In this document: piece by piece, positions 1 to 64,000 of the stretch
Position numbering within the stretch: position 1 is the stretch's first letter
Layout of the letters: each line of letters begins with the position of its first letter
Origin: Sinomonas notoginsengisoli
GTDB taxonomy: Bacteria > Actinomycetota > Actinomycetes > Actinomycetales > Micrococcaceae
Length of the DNA stretch: 64,000 nt
Direction of reading: 5' to 3'
NCBI RefSeq assembly: GCF_021554725.1
Contig: NZ_JAIZDP010000002.1
Span: 310,001-374,000 of the forward strand
Program-made: the position numbers and the translations under genes
Notes under the pieces: model-generated
The model's input: only the letters and a program-made list of their open reading frames with translations
Databases searched by the model: none
Told to the model about the DNA's origin: nothing

Positions 1-431
1 ACTTCGCCCCGGTCGTGGCCGTCGCCGTCGTGGCGCCCGCCATCGCGGCCGTCATCGGCGGCGTCGTGCTCGCGTTCACTGCCGTGGCGACGGGCACCGC
101 GATCGACGCCGGGGACGTGGTGCGCCAGGCGTTCGCGACCGTCCCGGCGCTGTGGCTGACCGCGGCGGTGGGTCTGGCCTTCGTGGGCGTTGCGCCGCTG
201 TTCCGCTGGATCGCCTGGCTCCTCGTCGTGTACTGGCTGATCCTGACCGTCTTCGGGCCGCTGCTCAAGGCCCCCGACTGGCTCCTGGACACGAGCCCCT
301 TCCACGTGATCCCCAGCGTGACCGCCTCCGATGCCGATTGGGCGCCCGTGGGCTGGATCGTCGCCATCACAGTGGCTCTCATCCTGGCCGGGTTCATCGG
401 CTACAGGATCAGGAGCATCCGCGGCGGGTGA
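1..431 (+). CDS. C-terminal part of a putative ABC-2 exporter permease (polyketide-antibiotic exporter type)
   Basis: The reading frame is open at the left edge of the window, so only the last ~143 residues are visible. They contain about four strongly hydrophobic segments (residues about 5-30, 40-58, 62-82 and 115-132), then a short basic end, IRSIRGG. The segment with DTSPFHVIP before the last membrane helix resembles the end of large permeases (COG3559-like) that work with an ATPase to export polyketide-type antibiotics. The family call is from remembered similarity; the membrane topology is seen directly. The ATPase partner, if any, would lie outside the window. Confidence 0.55.
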   Translation, partial: FAPVVAVAVVAPAIAAVIGGVVLAFTAVATGTAIDAGDVVRQAFATVPALWLTAAVGLAFVGVAPLFRWIAWLLVVYWLILTVFGPLLKAPDWLLDTSPFHVIPSVTASDADWAPVGWIVAITVALILAGFIGYRIRSIRGG

Positions 432-562
432 GAGCGGGTGCCGGTTTCGCCCATCTTCTGGAAGAATAGTGCCTCCCGCGCACCTGTTCCGGGAATCAGC
501 GCGCCCCGGCTCCGGTTGCACCTCCCGTACGCCTTCCTGAACCACCCTCCCAGGAGACCCCG

Positions 563-2071
563 TTGCCTTCCGAAGCCAAGCCCGACTCGCCGTCGGTGAC
601 CGGAGACCCCGGAAGCCCTCGCGACGCGGACCGCATCACCCCCGAGAACCGGCTCGTCGTGACCGTCCTGGTGGTCGCAGCCTTCGTGGTGATCCTCAAC
701 GAGACGATCATGAACGTCGCCCTGCCGCGGCTCATGGCCGAGCTCAAGGTCGACGCGCCCACTGTCCAGTGGCTCGCGACCGCGTTCATGCTCACGATGT
801 CCGTGGTCATCCCGACCACCGGCTTCCTCCTGCAGAAGTTCACCACCCGAACCGTCTACGTCCTCGCGATGAGCCTGTTCAGCGCCGGCACCCTGCTCGC
901 GGCGCTCGCACCCGGCTTCGGCGTGCTCCTGCTGGCGCGCGTAGTCCAGGCATCGGGCACCGCGATCATGATGCCGCTGCTCCTGACAAGCGTCCTGAAC
1001 CTCATCCCGATTGCCCGCCGCGGTCAGGTCATGGGGACCGTGAGCATCGTGATCTCCGTGGCGCCCGCCGTGGGGCCCACCCTCTCGGGCCTCATCCTGC
1101 AGTTCCTCTCGTGGCGGTTCATGTTCCTCACCGTGCTGCCGATCGCCGTAGCCGCACTGCTGTTCGGCGCCGCGAAGCTGCACGGGAATTCCTACAGCGA
1201 GCGACCGGCCCTCGACGTCCTCTCCGTGGCGCTCTCAGTTCCGGCGTTCGGCGGCGTGGTCTACGGACTCAGCCAGCTGGGAGGCACTGGGGCCGGCGGG
1301 CTCGGTCCCGTGGTCCCACTCGCGGTGGGCGGTGTGGCGCTCGTGGCGTTCGTGCTGCGCCAGATCGCGCTGCAGCGCGGCGGATCGCCGCTGCTGGACC
1401 TTCGCGCCTTCGCGTACCCGATGTACACCGTGGCCACCGCGCTGCTCATGGTGGGCATGATGGCGCTGTTCGGCGTCGTAATCCTCCTGCCCCTCTACCT
1501 CCAGGAGCTGCGGGGCCTCGACACCCTCGGCACCGGGCTCCTGCTCCTACCGGGCGGGCTCGTGATGGGCCTGCTCGCACCGACCGTGGGGAAGTGGTTC
1601 GACCGAGTCGGACCCGTCCCGCTCACGGTCACGGGAACCTCCCTCATCACGGCGGTGCTCGTAGCCCTCAGCTTCCTCGCGGCAGACACGTCCGTGTGGC
1701 TCGTGATGGGCCTGCATAGCGTGTTGTCCCTGGGACTCGCGTTCCTGTTCGCACCGACGTTCACGTCAGGCCTCAACCCCCTGCCTCCGCAGCTGTACAG
1801 CCACGGCTCGGCGATCCTGAGCACCCTGCAGCAGGTGGCCGGCGCGGCGGGAACGGCGCTCCTTGTTGCCGTCATGGCGGGAACAGCCCACGCGTCGTCC
1901 TCGAGCATGCCTGCGGTCGATTCTGCTCTGGCCGGCTTCCACGCGGCGTTCCTTGTGGCGGCGGGCGCGGGAGCGGCGGCGATCGTCCTCGCGGCGTTCC
2001 TGCGGAACCAGACCCCGGAAGGATCACCCCGCCAGGATGTTGCTGCCGCGGCTGCGCCGTCCCCTCACTGA
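563..2071 (+). CDS. MFS multidrug exporter, DHA2 (EmrB/QacA) family
   Basis: A 502-residue protein with about 14 membrane segments, the length and layout of DHA2 drug:proton antiporters of the cytoplasmic membrane. Typical signatures are ILNETIMNVALPRL in the first helix and the antiporter motif C-like APAVGPTLSG around residue 170. The start is a TTG with the Shine-Dalgarno CAGGAG 8-13 bases upstream. The N-terminal ~30 residues are hydrophilic and the C-terminus is short. It stands alone, with a 130-base gap before it and DUF1275 convergent after it. The substrate cannot be told from sequence; LmrB/MdrP-like drug export is the family role. Confidence 0.85.
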   Translation: MPSEAKPDSPSVTGDPGSPRDADRITPENRLVVTVLVVAAFVVILNETIMNVALPRLMAELKVDAPTVQWLATAFMLTMSVVIPTTGFLLQKFTTRTVYVLAMSLFSAGTLLAALAPGFGVLLLARVVQASGTAIMMPLLLTSVLNLIPIARRGQVMGTVSIVISVAPAVGPTLSGLILQFLSWRFMFLTVLPIAVAALLFGAAKLHGNSYSERPALDVLSVALSVPAFGGVVYGLSQLGGTGAGGLGPVVPLAVGGVALVAFVLRQIALQRGGSPLLDLRAFAYPMYTVATALLMVGMMALFGVVILLPLYLQELRGLDTLGTGLLLLPGGLVMGLLAPTVGKWFDRVGPVPLTVTGTSLITAVLVALSFLAADTSVWLVMGLHSVLSLGLAFLFAPTFTSGLNPLPPQLYSHGSAILSTLQQVAGAAGTALLVAVMAGTAHASSSSMPAVDSALAGFHAAFLVAAGAGAAAIVLAAFLRNQTPEGSPRQDVAAAAAPSPH

Positions 2072-2185
2072 CGGCTTTCGCGGGAAACAACTCTCCCTCT
2101 GAAAGAACCGATCCGGAACGCTCTTACGTGCACTTCAAGGCATCTCTCCAACATGGCTGGCGAGTGCTCCGGGGGGGCAGTGAGT

Positions 2186-2923
2186 TCAGCTGTGCCTGTC
2201 TGGGCTGAGGGGGGTGACGTCGAGCCGACCTCGTGCGGCGGTGTGGGCATCCTTCCGGTGGCGCGCGTGGCCGACACCCACCACAGCGGCGGTCAGCGCC
2301 GCCGAGAGCGCCAGTCCCAGCCCGAGGTGCCATCGCAATGCTGTTCCTCCAGCAAGGGCGCCGAGCAGGATGAGGACGACGGCGAGCGACCGGCGGCGCC
2401 AGAAGCCACCCGTGCCGCCGGCGAGCCGGGATTCAGAGGACAATCCGACGATGGTGGAGGTCACCACCACGGTTGTCACGTCGGTGACCTTCAGCCTGCG
2501 CGCCGTCGCAGCCTGAACTCCCATCAGAATCGCCAGAACGGTGGTCACGACGGTGCCGGTGGGCCCCCTGTCTGCCTCGGGCACGAGGAACGCGACGGCT
2601 GCCAGGGCGGCCAACCCGGCCGCGACGGCGAGGAACGCGCCCGAGGACCGGCTGCCCCATCCGGGGCCGTCGGGCCGGAGGAGCCGGCCGGCGACAGCAG
2701 CACCGAACATGAACCCCAGCAGCGCGAGCGCTGGCCTGAGGACCGGGAGGCTGGCCCCGCCCGCAAGTGCCATGCCGAGGATCACGACATTTCCGGTCAT
2801 GTTGCCGGTGAACACCCGGTCTAGGCCCAAATACCCGACAGCGTCCACCACGCCGGTCGAGAACGTCAGCGCGAGCATCAGGATCAGATGCAGGCGCTCG
2901 GTCGTGAGTCGGTCTCGCTTCAT
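2186..2923 (-). CDS. DUF1275 (YoaK) family membrane protein
   Basis: A 245-residue protein with about six membrane helices. It carries the family signature of an early GVVDAVGYLGL segment and FTGNMTGN (residues ~35-45 from the chosen start), typical of DUF1275/YoaK proteins, whose biochemical role is not established. The ATG at 2923 is preferred over an upstream in-frame Met at 2965 because AAGGA lies correctly upstream of it. The gene is divergent from the peptide-transport operon and shares its 100-base promoter region. Confidence 0.85.
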   Translation of the reverse strand: MKRDRLTTERLHLILMLALTFSTGVVDAVGYLGLDRVFTGNMTGNVVILGMALAGGASLPVLRPALALLGFMFGAAVAGRLLRPDGPGWGSRSSGAFLAVAAGLAALAAVAFLVPEADRGPTGTVVTTVLAILMGVQAATARRLKVTDVTTVVVTSTIVGLSSESRLAGGTGGFWRRRSLAVVLILLGALAGGTALRWHLGLGLALSAALTAAVVGVGHARHRKDAHTAARGRLDVTPLSPDRHS

Positions 2924-2957
2924 CCAAACGTCCTTGTCCAAAGCTCTTGTGGCCAAC

Positions 2958-2997
2958 GTATACAAAGCTTAGCCTTCTCCTACGAATTGTATTCAAT
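2958..2997. promoter_or_regulatory. Candidate GntR/FCD operator between DUF1275 and the peptide operon
   Basis: Two short dyads lie in the divergent promoter region: GTATAC followed by AAA at 2958-2966, and ATTGTATTCAAT at 2986-2997. The second is one base from the TTGTATnCAA-type palindrome commonly bound by FCD-domain GntR regulators. The GntR gene that ends this operon (10061-10765) is the natural candidate binder; this is inference. Confidence 0.4.
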
Positions 2998-3031
2998 GTC
3001 ACGTTGACGTGGCCCGATTCCTAGGAAGTTC

Positions 3032-4708
3032 ATGCGGCTCCTTCCACGCATCCCCTGGCGCCGGACGCCACGCAGGCTCGGCGCTTTTATGGCGTCCACC
3101 GCATCCACCGTCCTTCTGGCCGCCGGGACCACGGGCTGCCAGGCGATTCAGCCGCTGCAGGCCGCACAGACGCGTCCCGACGTCCTGAGCGCTCCGATCG
3201 GGGACCAGAAGGTCCAGGACGGAGGCAGCCTGGTGATGGCGCTCTCCGCCGAGCCGGACCGACTGGACCCCACCACGTCGTCCTCGCTGTATACCCGGTA
3301 CGTCATGCAGACGATGTGCCAGAAGCTCTACGACATCGACGACAAGGGCGCACTCGTCCCGCAGCTCGCTACGGCGGTGCCTGCCATCTCCCCGGATGGG
3401 CTCACCGTGACGATCCCGGTGCGCGGCGATGCCGCCTTCGCGGACGGGACCAAGTTCACCGCGGACGCCGTGCGCATCACCCTCGAGCGTGGCCTGACCC
3501 TGAAAGGGTCCGGGCGGAAGAGCGAGCTCGGGCCCATCAGCTCCGTCAAGGCCCTCGACGACACTCACGTCGAGATCACCTACAAGAAGCCCTTCGCACC
3601 GCTAGCCGCAGCGTTGGCCGACCGCGCGGGAATGATCCTCTCGCCCAAAGCCCTCACCGAGGAGGGCACGGCCTTCGGGGACCACCCGGTCTGCGTCGGC
3701 CCCTTCAAGTTCGTGAACCGCATCCCGCAGACCTCCATCACCATCCAGCGGGACCCGCTCTACTACGACGCCAAGAATGTGCACCTCGATTCGATCACCT
3801 ACCGGATCATGACCGACGCGAACATCCGGGCGGCGAACCTGCGCTCCGGTGACGTGCAGGTAGCCGATTCAATATCCCCGCAGGACGTGGATGCGCTGAT
3901 GCAGCAGAAGGGCGTGGGCGTGCTGCAGGTCGGCTCGTTGGGATATCAGGGGCTGACGGTGAATCTCGGCAATACTGCCGGAGTCGGCAAGCCCTACGGC
4001 CGGATCGAGACGCCGCTGGCCCAGAACGCCCTGGTTCGCCAGGCCCTGTCCATGGCAATAGACCGCAAGGCATTGATCAATACCGTCTTCAACAACTGGT
4101 ATGAGCCAGCCTGTTCGCCCATCGCCCCATCCAGCCCCTTCGCCTCACCCGCGTCCAACGCCTGCCCCGAGTTCAATCCCGCCACCTCACGCCAACTGCT
4201 CCAGCAAGCCGGCGTCCAGACCCCGTATCCCCTGTCAATGGTGGTCAGCAACACCCCCGATTCCCTGCGCTTCGCCCAGGCGCTGCAGGCGACTGTGGCC
4301 GAGGGCGGCTTCGCCCTCACCATCAAGCCCGTGGAGTACTCCACCCTGCTCGACCAGCAGAACCGCGGTGACTTCTCCCTTCTCCAGCTCGGCTGGTCGG
4401 GACGGATCGATCCCCATGGGAACATGTTCAACTTCCTGTCCACAGGCGGCGGGAACAACGGCTCCGGCTACAGCAATCCCGAGATGGACCGCCTCCTGAC
4501 CGACGCTTCGCAGACGAACGACGCGGCCAAGCGGGCCGAGCTGTACGGCAAGGCAGTGACAAAGGTCCAGCAGGACAACCCGATCATCTACCTGTACCGG
4601 ATCCGAAGCCTGACGGCGTACAGCTCCAAGGTCGCCGGAATCGAAACCTTCCAAGACGGCGTGGTGCGCCTCAGCGGCGCGGCGTTCGTCAATGGGCAGA
4701 AGGGCTGA
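3032..4708 (+). CDS. Peptide-type ABC transporter substrate-binding lipoprotein (SBP family 5)
   Basis: A 558-residue extracytoplasmic solute receptor of the DppA/OppA/GsiB class. A basic N-terminus and hydrophobic stretch end in a lipobox-like AAGTTGC with Cys36, so it should be lipid-anchored outside the membrane. Family 5 features are AEPDRLDPT near residue 75, VRQALSMAIDRKAL near 340 and NPEMDRLLTDA near 480. The ATG is preceded by AGGAAG. It is the first gene of an operon with two permeases, a gamma-glutamyltransferase-like hydrolase, a fused ATPase and a GntR regulator, which suggests a gamma-glutamyl peptide such as glutathione or its fragments as ligand (inference). Confidence 0.9.
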   Translation: MRLLPRIPWRRTPRRLGAFMASTASTVLLAAGTTGCQAIQPLQAAQTRPDVLSAPIGDQKVQDGGSLVMALSAEPDRLDPTTSSSLYTRYVMQTMCQKLYDIDDKGALVPQLATAVPAISPDGLTVTIPVRGDAAFADGTKFTADAVRITLERGLTLKGSGRKSELGPISSVKALDDTHVEITYKKPFAPLAAALADRAGMILSPKALTEEGTAFGDHPVCVGPFKFVNRIPQTSITIQRDPLYYDAKNVHLDSITYRIMTDANIRAANLRSGDVQVADSISPQDVDALMQQKGVGVLQVGSLGYQGLTVNLGNTAGVGKPYGRIETPLAQNALVRQALSMAIDRKALINTVFNNWYEPACSPIAPSSPFASPASNACPEFNPATSRQLLQQAGVQTPYPLSMVVSNTPDSLRFAQALQATVAEGGFALTIKPVEYSTLLDQQNRGDFSLLQLGWSGRIDPHGNMFNFLSTGGGNNGSGYSNPEMDRLLTDASQTNDAAKRAELYGKAVTKVQQDNPIIYLYRIRSLTAYSSKVAGIETFQDGVVRLSGAAFVNGQKG

Positions 4709-4712
4709 ACCG

Positions 4713-5666
4713 ATGACGCGCTATGTCGCCACCCGACTGTGGCACTCGCTCCTTACCCTGGTCCTCGCTTCCCTGGTGATATTCATCGGGGTGCGCCTGC
4801 TCCCCGGTGATCCTGCCCTCGCGATGGCTGGCGAGGAAGCCAATCCTGCCCAGCTCGCTGCCGTGCGCTCCCAGCTGGGTCTGGACCAGCCGCTCCCTGC
4901 GCAGTACCTCGCCTTCCTGGAGCACCTGCTGCACGGCGACCTAGGGCGTTCAACCCGCACCGGGACGCCCGTGGCCGACCTAGTGGCGAGCACCCTTCCC
5001 GTCACACTCTGGCTCGCCGCCTATGCCATCGTGGTCGCGATTGTCGTCGGCATCGCCTTCGGGGTCATTGCAGAGCGGTTCCGTGGCCGTTGGCCGGAGT
5101 GGGTGACCAACGCCTTCGGTCTGGTCGGCCTGTCGGTGCCCAGCTTCTGGCTGGGTATCCTGGCCATCCTCTACTTGGCGGTGACACTGGGCTGGTTCCC
5201 GGCGTCAGGCTATGTGGACGTGCCGTCCAACCCCGTCCGGGGCCTCTACTACCTGACGCTGCCAGCCGTGATCCTCGGGACCGCCCTGGCAGCCGTGATC
5301 ATGCGCCAAACCCGTGCATCCATGATCGAGGCCATGAGCACCGACTACGTCCGCACCGCCCGGGCCAAGGGCCTGAGCAGCGGACGCATCCTCTTCCGCT
5401 ATGGGCTCCGCAACTCGCTCATTGTCGTGGTGACGATCGTCGGCCTGCAGCTGGGCGGGCTCATTTCGGGAGCCGTGGTGACCGAGCGCATCTTCGCCCT
5501 CCCAGGATTCGGAAAGCTCACCCTTGACGCAGTCTTCACACGCGACTACCCCGTGATCCAGGCAGTCGTGCTGATCGTCACCGTCGCCTACGTGGTGATC
5601 AACCTCGCCGTGGACATCCTGTACTCCATGGTCAATCCACGGATCCGAGTCGGAGGAGCCAACTGA
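4713..5666 (+). CDS. Peptide ABC transporter permease, DppB type
   Basis: A 317-residue inner-membrane permease with six predicted helices and the cytoplasmic EAA loop (YVRTARAKGLSSGRI, about residues 210-225) that contacts the ATPase. The N-terminal helix with the GVRLLPGDPA motif is typical of DppB. The start at 4713 is chosen because AGAAGG precedes it; an in-frame ATG at 4692 would overlap the binding-protein gene. Its stop overlaps the next start (TGATG at 5664-5668), indicating translational coupling. Confidence 0.9.
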   Translation: MTRYVATRLWHSLLTLVLASLVIFIGVRLLPGDPALAMAGEEANPAQLAAVRSQLGLDQPLPAQYLAFLEHLLHGDLGRSTRTGTPVADLVASTLPVTLWLAAYAIVVAIVVGIAFGVIAERFRGRWPEWVTNAFGLVGLSVPSFWLGILAILYLAVTLGWFPASGYVDVPSNPVRGLYYLTLPAVILGTALAAVIMRQTRASMIEAMSTDYVRTARAKGLSSGRILFRYGLRNSLIVVVTIVGLQLGGLISGAVVTERIFALPGFGKLTLDAVFTRDYPVIQAVVLIVTVAYVVINLAVDILYSMVNPRIRVGGAN

Positions 5667-6572
5667 TGGCCATCATCGAAATTCGCCCCGCGACGGACCC
5701 CGGGCTCGGCGGCGGCACCGGTCTCGGCTCGGGACGAGGAGGGCTCTGGCGGTCCCTGCGCTCGAACAGGCTCGGACTGGCCGGCGGGATCCTCCTCGCC
5801 CTTGTGGTCCTGGCCGCCGTCTTCGCCCCGCTCATCGCGCCCTACGGTCCTGCAGAAGTCCATTTCGCGACCCCGTTCCAGAAGCCCGGCACCGTCGGCT
5901 TCCTGCTGGGAACCGATGATCTGGGCCGGGACATCTTCTCCAGGATGGTCTATGGCATGCGAGCCTCCCTCGAGGTCGGGGCCCTGTCCGTCCTGCTCTC
6001 CGTGCTGGTGGGCGTACCGCTGGGCCTGCTCGCGGGCTACTGGAGATGGCTGGACGCCATCGTGTCCAGGCTGACGGATGTCACTCTGGCCTTTCCCTTT
6101 CCTGATCATCGCCGTCGGACTGGCCGCGATCAGCGGCCCGAGCCTCCAGAATGCCGCTCTTGCCATCGGCATCGCCCACATTCCCGCCATGATCCGGGTG
6201 GTGCGGGGTGAGACACTGCGCATCAAGGAAAGCGACTTCGTCCTTGGAGCCAAGACCATGGATGCCTCTGGGCTGCGCATCATCTTCACCCATGTGCTGC
6301 CGAATGCGGCCAGCGCGATCATCGTCCAGGCAACGGTGATCATGCCTGTGGCGGTCATCGGCGAGGCCCTTCTCTCCTTCCTCGGCCTGGGCATCCAGCC
6401 GCCCACGCCGAGCCTGGGGATCATGCTCTCCGATGCCCAGCAGTACATCTTCCGCTCTCCAACGGCGGCCATCGTCCCCGGTGTGGGCATCGCCCTCATC
6501 TGCTTGGCCTTCAACCTCTTCGGCGACGCTTTGCGCGATGCCTTCGACCCCACCGCCAACGGCAGAAAGTGA
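5666..6572 (+). pseudogene. Peptide ABC transporter permease, DppC type, with a frameshift
   Basis: The first part (5666-~6095) encodes the DppC N-terminus, including LLGTDDLGRDIFSRMVYG and a LTDVTLAF segment. The second part (~6091-6572) continues in another frame with FPFLIIAVGLAAISGPS, the EAA loop KTMDASGLRIIFTHVLPN and the usual end. A single extra base in CTTTCCCTTTCCTG (6091-6104) explains the break: removing one T gives an unbroken protein of about 301 residues. As written, translation stops early at 6211 after a non-family tail. It may be a sequencing error, a recent mutation or a strain-specific loss. The rest of the operon is intact, which favours error or a very recent event. Confidence 0.75.
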
Positions 6573-6575
6573 CCC

Positions 6576-8408
6576 GTGACCTTCACAACCCCCGACTCGT
6601 TCACCTCCAGGCCGACCCTCCACGGGACCTTCGGCATGAGCGCCTCTACCCACTGGCTGGCCACGGCCTCGGCCCAGGCCGTGCTGGAGCGCGGAGGCAA
6701 CGCCTTCGACGCCGCCACCGCCGCGGCCTTCGTCCTGCACGTCGTCGAGCCCCACTTGAACGGACCCGGCGGCGACATGACGGGAATCTTCACGACTGCG
6801 GAGCACCCCGGCCGTCCTGTAGTCCTCATGGGCCAAGGACCGGCGCCTGCCGGGGCTACCCGCGAGCACTACCTGGCCGAAGGCCTGGAACTCGTGCCCG
6901 GCTCCGGCGCTCTTGCTGCCGCTGTCCCCGGAGCCGTCGATGCGTGGCTGATGCTCCTGCGCGACCACGGCACATGGGAACTCGAGGCCGTCCTCGAATA
7001 CGCCATCGGCTACGCCCGTGACGGTCACCCGGTCCTCGGACGCGTCTGCACCACCATCGCCTCGGTCGCAGACCTCTTCACCGAACACTGGCCCACCTCA
7101 GCGCAGCAGTGGATGCCTGGGGGAAAGATCCCCGTCGCAGGCGAGATCATGCGCAACGAGGCATACGCTGCCGTTCTGGAACTGCTCATCGCGGCAGGCG
7201 CGCCGGCCAACGGAGCGGAGGTGCCGGACAGCAGGGAATCCAGGATCGAGGCGGCCCGTCGGGAATGGCGGGAGGGGCACCCTGCCAGACGCGCTGTCGA
7301 GTTCCTCTCGACGCCACACCGCCATTCCTCCGGCACAGACCATGCCGGGGTCATGACGGAAGCGGACTTCGCCGCCTTCCAGGCCAGTTACGAGGAGCCC
7401 CTCACCCTCGAGTTCCGGGGCTACACCATCGCCAAGACCGGCCCGTGGGGCCAAGGGCCCGCCCTACTGCAGATGCTGGCCATCCTCGACGGCTTCGATG
7501 ACGAGCGCCTCGACCCGTCCACCGCCCTCGGTGCCCACACCATCCTGGAAGCCCAGAAGCTCGCGATCGCGGACAGGGAGGCTTACTACGGGGACGCGGA
7601 CGTCGACATCGCGTACCTGCTCAGCGAGGAGTACGCGGCGCAGAGGCGCGCGCTGATCACCGACCGCGCCAGCATGGAGTTCCGTCCCGGTTCCGTCCCG
7701 GGCCGCACGCCATTCTGCCCCCCACTGCGGGCCGAGTACCTGCCGCCAGCACTGGGAGGCCGCGGCGACGCGGCCCTTGCGGGAGTGGGCGAGCCTACCG
7801 TCAGGGCGAACGGGGAGACTCGCGGGGACACCTGCCACATCGACGTCGTGGACCGCTGGGGCAACATGATCTCCGCAACCCCCTCCGGCGGCTGGCTCCA
7901 ATCCTCCCCGACGATTCCCGGACTGGGCTTCTGCCTCGGCTCGCGCCTGCAGATGACCTGGCTCGAGGAAGGCGCCCCTTCGGCCCTGGAACCGGGCAAG
8001 CGTCCCCGGACCACCCTCACCCCGACGCTGGTTCTCAAAGACGGGGCCGCCGTGACGGCAGTGGGCTCTCCCGGCGGAGACCAACAGGACCAGTGGCAGT
8101 TGCTCTATCTGCTGCGCACCCTGATCGGCGGCTACGAGCCACAGCAGGCGGTGGACGCGCCGGCCCTGCACACCACGTCGATCCCGGGATCGTTCTGGCC
8201 GCGTACCTGGACCCCCGGGGGAGCAGTGGTGGAAGACAGACTCGGCGAGGACGTCATCTCCGAGCTGGAAAGGCGCGGCCACCTCGTCACTCGTGCCGGC
8301 GACTGGGCGCTGGGCCGGCTCTCCTCGGTGGGCCGGAACCCTCTCAACGGAACACTCACCGCATCCGCCAACCCGCGAGGAGCACAGGGCTATGCAGCAG
8401 GACGTTAG
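6576..8408 (+). CDS. Gamma-glutamyltransferase-family hydrolase
   Basis: A 610-residue protein of the gamma-glutamyltranspeptidase (Ntn-hydrolase) family. N-terminal family features are ERGGNAFDAATAAAF and PHLNGPGGD. The probable self-processing nucleophile is Thr419 in GDTCHIDVVDRWGN, which aligns with the TTH-x-x-VxD motif of GGT. The downstream stretch with TLTPTLVLKDG and GSPGGDQQ is also typical. No signal peptide or lipobox is visible, so unlike classical GGT it should act in the cytoplasm, on imported gamma-glutamyl compounds. It starts with GTG three bases after the permease stop and overlaps the ATPase gene by 17 bases. Confidence 0.88.
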   Translation: MTFTTPDSFTSRPTLHGTFGMSASTHWLATASAQAVLERGGNAFDAATAAAFVLHVVEPHLNGPGGDMTGIFTTAEHPGRPVVLMGQGPAPAGATREHYLAEGLELVPGSGALAAAVPGAVDAWLMLLRDHGTWELEAVLEYAIGYARDGHPVLGRVCTTIASVADLFTEHWPTSAQQWMPGGKIPVAGEIMRNEAYAAVLELLIAAGAPANGAEVPDSRESRIEAARREWREGHPARRAVEFLSTPHRHSSGTDHAGVMTEADFAAFQASYEEPLTLEFRGYTIAKTGPWGQGPALLQMLAILDGFDDERLDPSTALGAHTILEAQKLAIADREAYYGDADVDIAYLLSEEYAAQRRALITDRASMEFRPGSVPGRTPFCPPLRAEYLPPALGGRGDAALAGVGEPTVRANGETRGDTCHIDVVDRWGNMISATPSGGWLQSSPTIPGLGFCLGSRLQMTWLEEGAPSALEPGKRPRTTLTPTLVLKDGAAVTAVGSPGGDQQDQWQLLYLLRTLIGGYEPQQAVDAPALHTTSIPGSFWPRTWTPGGAVVEDRLGEDVISELERRGHLVTRAGDWALGRLSSVGRNPLNGTLTASANPRGAQGYAAGR

Positions 8409-10080
8409 CGTGAAGGACCAGCCCCAGGTCCCGTCCGGGCCCGAACGCCCCCTCCTCAAGGTCCGCGACCTCGAGGTGGCGTTCGGCGAGGAGCCCGTGC
8501 TGCACGGCGTCAGCTTCAACCTGAGGCGAGGCGATCGGGTCGCGATCGTAGGCCAGTCCGGGTCCGGCAAGTCGACCACTGTTGCCGCTATCCTGGGGCT
8601 CCTGCCCGGGACGGGTCGCATCACTGGGGGCAGCATCGAGGTGGAAGGACACGACCTCGCGGGCGCCAGTGAGGAGCAGATGCGAAGGTTCCGTGGGCGC
8701 AGGATCGGGCTCGTCCCCCAGGACCCGATGTCCAACCTCAACCCGTCCATGAAGGTGGGCGCCCAGATCGCCGACGCCCTTGCCGCGGCCGGCCACCGCG
8801 GCAAGGCGAACCTCCGGCGGCGCGCGGTTGCCCTCATGGCCGAGGCCGGCATTCCGGACGCGGACAGGAGGTACGGCCAGTACCCCCATGAGTTCTCGGG
8901 GGGAATGCGCCAGCGCGTCCTCATTGCCATCTCGCTTGCCGGCGAACCGGACCTGCTGATCGCCGACGAACCCACGTCCGCACTGGACGTCACCGTGCAG
9001 CGGCAGATCCTCGACCACCTGCAGACCCTGGTCGAGGCGCGTGGGACCTCGCTCCTCTTCATCACCCACGATCTGGGAGTGGCGGCGGACCGGACGGATC
9101 GGATCATCGTCATGGCAGACGGGCGGGTCGTGGAGGCCGGCAGCCCTCAGGAGATCCTCTTCGAACCCAAGGAGGACTACACCCGACGACTGGTGGGTGC
9201 GGCGCCGTCCGTGCTCGCCTCCGTCCCGGACGTCGCACCCGACCAGCCTGTCCCGGCCCCTGCCGATCCGTCCTCGGACAGCTCGGGCAGGACCGGCCCG
9301 CCGATCCTGCAGGTCCGCGATCTCGTCAAGGACTTCCGCCTGCGCGGTCAGAGGGGCGGAACAGTCCGTGCCGTCTCCGGCGTCTCCTTCGACGTCGGTC
9401 GCGGATCCACCACTGCTGTTGTGGGCGAATCCGGCTCCGGCAAGACAACCGTGGCACGGATCATCCTCGGACTCGAGGAGGCCAGCAGCGGCGAGGCCCT
9501 CATCGACAGCAGGAGCATCACCTCCAGTAGGGGCCGCACTCGCCGGGCGCTGCGCCGGAAGGTCCAGCCCGTCTTCCAAGACCCCTACGGTTCCCTTGAT
9601 CCGACCTACAGCATCGAGCGCCTCATCGACGAGCCGCTGCGCGTGTTCAGGGTCGGCGACCGGGCAGCACGGCGGGCGCGGGTCGCACAGCTTCTGGACC
9701 ACGTGGCGCTGCCGCGCGCCGTTGCCCAGCGCCGGCCCAACGAACTCTCAGGAGGACAACGGCAGCGGGTGGCGATCGCCAGAGCCCTCGCACTGGAACC
9801 GGAGCTGCTGATCTGCGACGAAGCCGTCTCGGCGCTCGACGTGCTGGTCCAAGAACAGGTCCTGGAACTCCTCGCGGAGCTGCAGGACCGGCTCTCCCTG
9901 AGCTACCTGTTCATCACCCACGACCTGGCCGTCGTACGACAGATCGCCCACCACGTGGTGGTCATGAAATCGGGTACTGTCGTCGAGGAAGGCACGGTCG
10001 ACAAGGTCTTCTCGTCGCCCGATGCCGAGTACACCAAGGAGCTACTTGGAGCGATCCCCGGTGCCGTCTTCGCCCACTAG
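8392..10080 (+). CDS. Fused double ATPase of the peptide ABC transporter (DppD-DppF fusion)
   Basis: A 562-residue protein with two complete nucleotide-binding domains in one chain. The first has Walker A GQSGSGKST (~54-62), signature FSGGMRQR (~167) and Walker B LLIADEPTSALD. The second has GESGSGKTT (~346-354), LSGGQRQR (~452) and LLICDEAVSALD. The linker (~280-305) is rich in Pro, Ser and Asp. It powers the permeases encoded upstream. The ATG at 8392 has GAGGAG upstream; a longer frame from 8293 would overlap the hydrolase gene much more. The last ~20 bases overlap the GntR gene. Confidence 0.92.
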   Translation: MQQDVSVKDQPQVPSGPERPLLKVRDLEVAFGEEPVLHGVSFNLRRGDRVAIVGQSGSGKSTTVAAILGLLPGTGRITGGSIEVEGHDLAGASEEQMRRFRGRRIGLVPQDPMSNLNPSMKVGAQIADALAAAGHRGKANLRRRAVALMAEAGIPDADRRYGQYPHEFSGGMRQRVLIAISLAGEPDLLIADEPTSALDVTVQRQILDHLQTLVEARGTSLLFITHDLGVAADRTDRIIVMADGRVVEAGSPQEILFEPKEDYTRRLVGAAPSVLASVPDVAPDQPVPAPADPSSDSSGRTGPPILQVRDLVKDFRLRGQRGGTVRAVSGVSFDVGRGSTTAVVGESGSGKTTVARIILGLEEASSGEALIDSRSITSSRGRTRRALRRKVQPVFQDPYGSLDPTYSIERLIDEPLRVFRVGDRAARRARVAQLLDHVALPRAVAQRRPNELSGGQRQRVAIARALALEPELLICDEAVSALDVLVQEQVLELLAELQDRLSLSYLFITHDLAVVRQIAHHVVVMKSGTVVEEGTVDKVFSSPDAEYTKELLGAIPGAVFAH

Positions 10081-10765
10081 GTCAGAACGGGCCCAGAAGC
10101 ACCGTGTCCAGGACGTGATTCGCCGGGATATCATCTTGGGCGCGCTGCCCGCCGGCACCCGGATCACCGAGGCATCGCTGGCCGCGAAGTATGAAGTATC
10201 CCGCGTTCCGGTGCGTGAGGCGCTCCGCGCCCTCGAGGCGGAAGGATTCGTCGAATCCAAGCCCTACGCCGGGTCCACCGTCTCTGCGATCCCCGTCGAG
10301 GACGCCGAGGACCTCTTCACTGTCCGTGAGGCCCTGGAGGCCGCCACTGCCCGGCGCGCCGCGAAGCGGGCGGCCGCCCAGCTGTCGGCCGGTGCCCCGA
10401 ACCCTGCTTGGTGGACCTCCCGCAAGGAGATCGCCGCGATCCTCGGCGAGGGCGACACTGCGATCGAGGCCGACCGCCCGGATCTGCTCCCCGAACTGAA
10501 CATCAGGTTCCACCTCGCCGTCGCAGAGCTGTCCGGGAGCGTCTCGCTGGCGGCTTTGCTGCGGCAGATCGCCGGAAAGATCGAATGGCTCTACGCCTCC
10601 GATGTGCACTCGCGCGGGAAGTCCTCCTGGCAGGAACACCGGGCCATCATGGCCGCGATCGACGCCGGAGATGCCTCAGCCGCCGAGGAACGCATGGCCG
10701 CCCACGTCCACAGGTCCAGGACCGGATACATGAGCCGATTCTCAATGCACGAAGGGGAAGGCTAG
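10061..10765 (+). CDS. GntR-family regulator, FCD subfamily
   Basis: A 234-residue protein with an N-terminal winged helix (ILGALPAGTRITEASLAAKYEVSRVPVREALRALEAEGF) and a C-terminal all-helical FCD ligand domain with the conserved RFHLAVAELSGS and HRAIMAAIDAGDASAAEERM. FCD regulators usually sense small carboxylic acids and repress their own operon. The GTG at 10061 follows GGAG by 8 bases and overlaps the ATPase end; an ATG at 10022 is an alternative. It is the last gene of the transport operon and is probably its local controller, acting at the dyads near 2958-2997. Confidence 0.85.
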   Translation: MPSSPTRSERAQKHRVQDVIRRDIILGALPAGTRITEASLAAKYEVSRVPVREALRALEAEGFVESKPYAGSTVSAIPVEDAEDLFTVREALEAATARRAAKRAAAQLSAGAPNPAWWTSRKEIAAILGEGDTAIEADRPDLLPELNIRFHLAVAELSGSVSLAALLRQIAGKIEWLYASDVHSRGKSSWQEHRAIMAAIDAGDASAAEERMAAHVHRSRTGYMSRFSMHEGEG

Positions 10766-10918
10766 ACGAAGTGCGAGGGTCGGGGAGAGCCACCCGGATC
10801 CTGCACAGACTATGTCCATGAATCCTCCTCGCACAGGGTGTGGACTTCGTGTGGTCGAATTGTGCACAGGCTGTGGGAAACCGCTAGGACACTAGCCGGT
10901 TGAGGGGAACGACACAGG

Positions 10919-10956
10919 TGTAAGTTATCCACGGCGTGGACAACGTTGTGGACAAC
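10919..10956 (+). repeat. TGTAAGTT/DnaA-box repeat, copy A
   Basis: First of three intergenic copies of a ~39-bp motif. It begins with TGTAAGTT, followed by an inverted box (TTATCCACG) and two direct boxes (CGTGGACAA and TGTGGACAA) about one helical turn apart. The boxes match or nearly match the actinobacterial DnaA box TTGTCCACA/TTATCCACA. It lies in the 191-base convergent gap between the GntR gene and the pirin-fusion gene. Confidence 0.7.
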
Positions 10957-12384
10957 TTAATCCTCTGGATCCTTGAAACCTTCCTCGACGAGGTCCGCGT
11001 ATTCCCGATGTCGCTTGATGAAGGCCCTCACGTAGGGGCAGTACGGGCGAATCCGCTGCCCCTTGGCACGCACATCGTCGAGGGCGAACGTCACGAGCCT
11101 GCTCGCGAGGCCCATCCCCGAGTAGCCCTCGGCCACCTCGGTGTGGTCGAACGCGACGATTCTGCCGTCCTGCTTGAGGCGGTACTGCGTGAAGCCGGCC
11201 GTCACACCGCCCACGTGCACCTCGTAGCGATGGCGCTGCTCGGCATGGACGAACTCGACGTGTCCGCGGTCCTTCTCGGCCTTCTCCGGGTCCTTCGCCT
11301 TCTCGGATTCCTGCACGTTCACCGGTACCTTCCTCTCGGTCCTCTCGGCGCTTCCCTGATTGTCGCGTGCCCGTGGGCGGGGGCGGAGCCGTACGTTCGG
11401 CAGTGGAGGCGCGGGAAGCGCCGCCTCGCCCTCGGTGAGCTCGACGACGGGGCCGAAGGGTGCGCCGTCGTGCGCGTCCCCCTCCGGCACCCCGGTGAGC
11501 TGGCCGTTCCATGCCTCGCGGAACGCGACGATCTCCTCATGCGCGCGGCCCACGAAGTTCCACCACATGGTGATCTCCTCGTCGAAGGGCGGCCCACCGA
11601 GGACCACCACGCGCAGCGGCACGGTGCCCGGATTCGCGAGGCGCACCGCTTGGCGCCCCGGGGCCAGGTACGCGAGGTGCGCCTCGGCAACCGTCTCCCC
11701 GTCCACGGCCAGCGGGCCTCCGTCGGCGAGGAATGCGTGCTCGAACTCGGAGGCGATCCCGAGCGTCACTGCGCCCCCCGGCTCGAGTACTGCCTCCACC
11801 CCGAGCAGCGCGGTGTACGTCCGCACGGGGGAGGCCGAGCCGTGCAGGGACCCGAGGAACACGCGGAGCTCGCCCGCGCGGCCGCCCTCCTCGTCCTCGA
11901 GCACGACGGCGCGCGGCACGTATCGCTCGAACCCCGGCGGCGCGCCGCGGAAGGCATCCGGAAGCGCCGTCCACAGCTGGACCCCGTGCAGCATGGTCGT
12001 GGCGGCGGTCGAGTACTCCGAGTGGTTGATCCCCCGCCCGGCCGTCATGATGTTCAGCTCCCCGGGACGGACCATGGCTTGGTTCCCGGCGCTGTCGCGA
12101 TGCTCGATCTCGCCCGTGAAGAGCCAGCTGATGGTCTGGAGGCCGGTATGGGGGTGGGGCGGGACCCGCATGCCGCCTGTCGCGGAGACGTCATCGGGCC
12201 CGTAGTGGTCGAGGAAGCACCAGGCCCCCACGAGGGAGCGCTGCTTGGACGGGAGTGTCCTGCGCACCTGCATGGCACGGGGCCCGCCGAGGGGGACGTC
12301 GCGGGGTTCGATGATCTCGACGCCCGGTCCCGCGGGGAGATCGGTGCAGAGGGTCTCCTGAGGATCGATTTCCAGATTGCTCAT
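10957..12384 (-). CDS. Pirin-like protein fused to a COG2388-type GNAT acetyltransferase
   Basis: A 475-residue protein with two domains. Residues ~20-320 are a bicupin pirin: PHPHTG (His77, His79) and GRGINHSE (His121, Glu123) are the metal ligands, and the second cupin is in the pirin C-half. After a basic, charged linker (~330-365), residues ~370-470 match small GNAT proteins of the YjdJ/COG2388 type, with VAFDHTEVAEGYSGMGLASRLV as the acetyl-CoA site. In relatives these are usually separate or adjacent genes; here no stop separates them. Pirins are quercetinase-like or regulatory; the acetyl acceptor is unknown. A fusion enzyme is inferred. Confidence 0.85.
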   Translation of the reverse strand: MSNLEIDPQETLCTDLPAGPGVEIIEPRDVPLGGPRAMQVRRTLPSKQRSLVGAWCFLDHYGPDDVSATGGMRVPPHPHTGLQTISWLFTGEIEHRDSAGNQAMVRPGELNIMTAGRGINHSEYSTAATTMLHGVQLWTALPDAFRGAPPGFERYVPRAVVLEDEEGGRAGELRVFLGSLHGSASPVRTYTALLGVEAVLEPGGAVTLGIASEFEHAFLADGGPLAVDGETVAEAHLAYLAPGRQAVRLANPGTVPLRVVVLGGPPFDEEITMWWNFVGRAHEEIVAFREAWNGQLTGVPEGDAHDGAPFGPVVELTEGEAALPAPPLPNVRLRPRPRARDNQGSAERTERKVPVNVQESEKAKDPEKAEKDRGHVEFVHAEQRHRYEVHVGGVTAGFTQYRLKQDGRIVAFDHTEVAEGYSGMGLASRLVTFALDDVRAKGQRIRPYCPYVRAFIKRHREYADLVEEGFKDPED

Positions 12385-12438
12385 GGCGTACCTCCTGGCC
12401 CGAGCCTACGCCGTGGCACCGACGTTTTGTCAGGTCGC

Positions 12439-13287
12439 CTACGCGCCGATGAAGTCCTCGAGCCGCACCACGGTCAGCCCTGCCGCGAGCTGCGCCGCAC
12501 GGAACGCCTCGAGGTCCTTCGCGAACTCCTCGCGGAAGTGCATGAGGACAATGTCCCCGGGTCGTAGGGCGTTCCCGGACTGGTACTGCATGGAGCCGGC
12601 GTTGGCCTTGGCCTCCCAGTCGATGATGGCCTTGAGCCCGGAATCCGCAACGGCTTTGCGCATGGTTGCCGAGTAGGCGCCGCCGGGGGGGCGGAAGAGG
12701 GTGGGTGCGGCCCCGTACGTCGCGGCGATGTAATCGCGCATCCCCTTGATCTCACCGAACTGGTAGGCGTAGGCCTTGGTGCTCATGCCGGTGTCGTGGC
12801 TGAGCGTGTGGTCCTGGATGCGGTCACCGGCCTTCTGGAAGTCAACGAAGAACTTGGGGTTGTCGCCCAGGGCGGATTTCGTGAGGAAGAGGGTTGCGGG
12901 GTAGTCGTACTTCTTGAGCAAGGCAAGGAACTCAGGGTGCTTGACAACACCGTCGTCGATCGTGAGGAACACGACCGGCTGCTTGGTGATGACCCGCGTG
13001 ACCACCGGCGCGAGTCCTCCCTCGACCGGCGGGAGGACGTAGTCGGAGGCGAAGGTCGGCTTCGGCGTTGCCGCCGTCGTGGGGGCCGGGGTGACCGTGG
13101 GCGTGGCCGTGGCCGTCGGGGTCGCCATGGCGGACGACGCCGCGGGGTCGGCTACCGCCGGATCGTGCCCCAGTGCCGCGGCACCCTGCCTTCCCCCGTC
13201 TGACACGCCGCAGGCAGCCGCCGCACTGCCGACGGCCGCGGCAAGACCAGCAAGGGCGGCGCGTCGCGTCAGTGGCGTGGGTTCCAT
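12439..13287 (-). CDS. Polysaccharide deacetylase family lipoprotein
   Basis: A 282-residue exported protein. The N-terminus has twin Arg (TRRAALAG) and a lipobox-like AAAAC, so Tat/lipoprotein export is likely. A Thr/Pro-rich linker (~50-85) spans the wall. The NodB-type catalytic domain (~105-280) has LTIDDG (usual form TFDDG), HTLSHDT as the metal-binding H-x-x-x-H, and RPPGG. It probably removes acetyl groups from peptidoglycan or another N-acetylated glycan. The Phe-to-Ile change in the first motif is tolerated in several family members. Confidence 0.85.
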   Translation of the reverse strand: MEPTPLTRRAALAGLAAAVGSAAAACGVSDGGRQGAAALGHDPAVADPAASSAMATPTATATPTVTPAPTTAATPKPTFASDYVLPPVEGGLAPVVTRVITKQPVVFLTIDDGVVKHPEFLALLKKYDYPATLFLTKSALGDNPKFFVDFQKAGDRIQDHTLSHDTGMSTKAYAYQFGEIKGMRDYIAATYGAAPTLFRPPGGAYSATMRKAVADSGLKAIIDWEAKANAGSMQYQSGNALRPGDIVLMHFREEFAKDLEAFRAAQLAAGLTVVRLEDFIGA

Positions 13288-13400
13288 GGGTCTCCTCCCG
13301 CGGAGGGGTCCGCTCCGGCGAACCTCCGGATGCGGCTTCCTTGGTCATGCTAGGGGACTCACTAGGATTTACCCCTCTCGTCAACAGGTTATGCCCAAAG

Positions 13401-13410
13401 TTATCCACAG
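13401..13410 (+). promoter_or_regulatory. DnaA-box-like site
   Basis: A perfect TTATCCACA (13401-13409) lies in the 363-base divergent gap between the deacetylase and arsR. Together with repeat copy B (13493-13531) it makes this gap rich in DnaA boxes, about 18 kb from dnaA. The rest of the gap holds the arsR promoter region and nothing else recognised. Confidence 0.5.
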
Positions 13411-13492
13411 CTGGGGACAATTGCGGGCAAGAATCGCCGCGGAGATGAACATTGCAGACGGGGACTGGTGAACAACGCGTGAACTACACCGC

Positions 13493-13531
13493 TGTAAGTT
13501 ACCCACACTGTGGACAACTGCTGTGGACAAC
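13493..13531 (+). repeat. TGTAAGTT/DnaA-box repeat, copy B
   Basis: Second copy of the motif described at 10919: TGTAAGTT, then ACCCACA inverted, then CTGTGGACAA and CTGTGGACAA direct. It aligns with copy A apart from one inserted base before the last box. It lies upstream of arsR. Confidence 0.7.
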
Positions 13532-13584
13532 AAGCCCTTGACGCGCGGAGCGCATTAGGCGTAGCTTGTATTCAATATATCAGT

Positions 13585-13605
13585 TGATCAAACGATCTTT
13601 TGATT
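13585..13605. promoter_or_regulatory. AT-rich inverted repeat upstream of arsR (candidate operator)
   Basis: TTGATCAAA and TTTGATTA face each other across about six bases, in an AT-rich stretch (13565-13620) that contrasts with the surrounding high GC. It lies 45-65 bases before the ArsR start, the usual place for autoregulation by ArsR proteins. Binding is inferred. Confidence 0.4.
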
Positions 13606-13650
13606 ACGATGTATTGATGTATCGAGCGGCCGGAAGGACCGAAGACGACC

Positions 13651-14055
13651 ATGAGCACCCCCGCCATCGAACAGGCCAGGGAAGAGGACCGGCTCAACCG
13701 CGCCTTCGCTGCCCTCTCCGACCCACTTCGGAGGCAGCTCGTGGCCCGTCTCGCCCTCGGAGACGCCACCGTCAATGAGCTCGCGGCACCGTTTGACGTG
13801 ACCCTGCAGGCTGTGTCCCGGCACCTCAAGGTGCTCCAGGGTGCGGGCCTCATCAGCCGCCGCCGCGACGCCCAGCGCCGACCCTGCCATCTCGAACCTG
13901 CCGCCTTCGGACCTCTCGGCGAATGGATCGAGACCTACCGCGAACGCACGGAGCAGAAGTACGGACGCCTCGACGCCGTCCTCGCCGAGGAGACACAACG
14001 CCGAACAGAACAAGACAAACGCCGAACAGAACAAGACAAGGGGAAGCAGCCATGA
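13651..14055 (+). CDS. ArsR-family winged-helix regulator
   Basis: A 134-residue regulator. It has the ArsR core ALSDPLRRQLVARLALGDATVNELA and recognition helix VTLQAVSRHLKVLQGAGL (~20-70), and no obvious Cys metal site, as in the subgroup paired with SRPBCC proteins. Its C-terminus carries two 7-residue repeats (RRTEQDK) from a 21-bp tandem duplication. The stop overlaps the next gene's ATG (ATGA), so the two are translationally coupled. It probably represses this two-gene operon. Confidence 0.9.
   Translation: MSTPAIEQAREEDRLNRAFAALSDPLRRQLVARLALGDATVNELAAPFDVTLQAVSRHLKVLQGAGLISRRRDAQRRPCHLEPAAFGPLGEWIETYRERTEQKYGRLDAVLAEETQRRTEQDKRRTEQDKGKQP
13999..14040 (+). repeat. Two tandem 21-bp repeats in the arsR 3' end
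   Basis: 13999-14019 and 14020-14040 are identical except for the last base. The duplication is in frame and adds seven residues to the ArsR tail. It is probably a recent slippage event. Confidence 0.9.
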
Positions 14056-14540
14056 GCACCACCCAGACCACCCGTGTAACGGCCGAGCCGGCCCTCCCGT
14101 TCGTGGACGTGGTCCGCGAGTTCAACGCCCCGGCCGAGCGCGTCTACCACGCACATACGGACCCAGCCCTCTACGCGCAGTGGGTGGGACCCGCGAAGTA
14201 CACCACGGCCATCGAACACTTCGATGCCCGGTCCGGCGGCGCCTACCGCTTCTCACAGACGGGTCCCGATGGTGAGCGATTCGCCTTCCACGGCTCCTTC
14301 CACGAGCTCACCGCACCGAGCCGCATGGTCCAGACCTTCGAGTTCGAGGGTGCCCCTGGGCACGTCTCCCTCGACATCTCGGAGATCGAGAACCTCGACG
14401 GCGGGCGGTGCCGTCTCACGGTGCACTCGACGTTCCAATCGGTCGAGGACCGCGACGCCATGCTCGCCGCGGGCATGACCGACGGCATGAACGAGGGCTA
14501 CGACCGCCTCGACGGAATCCTCGCCTCCGGCGCAGCGTAG
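14052..14540 (+). CDS. SRPBCC / AHSA1-like protein
   Basis: A 162-residue START-like fold protein of the activator-of-Hsp90-homology (SRPBCC) group. Typical features are VVREFNAPAERVYHAHTDPALYAQWVGP at the start, a GGAYRF strand and the C-terminal long helix with GMTDGMNEGYDRLDGIL. The family binds hydrophobic ligands in a deep pocket; its ligand here is unknown. The start at 14052 has GGGGAAG upstream and overlaps the arsR stop. ArsR-SRPBCC pairs are common in actinobacteria. Confidence 0.88.
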   Translation: MSTTQTTRVTAEPALPFVDVVREFNAPAERVYHAHTDPALYAQWVGPAKYTTAIEHFDARSGGAYRFSQTGPDGERFAFHGSFHELTAPSRMVQTFEFEGAPGHVSLDISEIENLDGGRCRLTVHSTFQSVEDRDAMLAAGMTDGMNEGYDRLDGILASGAA

Positions 14541-14690
14541 GCGGGGTGGCGCAACCGCGCCGATCCACAGCATCGAGGACAACGTTGTCCACAGCATGGG
14601 GACTTCTCGGTCCTGCGCCACGGGCTCCACGGTCTTCTTCCTATGCGATACGGCACGTGCGGCCTCACTACGCGTCAGTAAGTACAAGCC

Positions 14691-14729
14691 TGTAAGTTGT
14701 GCACAATGTGGAAAACCCCTGTGGAGAAC
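14691..14729 (+). repeat. TGTAAGTT/DnaA-box repeat, copy C
   Basis: Third copy: TGTAAGTTGTGCACA, ATGTGGAAAAC, CTGTGGAGAAC, with the same spacing as copy B but weaker boxes. Its last box is also the left arm of the downstream terminator hairpin. An earlier part of this 238-base convergent gap (14560-14595) has GATCCACAG and the dyad around AACGTTGTCCACAG. Confidence 0.6.
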
Positions 14730-14744
14730 TCTCCACAGGGGTTT
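14712..14744 (-). terminator. Strong hairpin after the rhomboid gene
   Basis: AAACCCCTGTGGAG and CTCCACAGGGGTTT pair perfectly around a 4-base loop. It lies in the convergent gap between SRPBCC and rhomboid genes and can serve both. On the minus strand the left arm ends in several T. Confidence 0.75.
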
Positions 14745-14778
14745 CCCGTAGGCCCCGGATTTCCGGCACCGGCGGCTT

Positions 14779-15657
14779 CTAGAGGACCGCGCCCCCATGA
14801 ACGGGCACACTCGAGACCTTCACCAGCGTCGCCGCCACGAGAACCACTGCGACCGCCACGAGTCCCCCGATCTGCACTCCCGTGCGCGCGCGTCCCCGGG
14901 GCGCGTAGGCGATCACCGCCGTCGACACGGCTCCGGTGAGGAGGCCTCCGAGGTGGGCCTGCCACGCGATCCCTTGGATCATGAAGCCGAGCACCGCGTT
15001 GATCGCGATGAGAATGACGAGCTGCCGCACATCTCCCCCACGTTGGCGCATGACGACGAAGAGGCCGCCGAAGAGTCCGAAGATTGCACCTGAAGCCCCC
15101 ACCACTGCCTCCTGGTGGGGCGTGAGCAGCAGGAATCCGACGGACCCGCCGAGAGCGGAGAGAAGGTACACCGCCAGGAAGCGGGTCCTGCCGAGGTACG
15201 GCTCGAGCGCCTGCCCGAACAGCCACAGCGTGTACATGTTCAGCACGATGTGCAGGAGGAAGCCCTGCGAGTGCAGGAACGCGCTCGTGAGCATCCGCCA
15301 CGGCTGGGCGGCGGTGAGCGCAGCCGAGTTCGCGTAGGCAAAGTCCTCGGAGAAGCCGGGAATGACCCACTGCAGGAGGTAGGCAAGGGCGCAGACGCCG
15401 ATGAGGGTCAGCGTGACGGCCGGGCGGCCGCCCTGGCTGACGGTGCCGCCGTAGGCAGTGCGCGCTTGGCTGCCCTTTCGTTCGGCGGAGAGTTCGCGGA
15501 CGCAGTCCACGCAGTGGAAGCCGACGGCGGCCGGCCGCTGGCACTCGGGGCACGCGGGGCGCCCGCAGCGCTGGCACGTCACATAGGAGACGCGGTCGGG
15601 GTGACGGGGGCAGACCGGGATGCTCTCGGGTCCGGCCGCCGGGCTTCCAAAGGCCAC
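14779..15657 (-). CDS. Rhomboid-family intramembrane serine protease with N-terminal zinc ribbon
   Basis: A 292-residue membrane protease. An N-terminal B-box-like Cys/His cluster (CPRHP..CQRC..CPEC..FHCVDC, residues ~16-52) should bind zinc in the cytoplasm. The rhomboid core follows with six helices, HIVLN (Asn140), the nucleophile Ser189 in GASGAIFG and His235 in AHLGG. It cleaves transmembrane substrates within the membrane. The GTG at 15657, seven bases after the cyclophilin stop, is preferred; longer frames run through the cyclophilin gene. Probably co-transcribed with ppiA. Confidence 0.88.
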   Translation of the reverse strand: MAFGSPAAGPESIPVCPRHPDRVSYVTCQRCGRPACPECQRPAAVGFHCVDCVRELSAERKGSQARTAYGGTVSQGGRPAVTLTLIGVCALAYLLQWVIPGFSEDFAYANSAALTAAQPWRMLTSAFLHSQGFLLHIVLNMYTLWLFGQALEPYLGRTRFLAVYLLSALGGSVGFLLLTPHQEAVVGASGAIFGLFGGLFVVMRQRGGDVRQLVILIAINAVLGFMIQGIAWQAHLGGLLTGAVSTAVIAYAPRGRARTGVQIGGLVAVAVVLVAATLVKVSSVPVHGGAVL

Positions 15658-15664
15658 GGGTGGG

Positions 15665-16210
15665 TCAGAGCTGTTCGACGTCGATCGAGTTGATGACCAC
15701 GTCCTCCGCCGGGCGGTCCTGCATGCCCGTGCGCACGGACTCGATCTCGTCCACGACCTTCTTGGACGCCTCGTCCGCGACCTCGCCGAAGATGGTGTGC
15801 TTGCCGAAGAGCCAGCTCGTGTCCACGGTGGTGATGAAGAACTGCGAACCGTTCGTCCCCTTGCCGCCCTGAATGCCGGCATTGGCCATGGCGAGCTTGT
15901 AGGGCTCCTTGAAGTTCAGCTCCGGGTGGATCTCGTCATCGAACTTGTAGCCCGGGCCGCCGATTCCCTTGCCGAGCGGGTCGCCGGCCTGGACCATGAA
16001 GTTCTTGATGATCCGGTGGAAGATCGTGCCGTTGTAGAGCGGGGTGCCGGTCATGTCCGCGCCGGTCTCGGGATGGGTCCACGCCTGCTCGCCGGTGGCG
16101 AGGCCCACAAAGTTCTTCACGGTCTTCGGCGCGTGATTGCCGAAGAGGTTGACCACGATGTCGCCGTGGTTTGTGTGGATGGTTGCCTTGGCAGTTGGTT
16201 GTGCGCTCAT
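15665..16210 (-). CDS. ppiA: Peptidyl-prolyl cis-trans isomerase, cyclophilin type
   Basis: A 181-residue cytoplasmic cyclophilin. It has the FHRIIKNFMVQAGDP active-site strand, GTNGSQFFIT, and TIFGEV near the end, all expected of a functional isomerase. The ATG at 16210 is preferred (GGAAG ten bases upstream); the frame stays open far upstream only by chance. In Micrococcaceae and mycobacteria ppiA and rhomboid genes are commonly found together to the left of gyrA, as here. Confidence 0.92.
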   Translation of the reverse strand: MSAQPTAKATIHTNHGDIVVNLFGNHAPKTVKNFVGLATGEQAWTHPETGADMTGTPLYNGTIFHRIIKNFMVQAGDPLGKGIGGPGYKFDDEIHPELNFKEPYKLAMANAGIQGGKGTNGSQFFITTVDTSWLFGKHTIFGEVADEASKKVVDEIESVRTGMQDRPAEDVVINSIDVEQL

Positions 16211-16375
16211 GGCGGCCATTCTTCCATGGCAGCACGCGCCGAATCCCGGTGCCCGTGGCGTTCCGCGCTGGGTGAAATCGGGGAGCCCGGGGGCTTCTTG
16301 GGCCGTGTGGCCATAGCCTAGGCAACGCGTGCCACGTAGGCTGGCGTTGGTTCCAGCAGATTCCCGGAGGTAGTC

Positions 16376-17464
16376 GTGAAGAAACCAGTCGAGAAGAGCC
16401 TGAACGCGTCCGAGTCCCTGGCGCGGGACGTTCAGGAGAATGTGGCCGCAGGTGTGGAGAACGCGCGAGAGTGGGCACAGCCCCGCGTCGACGCCGCGGT
16501 GCAGTGGGCTGTACCGAGGATCCAGCAGGGACTCGATTCCGCATCCCCGCGGATCCAGGAAGGGCTCAAGTCCGCAGCCCACAATCTCGCCGAAGGCGTG
16601 GCGACGGTGACGCCCAAGCTCCAGGACGGGCTGTCCCAGCTCGCGCCGCGGATCACCGATGCAGTCGACAGTGCCGCGCCGCGGCTCCATCAGGTAGTGG
16701 ACAAGGCGGCCCCCGCGATTAAGGACGCGGCAGACACCTATCTGCCGAGGATCTCCGGCGGCATCGCGCAGGCCGCCGAGTCCGTGAACCGCGGCCTCGC
16801 CACTGCACCAGGCCACGTCGACTCGGTGGCCCAGAAGCTCGCCGAGTCGGGCATCGTCCGTCAGGCGGACGCCGCCGCGAGGGATGCCGTCGTCGCAGCC
16901 CAGCAGGCCGCACGCAGGGCCGCTGACCAAGTGTCGCCGCGCAGGAAGAAGCGCCGTGGCCTCCTCATCTTCGGAGTGGTGGCTGCAGCAGTGGCAGCCG
17001 GTGTAGCCGCTTGGAAGGCAGCGAAGCCGGTGGAGGACCCTTGGAAGACGCCCGTTCCTGTAACGCCGGCTCCCGGCGGCACGCCGACGGCACCTCCAGC
17101 CGCCACGCCGGCCGCCGCGACAACTCCAACCACAACGCCAGCACCCGTCCCGGCCAGCACAGCCAACACCGAGCCGGTCGTGACGGCAGAGAAGCCCGTC
17201 TCTGCCGTCGAACCCGAGGCGGCTGACGAGGCAGAGGCAGCAGCGGCGGCGACCTTCGACGCCGGCCAGGCCGCAGTGCTCGAAGGTTCGCCGACCAATC
17301 CCGAGGAGGTCAGCGGGACCGTCGGGACCGAGACCGCCGCGCACGAAGTGTCTGGCGCGCCGAAAACGGGGACCCATGCGGCGGAAGCGTCGACGGCGAT
17401 GAAGAACATCCATGCCGCCTCCAACGGCGACAAGTCCGAGGGCAAGGAGACCCCGGGCGCCTGA
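16376..17464 (+). CDS. Membrane-anchored protein with amphipathic helical repeats, unknown function
   Basis: A 362-residue protein, not recognised with certainty. Residues 1-185 form a long helical region with repeats around APRIxxGLDSA / TPKLQDGLSQLAPRITDAVDSAAPRL, resembling apolipoprotein/LEA-like amphipathic repeats. A basic stretch (SPRRKKRR) and one membrane segment (~196-215) follow, then ~145 residues rich in Pro, Thr, Ala and Glu without Cys. Part of the design resembles actinobacterial DUF5324-type proteins. The GTG start has GGAGG upstream. A role at the membrane or envelope is only inference. Confidence 0.75.
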   Translation: MKKPVEKSLNASESLARDVQENVAAGVENAREWAQPRVDAAVQWAVPRIQQGLDSASPRIQEGLKSAAHNLAEGVATVTPKLQDGLSQLAPRITDAVDSAAPRLHQVVDKAAPAIKDAADTYLPRISGGIAQAAESVNRGLATAPGHVDSVAQKLAESGIVRQADAAARDAVVAAQQAARRAADQVSPRRKKRRGLLIFGVVAAAVAAGVAAWKAAKPVEDPWKTPVPVTPAPGGTPTAPPAATPAAATTPTTTPAPVPASTANTEPVVTAEKPVSAVEPEAADEAEAAAAATFDAGQAAVLEGSPTNPEEVSGTVGTETAAHEVSGAPKTGTHAAEASTAMKNIHAASNGDKSEGKETPGA

Positions 17465-17497
17465 CACCCGTCCACCCGCCCTCACGGAACCAGCGGG

Positions 17498-17525
17498 CGC
17501 GGAACCGCCTAGGTGCGGTTCCGCG
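17498..17525 (+). terminator. Hairpin after the amphipathic-repeat gene
   Basis: CGCGGAACCGC and GCGGTTCCGCG pair around CTAGGT, 34 bases after the stop. There is no clear T-run, so it may be a rho-independent terminator of the GC-rich actinobacterial type or an RNA-stability hairpin. Confidence 0.6.
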
Positions 17526-17607
17526 TCCGCGTGCGTTGCCGCCGTCGTGCGCTCTGCCGTCACAGGGCGCCCCGGACGGGCCCTCGCTTTTGCTAGATTT
17601 GGTGTTG

Positions 17608-18483
17608 ATGCTCACGGAAAACGCCCTGATCAACGCCACGGCCGCGCCTGCGTCGCTGTCGCCGAGCGTGTCGATCGTGATCCCGGCGTACAACGAGGAG
17701 AGCGTGATTCGCCAGTGCGTGACGGCGGCGATCTACCAGTCGGTCCCGGCCCACGAGATCATCGTCGTGGACAACATGTCGAAGGACTCCACCGCCCAGA
17801 CCGTGAGCCAGCTGCAGCAGGAATATCCAGAGTCAAGGATCTGCCTCTTGACCCAGGACCGCGAGCAGGGACTCATTCCCACCCGGAACTTCGGCCTCGA
17901 CCACGCCACGGGAGACATCCTCGGCAGGATCGACGCGGACTCGCTCCTGGAACCCGATTGGGTCGAGGAGGTTCAGCGGGCCTTCGCGGACCAGAGCGTG
18001 CAGGCCGCAACGGGGCCGGTGATTTACTACGACATGCCGATGCGGCGGTTCGGGCTCAAGGCGGACGACAAGGTGCGCCAGCTCCTGCTCAAGCTCTCGC
18101 GCCACGAGTACCACTTCCTGTTCGGCTCCAACATGGCAATGCGCCGCACGGCTTGGGAGTCAATCCGCGGCTCCACCTGCCGCGATGAGAAGGACGAGAT
18201 GCACGAGGACATCGACCTGTCGCTGCATCTGGCCGAGCATGGGCTCAAGATCCAGTACTGGCCCGAAATGGTCTCAGGGATGTCCGCCCGCCGGCTCGAG
18301 GATTCGCCGAAGGACTACCGGTACTACGTCCAGCGCTTTGACCGCACCTACAAAGCGCACAACATCAAGAAGATCGCCCTCCGCGCCCCAATGGCCGTGA
18401 TCTTCTCGGTGTACTACCCCGCCAAGCTCCTCCGGGCCATCCACTCGGCCAACCAGCCTGCGGTCAAGCGCGGCGGGGTCTAG
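17608..18483 (+). CDS. Glycosyltransferase family 2
   Basis: A 291-residue GT-A fold enzyme with SIVIPAYNEESVI, IIVVDNMSKDST, the DxD-type IDADSLLEPDW, and HEDIDLSLHLAEHG as the probable catalytic ED(Y/H) region. It should transfer a sugar from a nucleotide donor to a lipid or polysaccharide acceptor on the inner membrane face; two C-terminal hydrophobic patches may bind membrane. The ATG at 17608 is preferred because TAGATT sits 8 bases upstream, which fits a leaderless transcript; a frame from 17536 lacks a ribosome site. Confidence 0.85.
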   Translation: MLTENALINATAAPASLSPSVSIVIPAYNEESVIRQCVTAAIYQSVPAHEIIVVDNMSKDSTAQTVSQLQQEYPESRICLLTQDREQGLIPTRNFGLDHATGDILGRIDADSLLEPDWVEEVQRAFADQSVQAATGPVIYYDMPMRRFGLKADDKVRQLLLKLSRHEYHFLFGSNMAMRRTAWESIRGSTCRDEKDEMHEDIDLSLHLAEHGLKIQYWPEMVSGMSARRLEDSPKDYRYYVQRFDRTYKAHNIKKIALRAPMAVIFSVYYPAKLLRAIHSANQPAVKRGGV

Positions 18484-19427
18484 TCCGCGCCGAGCTCCGG
18501 TTCGACTCGGGCCTCCGGTCCGCTCCCGGCCTCCGGCTGAGCCCTCGGTCCCGCCGCTGACCTGTTGCGGCGCTGGCCGATGACGACGACGGCGAGCCCC
18601 GCCAGGATAAGGCCGAGCCCTGCGTAGATCCCGGCAGGGAGGACCTCGTGGAGGAAGACTGCCGCGAGCAGGGCCGCGCCGGGAATCTCGAGCAGGATGA
18701 ACATCGAGACGACGAGCGGGCTCAGGGTCGCCACGAGATGGTTGAACGCGGTGTGCCCCACAAGCTGGGCGGCGGCGGTGATCGCGAGGATGCCCACCCA
18801 GCCGAGAGGCTCGAAGCCCGTGAGCTGCTGCCCCGTGGAGAGCGCCATGACGGCCACGAGCGCGGCGCAGACCGAGTAGCACACGGCCGTGTACGTGCCC
18901 GTTCCCATGGTCTGGCGTGCCTTGCCCCCCGCCATCGTGTACAGGCCGGCGAGGATCCCGCCCGAGACTGCGAGGACATCGCCCAGCACCGCCTCGCGCG
19001 ATGAGCCGAGGTCGAGTCCAGTGATCGCCACGACGCCAGCGAACGCCAGCCCGAGCCCGACCAGGACGGCCGCCGGCAGCCTGCGGCCGCGCAGGAGCGA
19101 GAACACGGCGATCCAGCCCGACTGGAGACAGACGAGCGCCGTGGCGGCCGCGACCGATGTCAGCGTGAGCGAGAGGATGAAGCACACGAAGTGGAAGGCC
19201 AGCGCCGTCCCAGCAATCCCTGACCACATGTACTCGCGCCGCCCGAGCCGCTGGAACTGCTGCGGGCTCCGGACCACGACCGGCCCGGCCATGACGACGG
19301 CCGCGATGGCGTTGCGCCAGAAGGCGATCGCAAGCGCCGTCACCGAAGTGCCCGCGAGGGTGGCGGCAATGAGCGGGCCGGAGGCGGAGACGCCCAGAAC
19401 GCCGAGCACCACGAGGAGGGGGATCAC
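18480..19427 (-). CDS. DMT-superfamily (EamA) transporter
   Basis: A 315-residue membrane protein with ten predicted helices formed by two EamA repeats, ending in an acidic Pro-rich tail. EamA transporters export amino acids or other metabolites; the substrate is unknown. The GTG start at 19427 lies 6 bases after TAGAGT (minus-strand -10 box at 19434-19439), the pattern of a leaderless gene. Its stop overlaps the convergent glycosyltransferase stop by 4 bases. Confidence 0.88.
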   Translation of the reverse strand: MIPLLVVLGVLGVSASGPLIAATLAGTSVTALAIAFWRNAIAAVVMAGPVVVRSPQQFQRLGRREYMWSGIAGTALAFHFVCFILSLTLTSVAAATALVCLQSGWIAVFSLLRGRRLPAAVLVGLGLAFAGVVAITGLDLGSSREAVLGDVLAVSGGILAGLYTMAGGKARQTMGTGTYTAVCYSVCAALVAVMALSTGQQLTGFEPLGWVGILAITAAAQLVGHTAFNHLVATLSPLVVSMFILLEIPGAALLAAVFLHEVLPAGIYAGLGLILAGLAVVVIGQRRNRSAAGPRAQPEAGSGPEARVEPELGAD

Positions 19428-19519
19428 CAGCCCACTCTAGTGCCGCGCGGCCCAGCACCTTGCCTCTCTCCGCCTGTTGTTCTATAACTCATACATCAAA
19501 GGGGCGGGAGGTTGGACCG

Positions 19520-19912
19520 ATGATCCTCACCGTCGACCTCGACAGCGAAGCGCCGATCTACCAGCAGCTTCGGGACCAGATCGTGGAGGCGATCGCCGAC
19601 GGCGTGCTGACGGAGGGCAGCTCGCTGCCATCCACCAGGGCCCTTGCTGCGGATTTCGGGATCAACTTCCACACCGTGAACAAGGCCTACGACCTCCTGC
19701 GCCAGCAGGGCCTGATCCGGCTGAACCGCAAGACCGGCGCGGTGGTGGCCCTCACGGACGCGGGCGCGCCGTTCCGCGCAGAGTGGGCCGCGAGGGCGCG
19801 GACCCTGCTGGCCGAGGCCGTTGCCGCAGGAGTGCCCCCCGAGGAGGTCCTCAAGGCCTGCCGGGCCGTGCTCGAATCATTCGGATCCACCCAGACAGAG
19901 GAGATGCCATGA
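19520..19912 (+). CDS. GntR-family regulator, YtrA subfamily
   Basis: A 130-residue short regulator: a GntR winged helix (PIYQQLRDQIVEAIADGVL ... LAADFGINFHTVNKAYDLLRQQGLI) and a ~40-residue dimerisation tail, as in YtrA. GGGAGG precedes the ATG. YtrA-type proteins usually repress the neighbouring membrane-protein gene. Its stop overlaps the next gene's ATG by 4 bases (ATGA). Confidence 0.9.
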   Translation: MILTVDLDSEAPIYQQLRDQIVEAIADGVLTEGSSLPSTRALAADFGINFHTVNKAYDLLRQQGLIRLNRKTGAVVALTDAGAPFRAEWAARARTLLAEAVAAGVPPEEVLKACRAVLESFGSTQTEEMP

Positions 19913-20991
19913 CCATTGCCGTCGTGCTGAGCTCGGCGCTGTCGGCACTGGTGCTGGCAGTCGCCCTGCTGCTTCCCTCGATCAACAGTCGGACCGTGCC
20001 CTTCGGAGTCCGGGTGCCGGAGCAGCATGCAGACGACCCGACCGTGCTTAGGCAGACCCGCATCTACCGCTCGCGGGTTGTGGCCAGCTGGACCCTCGCC
20101 GCCGCGGTCGGCGTCGTCGTCTACGGCCTGACCGGCGAGACATTCCTGCCGTCGCTATCGGTGCTGCTTCTCGTCGGGCTCTGGTACGGCTGCTTCTTCC
20201 TGGCCAACCGCGAGATCCGTGCGGCCAAGGCCGCTGGAGGCTGGTACAAGGGCCTGCACCAGGCCATCGCGGTGGACACCGGGCTGCGGACCGACCCGCC
20301 GCGTTTCCCCTGGCTCTGGCTAGCACCGGCGCTGATACTCACGGTCGCCACAGTGGCCATCGGCGTGCTCAGCTACCCGTCCATGCCCGAGGTGCTCGCG
20401 GTGCACTACGCCAAGGGCATGCCCAACAGGATCGCCGCCAAGTCGGTGGGCACAGCGTTCTCACTGGTGTTCGTCCAGGTCGGCATCACCGCACTGCTCG
20501 CCGGCATGGCGGCGGCCATCATCTTCCGCAGCCGACCGGACATCGACCCGGCGCACCCTGCCGGCTCCGCGCGCTGGCACCGCCACTACATGGTCCTCGG
20601 CGCGAAGGCCCTGCTCGGACTGGCCGCGGTGATCGACCTCGGGATGCTCGGATCGTCGCTGCTGATGTGGACAGGGACGGTCACTCAGTGGGCGTCCGCG
20701 GTGATCGGGCTCCCGATTCTGGCCGCCGTCGCAGTGGCCGCCGTGGTCCTGGCCCGGAACAACCGCGAGCCGGACGAGGGGGAGGAGGACACCGGCCTGT
20801 CCCACCGGGACGACGACAGATACTGGCGGGGCGGACTGATCTACATCAATCGTGAAGACCGCGCGCTGCTGGTCCCGCGTCGGTTCAGTCTGGGATGGAC
20901 GCTCAACTTCGGCAACCCCACGGCGGCGATGCTCCTGGTCGGTCTAGTCGCCCTGATCGGCCTCGCGATCGCCCTACGCTTCGAGGGCTGA
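19909..20991 (+). CDS. DUF1648/DUF5808 membrane protein
   Basis: A 360-residue protein with about eight membrane helices. A DUF1648 signature, PSMPEVLAVHYAKGMPNRIAAKS, lies in the middle. Near the C-terminus, DDRYWRGGLIYINREDRALL and SLGWTLNF match DUF5808. Such proteins, related to the SdpI/YhfE-like group, occur next to YtrA-type regulators. Immunity or envelope-stress roles are possible but not shown. Coupled to the upstream GntR by an ATGA overlap. Confidence 0.8.
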   Translation: MTIAVVLSSALSALVLAVALLLPSINSRTVPFGVRVPEQHADDPTVLRQTRIYRSRVVASWTLAAAVGVVVYGLTGETFLPSLSVLLLVGLWYGCFFLANREIRAAKAAGGWYKGLHQAIAVDTGLRTDPPRFPWLWLAPALILTVATVAIGVLSYPSMPEVLAVHYAKGMPNRIAAKSVGTAFSLVFVQVGITALLAGMAAAIIFRSRPDIDPAHPAGSARWHRHYMVLGAKALLGLAAVIDLGMLGSSLLMWTGTVTQWASAVIGLPILAAVAVAAVVLARNNREPDEGEEDTGLSHRDDDRYWRGGLIYINREDRALLVPRRFSLGWTLNFGNPTAAMLLVGLVALIGLAIALRFEG

Positions 20992-21081
20992 CCCCCACCT
21001 GCCCTCGTAACGCTCGTAGATGGGCCCGAACGTGACAGTGGGCGCGAAGTGCTGAATCCGCGTCAGACAGGGGAAACCAGA

Positions 21082-21108
21082 AAGCCAGGCGTTCAGAACG
21101 CCTGGCTT
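21082..21108 (-). terminator. Perfect hairpin after tRNA-Ala
   Basis: AAGCCAGGCGTTC pairs with GAACGCCTGGCTT around one base. It lies between the DUF1648 gene and tRNA-Ala, and can terminate the minus-strand tRNA transcript and perhaps also the plus-strand gene. Confidence 0.75.
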
Positions 21109-21126
21109 CCCTCATTCAACTCACGG

Positions 21127-21199
21127 TGGAGGCAAGGGGACTCGAACCCCTAACCCCCTGCTTGCAAAGCAGGTGCGCTACCAATTGCGCCATGCCCCC
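21127..21199 (-). tRNA. tRNA-Ala (anticodon TGC)
   Basis: A 73-base cloverleaf on the minus strand. Acceptor GGGGGCA pairs with TGCCTCC (one G-U), the anticodon stem CCTGC/GCAGG carries loop TTTGCAA with TGC, and the T-arm is AGGGG-TTCGAGT-CCCCT. The 3' CCA is not encoded, so it must be added by the CCA enzyme encoded at 48835-50313. Confidence 0.97.
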
Positions 21200-21220
21200 G
21201 TGGCTCTGGAACATCTCGGG

Positions 21221-21340
21221 CTACTCGACTGCGTCGGTCGACCCGCTCCAGACCTCTTTCTGAGCCTCGGACTCTTTGGCCTTCCGATACAGGAAAGCAC
21301 CCGCCAGAGCAGCGACTGCGAGCGCAATCAGTCTCTTCAC
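21221..21340 (-). CDS. DLW-39-type small protein
   Basis: A 39-residue protein between the two tRNA genes: GTG start, a hydrophobic N-terminal helix (KRLIALAVAALAGAFLYRK), and an acidic tail ending VWSGSTDAVE. Length, position beside tRNA-Ala/tRNA-Ile downstream of gyrA, and sequence pattern all match the actinobacterial DLW-39 family (function unknown, probably membrane-associated). The start has GGAGG seven bases upstream. Confidence 0.85.
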   Translation of the reverse strand: MKRLIALAVAALAGAFLYRKAKESEAQKEVWSGSTDAVE

Positions 21341-21374
21341 GGGCACCTCCACGTGTACGAATACCAAAGTTCCG

Positions 21375-21448
21375 TGGGCGTACCAGGACTTGAACCTGGG
21401 ACCTCTTCGTTATCAGCGAAGCGCTCTAACCGCCTGAGCTATACGCCC
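21375..21448 (-). tRNA. tRNA-Ile (anticodon GAT)
   Basis: A 74-base cloverleaf on the minus strand. Acceptor GGGCGTA pairs with TACGCCC, the anticodon loop is CTGATAA with GAT, and the T-loop is TTCAAGT. CCA is not encoded. It lies 35 bases upstream of the DLW-39 gene, likely in one transcript with tRNA-Ala. Confidence 0.97.
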
Positions 21449-21519
21449 CAACAGCCCGTTCATTGCCCTCGGGCCGAGACCTGACTCTACAGCACATTTC
21501 TGTTGCCGGCCAAATCAGC

Positions 21520-22116
21520 TCAGTCGTCGGTGAGGGTGACCCCGATGCCTCCCACAAGCGTGGCTGAGATGTTGTACAGGACGGCCGTGAGCATCGACAG
21601 CGCCGTGAGCAGCACGACGTTGACGACCGCGATGATCGTGGCGAAGGAGGCCACTTGGCCCAGCGATGCGATCTTCTTGAGGTCGACGGTGCCGCTCTCG
21701 GAGCCTGCCACCTCGCCGAGGAGGCCGTTGATCTTGTCGAAGATGCCCGTGACGTCCAGCACCATCCAGAGCACGATCGAGGCGACCACCGTGACGATGC
21801 CCAGCGCCACGGAGAGCAGGAAGGCCATCTTCAGCACCGACCAGGTGTCGACCTTGCTCACGATGAGGCGGGCACGCCGCTGCTTGGCCTTCGGGGCCGG
21901 GCGCACCAGGCCGGACTGGCCCGGGCGCTGCCCTGTGCGCTGGCCAGTGGCCCGCTGTGCGGCAGCCGCCGTGAGCGGGCGCTCGGACGGGCGCTGAGCG
22001 CCGTAGCCGCCCGCCCCGGCGGACTGGGGCGGGGAACTGGGACGCTGCGGCGGGCGCGACGGCGCAGCGGCCGGCGGGTAGCCGCCGGACGACGGCGCGT
22101 TCTCGGGCGTGCTCAC
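21520..22116 (-). CDS. DUF3566 membrane protein
   Basis: A 198-residue protein. The first ~80 residues are Pro/Gln/Arg-rich and disordered. The DUF3566 domain (~82-198) has two helices ([19 protein letters not shown] and [20 protein letters not shown]) and the ending [18 protein letters not shown] typical of the family. DUF3566 is found directly downstream of gyrA across actinobacteria, in mycobacteria as Rv0007; its role is unknown. Its ATG overlaps the gyrA stop by four bases. Confidence 0.92.
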
Positions 22117-24782
22117 TCGTTACCTCCCGGAGTCTGGTCTGAGTCTCCAGCCAACGTTACGGCATGAGGCTCCTCCGCTGCCTCCCCTCCTTCGGCCACC
22201 GAGGCCTCCTCGGCGTCCGACGGCGTGCCCTCGGGCGCCGCTTCCTGCTCGCCGCCGAGGGTCCGTTCGGTGTTCTTCGCGACGGCGATGATGCGGTCTC
22301 CCTTGTCCGGCTTGGCGAAGATGACGCCCATCGTGTCACGGCCCTTAGCCGGTACGCCGGTCACTGCGGAGCGGACCACCTTGCCGCCCTCCATGACCAC
22401 GAGCACCTCGTCTTCCTCGTTGACGATCAGGGCGCCCACGAGGTGCCCCCGCTCCTCCTGGTACTTGCCCACCTTGATGCCGAGGCCGCCGCGGCCTTGG
22501 ACGCGGTACTCCTCGACCGCGGTGCGCTTGGCGTAGCCGCCCCCGGTGACGATAAACACGAAGGAGCTGTCGGTCACGACGTCCGCGGCAAGCAGCTCGT
22601 CGTCGTCACGGAACTTCATGCCAGTCACGCCGCTCGTCGCACGGCCCATGGGACGCAGCGCGTCATCGTTCGCCGTGAACCGAACCGACTGACCGTGGCG
22701 GGAGACGAGCATGAGGTCGTCGGTTTCGCTCACGAGCTGGGCAGAGACGAGCTCATCGTCCTCTCGGAGGTTGATGGCGATGACGCCCGCGGACCGGTTC
22801 GTGTCGTAGTCCTCGAGGCGAGTCTTCTTCACCAGGCCCTTCTTCGTCGCGAGCACGAGGTAGGGCTCCTGCTGGTAGTCCCGCAAGGCGAGGACCTGGG
22901 CGATGCGCTCGTCCGGCTGGAACGCGAGCAGATTCGCCACGTGCTGGCCCTTCGCGTCGCGGCCGCCCTCCGCGAGCTCGTAGGCCTTGGCCCGGTACAC
23001 CCGTCCGAGGTTCGTGAAGAACAGGAGCCAGTGGTGCGTGGTCGTCACGAAGAAGTGCTCCACCACGTCGTCCACGCGCAGCTGGGCACCCCTGACGCCC
23101 TTGCCTCCGCGTTGCTGCTGGCGGTACTGGTCGCTGCGGGTGCGTTTGACGTACCCGCCGCGGGTGATCGTGACGACCATTTCCTCCTCGGGGATGAGGT
23201 CCTCGACGCTCATGTCCCCGTCGAAGCCCGCGACCACGCGCGTGCGGCGGTCGTCGCCGTGCTTGTCGACGATTCCGGTGAGCTCCTCGGAGATGATCTG
23301 CCGCTGGCGCGCCGGGTCGGCGAGGATCGCGTTGTACTCGGTGATGAGCGCCTCGAGCTCATTGTGCTCGTCCATGATCTTCTGCCGCTCGAGGGCCGCG
23401 AGGCGGCGGAGTTGCATGTCGAGGATGGCCTGGGCCTGGATGTCGTCGATGTCCAGGAGCGACTTGAGGCCCTCTCGCGCATCCTCCACCGTGGGGGAGC
23501 GGCGGATGAGGGCGATGACCTCGTCGAGCATGTCGAGGGCCTTCAGGAGGGCACGCAGGATGTGCATGCGCTCCTCGGCCTTGCGCAGCCGGTACCGGGT
23601 GCGGCGGACGATCACATCGATCTGGTGGGTGACCCAGTGCCGGACGAACGCGTCGAGCGAGAGGGTGCGAGGCACGCCGTCAACAATCGCGAGCATGTTC
23701 GCCGCGAAGTTGTCCTGAAGCTGCGTGTGCTTGTACAGGTTGTTCAGGACGACCTTCGGGACCGCGTCGCGCTTGAGCACGATCACGAGGCGCTGGCCTG
23801 TGCGTCCTGAAGTCTCGTCGCGCAGGTCCGCGATGCCGGAGATCCTGCCGTCCTTGACGAGCTCCGCGATCTTCATGGCGAGATTATCCGGGTTGGCCAT
23901 GTACGGCAGTTCAGTGACCACGAGGCATGTGCGCCCCTGGATCTCCTCGACGTTGACCACTGCACGCATCGTGATCGAGCCGCGGCCAGTCCGGTACGCG
24001 TCCTCGATACCCCTGCGGCCGAGGATTGTGGCGCCGCTGGGGAAGTCGGGCCCCTTGATGCGGGTCAGGAGTGCCTCAAGGAGCTGCTCACGGGTCGCCT
24101 CGGGGTTCTCGAGGTACCACTGCACGCCGTCGGCCACCTCGCGCAGGTTGTGCGGGGGGATGTTCGTGGCCATGCCCACGGCGATGCCGGATGAGCCGTT
24201 GACGAGCAGGTTCGGGAACCGCGCCGGCAGGACCGTGGGCTCCTGGTTCTTGCCGTCGTAGTTGTCCTGGAAGTCGACGGTCTCCTCGTCGATGTCCCGG
24301 ACCATCTCCATGGCCAGCTGGGCCATCTTCGTCTCGGTGTAGCGGGGAGCAGCGGCACCGTCGTTTCCGGGGGAGCCGAAATTGCCCTGGCCGAGAGCGA
24401 GCGGGTACCGCATGACCCAGTCCTGGATGAGCCTGACGAGGGCGTCGTAGATCGCCATGTCGCCATGCGGGTGGTACGTGCCCATGACGTCGCCCACCAC
24501 GCGCGCGCACTTGTTGAACGCGCGGTCGGGGCGGTAGCCGCCGTCGTACATGGCATACAGCACGCGGCGGTGCACAGGCTTGAGGCCGTCCCGGACGTCC
24601 GGAAGCGCCCGCCCCACGATCACGGCCATCGCGTAGTCGAGGTAGGACCGCTGCATCTCCGTCTGGAGGTCGACCTGCTCGATGCGGTCGACCGCTGCGC
24701 CAGCCGCAGGCGAATAATCAGCCATGAAGGCCGCCTCGTCGGGGGTGGTGCCGTCGGGATTCTCGGGAGTCTCGTCGCTCAC
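22113..24782 (-). CDS. gyrA: DNA gyrase subunit A
   Basis: An 889-residue gyrase A subunit that cuts and rejoins DNA while introducing negative supercoils. The catalytic tyrosine is Tyr148 in AAAPRYTE. The N-terminal breakage domain, coiled coil and C-terminal beta-pinwheel with the GyrA box [10 protein letters not shown] are all present, followed by a ~45-residue acidic tail. In the quinolone-determining loop [10 protein letters not shown], residue 109 is Met where Escherichia coli has Ser83 and Mycobacterium tuberculosis Ala90. Encoded 35 bases after gyrB. Confidence 0.98.
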
Positions 24783-24817
24783 AGATTCTCTCCTCTAGTT
24801 GCTCGTCGTACCCGAGA

Positions 24818-26926
24818 TCAGATGTCCAGGAAGCGGACGTCCTTGGCGTTCTGCTGGATGAAGTGGCGGCGGGATTCCACGTCGTCGCCCATCAGCACGG
24901 AGAACGTCTGGTCCGCGGCAGCGGCGTCCTCCATCGTCACCTGCAGGAGCGTGCGCCGGTCCGGGTCCATGGTCGTGTCCCACAGCTCGGTGTAGTCCAT
25001 CTCGCCGAGGCCCTTGTAGCGCTGGATGCCGTTCTCCTTGGGCAGGCGCTGGCCGTTGGCAATGCCCGTGCGGATGGCCTCGTCCCGCTCGCGATCGCTG
25101 AACACATAGTCGTGGGCGTGGTTGGACCACTTGATGCGGTACAGCGGGGGCTGGGCCAGGAACACGTAGCCGTTTTCGATGAGCGGGCGCATGTACCTGA
25201 ACAGCAGAGTCAGGAGCAGGGTCGTGATGTGCTGGCCGTCCACGTCGGCGTCCGCCATAAGCACGATCTTGTGGTAGCGCAGCTTGGAGATGTCGAACTC
25301 CTCGCCGATCCCGGTGCCGAACGCGGTGATCATGGACTGGACCTCGGCGTTGCCGAGCGCCTTGTCGAGGCGCGCGCGCTCCACGTTGAGGATTTTGCCC
25401 CGCAGCGGCAGGATGGCCTGGGTCTCGGGATTGCGGCCGCGCTTTGCCGACCCGCCTGCCGAGTCGCCCTCCACGATGTAGACCTCGCAGCGCGAGGGGT
25501 CCTTGCTCGAGCAGTCAGAGAGCTTGCCGGGCATGCCGAACGACTCGAGCGGGCTCTTGCGCCGGGCGTTGTCGCGGGCCTTGCGGGCCGCCATGCGCGC
25601 CTGCGAGGCCTGGAGCGCCTTGCGGATCACGTCCTTGGCCGGGCCCGGGTTGCGTTCGAGCCAGTCTCCGAGCTGGTCAGTGACAACCCGCTGGACGAAG
25701 CCCTTCGCCTCCGAATTGCCGAGCTTGGTCTTGGTCTGGCCCTCGAACTGAGGTTCGGCGAGCTTGATGCTCACGACCGCGGTGAGCCCCTCGCGCACGT
25801 CCTCGCCAGTCAGGTTGTCGTCCTTGTCCTTGAGGATGCCCTTCTCCCGCGCGTACCGATTCATGAGCGAGGTCATCGCGGCGCGGAAGCCCTCCTCGTG
25901 GGTCCCGCCCTCCTGGGTGTTGATCGTGTTCGCGTAGGTGTGCACGGATTCGGCGTATGCCGTGGTCCACTGCATCGCAACCTCGAGTGCCATCTTGCGC
26001 TCGTGGTCCACGCTGTCGAACGCGATGACCTCTTCGTCGATCACCTCGATCTTCTTCGAGGAGTTCAGGTGCTTGACGTAGTCGAGGAGGCCATCGTCGT
26101 ACTTGTAGTCGACAACGCGGTGCTTCGCCGTGGAGGCCGCTTCCTCGGGCCGGATCGTCGCATCGCCAGGCTCGCCGGCGACCTCGCTCTCCTCTTCCTC
26201 ACCCCTGCGCTCGTCCGTGAGCGTGATGCGGAGGCCCTTGTTGAGGAAGGCCATCTGCTGGAAACGCGCACGGAGCGTCTCGAAGTCGAACACCGTGTCG
26301 TCGAAGATGGTCGGATCCGGGTAGAAGGTCTGGGTTGTCCCGGTCTCTTCCGTCTCCTCGCCCTCGAAGAGCCCGCCCACCGGGTGGCCGCCGTCACGAA
26401 AGGACATGCGCCACACGTGGCCCTGGCGGCGCACCTCGGTCTCAACCCGGGTGGAGAGGGCGTTGACCACGGAGATGCCGACGCCGTGGAGGCCGCCCGA
26501 GACTGTGTACCCTCCGCCGCCGAACTTGCCGCCAGCATGGAGGATCGTCATGACGACCTCGACCGTCGGCTTGCCCTCGGTGGGGTGGATGTCCACCGGA
26601 ATCCCGCGGCCGTTGTCTTCGACGCGCACGCCGCCGTCGTGCTGCAGGGTCACCTGGATGTGGTCGCAGAATCCGGCGAGGGCCTCATCGACCGAGTTGT
26701 CCACGACCTCATAGACCAGATGGTGGAGGCCGCGGGAGCCGGTCGAGCCGATGTACATTCCGGGGCGCTTGCGCACGGCCTCGAGGCCTTCGAGGACTGT
26801 GATGCTGCTTGCCCCGTATTCCCTTGGTTCCGGACGGGATGCCGAGGGCCGATCTGCGTTCTCGTGAGCGTCATGCTGCGCGGAGTTCTGCTGGGTGTTC
26901 GGGTCCACTGGACTCTCGTCAGCCAC
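24818..26926 (-). CDS. gyrB: DNA gyrase subunit B
   Basis: A 702-residue ATPase subunit of gyrase. The GHKL ATP site has [22 protein letters not shown] and [15 protein letters not shown]. The TOPRIM domain has [13 protein letters not shown] and [20 protein letters not shown] is typical. It works with GyrA as A2B2 in the cytoplasm. It is the upstream member of the gyrB-gyrA operon. The 211-base gap upstream (26927-27137) shows only GC-rich imperfect dyads and its promoter region. Confidence 0.98.
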
Positions 26927-27137
26927 AGGCGTTCTCGACCCCTCTTCATTTAGGCGGGCTTAACGTGTCAATTCTACCGGGTCCGGCTCGCCCGGACGGC
27001 CATCGCCACCCTGAGGGCCTGCTGGGAGGCCCGGAAAGGCCTCGCGGGGTCTCCCAGCGGCGCCTTGCCAAGGGGGAGTGCCTCTCGGGGGCTTCTGCGC
27101 GCCCCACGCGCCGTGCACGCCATGAATCGCCCGTCGC

Positions 27138-27749
27138 TCAGCCGTAGGTGTCCCGCGGGCCCCTGCCCCGGACATGCCGTGGGCCCTTGCGCCAGCTCGG
27201 CGAGGAGGGGCCGAGCACCTGGATGCGCGTGACGATGCCCTCGCCGAGCTCTCGGCGGAAGCGGTCCAGGAGGGTCGAGCTCATGAGGCGCAGCTGGGTG
27301 GCCCACGCGGTCGAGTCGCAGCGGACGCGCAGGTCGGTGCCCTCGAAGCTCTCTGGCGTGCAGTGCGCAGAGATCTCCGGTCCCACGAGCTCGTGCCAGC
27401 GTGAGATGACGGACCCCACGGCGACTGGTGCGTTCCATCCGCGCTCGGCAACCATGCGGTTCACCACTGCACCCAACCCCTGAGGGTCCCTCCCGCTGTA
27501 TCCGGCGGGAATCCTGGGCCTTCTTCCCCGCGGCTTCTGGGGCGCGTTCGCGTCAGGCACGAGCGAGCCTGAGGCCCGGACACGGACCTCACCGCGCGCC
27601 TCGGCTGCCTGCCTCACGCGGTTGAGGGCGGCCCGCGCCGCGTCGACCTCGTGGGAAGCAGGCTGGCCGTCCGACGGAGTGTCCCCACCGACGGCGCCGG
27701 TTCGGTCGGCACGCCCGGCTCCGTGGTGCGGGCCCGTGACGTCAGGCAT
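27138..27749 (-). CDS. dciA: DciA-like replicative-helicase loader (DUF721)
   Basis: A 203-residue protein whose C-terminal ~100 residues form the DUF721/DciA domain: [62 protein letters not shown]. DciA proteins help load the DnaB helicase. The N-terminal ~90 residues are low-complexity. The ATG at 27749 overlaps the recF stop by 8 bases; a longer frame from 27815 runs inside recF. The recF-dciA-gyrB order is standard for actinobacteria. Confidence 0.9.
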
Positions 27750-29034
27750 CGCCCTGCTCCGCGGGTGCTGTGTCCGGGGCGATCGCGCCCGGGACCACAC
27801 GGATCCGCCGCCCACCGAGCTCAGGTGGGATGTCGGCGTCGACCGCGGCCGTGACGAGCACCTGCTCCGCCTTCACCACAATTGCGGCAAGCCGCGCTCG
27901 TCGCTCGGCATCGAGCTCGGCGAACACGTCGTCGAGGATGAGGATCGGCTCATCCCCGGCAACTGCCGAGTCATCGAGCATGACGTAGTAGGAGGCGAGC
28001 CGGAGCGCGAGCGCGAACGACCATGTCTCGCCATGCGAGGCGAACCCTTTGGCGGGGGCCTCTCCGAGGAGCAGCTCCAGATCGTCACGGTGCGGACCCA
28101 CGAGCGTCAGTCCGCGCTCGAGTTCGCGGCGCCGCGCCGCGGCGAGGGCTGCCAGGAATCGTTCGGCGATCTCGTCGACACCGAGTCCCGCTAGGCTTCC
28201 ACCTATCCCGGCCGCGGGTCCCGCCGCGGGTTCTGAGGCGGACGACGGCGCGTGGCCGGCGTCGTGCGCGTCCTCCTCCGTATCCGCGACGGCGCCATCG
28301 ACGCTCGAGCGGTACACCGCGTGGGCAACCTTCGACCCGTCGGTGAGCTGCGCGTAGGCTGCGTCGAGGTGCGGCCCCAACCGGTCCACCAGCTTCAACC
28401 GGGCGGCGAGGAGGCGGGCCCCGGCGCGGGCGAGGTGCGTGTCCCACACGTCCAAGGTCGACTCGACGGTGGCGCCGCCCGGCGAGTCACGATCGGCGAC
28501 CGGTGCGCGGCGGGAGAAACGGGCGGCCCTCGCGCTCTTGAGGAGGGCGTTGCGCTGCTTGAGCACACGATCGTAGTCCGCGCGGGTGCCGGCGAGGTGG
28601 GGAAGGAGCACCGTGAGCAGCTCATCGAGGAACCGGCGGCGTGCAGAGGGGTCGCCCTTGACGAGGCTGAGGTCCTCGGGGGCGAACAGCACAGTGCGTG
28701 CGATGCCGAGGAGGTCCCGTGCCCGAACAGTTCCTCCGCGGTTGACACGGCCACGATTGGACCTGCCAGGGTTGATCTCGAGCTCGAGGGTCGAACGCTG
28801 TGAACCACGGACGAACCCTGCTCGGACGAGCGCGCGCTCCGCGCCGAAGCGCACGAGTGGTACATCGGAGCTGACCCGGTGCGAGCTGAGCGTCGAGAGC
28901 ATGCCGAGGGCCTCGACCAGGTTCGTCTTGCCGACCCCGTTCTGTCCGACGAGGACGGTGGCTCCCGGGGAGAGCTCGAGGTCGAGCTGGGCGTAGGAGC
29001 GGAAGTCGGTCAGGGAGAGGCGTTCAACGTACAC
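27742..29034 (-). CDS. recF: DNA replication/repair protein RecF
   Basis: A 430-residue SMC-like ATPase for gap repair and RecFOR loading of RecA. Walker A is [15 protein letters not shown] (~33-47). The signature region has [13 protein letters not shown] and Walker B is [16 protein letters not shown]. It is somewhat longer than the ~370-residue norm because of Ala/Gly-rich inserts around residues 240-290. It starts 19 bases after gnd ends, in the dnaN-gnd-recF-dciA run. Confidence 0.96.
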
Positions 29035-29053
29035 CGGTGGGCCGGGCTCCTGC

Positions 29054-29938
29054 CTACTTGGCCGGTCGGGTCGCGTGCCCGCCGAACTGGTGGCGCAGCG
29101 CCGAGACCATCTTCATGGCAGGGGACGAGTTCTCGCGGGACTCAAAGCGTGCGTACAGCGCGGCCGTGATCGCGGGAGCCGGAATCGCGTTGGCGATAGC
29201 CTCCTCGACGGTCCACCGGCCCTCGCCGGAATCCTCGACGTAATCGTCGATAGCCTCCAGTCCGGGATCTTCGTCGAGCGCCTTGACCAGGAGGTCGAGG
29301 AGCCACGAGCGGACCACTGTCCCCTTCTGCCAGGCGCGGAACGTACCGGGCAGATCGGTGACGATGTCCTTCGCCGCGAGGAGCTGGTAGCCCTCGGCGT
29401 AGGACTGCATGAGTCCGTACTCGATCCCGTTGTGGACCATCTTGGCGTAATGCCCCGCACCGACATCGCCTACGTGCACGAAGCTGTCGGCCCGTTCGCC
29501 TTCCGGACGCAGGGCATCGAAGACCGGCATGGCGCGTTCGATGTCCTCCGCTTGACCACCGGCCATCAGGCCGTACCCATTCTCGAGGCCCCACACGCCA
29601 CCCGAGACCCCACAGTCGGCGAACCGTACCCCCTTCTCCGCCAGGAGCGCGGAGTGCCGCTGGTCCTCCGTGAAGCGCGAGTTGCCGCCGTCAATCACGA
29701 GATCACCCTCGGAGAGATGCTCTGAGAGCTCGGTGATGACCTTGTCCGTGATCTCTCCGGAGGGGACCATCACCCAGATGATGCGGGGCACGGGAACAGC
29801 GCCGACGAGCTCTTCGATGTCCGACACATCGCTGGCCTCAGGGTTGCGGTCGTATCCGGTGACGTCGATGCCCGCGCGGCGCAGCCGCTCGCGCATATTG
29901 AAGCCCATCCTGCCAAGACCGATGAGTCCGATGTGCAT
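29054..29938 (-). CDS. gnd: 6-phosphogluconate dehydrogenase, decarboxylating (short NAD-type)
   Basis: A 294-residue protein of the short Gnd family (YqeC-like), which oxidises 6-phosphogluconate to ribulose 5-phosphate and CO2. The Rossmann motif is [12 protein letters not shown]. The substrate site shows VIDGGNSRF and [20 protein letters not shown], with the catalytic Lys in [13 protein letters not shown]. The short length implies NAD rather than NADP use (family knowledge). A gnd gene between dnaN and recF is also found in mycobacteria. Confidence 0.95.
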
Positions 29939-30015
29939 CTTGCGCGAGTCCCTTCCTTCGTGAACGCTTCCCGGGGGGTGGTTGAGGTTACCGGTGGGTG
30001 ATCCGGTGAGGGCCT

Positions 30016-31140
30016 CTAGTTCGGGAGCCGGACCGGCATGACGAGGTAGCGGTAATCGTCCTCGTCCTCGCCGTCGAGTTCCCGCTGTGCGGTGATCATG
30101 GCGGGTTTGGGGGCGCTGGTGAACGAGAAGCGGACAAACGGCGTCTCGATCACGGTGAGACCCTCGATGAGGTAATGGGGGTTGAAGGCCACCGTGATTG
30201 ACTCGCCCGTGAGCTGAGCTTCGAGTTCCTCGGATGCTTGGGCGTCCTCTCCCGTGCCCGCATCCAGAGCGACGAGGCCTTCGGTGAATGCGAGGCGGAC
30301 GGGAGTGTTCCGTTCGGCGACGAGGGAAACGCGGCGAACGGCCTCGACGAGGTCCTGGGTGGCGACGACGGCGTGGATCGGCGTCGAGTCGGGGAAGAGA
30401 GAACGGATCTTGGGGTAGTCGCCGTCGACGAGCAGGGATGTGGTGGTGCGGCCGCCGCTTTCGAAGCCGACGAGGCGGGAGTCGTCATCCGCGAGGGCGA
30501 GGTTCAGCTCGCCGGATCCCCCGAGGGTTTTGGCAACTTCGCTGAGGGTTTTCGCCTTCACGAGGGCCGAGGTCGATGTGTTGGGATTTGCCGGCTGCCA
30601 TGGAATCTCACGCATGGCCAGTCGGTAGCGGTCGGTGGCGAGGAGCGTGATGAGCTCGCTCTCAATTTCCATCCGTACGCCCGTGAGGATGGGCAGTGTG
30701 TCGTCCTTGCTGGCCGCGATGATCACCTGGGCAACGCCCTTCGCGAAGGTGTCACCCGAGACATTGCCCAGGATTGCAGGGAGGCCGGGGAGAGGCGGGT
30801 ACTCGGCCTCGGGCATGGTAGCGAGGTGGAACGAGCTGCGTCGGCACGTGAGGGTGACCTTGGTGCCGTCTGTCTCGACGTCCACTGGTGCATTCGGGAG
30901 GCTGCGGCAGATGTCGGCGAGGAGGCGGCCGGAGACGAGGATCGTGCCCTCGTCACTGATCTCGGCGGGAATTTCAAGGCGCGCGGATGTCTCGTAGTCG
31001 AAGCTGCTGAGGCTGACAACGCCGTCGTGGGCCTTGAGCAGGAGACCGGCCAGGACGGGTACAGGGGGACGCGGAGAGAGCGAGCGGGCCGCCCAGCTCA
31101 CGGCCTCGGTGAGGACATCCCGTTCGACTCGGAACTTCAC
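30016..31140 (-). CDS. dnaN: DNA polymerase III beta sliding clamp
   Basis: A 374-residue clamp with three repeated clamp domains. It starts MKFRVERDVLTEAVSWAARSL and ends with the family-typical YRYLVMPVRLPN. It holds the polymerase on DNA as a ring dimer. It is the first gene after the putative origin on the minus strand, transcribed away from dnaA's 3' end. Confidence 0.98.
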   Translation of the reverse strand: MKFRVERDVLTEAVSWAARSLSPRPPVPVLAGLLLKAHDGVVSLSSFDYETSARLEIPAEISDEGTILVSGRLLADICRSLPNAPVDVETDGTKVTLTCRRSSFHLATMPEAEYPPLPGLPAILGNVSGDTFAKGVAQVIIAASKDDTLPILTGVRMEIESELITLLATDRYRLAMREIPWQPANPNTSTSALVKAKTLSEVAKTLGGSGELNLALADDDSRLVGFESGGRTTTSLLVDGDYPKIRSLFPDSTPIHAVVATQDLVEAVRRVSLVAERNTPVRLAFTEGLVALDAGTGEDAQASEELEAQLTGESITVAFNPHYLIEGLTVIETPFVRFSFTSAPKPAMITAQRELDGEDEDDYRYLVMPVRLPN

Positions 31141-31622
31141 GGACGCGTTCCGCCTTTCATCGCTGTCTCATGGCCGCGAGGGCGCACGTTCATGGGTGCC
31201 TGCTGAGAATCACACGGAAGTGGGCTCTCGGCAGACGCTGACCACAGCTTAGCCCTAGGGCTGGGTCCGGGCTCAACCCGGTTTGTGTAGTTGAGGCCTA
31301 CCTGAGGTGTTGGGAAGGGTCGTGGGATAGCTGGTGGCTAGAAATCTCATAATTCTTGGTATTGGTGGTGTTAATAACCGCTGTGGAAACTGTGGATAAC
31401 CGCTTCTGCCCGCGGACTCGCGCGGAAGTTGGCTGTTCACGCGGTGTTGATTCTCTGCGGACATCGTCAGGTGGCGCTGTGGACGCGTCATTCCGTGTGA
31501 TTCGTGCTCTCCACAGCGACGGATGGGTTGTCACCCCATCCGAGGAGGATGTGCACTTAACCATCCACAAGGTTGTCCACAAGCACCTGTTAATAAGGCA
31601 CGCATGCGCGAGGGCCGAGTGA
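31141..31622. other. oriC: Probable chromosomal origin of replication (oriC), dnaA-dnaN intergenic region
   Basis: 482 bases without a gene between dnaN and dnaA, the usual actinobacterial origin site. It contains a perfect DnaA box TGTGGATAA at 31391-31399, a weaker TGTGGAAAC just before it (31382), TTGTCCACA at 31573-31581, CCATCCACA at 31561-31569, and more CCACAG/TGTGGA elements at 31477 and 31508. An AT-rich stretch at 31340-31378 (TCATAATTCTTGG, TTAATAA) is a candidate unwinding element. Gene orientation changes at dnaA/rpmH, consistent with an origin here. Confidence 0.75.
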
Positions 31623-33071
31623 TCAGAGGCCGCGCTGGGCCTGCTTGATCTTGTTCGTGAGCTCTGTGACCTGGTTGTAGATCGGGCGGCGCTCGGCCAT
31701 GAGCTCACGGATTTTGCGGTCCGCATGGATCACCGTGGTGTGGTCGCGGCCGCCCAGGACCTGGCCGATCTTCGGCAGGGACATGTCGGTGAGTTCCCGG
31801 CATAGGTACATCGCGATCTGACGGGCCGTGACTAGGGTCCGGGTTCGGGACTTGCTGTTGAGCTCGTCCACCGTCAGCTTGAAGTAGGCGGCCGTCTCCG
31901 TCAGGATCTGGTCCGCGGTGATCTCGAGCGCGGAGTCGTCGGTGATGAGGTCCTTGAGGACCATCTCCGCCAGCGCGACGTCGACCGGCTGCTTGTTCAG
32001 ACTCGCGAACGCGGTCACGCGGATCAGAGCGCCCTCGAGCTCGCGGATGTTCGCGGAGATTCGCGAGGCGATGTACTCGAGTGCGTCATCCGGCGCGGAG
32101 AGCCCGTCGCTGTTGGCCTTCTTGCGGAGGATCGCGATACGGGTCTCGAGGTCCGGCGGCTGGATGTCCGTCAGGAGCCCCCACTCGAAGCGGGACTTCA
32201 TGCGGTCCTCGAAGCCGTGGAGTGCCTTGGGCGGCTGGTCCGAGGTGATCACGACCTGCTTGTTGCTGTTGTGCAGGGCGTTGAACGTGTGGAAAAACTC
32301 CTCCATGGTTCCCGTGCGGCCAGCGAGGAACTGGATGTCATCGATCAGGAGGAGGTCCACATTGCGGTACGTGGTCTTGAAGCTCGTGCCCTCGTCGTCA
32401 CGGATCGAGTTGATGAAGTCGTTGGTGAACTCCTCCGAATTCACGTACCGCACCCGGATCCCGTTGTAGAGCCGGCGGGCGTAGTGGCCAATCGCGTGCA
32501 GGAGGTGGGTCTTGCCGAGCCCCGAGTCGCCATAGATGAACAGCGGGTTGTACGCCTTGGCGGGAGCTTCGGCGACGGCGACCGCCGCAGCGTGGGCGAA
32601 GCGGTTGGAAGCGCCGATCACGAACGTGTCGAAGACGTACTTGGGATTGAGCCGGCTCACCTCCTGGGATGTACTCGGGGGAGTGGGCGCCGGGCGGAGT
32701 TCTTCGCGCAGTTCTTCGCGGAGGTCCGGACGCTTGACTGGCTCGAACGCCTCTCCGTGCACGGGGACCAGATCCGTGTCGACGTCGATCGCGCACCGGA
32801 TGTCCTCCGAGAAGACCGAGCGGAGCGCGTCGTCGAGTGCGGGCTTGATCTGCCCCTGGAGCACCTCTCGGGTGAGTTCATTGGGAACCGCGACGAGGAG
32901 GGTTGAGCCAATCAGTCCTTGGGCTTGGGCAAGGGAGACGAATCCGCGCTGACGTGGCGAGACTCGGTTGTCCTCCTCAAGGAGACGCACCACCCGGCGC
33001 CACGAACTGCCAAGGGTGTTTGCCTCGTTGGCTTCCTCCGGTCCCATGTGCTCCTCTACCTGCCTGATCAT
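31623..33071 (-). CDS. dnaA: Chromosomal replication initiator DnaA
   Basis: A 482-residue AAA+ initiator. Domain I begins ANTLGSSWRRVVRLLE and domain II is short. Domain III has Walker A GDSGLGKTHLL and Walker B LLIDDIQFLAG. Domain IV has TARQIAMYLCRELT and the DnaA-box signature GGRDHTTVIHADRKI. The ATG at 33071 is preferred for its GGAGG six bases upstream; ATG 33047 (GAGGAG only three bases away) matches relatives' N-termini, and a frame from 33224 adds an unlikely Pro-rich extension. Confidence 0.97.
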   Translation of the reverse strand: MIRQVEEHMGPEEANEANTLGSSWRRVVRLLEEDNRVSPRQRGFVSLAQAQGLIGSTLLVAVPNELTREVLQGQIKPALDDALRSVFSEDIRCAIDVDTDLVPVHGEAFEPVKRPDLREELREELRPAPTPPSTSQEVSRLNPKYVFDTFVIGASNRFAHAAAVAVAEAPAKAYNPLFIYGDSGLGKTHLLHAIGHYARRLYNGIRVRYVNSEEFTNDFINSIRDDEGTSFKTTYRNVDLLLIDDIQFLAGRTGTMEEFFHTFNALHNSNKQVVITSDQPPKALHGFEDRMKSRFEWGLLTDIQPPDLETRIAILRKKANSDGLSAPDDALEYIASRISANIRELEGALIRVTAFASLNKQPVDVALAEMVLKDLITDDSALEITADQILTETAAYFKLTVDELNSKSRTRTLVTARQIAMYLCRELTDMSLPKIGQVLGGRDHTTVIHADRKIRELMAERRPIYNQVTELTNKIKQAQRGL

Positions 33072-33638
33072 CTGCGCCCTCCGGCTGCCCCACGTCTGTG
33101 ACGCGATGGTGACCGGTGGGAGTCCGGGCGCGGGCAGGGATACGACGGTTCCCCCATGCACCGTCACTTCCGTGGAACCAGGTGGTTCATCCACAGGGAT
33201 ACCCACAGGCCCGGAAGGTGGCACTAGGACAGCCTAGATGATTGAACAACCCCGAAGATAGCTGGGTTCTGGGCGGACATGAATTACACTCGTGATGTTC
33301 CCTCGCCCCGCGGTACGGCCATTCCGTCCACAGCCCTGTGAGTGGAGTTGGACACAGGCTGGGGACAAGGGGTGCGGTAGCGCGTCGTCGTATCTGGCGC
33401 TCTATCTGGCGCTGCGCTCGAATTGACGCTCCGCGCCCGGATGGCCTAACGTCGTTAAGTCCTCTGTGTCTGCCTACTTCTCCTGTCGCATGTCCTCGGA
33501 CGCCCAGCGAAATCCTCTCGGATTGAGCTCAACGGCGGCCGGCATGAGGCGCGGCGGGGGCGGCAGGCCCCAATATGTAGCGTCCGCCAGCACTTCGACC
33601 CGTCCGGCAGACGCACTCGATCTACTGGAGTGAGAGAA
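33072..33638. promoter_or_regulatory. Divergent promoter region of dnaA and rpmH
   Basis: A 567-base gap without a supported gene. It contains weak DnaA-box-like sites (TCATCCACA at 33188, CCGTCCACA at 33325, both off-consensus), compatible with DnaA autoregulation, and more AT-rich stretches around 33240-33295 and 33425-33460 that probably hold the promoters. I saw no hairpin or riboswitch-like structure. Confidence 0.5.
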
Positions 33639-33776
33639 GTGAGCAAGCGGACTTTTCAGCCGAATAACCGCCGTCGTGCCAAGAAGCACGGCTTCCGCCT
33701 TCGTATGCGTACCCGCGCCGGCCGCGCGATCCTGGCCGCTCGTCGGTCTAAGGGCCGCACCGAGCTCTCGGCCTGA
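33639..33776 (+). CDS. rpmH: 50S ribosomal protein L34
   Basis: A 45-residue ribosomal protein with the invariant [18 protein letters not shown] and [17 protein letters not shown]. The start is GTG, with GGAG about ten bases upstream. L34 sits in the 50S subunit and, as almost everywhere in bacteria, heads the rnpA-yidD-yidC run divergent from dnaA. Confidence 0.98.
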
Positions 33777-33825
33777 GTCCTGACTCAGCCGGGCCCGGTC
33801 GCAGGCACGCGTCGATGAGTTCCTG

Positions 33826-34257
33826 ATGCTCGCCGCGACGCATCGCCTGCGTTCCGGCGCCGATTTCACGCATACTGTACGTTCCGGCGTCCGCCAAGGA
33901 CGCCGGAACGTCGTGCTGTATGCGGTGCGTACCGGTCCCCGACCCTCACGCTTCGGGTTCATCGTGTCCAAGGCCGTGGGGAACGCCGTTACCCGCAACC
34001 TCGTTAAACGGAGGCTGAGGGAGGCCGCTGCCTTCACCGTCCGCGACCGCCCGGCTGGGCTGGACGTGGTAGTGCGTGCACTGCCTGCCTCGGCACGGGC
34101 GAGCTGGGCCGAGCTCAGCAATGACTACAAGTCGGCGCTGGGCGGTGCACTTCGGCGACTTGAGCGAGGCACGGCCGAAGGCAAGGGCCCAGACGAGGGT
34201 GCCGGCACCGGCGAGCGTACGGAACGGGAGAGGACAGCGGATGGCAGCCAGGGCTGA
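33826..34257 (+). CDS. rnpA: Ribonuclease P protein component
   Basis: A 143-residue basic protein that assists the RNase P RNA in maturing tRNA 5' ends. It has the family motif FGFIVSKAVGNAVTRNLVKRRLREA (the RNR motif) near residues 44-68. Compared with the usual ~115-125 residues it has an extra hydrophilic tail rich in Gly, Glu and Arg, and the end overlaps yidD by 17 bases. The Shine-Dalgarno is weak, so a slightly different start is possible. Confidence 0.95.
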   Translation: MLAATHRLRSGADFTHTVRSGVRQGRRNVVLYAVRTGPRPSRFGFIVSKAVGNAVTRNLVKRRLREAAAFTVRDRPAGLDVVVRALPASARASWAELSNDYKSALGGALRRLERGTAEGKGPDEGAGTGERTERERTADGSQG

Positions 34258-34636
34258 GATGCCCGCAGCGGCGGGGCGAGCGGCCCTGCCCACGTGGGCG
34301 GCCGCCGTCGTGCGTTTCGTGTGGACCTTGCCGCAGCAGCTCCTGATCCTGCTGCTGAAGGCCTACCGCGCCGTCGTGTCCCCGCTCTACGGGCAGGTGT
34401 GCCGCTTCTTCCCCTCGTGCTCGGCCTACGCGCTCGAGGCCGTCAGCGTGCACGGTGCTGTGCGAGGATCGTATCTGGCAGTACGGCGACTGGTTCGGTG
34501 CCACCCTTGGAACGCTGGGGGAATCGATCCCGTCCCTGAAGGGCATCGGCATTGGCCCGAGGACCGCACCCCGCGGATCGTGGTGCTCAACCACCCCGAC
34601 CGCTATTGGACCGACGACACTGACACGAGGAAATAG
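34241..34636 (+). CDS. yidD: Membrane protein insertion efficiency factor YidD
   Basis: A 131-residue protein with LKAYRAVVSPLYGQVCRFFPSCSAYALEAV, the hallmark of the YidD family (Cys in CRFFPSCS), and the closing HPWNAGGIDPVP. An N-terminal amphipathic/hydrophobic stretch attaches it to the membrane, where it assists YidC. The start at 34241 (GGGAGAGGA upstream) is preferred; an open frame from 34076 lies inside rnpA. Confidence 0.94.
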   Translation: MAARAEMPAAAGRAALPTWAAAVVRFVWTLPQQLLILLLKAYRAVVSPLYGQVCRFFPSCSAYALEAVSVHGAVRGSYLAVRRLVRCHPWNAGGIDPVPEGHRHWPEDRTPRIVVLNHPDRYWTDDTDTRK

Positions 34637-34645
34637 GGAAGACAT

Positions 34646-35611
34646 ATGGACCCGTTAAGCGCCGTAATGCTGCCGTTTGAGTGGCTGGTCTCCTTCGTCA
34701 TGGTGACCTTCCACGAGGCCCTGGCGTTCATCGGCCTTCCGGCTGCGAGTGGGTGGACGTGGACGGCGTCCATCATTGGCCTTGTCCTTGTGATCCGTGC
34801 CGCACTGATCCCCGTTTTCGTCCGGCAGATCAAGGCCCAGCGTGGCATGCAGCTGCTCCAGCCAGACCTGCAGAAGCTCCAGGCCAAGTACAAGGGCAAG
34901 ACGGACCAGCTCTCCCGCCAAGCCATGGCCCAGGAGCAGATGGCGCTCTACAAGCAGCACGGGACCAACCCGTTCTCTGCGTGCCTTCCCATGCTGATCC
35001 AGATGCCGTTCTTCTTCGGCCTCTTCCGTGTCCTCTCCGGGATCAGCAACGCCCAGGCCAACAACACCGGCATCGGCTCGATGACGCACGATCAGGTTGA
35101 GCAGTTCCACAACTCGAGCATCCTCGGGGCGCCGCTCTCCGCGTCGCTCCTGCACGGAGGCGGCGGCGACGCCGTCGCGGTCGCGGTCCTGTCGATCCTC
35201 ATGATCGTGGCGATGACCGCCTCGCAGTTCATCACGCAGAAGCAGATCATGGCCAAGAACATGTCCGAGACCGCGATGCAGAGTCCGTTCATGAAGCAGC
35301 AGAAGATCCTGCTCTACATCCTCCCGCTCGTGTTCGGCATCGGCGGCATCAACTTCCCCATCGGCGTCCTCATCTACTGGACCATCTCCAACCTCTGGAC
35401 CATGGGGCAGCAGTTCTATGTGATCCGCCGCATGCCCGCCCCCGGTTCGCCTGCCGCCAGGGCCCTCAACGAGCGACGCGCGGCCAAGGGCCTCGCACCC
35501 ATCGACGTCACCACAGGCAAGGTCGTCAAGCCCGAGGACATGCCGCCCCCGCCGGAGCCCAAGACCCAGCGCCAGCAGCCGCAGCGGAAGAACAGGAAGA
35601 AGAAGTCATGA
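34646..35611 (+). CDS. yidC: Membrane protein insertase YidC
   Basis: A 321-residue Oxa1/YidC insertase of the short Gram-positive type. Five membrane segments are visible, with the conserved Arg in the first inside helix (VIRAALIPVFVRQIK), the coiled C1 loop (KYKGKTDQLSRQAMAQEQMALYKQHG), and a highly basic C-terminus (KNRKKK) for ribosome contact. GGAAG-type sequence precedes the ATG. The stop overlaps khpB. Confidence 0.96.
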   Translation: MDPLSAVMLPFEWLVSFVMVTFHEALAFIGLPAASGWTWTASIIGLVLVIRAALIPVFVRQIKAQRGMQLLQPDLQKLQAKYKGKTDQLSRQAMAQEQMALYKQHGTNPFSACLPMLIQMPFFFGLFRVLSGISNAQANNTGIGSMTHDQVEQFHNSSILGAPLSASLLHGGGGDAVAVAVLSILMIVAMTASQFITQKQIMAKNMSETAMQSPFMKQQKILLYILPLVFGIGGINFPIGVLIYWTISNLWTMGQQFYVIRRMPAPGSPAARALNERRAAKGLAPIDVTTGKVVKPEDMPPPPEPKTQRQQPQRKNRKKKS

Positions 35612-36156
35612 CCTCCGAGAGCACCGCCGTGAACCTGCCCGATGATGAAGCCGCCGAGAACAGCGAGGACTTTGCCTCGCAGACATCGCTGAGCCGCCTC
35701 GAGGAGGAGGGGGACGTCGCCGCGGACTATCTCGAGGAACTCCTCGACATCGCGGATGTCGACGGGGACATCGACATCGAGGTCCGCAACGGTCGGTCCT
35801 ACCTCTCAGTGGTCAGTGACGACGAGTCAGAAGGGCTCGACATCCTTGTGGGCGCCGATGGCGAGGTCCTCGAGGCCCTCCAGGAGCTCACCCGGCTCGC
35901 GGTCCTGGCCTCGACAGGAAACCGCTCCCGCCTCGTGCTGGACATCAACGGCTACCGCGGCGAACGGTCCGTCAGGCTGGCAGAGATCGCCGAGAAGGCC
36001 GTCGAGCGAGTCAAGGCCGGCGAGCCGACTGTCCACCTCGAGCCCATGAGCTCCTACGAGCGGAAGATCGTGCACGACGCCGTGGCCGACCTCGGGTTTG
36101 TCAGCGAGTCCGAGGGTGAGGGTGCCGGACGCCATATCGTCGTCTCGGCAGACTGA
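35608..36156 (+). CDS. khpB: Jag/KhpB RNA-binding protein (KH and R3H domains)
   Basis: A 182-residue protein: an acidic N-terminus, a KH domain (~50-120, with GADGEVLEALQELTRLAV), and a C-terminal R3H domain with SYERKIVHDAVADLGF. It lacks the long Jag-N domain of Bacillus. The family binds RNA and affects cell-division and envelope-gene expression. It starts inside the last codons of yidC (ATGA) and is followed after 3 bases by rsmG. Confidence 0.95.
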   Translation: MTSESTAVNLPDDEAAENSEDFASQTSLSRLEEEGDVAADYLEELLDIADVDGDIDIEVRNGRSYLSVVSDDESEGLDILVGADGEVLEALQELTRLAVLASTGNRSRLVLDINGYRGERSVRLAEIAEKAVERVKAGEPTVHLEPMSSYERKIVHDAVADLGFVSESEGEGAGRHIVVSAD

Positions 36157-36159
36157 CCC

Positions 36160-36837
36160 ATGGCCGAGAAGTCATCGGCCGGTCCCGCGGTGGGGGCTGC
36201 TCCCGAACTCGCCCCTGGCGAGCGGGCCGCTGCCGAGCAGCTCTTCGGCGATCGTCTCGACGTGGCACGCCAGTATGTGGGTCATCTCGCGACGTCGGGA
36301 CTCGAGCGTGGGCTCATCGGACCGCGTGAGGTTCCGCGGCTGTGGAGCCGGCATGTGCTGAACTGCGCCGTCATCGAATCCGAGTTCCCTCAGGGCGCGG
36401 CCATCGCCGACGTCGGCAGCGGAGCGGGCCTGCCGGGCCTGTGCCTCGCCATTGCGCGACCGGATCTCCGGCTGACGCTGATTGAGCCTCTTGAACGGCG
36501 CGTGGTGTGGCTTGAGGAAGTCATCGCGGACCTCGGTCTGACCAATGTATCTGTGGTGCGGGGGCGCGCGGAGCAGATGACCGGGATGATCGACGTCGCG
36601 TTTGTCACCGCACGCGCTGTCTCGGCCCTGTCCACACTCATCCCCATGACCCTTCCGCTCCTTGGCGGCTCGGGAACCCTCGTGGCCATCAAGGGGCGCA
36701 GCGCGGCCGAGGAGGTCGAGAAGGCCGGGAAGGCGATCCGGAAGTTCAAGGGCCACTCAGCCGAGGTCCACACGGTCGGAGATGGGCTGCTGGAAGAGCC
36801 CACGACCGTTGTGAGAATTGATGTCGGCGAAGTGTGA
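36160..36837 (+). CDS. rsmG: 16S rRNA (guanine527-N7)-methyltransferase RsmG
   Basis: A 225-residue methyltransferase that modifies G527 (E. coli numbering) of 16S rRNA using S-adenosylmethionine. Motif I is IADVGSGAGLPGLCLAIARP, followed by LTLIEPLERRVVWLEEVIADLGL and VTARAVSALSTLIPMTLPLL. It ends with the usual KFKGHSAEVHTVG and TTVVRI strands. It starts 3 bases after khpB. Confidence 0.96.
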   Translation: MAEKSSAGPAVGAAPELAPGERAAAEQLFGDRLDVARQYVGHLATSGLERGLIGPREVPRLWSRHVLNCAVIESEFPQGAAIADVGSGAGLPGLCLAIARPDLRLTLIEPLERRVVWLEEVIADLGLTNVSVVRGRAEQMTGMIDVAFVTARAVSALSTLIPMTLPLLGGSGTLVAIKGRSAAEEVEKAGKAIRKFKGHSAEVHTVGDGLLEEPTTVVRIDVGEV

Positions 36838-36910
36838 ACTACCTCGGTGGTGCTGATCCAGCGGCTAGTCTAGGGTGAGGCAATCGACGCGAATCGAGAG
36901 TGAGTTGACA

Positions 36911-37951
36911 GTGAGCAGTGGTGAGACGTCGGCCCAGAGAATTCCCCCTTTCTTGACACTCGGATCTGCACGTCCCGCTGCAGAGGAGAAGTCTGTGGCC
37001 GCCCCTCAACCGGCTCCTGTCACCCCGGCGGTGTCGGGCGCCGGGCCTCGCGGGGGCCAGTCCTTCCTCAAAACCCTCGATGAGGGAAGCCCCATTGCGA
37101 GTCAGCTGGCGAACGAGGCGCGACGGCGCGAGCGCCTGCAGGGACGCGAGCTCCGCCGGCCGGCATTGACCCGCGTGTTCACGGTGTCCAACCAGAAGGG
37201 CGGCGTCGGAAAGACGACCACCACGGTGAATATCGCAGCGGCCCTCGCGTCCGCTGGCCTCCAGGTGCTGGTCATCGACATCGATCCCCAGGGCAACGCT
37301 TCCACTGCACTCGGCATCGAGCACCACTCCGAGGTCGAGAGTATCTATGACGTGCTCATCAACGACGAGCCGCTCGCCGACGTCGTTGCCCAGTGTCCCG
37401 ACGTCGAGAACCTCGTGTGCGCTCCGGCGACCATCCACCTCGCCGGCGCCGAAATCGAGCTCGTCTCGCTCGTGGCGCGCGAGCAGCGGTTGCGCCGGGC
37501 GATCGACCACTATGCAACGGAGCGTGAGGAGGCCGGCCTTCCGCGGCTCGACTACATCTTCATCGACTGCCCGCCGAGCCTCGGGCTCCTGACCGTCAAC
37601 GCATTCTGCGCGGCGACGGAGGTCCTGATCCCGATCCAGTGCGAGTACTACGCGCTCGAGGGACTGAGCCAGCTCCTCAAGAACATCGAGATGATCCAGA
37701 AGCACCTCAATGCGGATCTCCGGGTATCCACGATCCTCTTGACGATGTACGACGGGCGCACAAACTTGGCCGCGCAGGTGGCAGCCGAGGTCCGCGAGCA
37801 CTTCCCGGAACAGGTTCTCGAAGCTGTTGTTCCGCGCTCAGTGCGAATCTCCGAGGCGCCCAGCTATCAGCAGACGGTGATGACCTACGATCCGACGTCG
37901 ACGGGTGCGTTGTCGTATCTCGAAGCTGCCGCGGAGATCGCGGAGCATTAG
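36911..37951 (+). CDS. parA: Chromosome partition ATPase ParA (Soj)
   Basis: A ~346-residue ParA with a ~85-residue disordered N-terminal extension, then the deviant Walker A KGGVGKTTTTVN, the Walker B region YIFIDCPPSLGLLT, and IPIQCEYYALEGLSQLL. It binds DNA non-specifically with ATP and, driven by ParB at parS, segregates origins. GTG 36911 is preferred because TAGTCT at 36866-36871 looks like a -10 box that would put the transcript start downstream of the alternative GTG at 36875. Confidence 0.96.
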   Translation: MSSGETSAQRIPPFLTLGSARPAAEEKSVAAPQPAPVTPAVSGAGPRGGQSFLKTLDEGSPIASQLANEARRRERLQGRELRRPALTRVFTVSNQKGGVGKTTTTVNIAAALASAGLQVLVIDIDPQGNASTALGIEHHSEVESIYDVLINDEPLADVVAQCPDVENLVCAPATIHLAGAEIELVSLVAREQRLRRAIDHYATEREEAGLPRLDYIFIDCPPSLGLLTVNAFCAATEVLIPIQCEYYALEGLSQLLKNIEMIQKHLNADLRVSTILLTMYDGRTNLAAQVAAEVREHFPEQVLEAVVPRSVRISEAPSYQQTVMTYDPTSTGALSYLEAAAEIAEH

Positions 37952-38026
37952 GTCAGCGGTAGCGCCGCCATGACCACTCGAACAGCCAGATTGCTGGGCC
38001 ATCGGCCCTGAGGGAGGAAAACCGCT

Positions 38027-39232
38027 ATGAGCGAGAAGCGCCGAGGATTGGGCAGGGGTTTGGGAGCCCTCATCCCGAGCGCGGCCACAGCGGCCAGTGG
38101 CTCGGGGACGCCCTCGCGCCCGGTAGACCTGTTCTTCCCTGACTCCGGACGGAGCCCGGGCACAACCGACGAAGAGGCACGCGAAGCGGGCCAGTCGGAG
38201 GCCACGGAGGTGGGGGCCGCTCCGAACGCCGATGCCGCCCCAGGTCAGCCGACCTCGGCTCCCAACCAATCGGCGGTACCCGCTGAATCGGCCGATTCTG
38301 CTGCCCCGGAAACGCCATCCCTGGAGCGCACGGTTTCGCCCTCCTCTCGTGGCGCTCGTGGCGGGGGAACTCGCTCTCGCGCAACGCAGCGCGACACCGA
38401 CGATCTCGATCTGGTCGAGGTTCCCGGGGCACAATTCGCCGAGCTCAAGGTCGAGGACATCCATCCAAACCGGAAGCAGCCCCGTACTGCCTTCGATGAG
38501 GAGGAGATGGCCGAGCTCGTCCACTCCGTGCGCGAGATCGGCATCCTTCAACCAATCGTTGTCCGAAAGTCAACCGAATCTGGTAGTGAACGCTTTGAGC
38601 TTGTCATGGGTGAGCGGCGCTGGCGCGCCGCCAAGAAGGCGGGGCTCGACCTCATCCCTGCCATCATCCGTGACACCGGAGACGACGCTCTGCTCCGTGA
38701 TGCGCTGCTCGAGAACCTTCACCGGAGCCAGCTGAACCCGCTCGAAGAGGCTGCGGCTTACCAGCAGCTCCTCGACGACTTCGGAACGACCCACGAGGAG
38801 CTTGCCGACCGGATTGGCCGCTCGCGTCCGCAGGTCTCCAACACGATCCGCCTCCTGCGACTCCCTCCGTTGGTGCAGCGCCGTGTTGCGGCCGGCGTTC
38901 TCTCGGCGGGTCATGCTCGTGCTCTTCTGTCCTTACCGGACGATGCGGCGATAGAGCGCATGGCGCAGAAGATCGTTGCCGAAGGAATGTCTGTCCGTGC
39001 GACCGAAGAAGCGGTGACTCTCTACCAGGAACCGCAGGAGCCGCGGCGGTCAGCCTCCCGCAACAACGCCCGCCATGAGCGCCTCGACTTTCTCGCATCG
39101 ACCCTCGCGGATCGTCTCGATACGAACGTGAAGATTTCGCTCGGCGCACGCAAGGGCAAGGTAAGTATTGAGTTCGCTTCGGTTGAGGATCTCAACCGAA
39201 TCATGACGCTCATCAGCCCCGAAGAGGAGTGA
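38027..39232 (+). CDS. parB: Chromosome partition protein ParB
   Basis: A 401-residue CTP-dependent clamp. The N-terminal ~150 residues include the ParA-contacting segment [17 protein letters not shown] and a low-complexity linker. The CTPase has [22 protein letters not shown] and [14 protein letters not shown]. The HTH (~255-285) has [30 protein letters not shown]-terminal dimer domain follows. GGGAGG lies upstream of the ATG. Its target parS occurs five times in the 3.6 kb immediately downstream. Confidence 0.97.
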
Positions 39233-39267
39233 GGACCCCGTAGGTCTCCGCAATTGCGGCACTGAAC

Positions 39268-39310
39268 AAGCGGGATCTGTTCCACGTGGACAGATCCCGC
39301 TTCGTTTTTT
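39268..39310 (+). terminator. Rho-independent terminator of parAB
   Basis: AAGCGGGATCTGT pairs with ACAGATCCCGCTT, followed by CGTTTTTT, 36 bases after the parB stop. The loop TCCACGTGG, with its flanking bases, looks like a degenerate parS (TGTTCCACGTGGACA versus TGTTTCACGTGAAACA). Confidence 0.88.
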
Positions 39311-39438
39311 CTACACGTCCGCGCATGTTCCTAGTATTGGAGTATGGTTTCTGCCACCCCGTGGTGAAACCCGGGCGTGTCGACCTGAGGAGTGGACAGC
39401 AGGGAAGTACGCGCAGAGGCGGCCCACCTCGGGGCGCG

Positions 39439-39452
39439 GTTTCACGTGAAAC
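39439..39452. other. parS: parS site 1
   Basis: An exact GTTTCACGTGAAAC palindrome, the ParB-binding core, 207 bases after the parB stop. Confidence 0.95.
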
Positions 39453-40296
39453 GTGGATTGGGCTAGCCACTACGCCATCGGTCTGAACCGGCTTGGATTT
39501 CCCGGCGGGCGTGGAGCCAACTCCCGACGCCCGAAAGGTTCCACCACCGCCACGCCATGAGTTGCGTTGCTGGCGTTGACAACCTCACTGAAACCAAACC
39601 GTACAAAGTTGACCCAGGAACGACGTCGTGGGGTGACGCTTCAAGCTCGGCCGTGCGGCGAGCCACAATGCTCGCGATCGGACCAATCGCACTCTCAGGC
39701 CCCCTAGCCGTCGCACAGCTCTAGGAACGCAACCGGCGCTGCAGGACTGGCGGTCTCAACGGTCTGTAGCGCTCAGGTCCGCTTGCGATATCGGTTCTCC
39801 TGGTGAGCCACGTTTTGCGTTGGTCGTTTGCTCCGGACAATGGATCACTACCGGTGAAGATGAAGTAGAGGCTGGCCAACCGCGAGCGCGATCACGAAGA
39901 CAGGACCACGGTGTCCGGGCCCCGTTGTTCCACGCAAGGGATTGGCCGAGAAGGCCCTCAGCGTGTCGCTCGCGGCGGGGCTGGCGATGTTTACCCTAGG
40001 GGCAGGTGAAGTCGAGCTACGAGTGATGCCTAATGCCTCGAGGACGGTAGGACGTCGGGAGTGGGAGCATAGGGCCAGTTTCCACTTTCTCTGGTCATCG
40101 AGGCTACGGGGCGCGCGGCGGCAAAGGTTTGACACCAGGAGTTCTGACCGAAGCCGAGTTCGCCCGTCACGGTGATGCTGACGGGTCGCGGGTGCCGGTT
40201 ATCCCCGGAGGCGCGCAGGTCTTCATGCACGCTACCCGCACGGGGTCGATCACTCCGACCGGTTGCTTCGGGGAAGGGCGACCGGCCCTGTGCGGT

Positions 40297-40310
40297 GTTT
40301 CACGTGAAAC
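40297..40310. other. parS: parS site 2
   Basis: An exact GTTTCACGTGAAAC, preceded by T and followed by C, 858 bases from site 1. Confidence 0.95.
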
Positions 40311-40898
40311 CAGGCATGCACGGCCGGTGCACATTCTGACCCCCACGCCCGCGTGGGGCCGCGCGTAATGATCAGGCCGCCGTAAAACCGGGCAAGAGCC
40401 GACCGGAAACCCGTTGAGACGAGCAGCAACCCGGGTCTTTGACTTCCGAGCGTGGTGTGGGAGGACGGCCAGGAGGTCGGCTCACACGGCACGGGGAAGG
40501 CAGCAGTCCTCCTTCCTCGATCAGAAGGCTGGTGCCACTCGGTGCCGGAGCACGCTTCGAGAGCCGAAATGGCATGGGGCAAACGAGTATGCCCGTCGCG
40601 CCCGCCCCGTCTGAGCGCGTATCCCCATGAGGCCGGCAAGGCGACGCACACCGTCACCTCGTGGGCGGACTAGCTGGGACGGCGTTCTGAACAGGATGGC
40701 AATGCGCTCTGAGGTTGCCACCTGTTTCATCGGTTCCCGCCATCGCTTGTCTCGACCAGGCGGTACCAGATGAGATTGGCGCGCGGTGAAGGTCTGACGG
40801 GTTGTCTCCAGAGGGCGATAACTGCGCGGTTGACCACAATCGGAGCTTCCGGTTCGCCTTGGTCGCACTGAGCAGCGTGCGGCGGGCGCAGAGCCGCC

Positions 40899-40952
40899 TG
40901 TGGATAAGTTCTGTCGGTGTGACGCTCGAGCCGGGATGTGGCCTGTGGATAA
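40899..40952 (+). promoter_or_regulatory. Two perfect DnaA boxes in the parS region
   Basis: TGTGGATAA occurs at 40899-40907 and 40944-40952, same orientation, 45 bases apart (about four helical turns). Both are exact reverse complements of TTATCCACA. There is no gene nearby. Confidence 0.65.
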
Positions 40953-41330
40953 CCGTGTGGGGAAGCGAACTGGATACGCTGGCGGGGGGACGAAGTCCGG
41001 CCCTAGTTTGTGTTGGTGCCACAGGTAGCATCTTGCCGATATCGTCAAGCAAGAAGGATCAGCCCGTGCGAGGGAGATGCTGTCTGTGTGCTGCCGGATT
41101 CGGACCTAGGATGGAGCCTGCAAAGAAACTACTGCTTTTGGTTCCTTTCTGCGCAGCATCATCCAATCGGCGCGCTGGACGCGTGGATTTGCGACATGTA
41201 TGTGCACTTGCCGCCGGGCCATCCTGAGACGATCGTACTCTCCGACGCCCCGAGTCGGATGGGACTGGTGATGGGCACCGGCAAAGGGTGCCCCGAAGTG
41301 AGACGATGCCCCGCGCCTGCGAAAGTCCGC

Positions 41331-41364
41331 TGTGGATAGCCGCTGTGGATTTCCCTGTGGATAT
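41331..41364 (+). promoter_or_regulatory. Three tandem DnaA-box-like sites
   Basis: TGTGGATAG (41331), TGTGGATTT (41344) and TGTGGATAT (41356) are in the same orientation, 12-13 bases apart. Each differs by one or two bases from the consensus. The phasing resembles DnaA-binding arrays. Confidence 0.6.
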
Positions 41365-41647
41365 CGTTCGGGCGGTGCTACTGCTGCTTCCATCCGAAAC
41401 TGCCCCGTAACCTGCGGGGTGGATTCGGGCCCTGAGAGGTTACATTGCTTCCGAAACCACCAGACGTGCTGTCCTGGCCGTTCCAAGTGTTGAGCTGGAC
41501 CGGGTCAAGCGACAACGCTCATTCTTGCGGCAGTTTTGACTGCGAAGAACAGCGGGCCGTCTTAGACACCCACCTTCCTTGGCGGGGCGGTTAGGCCTCG
41601 TCACCCCAGATAGAGCGCTGCTCCGCCCAGCCGGGATAGCGGACTGT

Positions 41648-41661
41648 GTTTCACGTGAAAC
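41648..41661. other. parS: parS site 3
   Basis: An exact GTTTCACGTGAAAC, 1351 bases from site 2. Confidence 0.95.
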
Positions 41662-41842
41662 CCCCAAAGGGGAAGGTCGCAACCTGCCAAAGGGTGCAGC
41701 CTGACCAACCTCATCGTTGGGTTCTCCCCGCGCCTACGGAAGCGGCGCCTAAAGAGGGAGCAGTACCCGCCCATGAGGACCGCTCCCTCGCTACACGCCG
41801 CGGCGCCCACACCGTCGCTGCGCGCAGGTACGCTACCTTTGT

Positions 41843-41856
41843 GTTTCACGTGAAAC
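41843..41856. other. parS: parS site 4
   Basis: The perfect 16-base form TGTTTCACGTGAAACA lies at 41842-41857, 195 bases from site 3. This pair is the densest part of the array. Confidence 0.96.
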
Positions 41857-42546
41857 ACGCATGAACGACGTATCGCTTAGTGTCCTGTTGTCGTGCCTTC
41901 GCCGGCCAAGATTTGTGCTGAGTGGTGCGCTTGGCCGTCGGCGTTCGTCGATCATCGAATCTCGTCGATCGTCGCCGGTCAGGAGCATGTTTTGGGGAGG
42001 GCGTGCGACGCCGCTACGCTCCGGCTCTGCTCCTCTGACACGAACGGAGGCGCCGCGGGCCACCGGCCAGGCACACCCGTGCCTGTTGTACAAAATCGAC
42101 GAAATTGATGTTTTCGTTTGTGGAAATGGGAGTGGGGCCGCAAGGACGGTTGACTTGCCACGCGCCGTCGAACCATTGGCTACGGCACGAGATGGAGGGC
42201 GCTAGGCGTAGGCCTCCTTCGCGCACACCAGCTGGCCACGGGCGCGGCTATATGGGTGACGGCCCGGGAACCGCGTTGACACCGGCGAAGCGCGTGAACT
42301 TCCGTTGCGTCCCGCATAGGTGAGGAAACGGGGTTCGGCGACCAAATGATGATGTGGGCGCCGAAGGAAGGAGGCCGTCTGATTCACGGCTCTACACGGG
42401 GGGCGGCAGGGTTTTACGGGTCTCGCGGGGTAGCCTTCCGACTCCCTAGCGCGGTTCGTTGGGCCGCGGAGATTAGCTTTGTCGTCATCATCCGGCGGAG
42501 ATGGGCTTCGCAATCTCGAACAACAACAACTGCTTATCAGATCGGA

Positions 42547-42570
42547 TTCGTGTGAGATTTCGTGTGAGAT
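42547..42570 (+). repeat. 12-bp tandem repeat
   Basis: Two perfect copies of TTCGTGTGAGAT at 42547-42558 and 42559-42570, within the gene-poor region. Confidence 0.85.
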
Positions 42571-42686
42571 TGGGTGGCCCGGCCGGTCTGCTATCGGAAT
42601 TGAAGCCAAGTTTGGAAGGGCCGGCCACGTTGCCACGATCTGTGGGGAGCTTCTGAGCGCGGACCCGTGAAGCGCGGAGCCCAGCT

Positions 42687-42700
42687 GTTTCACGTGAAAC
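42687..42700. other. parS: parS site 5
   Basis: An exact GTTTCACGTGAAAC, 844 bases from site 4 and just beyond the trxA terminator. Confidence 0.95.
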
Positions 42701-42734
42701 GCTCAAACGTCGGCCGAGATCGTGACACCCTCGA

Positions 42735-42780
42735 AGAACAAAAGGAACGGGGAGGGTGCGACATCGTCGCACCCTCCCCG
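42735..42780 (-). terminator. Terminator of trxBA
   Basis: CGGGGAGGGTGCGA pairs with TCGCACCCTCCCCG around CATCG. On the minus strand it is followed by a T-containing stretch (TTCCTTTTGTTC). It lies 41 bases beyond the trxA stop. Confidence 0.85.
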
Positions 42781-42820
42781 GGACTGTGGCCCATTGCCAG
42801 GTTTGATCCCCGGTTAGCCT

Positions 42821-43150
42821 CTACTTCGCGAGGACCTCGTTCCATTCCTTCTCGAAGTACTGCTTCGGACGAGCGCCGATAACTGTTCCAGTCACCTTTC
42901 CCTTCTCAAAAAGGTAGACCGCCGGAATTGACGTGATTCCATACTCAGCCGCGATGTTCGGGTTGTTGTCCACGTCGACCTTGACCACGTCTACCTGATC
43001 CGCGTATTCGACGGAGATGTCGTCCAGGATCGGCCCGACCTTGCGGCACGGCCCGCACCACTCGGCCCAAAAGTCAACAATGACTGGCTTCTCGGACATG
43101 AGGACCTTGTCGGTGAACTCAGCATCGGTGACATTCTTGGCATTGCTCAT
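42821..43150 (-). CDS. trxA: Thioredoxin
   Basis: A 109-residue thioredoxin with active site WCGPC (Cys32, Cys35) and the cis-proline in SIPAVYLF. It reduces protein disulfides in the cytoplasm and is itself recycled by TrxB, encoded 26 bases upstream in the same operon. Confidence 0.98.
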   Translation of the reverse strand: MSNAKNVTDAEFTDKVLMSEKPVIVDFWAEWCGPCRKVGPILDDISVEYADQVDVVKVDVDNNPNIAAEYGITSIPAVYLFEKGKVTGTVIGARPKQYFEKEWNEVLAK

Positions 43151-43176
43151 CTGTATGATCCGATCTCTTGGGGAAC

Positions 43177-44154
43177 TTAGGCCTGGGCGGTCGAGAGGGC
43201 ACGAGCCTCGATGTCGGCGAGGTAGTGCTCAACGTCGAGGGCCGCAACGCAACCAGATCCGGCTGCAGTGATGGCTTGGCGATACGTGGGATCGACTACG
43301 TCGCCCGCAGCGAATACGCCGGGGAGGCTCGTCTTCGAGGACCGGCCCTCGACAGCAATCGTCCCTTCGGGAGTGAGGTCCAGGACGCCCTTGACCAGAC
43401 TGGTCCGGGGATCGTTTCCGATGGCTACGAAGATGCCGGTCACGGGGATTTCGGACTCGCTGCCATCCACGAGGCTCCGCAGGCGGAGCCCCACCACCTT
43501 GTCGCCACCGATGACGTCGGCAACCTCGGAGTTCCAGGCGAACTTGATCTTCTCGTGGGAGAGAGCACGGTCCGCCATGATCTTCGAGGCGCGCAGCGTG
43601 TCGCGGCGGTGCACCACGGTGACTGTTCGCGCGAACTTCGTGAGGAACAGCGCCTCTTCCATGGCTGAATCGCCGCCACCGATCACGGCGATGTCCTGAT
43701 CCTTGAAGAAGAACCCATCACACGTAGCGCACCAGCTCACCCCATGGCCGGAGAGGCGCTTCTCGTTTGGCAGTCCAAGCTCACGGTAGGCCGAACCGGT
43801 GGCGATGATCACGGCACGAGCCTTGTACGATTCACCGCCAGCGAGGGTGACGGTTTTGATCTCACCCTCGAGTTCAACGGACTCGACATCCTCGAACTCG
43901 ATGTGCGCGCCGAACCTGGAGGCCTGCTGTTCAAGCTTGTCCATAAGGTCGGGGCCCTGAACGCCCTCCGGGAATCCGGGAAAGTTCTCAACCTCGGTCG
44001 TATTCATCAGTTCACCGCCAGCCGTCACAGAACCCGCGAAAATCAACGGTTGGAGGTTGGCACGGGCGGTGTAGATGGCTGCGGTATACCCCGCGGGACC
44101 GGAACCGACGACGATGACGTCGCGAACGTCTGCGGCAGTCTCAGCAGTGCTCAC
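43177..44154 (-). CDS. trxB: Thioredoxin reductase (NADPH)
   Basis: A 325-residue flavoprotein: FAD motif [18 protein letters not shown], redox-active CATC (Cys142, Cys145), NADPH motif [14 protein letters not shown], and the C-terminal FAD contact [23 protein letters not shown]. It passes electrons from NADPH to thioredoxin. Operon with trxA. Confidence 0.98.
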
Positions 44155-44326
44155 GGGATGCGTACCTCTTCCTTGGCGATGACAGACGGTATCAGGAGCA
44201 ACAACGCATCAGTTTGGGTCGATATTCCGCGCCGCTGTCCTCCTCAAGGGTACCGAAGGCCTTCCTGCGTCCCATAAGCCCGCGCTATGGGGCACCAGTA
44301 CCGTCACACCATCGTGAGAGCCAACT

Positions 44327-44359
44327 ACGAGGGCCCCCGGACAGATCCGGGGCCCTCGT
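44327..44359 (-). terminator. Hairpin after the pseudokinase-like gene
   Basis: ACGAGGGCCCCCGGA faces TCCGGGGCCCTCGT with one bulged C, 13 bases beyond the stop at 44372. It has no clear T-run. The 217-base gap also holds the trxB promoter. Confidence 0.65.
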
Positions 44360-44371
44360 GAGCGGTGGCGT

Positions 44372-46126
44372 TTACTCGACCTTGATTTCGGCGAGCCGCA
44401 GTCCGAACGGGTACTGCGTCTTCGGCGCAGACAGCCGCGGCAGCGAGTTGATCTGGACGAGCACGTACTGAACGGTGGGCGATGCACCGACCGGAACGGT
44501 CACCTGCGGTCCAGTGAATGAGGTAGTCCCGGCTAACGTAGCGCCGGTCAAGTTCGGCTGGTTGTTGGTATAGATGCTGAAGTTGCCGCCCAGACCCCCT
44601 GACTGGACCAGCGTGACCTGCTTCACCTGGGCAGGCTCCGCGAGCTGGACGAGGAGTGTCACACTTTTGGTGAACGCGCCCCAGTCCTCGCGTGCGAATT
44701 CCATGTCTGACCAGTAGGTCGCCGTGTTGCCGTCGAACGTGAGGGGCAGCTTGGAATCGAAGGCGTTGGCAAAGCTGAGCTCCCCAGGGTTGAGCCGCGT
44801 CACGGAATCGATGGCCGGCGGTGCCGGCGGTGCCGGGGGCGGTGTAGCAGGCGCGGTTTGGCTGGGAACTGGACTCGCAGAAGGCTGGGCCTGTTGGGTC
44901 GGTTTGGGGCTTGAGCTCGCGGTGCCCGCCTGCTGGGGCTGGAACAGTCCGCCGAGTGTGGTGAACGCGAAGATGAGCGCGGCGATCAGGACCACGGCGA
45001 GCACGCCACCGACCAGCCAGGGCATTGAGCGAGGGCGTGTGGACTCATCGTCCTCGTAGTCCTCGTAGTCCTCGTCGTCGACAGGCGACGACGGCCTAGC
45101 AGCCTCAGCCTCGGGCGGCGCGGCCGACGAACGATTCCAGGGCCAGTGCTGGCGCGGCTGGGCAGCGTCTTGTCCCGGCGAAGTGGGCGCCTCGCCCGCG
45201 GGTGAGTCATCTTCCCGCCGAGGCCACGGTGCGATACGTGAACCTGACCGCTTCTCGCCCGAAGCTGAGCCGGCAGCGGCCTCTCCGGCGGCCTCCCCGG
45301 CGGCAGCACCGGCCGCACCGGCGCCCGCCGCGGCACCGAACGCTCCTGTTGCTGCACCCGGCGAGGGGTGCGCACCAGTCCGCGGCTGGTCGGACTCAGG
45401 CCGCGCCGCCTCGCCGCCAACGCGGCTGGACCGTGGCGGGGCCGACGGTGGAGGCGGAATTGAACCAGCGGGCCGGGCATTCAGAGGGGCGTCCTGATGC
45501 TGCGCCTGCTGTGCCCGCCACTGGCGTTCCTGGCCCTGACGGCCGGCGGCAGCCGCAGCGGCGGCGCCGGCACCGGCCGCACCAAGCGCCGTCGCTCCTG
45601 CCCCACCGGTGCCCGCGGAAGACCCGGGCGCTCCTTGCGGGGGCCGTCCCTGAACTGGATGCTCCTGAGTCGGCTGCCCGTGCTCGTCATACCGGATGTA
45701 TTGGTCGGGGCGCCCGGGATCGACCGTCCCGTCATAGGTCTCAGGCTCGTGGGAGCGGGATTCGCCGAAGATCTCGCTCCCCAGCGTGTCCGTGAAGAAC
45801 GGCTCGATATAAGGAGCCTCCTGCGGGACGATCAGGTCGAGCAGGTCAGCGGGGGAGGTATGGTTCGTGATGAGGTAGGTGGAACCGTGGCTGATGCCGA
45901 GGTCTAGCACTTGGACCGCATCGTGGCGTTCGCCCATGGCCACCTCACGGGCACTCTGGGCGAGTTGGTCGGCATGGGACGAGCCCGCGACGAGAATGCT
46001 GACGGGCCGGTTCAGGACTTGGTCCACGCCGTCGAGGACGAGATCGCTCTCGCGGGACGTCACGATCGATGCCGTGACTTTGTACCGCCCCCCGAGCACG
46101 GTGCCGACGTCGATGGACTGGGACAC
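44372..46126 (-). CDS. Membrane protein with degenerate kinase N-lobe and discoidin-like external domain (MurJ partner)
   Basis: 584 residues. Residues 1-95 resemble the N-lobe of a Ser/Thr kinase (VGTVLGGRYKVTASIV ... DLVLDGVDQVLNRPVSILV) without catalytic residues, so a pseudokinase remnant. A long Ala/Pro/Gly-rich acidic linker (~100-370) follows, then one membrane helix (~375-397). Outside is a Pro/Ser/Thr stretch and a ~150-residue discoidin-like domain with SFANAFDSKLPLTFDGNTATYWSDMEF. In Mycobacterium tuberculosis a pseudokinase and an external domain are part of MviN itself; here they form a separate gene just downstream of murJ. A role in controlling peptidoglycan precursor export is inferred. 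Confidence 0.75.
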   Translation of the reverse strand: MSQSIDVGTVLGGRYKVTASIVTSRESDLVLDGVDQVLNRPVSILVAGSSHADQLAQSAREVAMGERHDAVQVLDLGISHGSTYLITNHTSPADLLDLIVPQEAPYIEPFFTDTLGSEIFGESRSHEPETYDGTVDPGRPDQYIRYDEHGQPTQEHPVQGRPPQGAPGSSAGTGGAGATALGAAGAGAAAAAAAGRQGQERQWRAQQAQHQDAPLNARPAGSIPPPPSAPPRSSRVGGEAARPESDQPRTGAHPSPGAATGAFGAAAGAGAAGAAAGEAAGEAAAGSASGEKRSGSRIAPWPRREDDSPAGEAPTSPGQDAAQPRQHWPWNRSSAAPPEAEAARPSSPVDDEDYEDYEDDESTRPRSMPWLVGGVLAVVLIAALIFAFTTLGGLFQPQQAGTASSSPKPTQQAQPSASPVPSQTAPATPPPAPPAPPAIDSVTRLNPGELSFANAFDSKLPLTFDGNTATYWSDMEFAREDWGAFTKSVTLLVQLAEPAQVKQVTLVQSGGLGGNFSIYTNNQPNLTGATLAGTTSFTGPQVTVPVGASPTVQYVLVQINSLPRLSAPKTQYPFGLRLAEIKVE

Positions 46127-46229
46127 GGAAACCTCCTGGTCGCTGGCGCGGGCACGACCGGTGGCCGCACCTTGTGCTCCTAGTGATCCTAGCCGACCGT
46201 GCTGTCAAGCTCGGGGGGAGTCCTCGATT

Positions 46230-48182
46230 TCAGTCCTCGGGAAAGTGCGGATTCTCGCCGGGCGGCCCTTGGAACGAACGCCGTCCCGGGAGGTTTTCGG
46301 GCGGTGCGCCCGAGGGCCTCGCACGGTACATCACTGGATCGAACTGGCCCGAGATGCGCGGAATGATGCCAGTGTCGTCAGAGATGGTGCTGATCGCGGC
46401 GGTGGTCGGACGCTCGGCGCGCGCCGAGCGCGAGGCGGCGGCAGCGGCGGCGTCGTGCGCGGAGCGAGCGGAGGGCGCGGCCGACGGCGCGGGGTCGCCC
46501 GCCGCGAACCGCCCGCCGAGGCGGCTGAGGATCGGCCGGAGCAGGTCGCGCACTTCGGTAACGCGAAAGGCGCGCAGGAGGATGAAGTACACGGCGAGCA
46601 TGGGCAGCGCGATGATCACGATCGCCGCCAGCGCCGCCCAGTTGGAGCTCCAGATGAACCCGTTCGGGTTGTAGCCGCCCAGGAGTCCTACGGCAACGGC
46701 TCCGGCAACGGCGGAGCCGGTCGCGGCATACCCCATGCGGATGTACGAGTGCGCCACGTGCACGCCATCGAGATGGCCGAGCTGCCGGCGAAGGTAGTGG
46801 CTGCTGAGCACCACTGACAGGATGTTCCCGACGGTGTACAGGCCGGCGATCGAGAAGATGATGTACCGCGCAGGCAGGAACTGGATGGCGAAGGCGCCGA
46901 CCACGTTGAGGATGGCGAGCCACAGCTGGATCTTGAACGGGGTGCGGGCGTCCTCCTTGGCGTAGAACACGCGGGCCATCATGAAGTTCGCGCTCATGAA
47001 GGGCGTGCTGAGCGCGAGGATGCTCAGGGTCTGGGCGAGCATGACGCCGTCCGACGCCCGGCCGCCCGAAAAGAACATCCCCAGTGCAGGGGCGAGTGCG
47101 AAGAGGGCGAGTGCGGCGAACACGGTTGCCACGGCCATCGTCCGCAGGCCATGGGAAAGGGCTTCCCGAACGCCCTTGCGGTCCCCGGCCTGTGAGGCCT
47201 CGGTCATGCGGTTGAAGAGCACGGTGGCGAGGGACAGCGCGATGATCGAGTGCGGCAGCAGGTACAGCTGCGACGCGATCTCAAGGACTGTGTTGCCGGG
47301 AATCTGCTGCCAGAGCGGGTCGCCGGCCTCTTGGAGCCGCTCGCGCTCGGCGCCCGGCTGGGAGGCGACCTTCATGACGTACAGGAAGGTCAGCTGGCCC
47401 ACCGCGGTGGTCGCGAGCGTCCAGACACCGAGCCGCGCGGCCGTGCCGAGCCCGACGCCGCGCCAGCCGAACCGCGGGGACAGCCCCAGCCGAAGCTGCA
47501 TCACGGGAAGGAGCAGCAGCGCCGTCTGGATGACGACGCCGATCGTGGACATCGCGGCGATGAAGAAGGTGTGCCCGGAGGTCCAGTTGTCCAGACTGTG
47601 GGGGTCGGTCCGGTTGGCACCGAAGATCCACACGAAGATGCCCAGGCCTGCGATCGCAACGATGTTGTTCACGATCGGCGCCCACATCGCCGGGCCGAAC
47701 CTTCCGTGCGCGTTGAGCACCTGGGTCAGGAGCGCGTAGAGGCCGTAGAAGAAGATCTGGGGCAGGCACCAGTACGCGAAGACGGTGGCGAGGGCGAGCT
47801 GTTGCGGACTGTACCCGGACGTGGTCAGCTGCATGACCCATGGCGCAGCGATGGTCACGCCGGCGGTGAGGACGAGCATGACGAGCACGCCGAGGGTCAG
47901 CAGCCGGCTGATGTAGTCCGCACCACCATCGGCGGCCTTGCTCGCCTTGATGATCTGCGGGACGAGGACCGAGTTGAACACCCCGCCCGCGACGAGCAGG
48001 AAGATGAGGTTAGGAAGGTTGTTGGCGTTGACGAACGTGTCCGCGACCGTGGAACCGAGGCCGAGGGCCAGGATGAGCATCCACGAGCGGATGAAGCCAA
48101 GCGCGCGCGAGACGAGCGTGCCGGCCGCCATGATGGCGCTCGACCGGGCCTCAGAGGCCGGTGCGGATTTGGGCGGGGCCAC
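46230..48182 (-). CDS. murJ: Lipid II flippase MurJ (MviN)
   Basis: A 650-residue MOP-family transporter with about 14 helices. MAAGTLVSRALGFIRSWML near the start and NLPNLIFLLVAGGVFNSVLVPQIIKA are MurJ signatures. It moves lipid II across the membrane for wall synthesis. A ~110-residue disordered cytoplasmic tail follows the last helix. GTG 48182 with GAGG upstream is preferred. It starts only 7 bases after the NUDIX stop; the large protein gene found between them in mycobacteria (Rv3909) is missing. Confidence 0.93.
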   Translation of the reverse strand: MAPPKSAPASEARSSAIMAAGTLVSRALGFIRSWMLILALGLGSTVADTFVNANNLPNLIFLLVAGGVFNSVLVPQIIKASKAADGGADYISRLLTLGVLVMLVLTAGVTIAAPWVMQLTTSGYSPQQLALATVFAYWCLPQIFFYGLYALLTQVLNAHGRFGPAMWAPIVNNIVAIAGLGIFVWIFGANRTDPHSLDNWTSGHTFFIAAMSTIGVVIQTALLLLPVMQLRLGLSPRFGWRGVGLGTAARLGVWTLATTAVGQLTFLYVMKVASQPGAERERLQEAGDPLWQQIPGNTVLEIASQLYLLPHSIIALSLATVLFNRMTEASQAGDRKGVREALSHGLRTMAVATVFAALALFALAPALGMFFSGGRASDGVMLAQTLSILALSTPFMSANFMMARVFYAKEDARTPFKIQLWLAILNVVGAFAIQFLPARYIIFSIAGLYTVGNILSVVLSSHYLRRQLGHLDGVHVAHSYIRMGYAATGSAVAGAVAVGLLGGYNPNGFIWSSNWAALAAIVIIALPMLAVYFILLRAFRVTEVRDLLRPILSRLGGRFAAGDPAPSAAPSARSAHDAAAAAASRSARAERPTTAAISTISDDTGIIPRISGQFDPVMYRARPSGAPPENLPGRRSFQGPPGENPHFPED

Positions 48183-48189
48183 GGCTACC

Positions 48190-48744
48190 TCACGCGAGCA
48201 GGTGCTCGGGAAGCACCTCGCGGGCCAGGTCCGCAATGCGGCGCTCGTTCGGGAAGGACAGGCGCCGGGCGAGCTCCGAGATGGGGATCCACGCGACGTC
48301 GACCGCCTCGTGGTCCGGATCGTTCTCGATGGTCAGGTTCCCGCCGACGGCGCGCAGGAGGTAGTGGTGCACGGTCTTGTGGACGCGGTGGCCGGTGACC
48401 GTGAACCAGTAGTCGATGCTGCCCAGCGGCGCGAGGATTTCCCCGCTGATCCCCGTCTCCTCGCTGATCTCCCGTACTGCAGCGCGCTCGTTGGTCTCGC
48501 GGCCCTCGGGGTGGCCCTTGGGGAGGCACCACTCGAGCCGACCGCCCCGGTTGAGGCGTGCGATGATCGCGACCGGGAGGTTCGGATCGGCAGTGTCGAC
48601 GACGACGCCGCCCGCCGAGACCTCCTCGACGGTGGGCAGGGATGACGGGTAGGCCGCAGTGGCCGGGGCGATGTGCGGCCCCACTGCTGACGGCAGGGGC
48701 GCACTCCTCCTCTTCTGAGGATCGCTCGGCAACGGAATGACCAT
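48190..48744 (-). CDS. NUDIX hydrolase (MutT4-like)
   Basis: A 184-residue protein with a full Nudix box, GHPEGRETNERAAVREISEETGI, and an N-terminal SAGGVVVDT strand. The substrate is a nucleoside diphosphate derivative of unknown identity. It sits divergent to the CCA-adding enzyme and upstream of murJ, exactly like MutT4 (Rv3908) of M. tuberculosis. The ATG at 48744 lies 7 bases after TAGAGT (minus strand, 48752-48757), so a leaderless start is likely. Confidence 0.92.
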   Translation of the reverse strand: MVIPLPSDPQKRRSAPLPSAVGPHIAPATAAYPSSLPTVEEVSAGGVVVDTADPNLPVAIIARLNRGGRLEWCLPKGHPEGRETNERAAVREISEETGISGEILAPLGSIDYWFTVTGHRVHKTVHHYLLRAVGGNLTIENDPDHEAVDVAWIPISELARRLSFPNERRIADLAREVLPEHLLA

Positions 48745-48834
48745 GCAGACCACTCTAACGAAAGTGGCCAGTCAGGGACGGGACACGCACCCGTGGACGG
48801 AGCCCGTGCCGGGATCTGCCAAGCTTAAAGGACT

Positions 48835-50313
48835 ATGGCAGCAGATGAGACGGCAGCGCAGGACCACCGGTTCGCGGTTGACCCCGTGGTCCTCGAACTC
48901 GGCAAGCGGTTCGCGGAAGCGGGATTCGAACTTTCCCTGGTGGGCGGACCTGTCCGCGATCTCTTCCTTGGGCGCACCTCGCCCGACCTCGACTTCACCA
49001 CGGATGCGGCTCCAGACCAGACGGTGGGCATCATCGAGGGCTGGGCGGACGCCCATTGGGATATCGGGCGGGCGTTCGGCACGATCGGCCTGCGCAAGGG
49101 CGGCCACCAGATCGAGGTCACGACCTACCGTGCCGAGGCCTACGACCCGGAATCGCGCAAGCCCACGGTCGCGTTCGGGAAGGACCTTGTCGCGGACCTC
49201 GAACGGCGCGACTTCAGCATGAACGCGATGGCGCTGCGCCTGCCGTCGCTCGAGCTCGTGGACCCGTTCGGTGGCCTGTCCGACCTCCATGCCGGGCTGC
49301 TGCGCACGCCGGGGGCCCCCGAGCTCTCCTTCTCCGATGATCCGCTGCGGATGATGCGCGCGGCGCGGTTCGCGTCCCAGCTCCGGGTGGACGTTGCTCC
49401 CGAGGTTAAGGCGGCCATGACCGAGATGGCCGAGCGGATCGAGATCATCTCGGCCGAGCGGGTGCGGGACGAGCTCGTCAAGCTCGTCAACGGTGCCGCG
49501 CCGCGCGCGGGCATCGACCTGCTCGTGGAGACGGGCTTGGCCGACCATGTTCTCCCCGAGATCCCGGCGCTGCGCCTCGAGGCGGACGAGCATCACCGCC
49601 ACAAGGACGTCTACCAGCACTCGATCAAGGTGCTCGAGCAGGCGGCAGACCTCGAGACGGGTCGGGATGGCCCCGTGCCGCGTCCGGACTTCGTGCTCCG
49701 GTTCGCGGCGCTGATGCACGACGTCGGCAAGCCGGCGACGCGTCGATTCGAACCGGGCGGCGCGGTGAGCTTCCGCCACCATGATGTGGTCGGGTCCAAG
49801 CTCGTGAAGAAGCGCATGAAGGCCCTCCGCTTCGACAACGACACGATCAAGGCGGTGGCGCGGCTCGTCGAGCTGCACATGCGCTTCTACGGGTATGGCG
49901 ACTCGGGCTGGACGGATTCTGCGGTGCGCCGCTACGTGACCGACGCGGGTCCGGTGCTCGAGCGGCTGCACCGGCTCACCCGCTCCGACGTCACCACTCG
50001 GAACCAGCGCAAGGCGGACCGACTCTCCTTTGCCTACGACGACCTCGAGCGGCGCATCTCAGAGCTTGCCGAGCAGGAAGAGCTCGCGGCCATCCGTCCT
50101 GACCTCGACGGGCAGCAGATCATGGCGGTTCTCGGGATCCGTCCCGGTCCGCTCGTGGGGCGTGCCTACGAGTTCCTCCTCAACGAACGGATGGAGAACG
50201 GGCCTGCGTCCGAGGGTGAGGCCCGCGCAAAACTGCTGGAATGGTGGGCGACCCAGCCCGAATCGGCTCAGGCCGGTGCGGCGGACGCCGACGAGAGCGA
50301 GCGTGCCCGATGA
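48835..50313 (+). CDS. pcnA: CCA tRNA nucleotidyltransferase
   Basis: A 492-residue enzyme that adds or repairs the CCA end of tRNAs, needed for both tRNAs in this window. The head domain has LVGGPVRDLFLGRTSPDLDFTTDA (nucleotidyltransferase G-G, D-x-D), then RDFSMNAMAL and DPLRMMRAARFASQL. A C-terminal HD domain contains LMHDVGKPATR. AAAGGA lies upstream of the ATG. Its stop overlaps the next gene. Confidence 0.94.
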   Translation: MAADETAAQDHRFAVDPVVLELGKRFAEAGFELSLVGGPVRDLFLGRTSPDLDFTTDAAPDQTVGIIEGWADAHWDIGRAFGTIGLRKGGHQIEVTTYRAEAYDPESRKPTVAFGKDLVADLERRDFSMNAMALRLPSLELVDPFGGLSDLHAGLLRTPGAPELSFSDDPLRMMRAARFASQLRVDVAPEVKAAMTEMAERIEIISAERVRDELVKLVNGAAPRAGIDLLVETGLADHVLPEIPALRLEADEHHRHKDVYQHSIKVLEQAADLETGRDGPVPRPDFVLRFAALMHDVGKPATRRFEPGGAVSFRHHDVVGSKLVKKRMKALRFDNDTIKAVARLVELHMRFYGYGDSGWTDSAVRRYVTDAGPVLERLHRLTRSDVTTRNQRKADRLSFAYDDLERRISELAEQEELAAIRPDLDGQQIMAVLGIRPGPLVGRAYEFLLNERMENGPASEGEARAKLLEWWATQPESAQAGAADADESERAR

Positions 50314-50909
50314 ACGGCATGGGACTCCCCGGCATGGAGGACTTCGGCCTCACGCGCCTGTGGCTCCTGCGCCACGGCGAGACCGAGTGGTCCAAGAGCG
50401 GGCAGTACACCGGTCTCACGGACCTGCCTCTCACGGCCGTGGGCGAGGAGCAGGCACGTTCTGCGCATGCGGCGCTCGACGGCGTGGACTTCGGTCTCGT
50501 GCTCACCTCGCCACTGCAGCGTGCACGGCGCACCGCGGAGCTCGCAGGCTTCCCAGACGCCCAGCCCGAGCCGAACGCGCTCGAGTGGAACTACGGCGAC
50601 TACGAGGGTGTGCGGTCCGCGGATATCCGCAAGGAGCACCCGGACTACCTCATCTGGAAGGATGGGGTGCCCAACGGCGAGGCGCTCGAGCACGTCGGGG
50701 AGCGGGCGGACCGGATCGTCCAGCGGGTGCGGACCGCCGGTGTGGAGAACGCCCTCGTGGTGGCGCACGGGCACTTCTGCCGGATCCTGGCTGCCCGTTG
50801 GCTGGGCCTGCCCGCTGCATCGGGCCGCCATTTCGTCCTCGGAACCGCCAAGGTGTGCCGGCTTGGCTGGGACAAGAAGACGCCCGCCATCGAGGCCTGG
50901 GGACTGTAG
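50310..50909 (+). CDS. Histidine phosphatase family protein
   Basis: A 199-residue enzyme of the phosphoglycerate-mutase-like superfamily: catalytic LLRHGETEW, then LTSPLQRARRTAEL, EWNYGDYEG and VVAHGHFCRIL for the second His. It is a phosphatase rather than a mutase by length and motif. The substrate is unknown; sugar-phosphate phosphatases such as glucosyl-3-phosphoglycerate phosphatase are close in family. Coupled to pcnA by an ATGA overlap. Confidence 0.9.
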   Translation: MNGMGLPGMEDFGLTRLWLLRHGETEWSKSGQYTGLTDLPLTAVGEEQARSAHAALDGVDFGLVLTSPLQRARRTAELAGFPDAQPEPNALEWNYGDYEGVRSADIRKEHPDYLIWKDGVPNGEALEHVGERADRIVQRVRTAGVENALVVAHGHFCRILAARWLGLPAASGRHFVLGTAKVCRLGWDKKTPAIEAWGL

Positions 50910-50983
50910 GGCCGCGTCTCCTTGGGGCTAATCTGAGGTGAATCGGCGCACAGCGGCCGCCGTTCCACGCTGAGGGGCTCGCG

Positions 50984-51691
50984 ATGCGTGACCTTGCCTC
51001 GATCCTGCGGGACCTCCCTGAAGGCAGCGGACCCCCGCCGTGGCCGGGGCTGGAATACGTGCGCGGATGGGGGACCTTCGGGCTGCCCTTCGATTCGGGT
51101 CATGTGCTCGCCCTCCGTGTGTTCCTCCAGGGGACCTTCGGGGCATACCGCACGCCCTGGCATCGGGATCCGGCGGGCTCATGGTCTATCCACGTGGACG
51201 GTCCGCGACTGGAGACCGCGTGCCCGCGGTACTACGGTGCCGCGTGCGAGTTCACCGGGTTCTCCCGGATCAGCCTCGAGTGGGAAGGCCCGGCCCGGCT
51301 TCACGTGCGGATGGACGAGCCCGCTCTCGACTGGACCGTTGAAGCCACGTCGTCCCCGCTCCTCGACGCCGTGAACATGGTGAGTTCCCGCCTGCCCCTC
51401 GCCACGTGGCGCCCGGACGGGCTGGTAAGGGCCCGTGAGGTGATGGCGCGGTGGCTCGGGCTGGCGAACATGGTGATGCGCGGCGTCATGCCGAGTGGGC
51501 ATTCGGGCACGCTCATGCCCTCGCAGATGTACTTCGTCAACCGGTCGACGGCGATCCTCGACGGACTGGACCTGGGCCGGCCAGTCCGCGTGAAGGCCAA
51601 TCCGCTCTTGGGAGAGGTGGCGCTTCCCGCGCGCGGCATTCTCGCGATCGGCCAGGCGGTGTGGGAGCCGCTCCCAGGCGCGGCGCCGTAG
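50984..51691 (+). CDS. Conserved hypothetical protein (235 residues)
   Basis: No family was recognised. The protein is soluble, without signal peptide or membrane helix. It has many aromatic residues in a beta-rich middle (GTFGAYRTPWHRDPAGSWSIHVDGP ... SRISLEWEGPARLHVRMDEPALDW). A helical segment near 120-160 follows. Codon use matches neighbours, supporting a real gene. GAGGGG lies upstream of the ATG. Nothing in it or its neighbours gives a function. Confidence 0.75.
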   Translation: MRDLASILRDLPEGSGPPPWPGLEYVRGWGTFGLPFDSGHVLALRVFLQGTFGAYRTPWHRDPAGSWSIHVDGPRLETACPRYYGAACEFTGFSRISLEWEGPARLHVRMDEPALDWTVEATSSPLLDAVNMVSSRLPLATWRPDGLVRAREVMARWLGLANMVMRGVMPSGHSGTLMPSQMYFVNRSTAILDGLDLGRPVRVKANPLLGEVALPARGILAIGQAVWEPLPGAAP

Positions 51692-51934
51692 GCAGTCAGC
51701 GAGGACGTACCAGAGGGTGCACCGCGGACGGCGGTGAATGCGCCGCGGCCGCCCGTCAAGAATCTCCAAAGAATTTCTCTGCATTCTCTTGCGGTTTATC
51801 CAGAGAGTGGTCTACCTTTTTATTTATTGGCTGACCGGCCGTGATTAATCCGATTGCCGATCCGATTGCGGGTCCGATGACCGATCAGCCAGCTCAAGCT
51901 CCAAGACCGAACGATAGCGAAGGAGGCTGGACCG

Positions 51935-52030
51935 ATGACGATGACCGAGGTTCTCAACCAGGGTTGGACCGATTTCGCTAAGTGCGGTCGACGCGGCCTC
52001 GTTCCGGTCTTTGGCGCCACGGGCGCCTGA
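51935..52030 (+). CDS. Candidate 31-residue peptide with strong ribosome site
   Basis: ATG at 51935 with a perfect AGGAGG eight bases upstream (51921-51926). It encodes 31 residues with one Cys (residue 17), two Trp-free basic residues around it (KCGRRG) and a small-residue ending VFGATGA. There is no signal peptide and no match to a known leader, toxin or RiPP precursor. The ribosome site makes translation plausible. It could be a small regulatory peptide or an upstream leader; no maturation enzyme lies nearby. Confidence 0.4.
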   Translation: MTMTEVLNQGWTDFAKCGRRGLVPVFGATGA

Positions 52031-52223
52031 CACTCACGGCAGCGAGCATCCTGCGACGCCACATCTTCTGCGCGGTCTGACCGCCCACCTTGTGGCTATG
52101 CGCCCCGCGCCGAGGGTGTGGGCTTCACGCGCAGAGCGCTGTGAGATCCACCCGCCAAGCCGCCCTCCTTTCCCCGCCCACTGAGGCAGCCTGTTGATGC
52201 TGCTCCTCGTGCTGGCGGCACGT

Positions 52224-52248
52224 CCTAGGATTTCTTGTATTTCCTAGG
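52224..52248. promoter_or_regulatory. Inverted repeat CCTAGGA/TCCTAGG
   Basis: Perfect 7-base arms around an AT-rich 11-base centre (TTTCTTGTATT), about 170 bases before the 52420 gene. It could be an operator or a small hairpin. Function unknown. Confidence 0.35.
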
Positions 52249-52419
52249 TCATTTTGCGCCGATCAATTCGTACGGGCAATTTCACTATGCCTTTGAGTTG
52301 GTCGTGTGTGCGAATTCCGCGCCGCTCATTCCTTGATGGCGTATGCTCCCTGATCGGCTCATCGATCGGTCCATTTCCCGACCGCGCCATCCTGCGCTGT
52401 CCTTCGCACGGAGATCACC

Positions 52420-52674
52420 ATGTCCTCGCGTCAGACCCTGCATTTGCCCGACACTCAGCCCCAGCCGGCTGCGGGGACCCAGGCGCCCCACGCGCCGTCG
52501 TCCGCCGAATCCGGCACCGCACGTCCGAGGCCCTCCGAGGAGGTGACCACCATGGCCCAGCGCATCCGGCACGTTCTGTCCGCGATCGGCTCGACCCGGA
52601 TCGACACCCTTCGCATCGACGCGCAGCGCGCTGCCGTGGAGCGCGAGCTTGGACTGTCCCGACCGCTCCTCTGA
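52420..52674 (+). CDS. Small hypothetical protein (84 residues)
   Basis: No family recognised. Residues 1-45 are Pro/Ala/Ser-rich; residues 46-84 form a predicted helix with MAQRIRHVLSAIGSTRIDTLRIDAQRAAVERELGL. Third-position GC is as high as in neighbouring genes, supporting coding. GGAG lies six bases before the ATG. The stop lies in the first copy of a 14-bp tandem repeat. Confidence 0.6.
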   Translation: MSSRQTLHLPDTQPQPAAGTQAPHAPSSAESGTARPRPSEEVTTMAQRIRHVLSAIGSTRIDTLRIDAQRAAVERELGLSRPLL

Positions 52675-52694
52675 CACCGTTCCTCTGACACCGT
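52667..52694 (+). repeat. 14-bp perfect tandem repeat
   Basis: TCCTCTGACACCGT occurs twice in a row (52667-52680, 52681-52694), spanning the stop of the 84-residue gene. Each copy brings a TGA in a different frame. Confidence 0.9.
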
Positions 52695-52734
52695 CAGTTT
52701 CTGCACAGCGACGTGTAACGATCTCGGCGTCGTC

Positions 52735-52947
52735 GTGCTCGACGAGCCGGTGACTGACAAGCCCACCTACCCGATCGCCGCGGCTGGGACGCTCGATGCG
52801 ATCCTTCCGGGTCGTCTGGCCCAGACGATCGCGACGGCTGTGGGCTACGGGACCGAGGTGCGCAAGCCGGACTCCACCGATGGGTACCAGCGAGTCGACA
52901 TCGCCGCGTCCCAGGCTTTACTGGCGGAGTACGGCGTTCGCCCCTGA
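52735..52947 (+). CDS. Small hypothetical protein or gene remnant (70 residues)
   Basis: A GTG start without ribosome site; codon use is gene-like throughout. The sequence includes TYPIAAAGTLDAILPGRLAQTI and TDGYQRVDIAASQALLAEYG, with no recognised family. The same frame stays open upstream back to the stop of the 84-residue gene, so the two may be parts of one older gene split by the tandem repeat region. Low certainty. Confidence 0.4.
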   Translation: MLDEPVTDKPTYPIAAAGTLDAILPGRLAQTIATAVGYGTEVRKPDSTDGYQRVDIAASQALLAEYGVRP

Positions 52948-53191
52948 CGCCCCGCACCCCTTGGGCGGGCCTTCTCCACGCGAGACGGCCCGTCCGTTGT
53001 TTGCACAGACAGTTGCTATGGAATGACTGGCCCATAATTTGTACGACAAATGGAGAAAACCTGTGGTGCTTGCCAGCGTGCGTGGCTACGCTGGATCCAG
53101 GTCTCGTACATGCGGCGCGCTGGGCGCTATCCACGGGCGGTGAAATCCACCCGAACGGTATTGCTCACCCCATCTGCCCAGAGGTCTTCCG

Positions 53192-53440
53192 ATGTCTACG
53201 CATCCAGCCCACGCCATCCCTGCCCCTGTCCGGCCCTTCCGACTGGTCCATCGCCCCACGTACAGCAGAGGCGCAGCGCTCGCGCCTCCCGCTCCGGCTG
53301 GCATCCCCTTCCGGAAGCGACTCGCTGCCATGCGGCGGTGGGCCCGCCACATCCTGTTGGACGAGTGGAACGTGGCATACCTTGAGGCGCGCCGGGAAGA
53401 GGTGGCGCGGAAGCTCTCCGAGGAGTGGCCCCTGCGCTGA
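53192..53440 (+). CDS. Small hypothetical protein (82 residues)
   Basis: The ATG is preceded by AGAGGT. The N-terminal half is rich in Pro, Ala and His; the C-terminal half is an amphipathic, charged helix (FRKRLAAMRRWARHILLDEW, then LEARREEVARKLSEEW). Codon bias is strong. No family recognised. Similar Pro-rich plus helix design to the 84-residue gene upstream, without clear sequence identity. Confidence 0.6.
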   Translation: MSTHPAHAIPAPVRPFRLVHRPTYSRGAALAPPAPAGIPFRKRLAAMRRWARHILLDEWNVAYLEARREEVARKLSEEWPLR

Positions 53441-53509
53441 GCGTCTGAGGCCGCCCGCGCGAGCGCCAGGACCGCACGCGGCCGGGAGGCAGCCGGTAGG
53501 CTTCGGCAC

Positions 53510-54952
53510 ATGGTGCTGCGCCCCGACGAGAAGCCTGATGCACGGCAGGCAGTCATCTCGCCGACCCGCAACGATCCCTTCCTACACACCATGTCCGAGA
53601 TCGTGGGTGGACCGCTCGGGGACCACGCGGCCCCCGGCCTGATCCGCAGCGGATTCTGGACCCCGGAGCGGGTGCTCGTCCTCTTCACGGCAGCGGCGGC
53701 GATCCTCGGTGTGGTGATCAAGGGCTACTGCCGGGTGAACGGCTGGATTACCCCGCAGCACTTCTACGCGGCGTGCTACTCGGACATTCCCGCCCTGTTC
53801 AAGGAGCGGGGGTTCGCCGATGGGATCCTGCCCTTCTTCAGCCAGAACGCGCCCTTTGAGTACCCCGTACTGACGAGCCTCATTGCGGGGCTCACGGCTC
53901 TGATGGTCCCCGGTTCCGGAGTCACCGAGGCGCGGGCCACGGCGTACTTCGACGTGAACGCCGCCCTGCTTTCCGTCATGTGGCTCGTCGCCGTCATCGC
54001 GACCGCGAGGTCCAACAGGCGGAGGCCGTGGGATGCCGCGATGCTTGCCACGGCACCGGGCGCGATCCTGGCGGGGTTCGTCAACTGGGACCTCTGGTCC
54101 GTGGCGCTGCTTGCGCTGGCCATCTACCTGTTCTCCCGGAACCAGCCGTTCTGGGCCGGTGTCTTCATTGGACTCGGTGTGGCCACGAAGCTATACCCCC
54201 TCCTCGTGCTCGGCGCCATCCTCCTCCTCGCCGTCCGCACCGGCAGGTATCGGCAGCTGGGGCTCACGCTGGCCGGCGCGGGCAGCACGTGGCTTGCCGT
54301 GAACCTTCCGTTCATGCTCCTCGACGCACCCGGGTGGGCGTACTTCTTCGACTTCACGCGTGACCGGCCCGCCGGGTTCTCCTCGATCTACTACGCCTGG
54401 AACCTCATCGCGGCACGCCTCCAGTGGGTGGCCCTTGAGACCCCGGCGGTCAATGCGATCGCGGCCGTCATGTTCGGGCTGGCCTGCCTCGGGATCGCCA
54501 TCGTCGCGCTGCACGCACCGCGCCGGCCCCGCCTGGCCCAGCTCGCCTTCCTCTTGGTCGCCGCGCTCATCCTCACCGACAAGGTGTACTCGCCGCAGTA
54601 CGTCGTGTGGCTCATCCCGCTCCTGGCCCTCGCGCGTCCGCGCTGGCGCGACTTCCTCATCTGGATGCTGATCGAGACGCTCCACTGGTGGGCCGTGTGG
54701 ATGTACCTGGGTGCCACGACGAGCGGTGGGCCACCCACGAACAACATCGACTCCCCGTACTACGTGGGGGCTGTCCTGGCCCACATCGGCGGGGTCATCT
54801 ACCTGTGCGTCCGCGTGCTCATGGACATCTACGATCCCGCAGGGGATCCCATACGCCGAAGCCGTCAGGACGACCCCCAAGGAGGGGAGTTCGACCGAGC
54901 GCCCGACGCCGTCACCTGGGACAGCCTCCGGCACCGGATCATCGGGGAGTAG
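53510..54952 (+). CDS. Putative polyprenol-phosphate mannosyltransferase, GT87-like membrane enzyme
   Basis: A 480-residue membrane protein with about 10-11 helices. Early FYAACYSDIPALFKERGF and YPVLTSLIAGL, the helix with FWAGVFIGLGVATKLYPLLVLGAILL, and FSSIYYAWNLIAARLQW resemble GT-C enzymes of the GT87/DUF2029 group, which use polyprenyl-phosphate mannose outside the membrane. TAGGCT (53497-53502) 7 bases before the ATG suggests a leaderless transcript. The exact acceptor (lipoglycan, arabinogalactan-like polymer) is not known. Confidence 0.75.
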   Translation: MVLRPDEKPDARQAVISPTRNDPFLHTMSEIVGGPLGDHAAPGLIRSGFWTPERVLVLFTAAAAILGVVIKGYCRVNGWITPQHFYAACYSDIPALFKERGFADGILPFFSQNAPFEYPVLTSLIAGLTALMVPGSGVTEARATAYFDVNAALLSVMWLVAVIATARSNRRRPWDAAMLATAPGAILAGFVNWDLWSVALLALAIYLFSRNQPFWAGVFIGLGVATKLYPLLVLGAILLLAVRTGRYRQLGLTLAGAGSTWLAVNLPFMLLDAPGWAYFFDFTRDRPAGFSSIYYAWNLIAARLQWVALETPAVNAIAAVMFGLACLGIAIVALHAPRRPRLAQLAFLLVAALILTDKVYSPQYVVWLIPLLALARPRWRDFLIWMLIETLHWWAVWMYLGATTSGGPPTNNIDSPYYVGAVLAHIGGVIYLCVRVLMDIYDPAGDPIRRSRQDDPQGGEFDRAPDAVTWDSLRHRIIGE

Positions 54953-55086
54953 ATGCTGCTCGCGTGCCTTCCTGCTCAGTTTGGCCGGGCCGTTCGGCGT
55001 GTTGCGCCGGGGACACGCGGATGAAATGTGCAGTTCGCACGTCCGTGCGAGCAGGAACGGACGTCGCCGCGCGGCAGAATGAACCG

Positions 55087-57774
55087 GTGACTTCCCGCCC
55101 GGCCGTGCAGCCCTTCGACCTCGAGCGCATCGGGGCTAGGCTGCCCTTCGCGGAATCGTTGGCGGAGCTTTCGGCGGCCTTGGCCGATCCCGGCGCCGCG
55201 GCCGTGGTCCAGGCGCCGCCGGGCACCGGCAAGACGACGCTCGTGCCGCCGCTTGTGGCGAACCTCGCGCTCGCTTCGGCCGAACTCGCCCACGACGCCG
55301 CTGGCTCCCCGCGCGTCGTGGTCACCCAGCCGCGGCGGGTCGCCGTCCGGGCGGCGGCCAAACGGCTCGCGGCGCTGGACGGCACGCCCGTGGGGCAGCG
55401 CGCTGGGTACACCGTCCGTGCCGAACGGGCTGCCGGGCCCGAGACCCTCGTGGAGTTCGTGACGCCCGGCGTCCTGCTGCGCAGGCTCCTCGCCGACCCC
55501 GGGCTCGAGGACACCGCCGCGGTGGTCCTCGACGAGGTCCACGAACGCGGGCTCGAAACGGACATGCTCCTCGGCATGCTCGCCGAGGTCCGCGAGCTCC
55601 GCGGTGACCTCACGCTCGCGGCCATGTCCGCGACCGTGGATGCTCCGCGCTTCGCTGCGCTGCTCGGCGGCGAGGAAGGCTGGGTGCCAGTAGTCGACTG
55701 CCCGTCCGCGCTGCACCGGCTCGAAGTCGTATGGGCGCCGTCGTCCGGACCCAGGCTCGACGAGCGCGGGGTTACGAGGGCGTTCCTCGACCATGTCGCG
55801 GACACGGCATCCGCGCAGCACGCCGCCGAGCTCGCTGCCGGGAACGACATTGACGCCCTCGTGTTCGTCCCCGGAGCCCGCGAGGTGCATCATGTCGCGG
55901 GCAGGCTCAACGACCGGCTGCGGCGCCGCGGGCCAGCCGGCACTCGGGGCATCGAGGTCCTCGAGCTGCACGGGCAGGCGCCGGTCGTGGAGCAGGACCG
56001 CGCCGTGTCCGGCCGCGGCCCCGGCGATGGGCCGCGGATCGTCGTCTCGACGGCGTTGGCTGAGTCTTCGCTCACGGTTCCGGGCGTGCGGCTCGTGGTC
56101 GACTCGGGACTCGCGCGGGAGCCGCGGCGGGACGCGTCCCGGGGGATGTCAGGGTTGGTGACGGTCTCGTGCTCGCGCGCGTCGGCGGAGCAGCGGGCCG
56201 GGCGCGCCGCCCGCCAGGGACCGGGCCGCGTGGTGCGGTGCTACGACGAGCGCGCCCTGGCCGCCGCTCCCGCCCATTCGACGCCTGAGATCGCCTCCGC
56301 GGACCTCACCGAGGCCGCGCTCGTGCTCGCATGCTGGGGCGCGCCCGGCGGAGTGGGCCTGGCGCTGCCGGACGCACCGCCCACCGCAGCGTTTGCCGAC
56401 GCCGTGGCGGTACTGCTGGCAATCGGTGCCGTGGACGACGCCGGCCAAGCCACCGCGCTCGGCCGCACCCTGGCGCGCATCCCGACGGATCCGCGCCTCG
56501 GCCGGGCGCTCCTTCAGGGTGCCGAGATCGTGGGCCCGCGGGTTGCCGCGGAGGCTGTGGCGATGGTGGCGCGGGACCTCCGGCCCGCCGGTGCCGACCT
56601 TGGCCGGCTCCTCGGGGCGCTCCGCTCCGGGCGGGATTCCCAGACCCGAGCGTGGGCCGACGACGTGCGGCGGTTCGAGCGGATCGCCGGGGAGGCTCGG
56701 ACCCGCTTCCCCGGAGGCCTTGACCCCTCAACCGGGGTGGTGGCAACGGAGGCGACGGACGCCGGGAAGGTGGGGGCCGTCGTCGCGCTCGCATTCCCCC
56801 GGTTTGTGGCCCGCCGCGTCCCGGGCGACCGCGAGCAGTACCTGCTCGCCTCCGGCACGCGAGCCGGCCTGCCGGCAGGAAGCCCGCTCGCCGGACACGA
56901 GTGGCTTGCGATTGCCGACGCCGCGCGGTCGGCGGCCCGCGACGCCGCGGGGACGGGCGCCGTCGTGCGAGCGGCCGTTCCGATCGGCCAGGATGTTGCG
57001 GAGCTCGCCGCAGGGCACCTGCTCACGGACCGGGTGGAGGCGAGGTTCGACGGCGGCCGCCTCGCCGCCCGGCGCGAGCGGCGCCTTGGCGCGATCCGGC
57101 TCGAGTCGACGCCGGTGCGACCGTCGCGGGAGGAGGGGCACGGCGCCGTCGTGCGTGCGCTCGAGGTGGAGGGGCTCGGGGTGATCGGGTGGTCGAACGC
57201 CGCGGACGGGCTGCGGCGGCGCCTGGCTCTGGTGCGGCGGGAGCTCGGCGACCCGTGGCCCGACGTGTCCGAGCCCGCACTGCTGGCGCGGCTCGACGAG
57301 TGGCTCGCGCCGGAGGCCGACGCGCTCGCCAGGGGCGCCTCCGTTCGTGGCGTGGACCTCGCGGAGCCGCTGCGGCGGCTGCTGCCGTGGCCTGAGGCGG
57401 CGCGGTTCGACGAGCTCGCACCCGAGCGGCTCGAGGTGCCGAGCGGGTCGCGGGTGCGGATCGAGTACCCGGCGGTGGAGGACGTTGACGGCACGGGCGC
57501 GGGCGGCCGGCCGATCGTCGCCGTCAAGCTCCAGGAGTGCTTCGGCTGGGCGGAGACACCCCGCCTCGTGGACGGGAGGGTGCCGGTGCTGTTCCACCTG
57601 CTCTCCCCGGCCGGGCGACCGCTCGCCGTGACCGATGATCTGGCGTCCTTCTGGTCCGGCCCCTACGCGCAGGTGCGTGCCGAGATGCGCGGACGGTACC
57701 CCAAGCACCCTTGGCCCGAGGACCCCTGGACGGCGGTGGCGACGGCGAAGACGAAGCGGCGGATGGGGACCTAG
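55087..57774 (+). CDS. hrpB: ATP-dependent helicase HrpB
   Basis: An 895-residue DEAH-type helicase: Walker A APPGTGKTT (~43-51), DEVHER (149-154), SATVD, then the C-terminal helicase motifs VVSTALAESSLTVPGVRLVVD and QRAGRAARQGPGRVVR, an HA2 region and the HrpB C-terminal domain ending in KHPWPEDPW. The biological role is poorly known. GTG 55087 is chosen (six bases after CAGAAT, possibly leaderless); a longer frame from 54607 runs through the previous gene. Confidence 0.93.
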   Translation: MTSRPAVQPFDLERIGARLPFAESLAELSAALADPGAAAVVQAPPGTGKTTLVPPLVANLALASAELAHDAAGSPRVVVTQPRRVAVRAAAKRLAALDGTPVGQRAGYTVRAERAAGPETLVEFVTPGVLLRRLLADPGLEDTAAVVLDEVHERGLETDMLLGMLAEVRELRGDLTLAAMSATVDAPRFAALLGGEEGWVPVVDCPSALHRLEVVWAPSSGPRLDERGVTRAFLDHVADTASAQHAAELAAGNDIDALVFVPGAREVHHVAGRLNDRLRRRGPAGTRGIEVLELHGQAPVVEQDRAVSGRGPGDGPRIVVSTALAESSLTVPGVRLVVDSGLAREPRRDASRGMSGLVTVSCSRASAEQRAGRAARQGPGRVVRCYDERALAAAPAHSTPEIASADLTEAALVLACWGAPGGVGLALPDAPPTAAFADAVAVLLAIGAVDDAGQATALGRTLARIPTDPRLGRALLQGAEIVGPRVAAEAVAMVARDLRPAGADLGRLLGALRSGRDSQTRAWADDVRRFERIAGEARTRFPGGLDPSTGVVATEATDAGKVGAVVALAFPRFVARRVPGDREQYLLASGTRAGLPAGSPLAGHEWLAIADAARSAARDAAGTGAVVRAAVPIGQDVAELAAGHLLTDRVEARFDGGRLAARRERRLGAIRLESTPVRPSREEGHGAVVRALEVEGLGVIGWSNAADGLRRRLALVRRELGDPWPDVSEPALLARLDEWLAPEADALARGASVRGVDLAEPLRRLLPWPEAARFDELAPERLEVPSGSRVRIEYPAVEDVDGTGAGGRPIVAVKLQECFGWAETPRLVDGRVPVLFHLLSPAGRPLAVTDDLASFWSGPYAQVRAEMRGRYPKHPWPEDPWTAVATAKTKRRMGT

Positions 57775-57796
57775 CGCGGGCCACTACGCTTGATGG

Positions 57797-59479
57797 GTGG
57801 CCCACCTCGACCTCTCCGGCATCGACTACGTCCTCTCCGACGGCACCCCGCTCCTGAACGGCGTCACGTTCAAGGTCCCCGAGGGCTCCAAGACGGCGCT
57901 CATCGGCCCGAATGGAACGGGCAAGACCACTTTGCTCAAGATCATCGCCGGGGACCTCACCCCAGACGAGGGCGTGGTGGGGCGCTCGGGTTCGATGGGT
58001 GTCATGCGGCAGTTCATCGGGCATGTGCGGGACGAATCGACGGTGCGGGACCTCCTTTTGGGGACCGCGCCGCCTGACGTCACCGCGGCGGGCCGCGCGC
58101 TCGACGCTGCGGAATTGGCCATGATGGAGGACGACGACGAGGCCACCCAGATGCGTTACGCCCACGCGATCGCCGAATGGGGCGACGCCGGCGGGTACGA
58201 GTGGGAGACTGTCTGGGACGAGGTGACGATGGCCGCGCTCGGGGTACCGTTCGAGCGCGCGCAGCACCGCGCGGCGTCGTCCCTCTCCGGCGGTGAGCAG
58301 AAGCGCCTGGTACTCGAGGCGCTGTTCGCCGGGCCGGATGACCTCCTGCTCCTCGATGAGCCGGACAACTATCTCGACGTCCCGGGCAAGCGCTGGCTCG
58401 AGGACACGCTCAACGCCTCGCGCAAGACCGTGTTCTTCATCAGCCACGACCGCGAGCTCCTCAACAACGCCGCCGAGCGCATCGTCACGCTCGAGCCCGG
58501 AATCAACGGCGCTGGCGCGTGGGTCCACGGCGGTGCCTTCGCCTCCTACGTCGAAGCCCGCGCCGAGCGGAACGCGCGCTTCGAGGAGCTGCGCAAGCGC
58601 TGGGATGAGGAGCACGCAAAGCTCAAGGAGCTCGTGACCATGTACAAGACGAAGGCCGCGTTCCGCTCCGACATGGCCAACCGGTATCACGCCGCCCAAA
58701 CGCGCCTCGAGAAGTTCCTCGCCGCCGGGCCGCCCGAGGCGCTCCCTGTGGAGCAGAACGTGAGGATGCGGCTGCGCGGCGGGCGGACCGGCAAGCGCGC
58801 CGTCGTGGCCGAGAAGCTCGGGCTCACGGGCCTCATGAAGCCGTTCGACGCCGAGATCTGGTTCGGCGACCGCGTGGCCGTCCTCGGGTCCAACGGGTCG
58901 GGGAAGAGCCACTTCCTGCGGTTGCTCGCGCTCGGCGGGACAGACCCGGAGCGGGAGCACCTGCCGGTCTCCGACGTCGTGATCGCGCCGGTCCCGCACG
59001 AGGGGACCGTCAAGCTCGGGGCCAGGATCCGGCCGGGGTACTTCGCCCAGACCCACTCCCGGGCGGACCTGGCCGGGCGGACGCTGCTGGAGATCCTGCA
59101 CCGAGGCGACGAGCACCGCTCGGGCCTCGCTCGTGAGGCCGCCGCCGGGGCGCTGGACGGGTACGGGCTCGCAGGGCAGTCGGAGCAGAAGTTCGAGTCC
59201 CTCTCCGGCGGGCAGCAGGCCCGCTTCCAGATCCTCCTACTCCAGCTCTCCGGCGCCACGCTCCTGCTCCTGGACGAGCCCACCGACAACCTGGACCTCC
59301 ACTCGGGCGAGGCGCTAGAGCGGGCCATCAACGCCTTCGAAGGGACGGTCCTGGCCGTGACCCACGACCGCTGGTTCGCGAAGTCCTTCGACCGGTTCCT
59401 GGTCTTCGGCTCCGACGGGACCGTGCGCGAGGCTTCCGAGCCCGTGTGGGACGAGGGGCGGGTGGAGCGGGCGCGGTAG
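57797..59479 (+). CDS. ABC-F family ATPase
   Basis: A 560-residue protein with two ABC domains and no membrane segment. Walker A sites are GPNGTGKTT (~39-47) and GSNGSGKSH; signatures are LSGGEQKR and LSGGQQAR, with LLLLDEPDNYLD and LLLLDEPTDNLD. The linker (~245-290) is helical and charged, as in ABC-F proteins that act on ribosomes, some giving antibiotic resistance. GTG start six bases after TACGCT (57785-57790), so probably leaderless. Subfamily not assigned. Confidence 0.9.
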   Translation: MAHLDLSGIDYVLSDGTPLLNGVTFKVPEGSKTALIGPNGTGKTTLLKIIAGDLTPDEGVVGRSGSMGVMRQFIGHVRDESTVRDLLLGTAPPDVTAAGRALDAAELAMMEDDDEATQMRYAHAIAEWGDAGGYEWETVWDEVTMAALGVPFERAQHRAASSLSGGEQKRLVLEALFAGPDDLLLLDEPDNYLDVPGKRWLEDTLNASRKTVFFISHDRELLNNAAERIVTLEPGINGAGAWVHGGAFASYVEARAERNARFEELRKRWDEEHAKLKELVTMYKTKAAFRSDMANRYHAAQTRLEKFLAAGPPEALPVEQNVRMRLRGGRTGKRAVVAEKLGLTGLMKPFDAEIWFGDRVAVLGSNGSGKSHFLRLLALGGTDPEREHLPVSDVVIAPVPHEGTVKLGARIRPGYFAQTHSRADLAGRTLLEILHRGDEHRSGLAREAAAGALDGYGLAGQSEQKFESLSGGQQARFQILLLQLSGATLLLLDEPTDNLDLHSGEALERAINAFEGTVLAVTHDRWFAKSFDRFLVFGSDGTVREASEPVWDEGRVERAR

Positions 59480-59501
59480 GGCCACGGCGTAGCATCGGCG
59501 C

Positions 59502-60008
59502 ATGCACACCCGCCCAGCCAGGCCCGGCGACTGGCCGCGTATCCGTGACATCTACGCCGCCGGGATCGAGCCCGGCGATGCAACCTTCGAGTCCGCGCCG
59601 CCAGCCACCTGGGAGGCGTTCTCGGCGCGGAAGGAGTTTGTGCTCGTCGCCGAGGACGAGGGAGGCGATGACTCCGACTCCCTGGGGGTGCTCGGCTGGG
59701 CCGGCGCGGGGCGCGTGTCCGCACGGGAGGTGTACGCCGGGGTGGTGGAGCACTCACTGTACGTAGACCCCCCGGCGGGCGGCCGCGGGGTCGGGACGCT
59801 GCTCATGAGAGCGCTCCTCGACGAATCGCGCACCCGTGGTATATGGACGGTCCAGGCCACGGTGTTCCCGGAGAACGCCGCGAGCCTGGCCCTGCACCGC
59901 AAGTTCGGGTTCCGCGAGGTGGGCAGGCGCGAGCGCATCGCGCTCATGCGCCACGGGCCGCTCGCGGGCTCCTGGCGGGACACTGTGCTGCTCGAGTTGC
60001 GGCTGTGA
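59502..60008 (+). CDS. GNAT acetyltransferase, phosphinothricin-acetyltransferase-like
   Basis: A 168-residue GNAT enzyme. It begins MHTRPARPGDWPRIRDIYAAGI, has the acetyl-CoA site GGRGVGTLLM and the closing helix SLALHRKFGFREVG, followed by WRDTVLLEL, all as in the PAT/YwnH group. The substrate is an unknown amine; phosphinothricin-like or methionine sulfoximine-like compounds are family substrates. TAGCAT lies six bases before the ATG (leaderless pattern). Confidence 0.88.
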   Translation: MHTRPARPGDWPRIRDIYAAGIEPGDATFESAPPATWEAFSARKEFVLVAEDEGGDDSDSLGVLGWAGAGRVSAREVYAGVVEHSLYVDPPAGGRGVGTLLMRALLDESRTRGIWTVQATVFPENAASLALHRKFGFREVGRRERIALMRHGPLAGSWRDTVLLELRL

Positions 60009-60044
60009 CCCCGGCTCGATCCGATCGGTGGGGAACGGCGTGGG

Positions 60045-60110
60045 AAACTGCACAACTCAGGGTGGTATCGGCCCTGAATCCAGCCGATACGGCCCTGAGT
60101 TGTGCAGTTT
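60045..60110. repeat. Long near-perfect hairpin (66 bp)
   Basis: AAACTGCACAACTCAGGG at 60045-60062 pairs perfectly with 60093-60110. Inside, GTATCGGC pairs with GCCGATAC across an 11-base loop; only two positions are mismatched or wobble. It lies 36 bases after the acetyltransferase stop and just before the next promoter. It is too long and T-poor for a normal terminator and may be a dispersed palindromic element or an RNA-stability structure. No second copy is in this window. Confidence 0.85.
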
Positions 60111-60151
60111 GTGACAAGGAGCCGACGCGCGGAACCCCCTAGGCTGTGCCC

Positions 60152-62209
60152 GTGGGGAAAATCCGTGTGGTCTCTCTCGTCCTTGCCGCAGCCCTCATGG
60201 GCGCCGCTCTCACCTCGTGCGATGACGGCCGCCAGGCCGCGGCGAAGCAGGCAGGCGGCCAGCTCGCTTCTGCTCTCGCAGCACGCGACGTTGGTGGCGT
60301 GCCGATGGAGGGCCCGGAGCCCGCCGTTGCCCAGCAGCAGCTCGAGACAGCCCTCAAGGGTCTGGGGGACGCGAAGCCGGCCGTCACCGCCGGCGAGCCG
60401 AAGGTTGACGGCGACAAGGCCGCCGTGGCGCTCAGCTACAACTGGCACTTGGGCGGGCAGGACTGGATCTATCAGACCATGGCGCAGCTCGTCCGCAACA
60501 GCGACCGCTGGGTCACTGACTGGAAGCCGGACCTGCTGGCGCCGCAGCTGGCCGAGGGCGAGGTGCTCACCCTCACGACCGAGGCCCCGGCGCGTGCGGA
60601 CATCCTCGGAGCGGGGGACACGAAGCTCGTGACGGAGCGTCCGGTGCTCCGCGTCGGCATCGACAAGGCCCAGCTCGTCACAGAGCGCCAGGCCGATTCC
60701 GCGGCGAAGCTCGCGCAGCTGGCCAAGACCGATCCCGCCGAGTACGCGAAACAGGTGGCCGGCGCAGGGGAGAAGGCATTCGTCGAGGCGATCACGCTCC
60801 GCGACGAAGCTGGCCGCACGCCCACCGACGAGGAGATCGCCGCGATCCCCGGCGCCATCACTGTCAAGGACACGATGCCGCTCGCTCCGACGCGGACGTT
60901 CGCGCGGCCGGTCCTCGGCACCGTCGGGCAGGCCACGGCGGAGCAGGTGCAGAACTCCGGAGGCGCACTCCAGCCCGGCGACACCACCGGAGCGAGCGGC
61001 CTCCAAGCCCAGTATGATTCCCAGCTGCGGGGCCTCGACGGAGTCACCGTCTATGCCCAGCCAGCAGGCCTCACGGCGGAGAAGCTCAAGGCCAACCCCG
61101 GGGCGCGACGCACGCTCTTCGAGAAGGCGCCGACACCGGGCACCCCTCTCAAGACCACGCTCGATCCCCGCCTCCAGCAGCTCGCCGAGGACGAGCTGGC
61201 CGACGTCAAACCCGCATCGGCGATCGTGGCGCTGCGTCCGTCCGACGGCGCGGTGCTCGCTGTGGCATCCGGCCCCGGCGGCAAGAGCTACAACACGGCG
61301 ATGCTCGGCCAGTACGCGCCCGGCTCGATCTTCAAGACCGTCGACTCCCTCGCACTCCTTCGCCAAGGCGCCACGCCGGAGAAGCACGTTCAGTGCACCG
61401 AGACGCTGACGGTGGACGGGCGCACGTTCAAGAACTCCGACGGCTACCCCGCCTCCTCACTCGGCGACATCACCCTGCGGGATGCCTACGCGCACTCGTG
61501 CAACATCGCATTCATCTCGCAGCGGGACAAGGTCAGCCAAATGCAGCTCGAGTCCGCCGCGACGTCACTCGGCGTGGCTGTGGACGCCCCGCGCCTCGGC
61601 ACCCCCGCGTTCCTCGGCTCCGTGCCAAGCGACGCATCCGGCACCGAGCATGCGGCCTCGATGATCGGCCAGGGCAAGATCCTGTTGTCCCCGCTCGCCG
61701 CGGCGGTCATGGCCGGATCGGTCGCGAAGGGCTCACCCGTCTCGGCGCAGCTTGTGCTCAACGGACTTGGGGGCACTGCAGGAAGCACGACGGCGAACCG
61801 GTCGCCCTCTGCAGCAGGCTCGGCATCCGCGGGGGTACCCAGCGGGAAGGCAGGCAGCACATCGGCGGGCCAGGGCACCGTTGCCAGCCAAGCGGCGTCG
61901 TCCGCCAGTGCTGTTCCCAGCAGCCCGGCCGGCCCCCCGCTCAACGGCACGGAGGCAAAGGTTCTTCAAGACATGATGCGGGCCGTGGTGACGAGCGGGC
62001 ACGCGGGCTTCCTCGCGGACGTGCCCGGGGCGCCGGTAGGTGCGAAGACGGGCACGGCCGAGTTCGGTTCGGACAACCCGCCCAAGACGCACTCATGGAT
62101 CATCGGCACGCACGGCGACCTCGCCGTCGCCGTGTTCGTCGAGGAGGGCGGCCTTGGTGCCGCCGTGTCCGGTCCGCTGCTGAAGAACTTCCTCGTGAAG
62201 GCCGGCTGA
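60152..62209 (+). CDS. Penicillin-binding protein 2-type transpeptidase with MecA-N domain
   Basis: A 685-residue exported lipoprotein-like protein: lipobox-like AALTSC near residue 24, an NTF2-like MecA-N domain (~25-140), a PBP dimer domain, and a transpeptidase domain with SIFK (nucleophile Ser392), SCN (Ser449) and KTG (Lys632). It cross-links peptidoglycan outside the membrane. An inserted Ser/Ala/Gly-rich stretch (~545-595) separates part of the domain. GTG 60152 is chosen because TAGGCT is six bases upstream (leaderless pattern); the GTG at 60146 is an alternative. Confidence 0.92.
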   Translation: MGKIRVVSLVLAAALMGAALTSCDDGRQAAAKQAGGQLASALAARDVGGVPMEGPEPAVAQQQLETALKGLGDAKPAVTAGEPKVDGDKAAVALSYNWHLGGQDWIYQTMAQLVRNSDRWVTDWKPDLLAPQLAEGEVLTLTTEAPARADILGAGDTKLVTERPVLRVGIDKAQLVTERQADSAAKLAQLAKTDPAEYAKQVAGAGEKAFVEAITLRDEAGRTPTDEEIAAIPGAITVKDTMPLAPTRTFARPVLGTVGQATAEQVQNSGGALQPGDTTGASGLQAQYDSQLRGLDGVTVYAQPAGLTAEKLKANPGARRTLFEKAPTPGTPLKTTLDPRLQQLAEDELADVKPASAIVALRPSDGAVLAVASGPGGKSYNTAMLGQYAPGSIFKTVDSLALLRQGATPEKHVQCTETLTVDGRTFKNSDGYPASSLGDITLRDAYAHSCNIAFISQRDKVSQMQLESAATSLGVAVDAPRLGTPAFLGSVPSDASGTEHAASMIGQGKILLSPLAAAVMAGSVAKGSPVSAQLVLNGLGGTAGSTTANRSPSAAGSASAGVPSGKAGSTSAGQGTVASQAASSASAVPSSPAGPPLNGTEAKVLQDMMRAVVTSGHAGFLADVPGAPVGAKTGTAEFGSDNPPKTHSWIIGTHGDLAVAVFVEEGGLGAAVSGPLLKNFLVKAG

Positions 62210-62234
62210 GGGCCCGCTGTCGACGGGGCGAGGA

Positions 62235-62480
62235 CTACGAGTCGGACTCCTCCGAAAGCCGCCCGCTCTTGCCTTGGAGCCGGTCGATGTGCTGTGACGC
62301 CTCCGCCTTCGTCAGGTCCGCCGGAAGCTCCTCCCCGGCCTCCCGTGCCAAGGTGTCCAGATAGCTCCGCTGGGCGGCGGTCATCGGCTCGTCTCCGGTC
62401 ACCCAGTCGTCCGGGTCCCGGTCAAGCCCTCCGCGGGGTTCCGGTTCGGGGCTGCCGAGCATCGTGTCGTCGTCACTCAT
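62235..62480 (-). CDS. DUF3072 small protein
   Basis: An 81-residue acidic protein; the C-terminal ~50 residues match DUF3072 (MTAAQRSYLDTLAREAGEELP ... LTKAEASQHIDRLQ), a helical domain common in actinobacteria and without known function. AGAGGT precedes the ATG. A longer open frame upstream on this strand is a shadow of the MFS gene. Confidence 0.9.
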   Translation of the reverse strand: MSDDDTMLGSPEPEPRGGLDRDPDDWVTGDEPMTAAQRSYLDTLAREAGEELPADLTKAEASQHIDRLQGKSGRLSEESDS

Positions 62481-62552
62481 ACGCACACCTCTGCCCCGGC
62501 ATCGCGCGTCCAAACAGGCCCCGCGCCAGACGGGCCGTGATTGAGTAGGAGG

Positions 62553-63800
62553 ATGAGCACGCGCACCGTTTCCACCGAAACCGTCCGCGCCGCTGCACTC
62601 GCGATCTTCGTGATCTTCGGAACCAATGGCTTCATCTTCGCCTCGTGGGCGGCACGCATTCCGTCCGTCACGGAGACGCTCAGGCTCACCACCGGCGAGA
62701 TGGGTGCCGTGCTCCTCGTGGGCGCCGCCGGCTCCCTCGTCGCCCTCCCGCTCACGGGAACGGTCGTGGACCGGATCGGGCTGAAGGCCACCGTCCGGTT
62801 CGGCGGGGCGCTCGCGATCGCTGCCGGCGCGGTGATCGCGAGCGGCCTGCTTGTACAGTCCGTCGGGGTGGTCACCGGGGGGATTGTGCTGTTCGGTGCG
62901 GGCATTGCCTTTTGGGACGTGGCGCAGAACATCGGAGGCGCGGATGTCGAGCACCGCCTCGGCCGGACCATCATGCCCCAGTTCCACGCGGCGTTCAGCG
63001 GTGGTGCCGTGCTCGGAGCACTCGTCGGAGCGGCCCTGAGCGCCGCGGGCATCGACCTTCCGCTTCATCTGTTCGGAATCATCGTGGTAGTCACGGTGGT
63101 CGTCGCAGTGGTGCCGCGCTCCTTCCTCGCACACCATGCCGCCCACTCCCCCGACGCCCCCGCGCCGCCCCAGGAGGGCCGCGACGCCGAGGCCAAAGCC
63201 CCGACCGCGCCGAAGCCGAGGGTCCTGGACGCGTGGCGCCACCCCCGCACGGTGCTCATCGGCGTCGTGGTCCTGGGCGCGACCCTGACGGAGGGCGCGG
63301 GCAACGACTGGATCTCCAAGGGCGTGGTGGACGGGCTCGACGCGAGCGAGGCCGCCGGTGCCGGACTGTTCGCGGTCTTCGTCGGGTCCATGACGGTGGC
63401 GCGATGGTTCGGGGGCCGCGTGATCGACCGGATCGGTCGAGTGGCGGCGCTGCGCCTCAGCATGGTCTCCGCGGCACTGGGCCTGACCGTATATTCCCTT
63501 GCGGGCACCTATTGGCTCTCGGCGGTGGGCGCCGTGTTCTGGGGCCTCGGCGCGGCGCTGGCCTTCCCCATGGGCATGTCCGCCGCGGCGGACGATCCGC
63601 GCCGGGCCGCAGCCCGCGTCGCTGTAGTGTCCACGATCGGCTACATCGCCTTCCTCGCCGGCCCGCCATTCCTGGGCTTCCTCGGTGATCACCTCGGCCT
63701 CCGCCACGCCCTGCTGGTGATCCTCGTGCCCATCCTCGTGGCCCTCGCCCTCGCAGGAGTGACCCGCAAAGAAGTCCCGCAGGGCGTTGCTCGGCAGTAG
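62553..63800 (+). CDS. MFS transporter, YbjJ-like
   Basis: A 415-residue transporter with 12 predicted helices. FGTNGFIFASWAARIPSV and GAAGSLVALPLTGTVVDRIG are typical of the YbjJ group, as is QNIGGADVEHRLGRTIMPQFHAAFSGGAV in the fourth-fifth helices. The loop after helix 6 is Pro/Ala-rich. Substrate unknown. The start is uncertain: ATG 62553 directly follows AGGAGG, too close for normal use, and TTG 62541 is the alternative. Confidence 0.85.
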   Translation: MSTRTVSTETVRAAALAIFVIFGTNGFIFASWAARIPSVTETLRLTTGEMGAVLLVGAAGSLVALPLTGTVVDRIGLKATVRFGGALAIAAGAVIASGLLVQSVGVVTGGIVLFGAGIAFWDVAQNIGGADVEHRLGRTIMPQFHAAFSGGAVLGALVGAALSAAGIDLPLHLFGIIVVVTVVVAVVPRSFLAHHAAHSPDAPAPPQEGRDAEAKAPTAPKPRVLDAWRHPRTVLIGVVVLGATLTEGAGNDWISKGVVDGLDASEAAGAGLFAVFVGSMTVARWFGGRVIDRIGRVAALRLSMVSAALGLTVYSLAGTYWLSAVGAVFWGLGAALAFPMGMSAAADDPRRAAARVAVVSTIGYIAFLAGPPFLGFLGDHLGLRHALLVILVPILVALALAGVTRKEVPQGVARQ

Positions 63801-63809
63801 CGTGGACCC

Positions 63810-64000
63810 ATGACACGCCGCACCCGTGCCCTCAGGCCTCCGGGCCTGCCGTTCCATGCCGTGCAGCGCCTGGACTCGGCGATCGTCGACCAGGTGGCCC
63901 GGATCCCGCGCGGCCCTTGGGATCCCGGCTTCGCCTGGCTCACGCGTGCCGCGACGCACTCGAAGCTGTGGATAGGAGTGGCTGCCGCGCTCGCGCTGAA
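63810..64000 (+). CDS. Start of a PAP2-family phosphatase (partial)
   Basis: Cut by the window end after ~63 residues. The visible part, HAVQRLDSAIVDQVARIPRGPWDPGFAWLTRAATHSKLWIG, resembles the N-terminus of PAP2-type phosphatases such as the mycobacterial decaprenyl-phosphoryl-phosphoribose phosphatase. The catalytic motifs lie outside the window. TAGCGT six bases before the ATG gives the leaderless pattern. Confidence 0.6.
   Translation, partial: MTRRTRALRPPGLPFHAVQRLDSAIVDQVARIPRGPWDPGFAWLTRAATHSKLWIGVAAALAL

Follow-up and report, generated by a model that had tools for sequence, protein, structure and literature searches.

Genomic organisation of the parB-trxA interval

The window analysed here, a 64-kb stretch of the Sinomonas notoginsengisoli genome, carries parA and parB followed by a convergent trxA gene, and the 3,588 bp between parB and trxA contain five exact copies of the palindromic parS site GTTTCACGTGAAAC (Table 1). 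All five copies, which had been reported in the initial annotation, were recovered within 3.3 kb, and a search of the whole assembly (3,591,712 bases, 32 contigs) at up to one mismatch returned solely these five sites. When up to three mismatches were allowed, seven parS-like matches were present in the 64-kb window against 1.09 expected, and seven or more were observed in none of 100 shuffles. The cognate parA and parB genes adjoin the parS array, as is the case for chromosomal ParABS centromeres, and the array is located approximately 8-11 kb from the dnaN-dnaA region, which is itself the probable oriC. Outside the parS sites, just short and mostly two-copy repeats were detected, which agrees with the earlier description of the spacers as non-repetitive and not made by simple duplication. 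Creation of the gap by duplication of a parS unit was rejected, as the repeats extend little past the palindromes.

Table 1. Coordinates of genes and sequence features in and around the parB-trxA gap (positions in the window)
Feature	Position	Strand	Basis
dnaN-dnaA intergenic region, likely main oriC	31141..31622		AT-rich stretch beside DnaA boxes; dnaA and dnaN domains
parA	36875..37951	+	AAA_31, 1.9e-57
parB	38027..39232	+	ParB_N, HTH_ParB and ParB_C domains
Gene-free gap flanked by convergent parB and trxA	39233..42820		codon periodicity absent; 20 ORFs scanned, none with a Pfam match above cut-off; no Rfam family; slot in 15/15 genus genomes
Terminator-like hairpin behind parB, facing into gap, 15-bp stem	39268..39302	+	hairpin scan
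parS 1, exact palindrome	39439..39452		motif match
parS 2, exact palindrome	40297..40310		motif match
Predicted DnaA-box cluster A, two exact TTATCCACA boxes in the same orientation at a distance of 45 bp	40899..40952	-	closest exact-box pair in genome
Predicted DnaA-box cluster B, three weaker head-to-tail boxes (41331, 41344, 41356), spacing 13 and 12 bp	41331..41364	-	
parS 3, exact palindrome	41648..41661		motif match
parS 4, exact palindrome	41843..41856		motif match
parS 5, exact palindrome	42687..42700		motif match
Terminator-like hairpin behind trxA, facing into gap, 15-bp stem	42748..42780	-	hairpin scan
trxA, right border of slot	42821..43150	-	Thioredoxin, 4.1e-30

Coding potential and transcription of the gap

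Codon-position periodicity, calculated in 300-bp windows, averaged 0.083 in the gap (33 windows), compared with 0.081 in shuffles and 0.323 outside the gap (216 windows, positions 24.8-50.3 kb). Among the 263,868 contig bases examined, no aperiodic stretch was longer than that of the gap region (3,950 bp; the runner-up was 1,500 bp). In total, 48 stop-to-stop ORFs with a minimum length of 60 aa overlap the gap; the 20 longest of these, leaving aside one 102-aa ORF mostly within parB, were compared with Pfam. None of the 20 ORFs scanned gave a match above the cut-off, the one weak match to MsrA_helical (E 0.053) lying below it, and no Rfam family was found in the gap. These results bear out the earlier statement that no real gene could be found in the stretch. 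An origin of the gap from decayed genes was rejected, since periodicity, Pfam matches above the cut-off in the 20 ORFs and any relic of cwlM were all lacking.

The two hairpins with 15-bp stems are the only ones to stand out, as a looser count of terminator-like sites in the gap region (4) was similar to that in shuffles (3.8). Among the relatives, terminator-like hairpins were present at the parB end of 25 of 50 gaps and at the trxA end of 27, compared with 1 and 0 of 50 at the control place; about half of the gaps thus lack one at either given end. A scan for promoters of the sigma-70 type detected none in the gap, where 0.7 were expected. The combination of two terminator-like hairpins and no promoter-like sites suggests that the gap is little transcribed.

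The search for the Amidase_3 domain (PF01520) matched 8 of 14 control genomes but returned nothing from the whole genome of S. notoginsengisoli. As an Amidase_3 gene is located between parB and trxA in five of 30 sister-genus representatives (31 less G029), the gap has probably lost cwlM. In genera that retain cwlM, parS sites are present as well, on the side of this gene that faces parB, which indicates that the array coexisted with this gene and did not replace it. Replacement, which had been proposed together with the absence of cwlM, was therefore rejected, while the absence itself was confirmed.

Conservation of the interval in related genomes

The convergent parB/trxA gap was present in all 15 genomes of the genus, with a length of 3,052-6,742 bp and four to seven parS sites in each. 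By blastn against 15 relatives, the gap matched a single one of them, over 32 bp (41330-41361), and none of the other 14, whereas in the same comparison parB aligned over 67-82% and trxAB over 99-100%. Just three of 990 pairs of DnaA-box-bearing gaps aligned over more than 10% (the near-duplicate pair L090/L091, a pair from genus g19, and L018/L085), and only L090/L091 were near-identical. In that pair the substitution rate was 0.0198 in the gap, compared with 0.0099 and 0.0127 in the flanking genes, 0.023 at third codon positions (27/1174) and 0.031 at fourfold sites (21/686), while all six parS sites were retained. The spacers of this pair thus diverge at or slightly below the synonymous rate.

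Slots of at least 1 kb that contain parS are widespread in the family, a feature absent from the initial annotation; they were found in 18 of 31 genus representatives, and some of them are partly coding. Family-wide, gap length ranged from 70 bp to 14.3 kb, and one congener has a transposase gene within the gap. The parS sites were spaced only marginally more evenly than at random (53 gaps, mean percentile 0.391) and their number correlated at just 0.16 with gap length, so that neither measure demonstrates selection on spacer length. A role of the spacing as a ruler was rejected, as the excess of evenness is slight and the relatives are not independent.

In all 15 genomes the slot is retained, with its convergent flanking genes and its parS sites, while the spacers turn over until they are nearly unalignable; this is the pattern that had been anticipated for a centromere. 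The reading of this dense non-coding zone as the probable centromere of the chromosome is well supported, with ParB predicted to bind the five parS sites.

The loci compared comprised a set of 80, minus seven without a downstream trx gene and minus L075, which had no trxA match. L090 was left out of the box, word, skew, cluster-layout, hairpin, parS-spacing, parS-to-box-distance and AT counts. The word-enrichment, skew, cluster-layout and hairpin counts also omit outgroups and gaps shorter than 1.5 kb, which were selected manually; the set of 101 gaps used for box orientation includes both. Some genomes are present under two names (L023/L163, which share a best match, and L062/L162). Because the relatives are not independent, the counts cannot be read as probabilities.

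A DnaA-box array within the parS array

A second element, which had been missed in the initial annotation, is conserved in the middle of the gap, namely a head-to-tail array of predicted DnaA boxes, usually in two clusters. Clusters A and B lie between parS 2 and parS 3, inside the parS region, and cluster B overlaps the only blastn match of the gap to the 15 relatives. When parS was masked, the DnaA box was the most enriched word in 50 gaps, and the top-ranking words recurring between species consisted nearly entirely of DnaA boxes and variants of parS. In the 44 gaps of genera g1, g9 and g19 and of named Arthrobacter-type records, all 103 exact boxes point the same way, against an expectation of 0.80 for the two strands together, and no exact box in the opposite orientation was observed in any of the 101 gaps. 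For boxes with one mismatch, 135 were in the main orientation and 11 in the opposite one. Of 107 distances below 60 bp between neighbouring boxes, 63 were 12 or 13 bp.

The module was present in every genome sampled of genera g1, g9 and g19, three of 17 added regions lacking parB and being left unjudged. No exact box was found in the slot of 29 of 31 sister-genus representatives, which indicates that parS can function without the module. In a tree of four proteins, the 15 module holders included, defined by exact boxes only, fell into a single 21-leaf clade (support 1.0). The other six leaves of this clade have no exact boxes, a distribution which fits a single gain followed by losses as well as it fits two gains.

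Proposed function and alternative explanations

The sequences, their gene-free character, conservation pattern, orientation and placement are observed directly, and coupling of the module to segregation is what they might indicate. We consider it somewhat better than an even chance that the gap is a centromere with neutral spacers and an embedded, oriented DnaA-binding array which couples segregation, or DnaA availability, to initiation. ParB, made next door, would load as clamps on the five parS sites and slide over the 3.6 kb of DNA, which has no recognisable genes and may be little transcribed. The spacers would be neutral filler, and the retained parts would be the slot, the parS sites and the mid-gap DnaA-binding module. 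On this module DnaA would form an oriented multimer, from strong boxes and weaker flanking ones every 12-13 bp, arranged as two clusters separated by a few hundred bp. Since it lies approximately 9.5 kb from oriC, the module would be copied almost at once after initiation, and the DnaA bound to it might either draw active DnaA away from oriC or signal the new round to the ParB/ParA complex. We think that coupling to segregation is the more likely of the two, because the module sits inside the parS array.

A more elaborate version of this model, which is held only tentatively, treats the gap as one composite element. The oriented DnaA array within the parS array would be a DnaA-responsive switch licensing ParB/ParA segregation at initiation, at a near-constant distance from parS in the Arthrobacter group (often 116 bp, approximately 11 helical turns), and several kb of gene-free neutral DNA would be selected as the loading ground for ParB clamps. 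In the cited passages of an in vitro study, RNA polymerase crossed ParB condensates with little consequence (PMC10681803), and a requirement of centromeres for gene-free DNA becomes less plausible on that account.

It is possible, with a probability clearly below that of coupling, that only the parS sites form the centromere and that the DnaA array is a separate reservoir or inactivation site, comparable to datA or to box clusters in other bacteria and located by chance in gene-free DNA near oriC. Clusters of boxes do occur at other intergenic places near the origin (window positions 13401-14728 and, 45 kb away, the upstream region of a dnaB-like gene), and there are two exact boxes in the gap and one in the dnaN-dnaA region. 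In the genus of S. notoginsengisoli, moreover, the boxes have no near-fixed distance to parS, and no parS lies between the clusters. A chance location is less easily reconciled with the median box position of 0.470 of gap length (sd 0.062, compared with 0.285 for uniform placing), or with the parS site that follows the first box at a distance of 104-150 bp in 21 of 26 Arthrobacter/g9-type gaps, at exactly 116 bp in six, despite the lack of conservation of the DNA between them in Arthrobacter-type gaps. Four gaps (L007, L009, L012 and L013) also have fewer exact boxes than the dnaN-dnaA region (one compared with two), which argues against a reservoir.

The gap might also be a passive graveyard, in which cwlM was lost, the parS sites made deletion risky, and insertions and decay turned over the rest, so that the absence of genes would have no function. 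We regard this as rather unlikely, although the cwlM genes in the slot of sister genera, the near-synonymous divergence of one close pair, the transposase gene, the wide range of gap lengths and the near-random parS spacing would all be in keeping with it. Bacteria usually delete useless DNA, and the retention of at least 3 kb in all 15 genomes of the genus therefore counts against it, as do the lack of a cwlM relic or coding remnants and the presence of the DnaA module in every sampled genome of three genera. The graveyard and reservoir explanations are not mutually exclusive, and their probabilities overlap.

It is very improbable that the array is an alternative or former oriC, although it has the array of DnaA boxes typical of an origin, strong and weak, oriented and in two clusters. 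Its middle is slightly AT-richer (0.434 compared with 0.382; higher in 38 of 42 modules, those with boxes spanning <250 bp being left out), in a comparison window picked after most of the data had been viewed. An origin at the array was rejected because GC skew does not switch there, being positive on the left in 32 of 35 gaps and on the right in all 35. In the 263,868 contig bases examined, the cumulative skew minimum was at window position 22.7 kb, to the left of dnaA; skew is weak in the genus, with the minimum approximately 8 kb to the left of the dnaN-dnaA region and not on it, and in G121 no clear minimum was present at the origin over 280 kb. The dnaN-dnaA region has an AT-rich stretch beside its boxes. 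It is equally improbable that the gap encodes a non-coding RNA or small proteins that escaped recognition. The 48 ORFs could be cited in favour; periodicity at shuffle level, the Pfam, Rfam and sigma-70 promoter results and the predominance of DnaA boxes and parS variants among the recurring words all argue against it.

Comparison with known systems

How the start of segregation is coupled to the start of replication is an open question in most bacterial groups. At this locus evolution has performed a natural experiment, in which the sequence turns over while the parS sites, the predicted DnaA array and the empty slot remain. The locus would also provide a bacterial example of a centromere that a few sites specify within rapidly evolving DNA. 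The module, the parS sites and the spacers are short and removable, and would permit direct tests, in harmless soil bacteria, of DnaA-centromere coupling and of the need for a gene-free loading ground for ParB. In the open-access PMC literature, at the level of titles and the beginnings of abstracts, nothing pointed to a parS array with an embedded DnaA-box array.

Sites such as datA and DARS are non-coding clusters of DnaA boxes outside oriC. The predicted array described here is likewise a cluster outside oriC in non-coding DNA, but it is embedded among parS sites, head-to-tail and in two clusters. In the actinobacterium Corynebacterium glutamicum, as in S. notoginsengisoli, many identical parS sites, nine of ten of them intergenic in C. 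glutamicum, are clustered on one side of oriC, but there the ten sites are spread over 35 kb, 73 kb from oriC, and the cited passages mention no DnaA array (PMC7083940). The rctA/parS2 region of Vibrio cholerae chromosome II, as presented in the source passages, resembles the present locus in that a centromere also holds sites for the initiator of its own replicon (PMC6399470). That initiator is RctB and not DnaA, and its sites act on a plasmid-like origin.

DnaA binding at the parS region of Caulobacter crescentus was reportedly described by Mera et al. in 2014. In the passages cited here, DnaA binds parS in Caulobacter and triggers segregation (PMC6399470), the parS cluster is located 8 kb from the origin (PMC6667618) and its sites fall within genes that are essential or contribute to fitness (PMC5815017). 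The locus of S. notoginsengisoli is similar in the distance of a few kb between the parS cluster and the origin and in the DnaA boxes inside the centromere, and differs from the system so described in its gene-free zone, its oriented two-cluster array, its phylum, and in that its DnaA sites are predicted from sequence. If the composite element is real, the systems of Caulobacter and Vibrio chromosome II would have an independent counterpart among the actinobacteria.

Gene content of the parB-trxA gap

The window (G000:C12:310001-374000 in the Sinomonas notoginsengisoli assembly) has the gene order of a standard actinobacterial origin region, and by ParB its best-scoring named relative was Sinomonas cellulolyticus (76% identity). 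All five exact parS sites reported by the initial annotation were located in the gap between the convergent parB and trxA genes, and no parS with one mismatch or fewer was found outside the gap in the assembly (3.59 Mb, 32 contigs). The description of this interval as gene-free was also borne out. The codon-position GC difference averaged 0.083 in the gap (33 windows of 300 bp) against 0.081 in shuffles, and 0.323 outside it (216 windows). At 3,950 bp, the aperiodic run here exceeded every other in the 263,868 bases of contig examined, the next measuring 1,500 bp. Of the 48 stop-to-stop gap ORFs, 20 (nearly all the longest) were scanned against Pfam and none of these gave a match above the cut-off; no Rfam family matched in the gap and no sigma-70-like promoter was found in the gap region.

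Features of the origin region, in window positions
Feature	Position	Strand	Remarks
gyrB, recF, dnaN, dnaA		-	dnaA and dnaN by Pfam; gyrB and recF named by eye from sequence
yidC, jag, rsmG, parA, parB	after dnaA	+	parA and parB by Pfam; others by eye
trxA, trxB		-	Convergent with parB; Pfam
Gap	parB stop 39232 to trxA 42821		3,588 bp; five exact parS inside
Exact DnaA boxes	40899, 40944		
Weaker DnaA boxes	41331, 41344, 41356		

Inward-directed terminator-like hairpins, each having a 15-bp stem, lie at both ends of the gap. A loose count of terminator-like structures in the region showed no excess (4, compared with 3.8 in shuffles). With a stricter script, run on family gaps of at least 1.5 kb (n=50), inward hairpins were found at the parB end in 25/50 and at the trxA end in 27/50, against 1/50 and 0/50 at a control position. 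The hairpin 3' of parB (window 39268-39302) contains TTCCACGTGGA, which resembles part of parS; one-base parS variants were recurrent in other gaps.

Conservation of the slot and divergence of its spacers

The comparison with relatives proposed in the initial annotation revealed retained parS sites and almost unalignable spacers. Convergent parB and trxA genes enclosing a gap of 3,052-6,742 bp with 4-7 parS were present in 15/15 genomes of the genus (S. notoginsengisoli included) and in the comparison locus L001. In blastn against 15 relatives, 14 gave no match to the gap and one gave a match of 32 bp. The flanking genes did align with these relatives at 75-83% identity, parB with 67-82% of its length covered and trxAB with 99-100%. 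In the sole close pair of loci (L090 and L091), parS was kept at 6/6 sites and the gap showed 0.0198 differences per site, compared with 0.0099 and 0.0127 in the flanking genes, 0.023 at third codon positions and 0.031 (21/686) at fourfold sites. On these substitution rates the spacers look neutral, and they would be saturated at species distance.

Among 31 representatives of other genera of the family, at least one parS was present in the slot in 26, and in a slot of at least 1 kb in 18; the shortest slot measured 70 bp and the longest 14.3 kb, and coding signal was present in some. In several more distant outgroups (e.g. a Cellulomonas and a Demequina) the slot was occupied by coding genes and lacked parS, and others had a short slot. 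The slots of L136 and L161, two loci of genus g24, measured 14.3 and 15.2 kb, were partly coding, had parS scattered over several kb and contained no exact DnaA boxes. A DDE transposase ORF (PF01609) lies inside the parS gap of one congener (L085:3513-5165), indicating that insertions are tolerated there; the gap of L018 aligned with that of L085 over 15% at 73% identity, perhaps reflecting a related insert.

An oriented DnaA-box array in mid-gap

After masking of parS, DnaA boxes headed the list of enriched words in a set of 50 gaps totalling 237,454 bases. Exact TGTGGATAA occurred 103 times on the parB strand of 44 gaps, for an expectation of 0.80 on both strands of those gaps, and was absent from the opposite strand in 101 gaps; one-mismatch boxes numbered 135 on the parB strand versus 11 opposite. 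The boxes lay in mid-gap (0.470 of gap length, sd 0.062), mostly as two clusters about 310-450 bp apart, with a single box in 2 of 35 gaps. Of 107 distances between neighbouring boxes that were below 60 bp, 63 measured 12 or 13 bp. In Arthrobacter-type gaps the first cluster had a strong box with a weaker box on each side, and a parS stood 104-150 bp beyond it in 21 of 26, with little else conserved nearby.

Scored by exact boxes, the array was held by 16/16 in the genus (L001 included), 7/7 sampled members of genus g9, 4/4 of genus g19, and also by named Arthrobacter, Pseudarthrobacter and Paenarthrobacter records; exact boxes were found in the slot of none of 29 other genus representatives. 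Of the 18 exact boxes in the S. notoginsengisoli genome, only the gap pair lie within 7 kb of each other, and the tandem form occurs three times: two copies are in the gap and the third lies 45 kb from it, 5' of a putative dnaB (named by eye).

The latter cluster (L104:2480-2650, about G000:C12 396480) directly precedes the putative dnaB ORF, about 45 kb beyond the gap, and many congeners carry a tandem pair of boxes whose distance to the gap lies between 44 and about 99 kb. Further DnaA-box-like sites, one exact and the rest with one mismatch, in both orientations, are intergenic around two small + strand ORFs at window 13401-14728, about 18 kb from oriC on the side away from the gap; some congeners have tandem boxes at a comparable distance.

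Possible role of the zone

In ParABS systems ParB clamps load at parS and then slide. An oriented DnaA multimer is favoured where weak boxes, all in one direction and at 12-13 bp spacing, stand on either side of strong ones. The zone may be a ParB loading ground, with DnaA bound to the array as such a multimer. The presumed oriC is some 9.5 kb away, so the array would be doubled very soon after initiation. The main rival for the array is a DnaA sink, and for the spacers a passive graveyard; the two are compatible and their odds overlap. ParB condensates do not stop RNA polymerase in vitro (PMC10681803), a finding that counts against gene-free DNA being strictly required.

The array is probably not a replication origin. 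Strand bias is expected to flip where replication begins, and the GC skew on the parB strand was positive both to the left (32/35 gaps) and to the right (35/35) of the array, without a flip. Cumulative skew along the contig fell to about window 22.7 kb and then rose, and an AT-rich stretch adjoins DnaA boxes in the dnaN-dnaA region; skew is weak in the genus, its minimum is not exactly on dnaN-dnaA, and another genome, G121, gave no clear answer.

The initial annotation had also linked the zone to a missing cwlM. PF01520 (Amidase_3) is indeed absent from the entire genome. It was present in 5 of 30 sister-genus representatives, always within the slot, 0.58-0.71 kb from trxA, and missing from 25. 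In tblastn searches these five proteins had relatives in 7 of 88 gaps (one genome counted twice; four outgroups) and no match in the window. The ancestral order was therefore likely parB, parS zone, cwlM, trxA, with cwlM likely gone without trace from this lineage. The array did not replace cwlM, because parS also stand beside it.

Clusters of parS and initiator-binding centromeres are already known. Searches of open-access papers, judged by titles and abstract starts, turned up no parS zone, gene-free and neutral in sequence, that carries an oriented DnaA array in its middle and is conserved across three or more genera. The precedent for centromere-bound DnaA starting segregation is Caulobacter (review PMC6399470).
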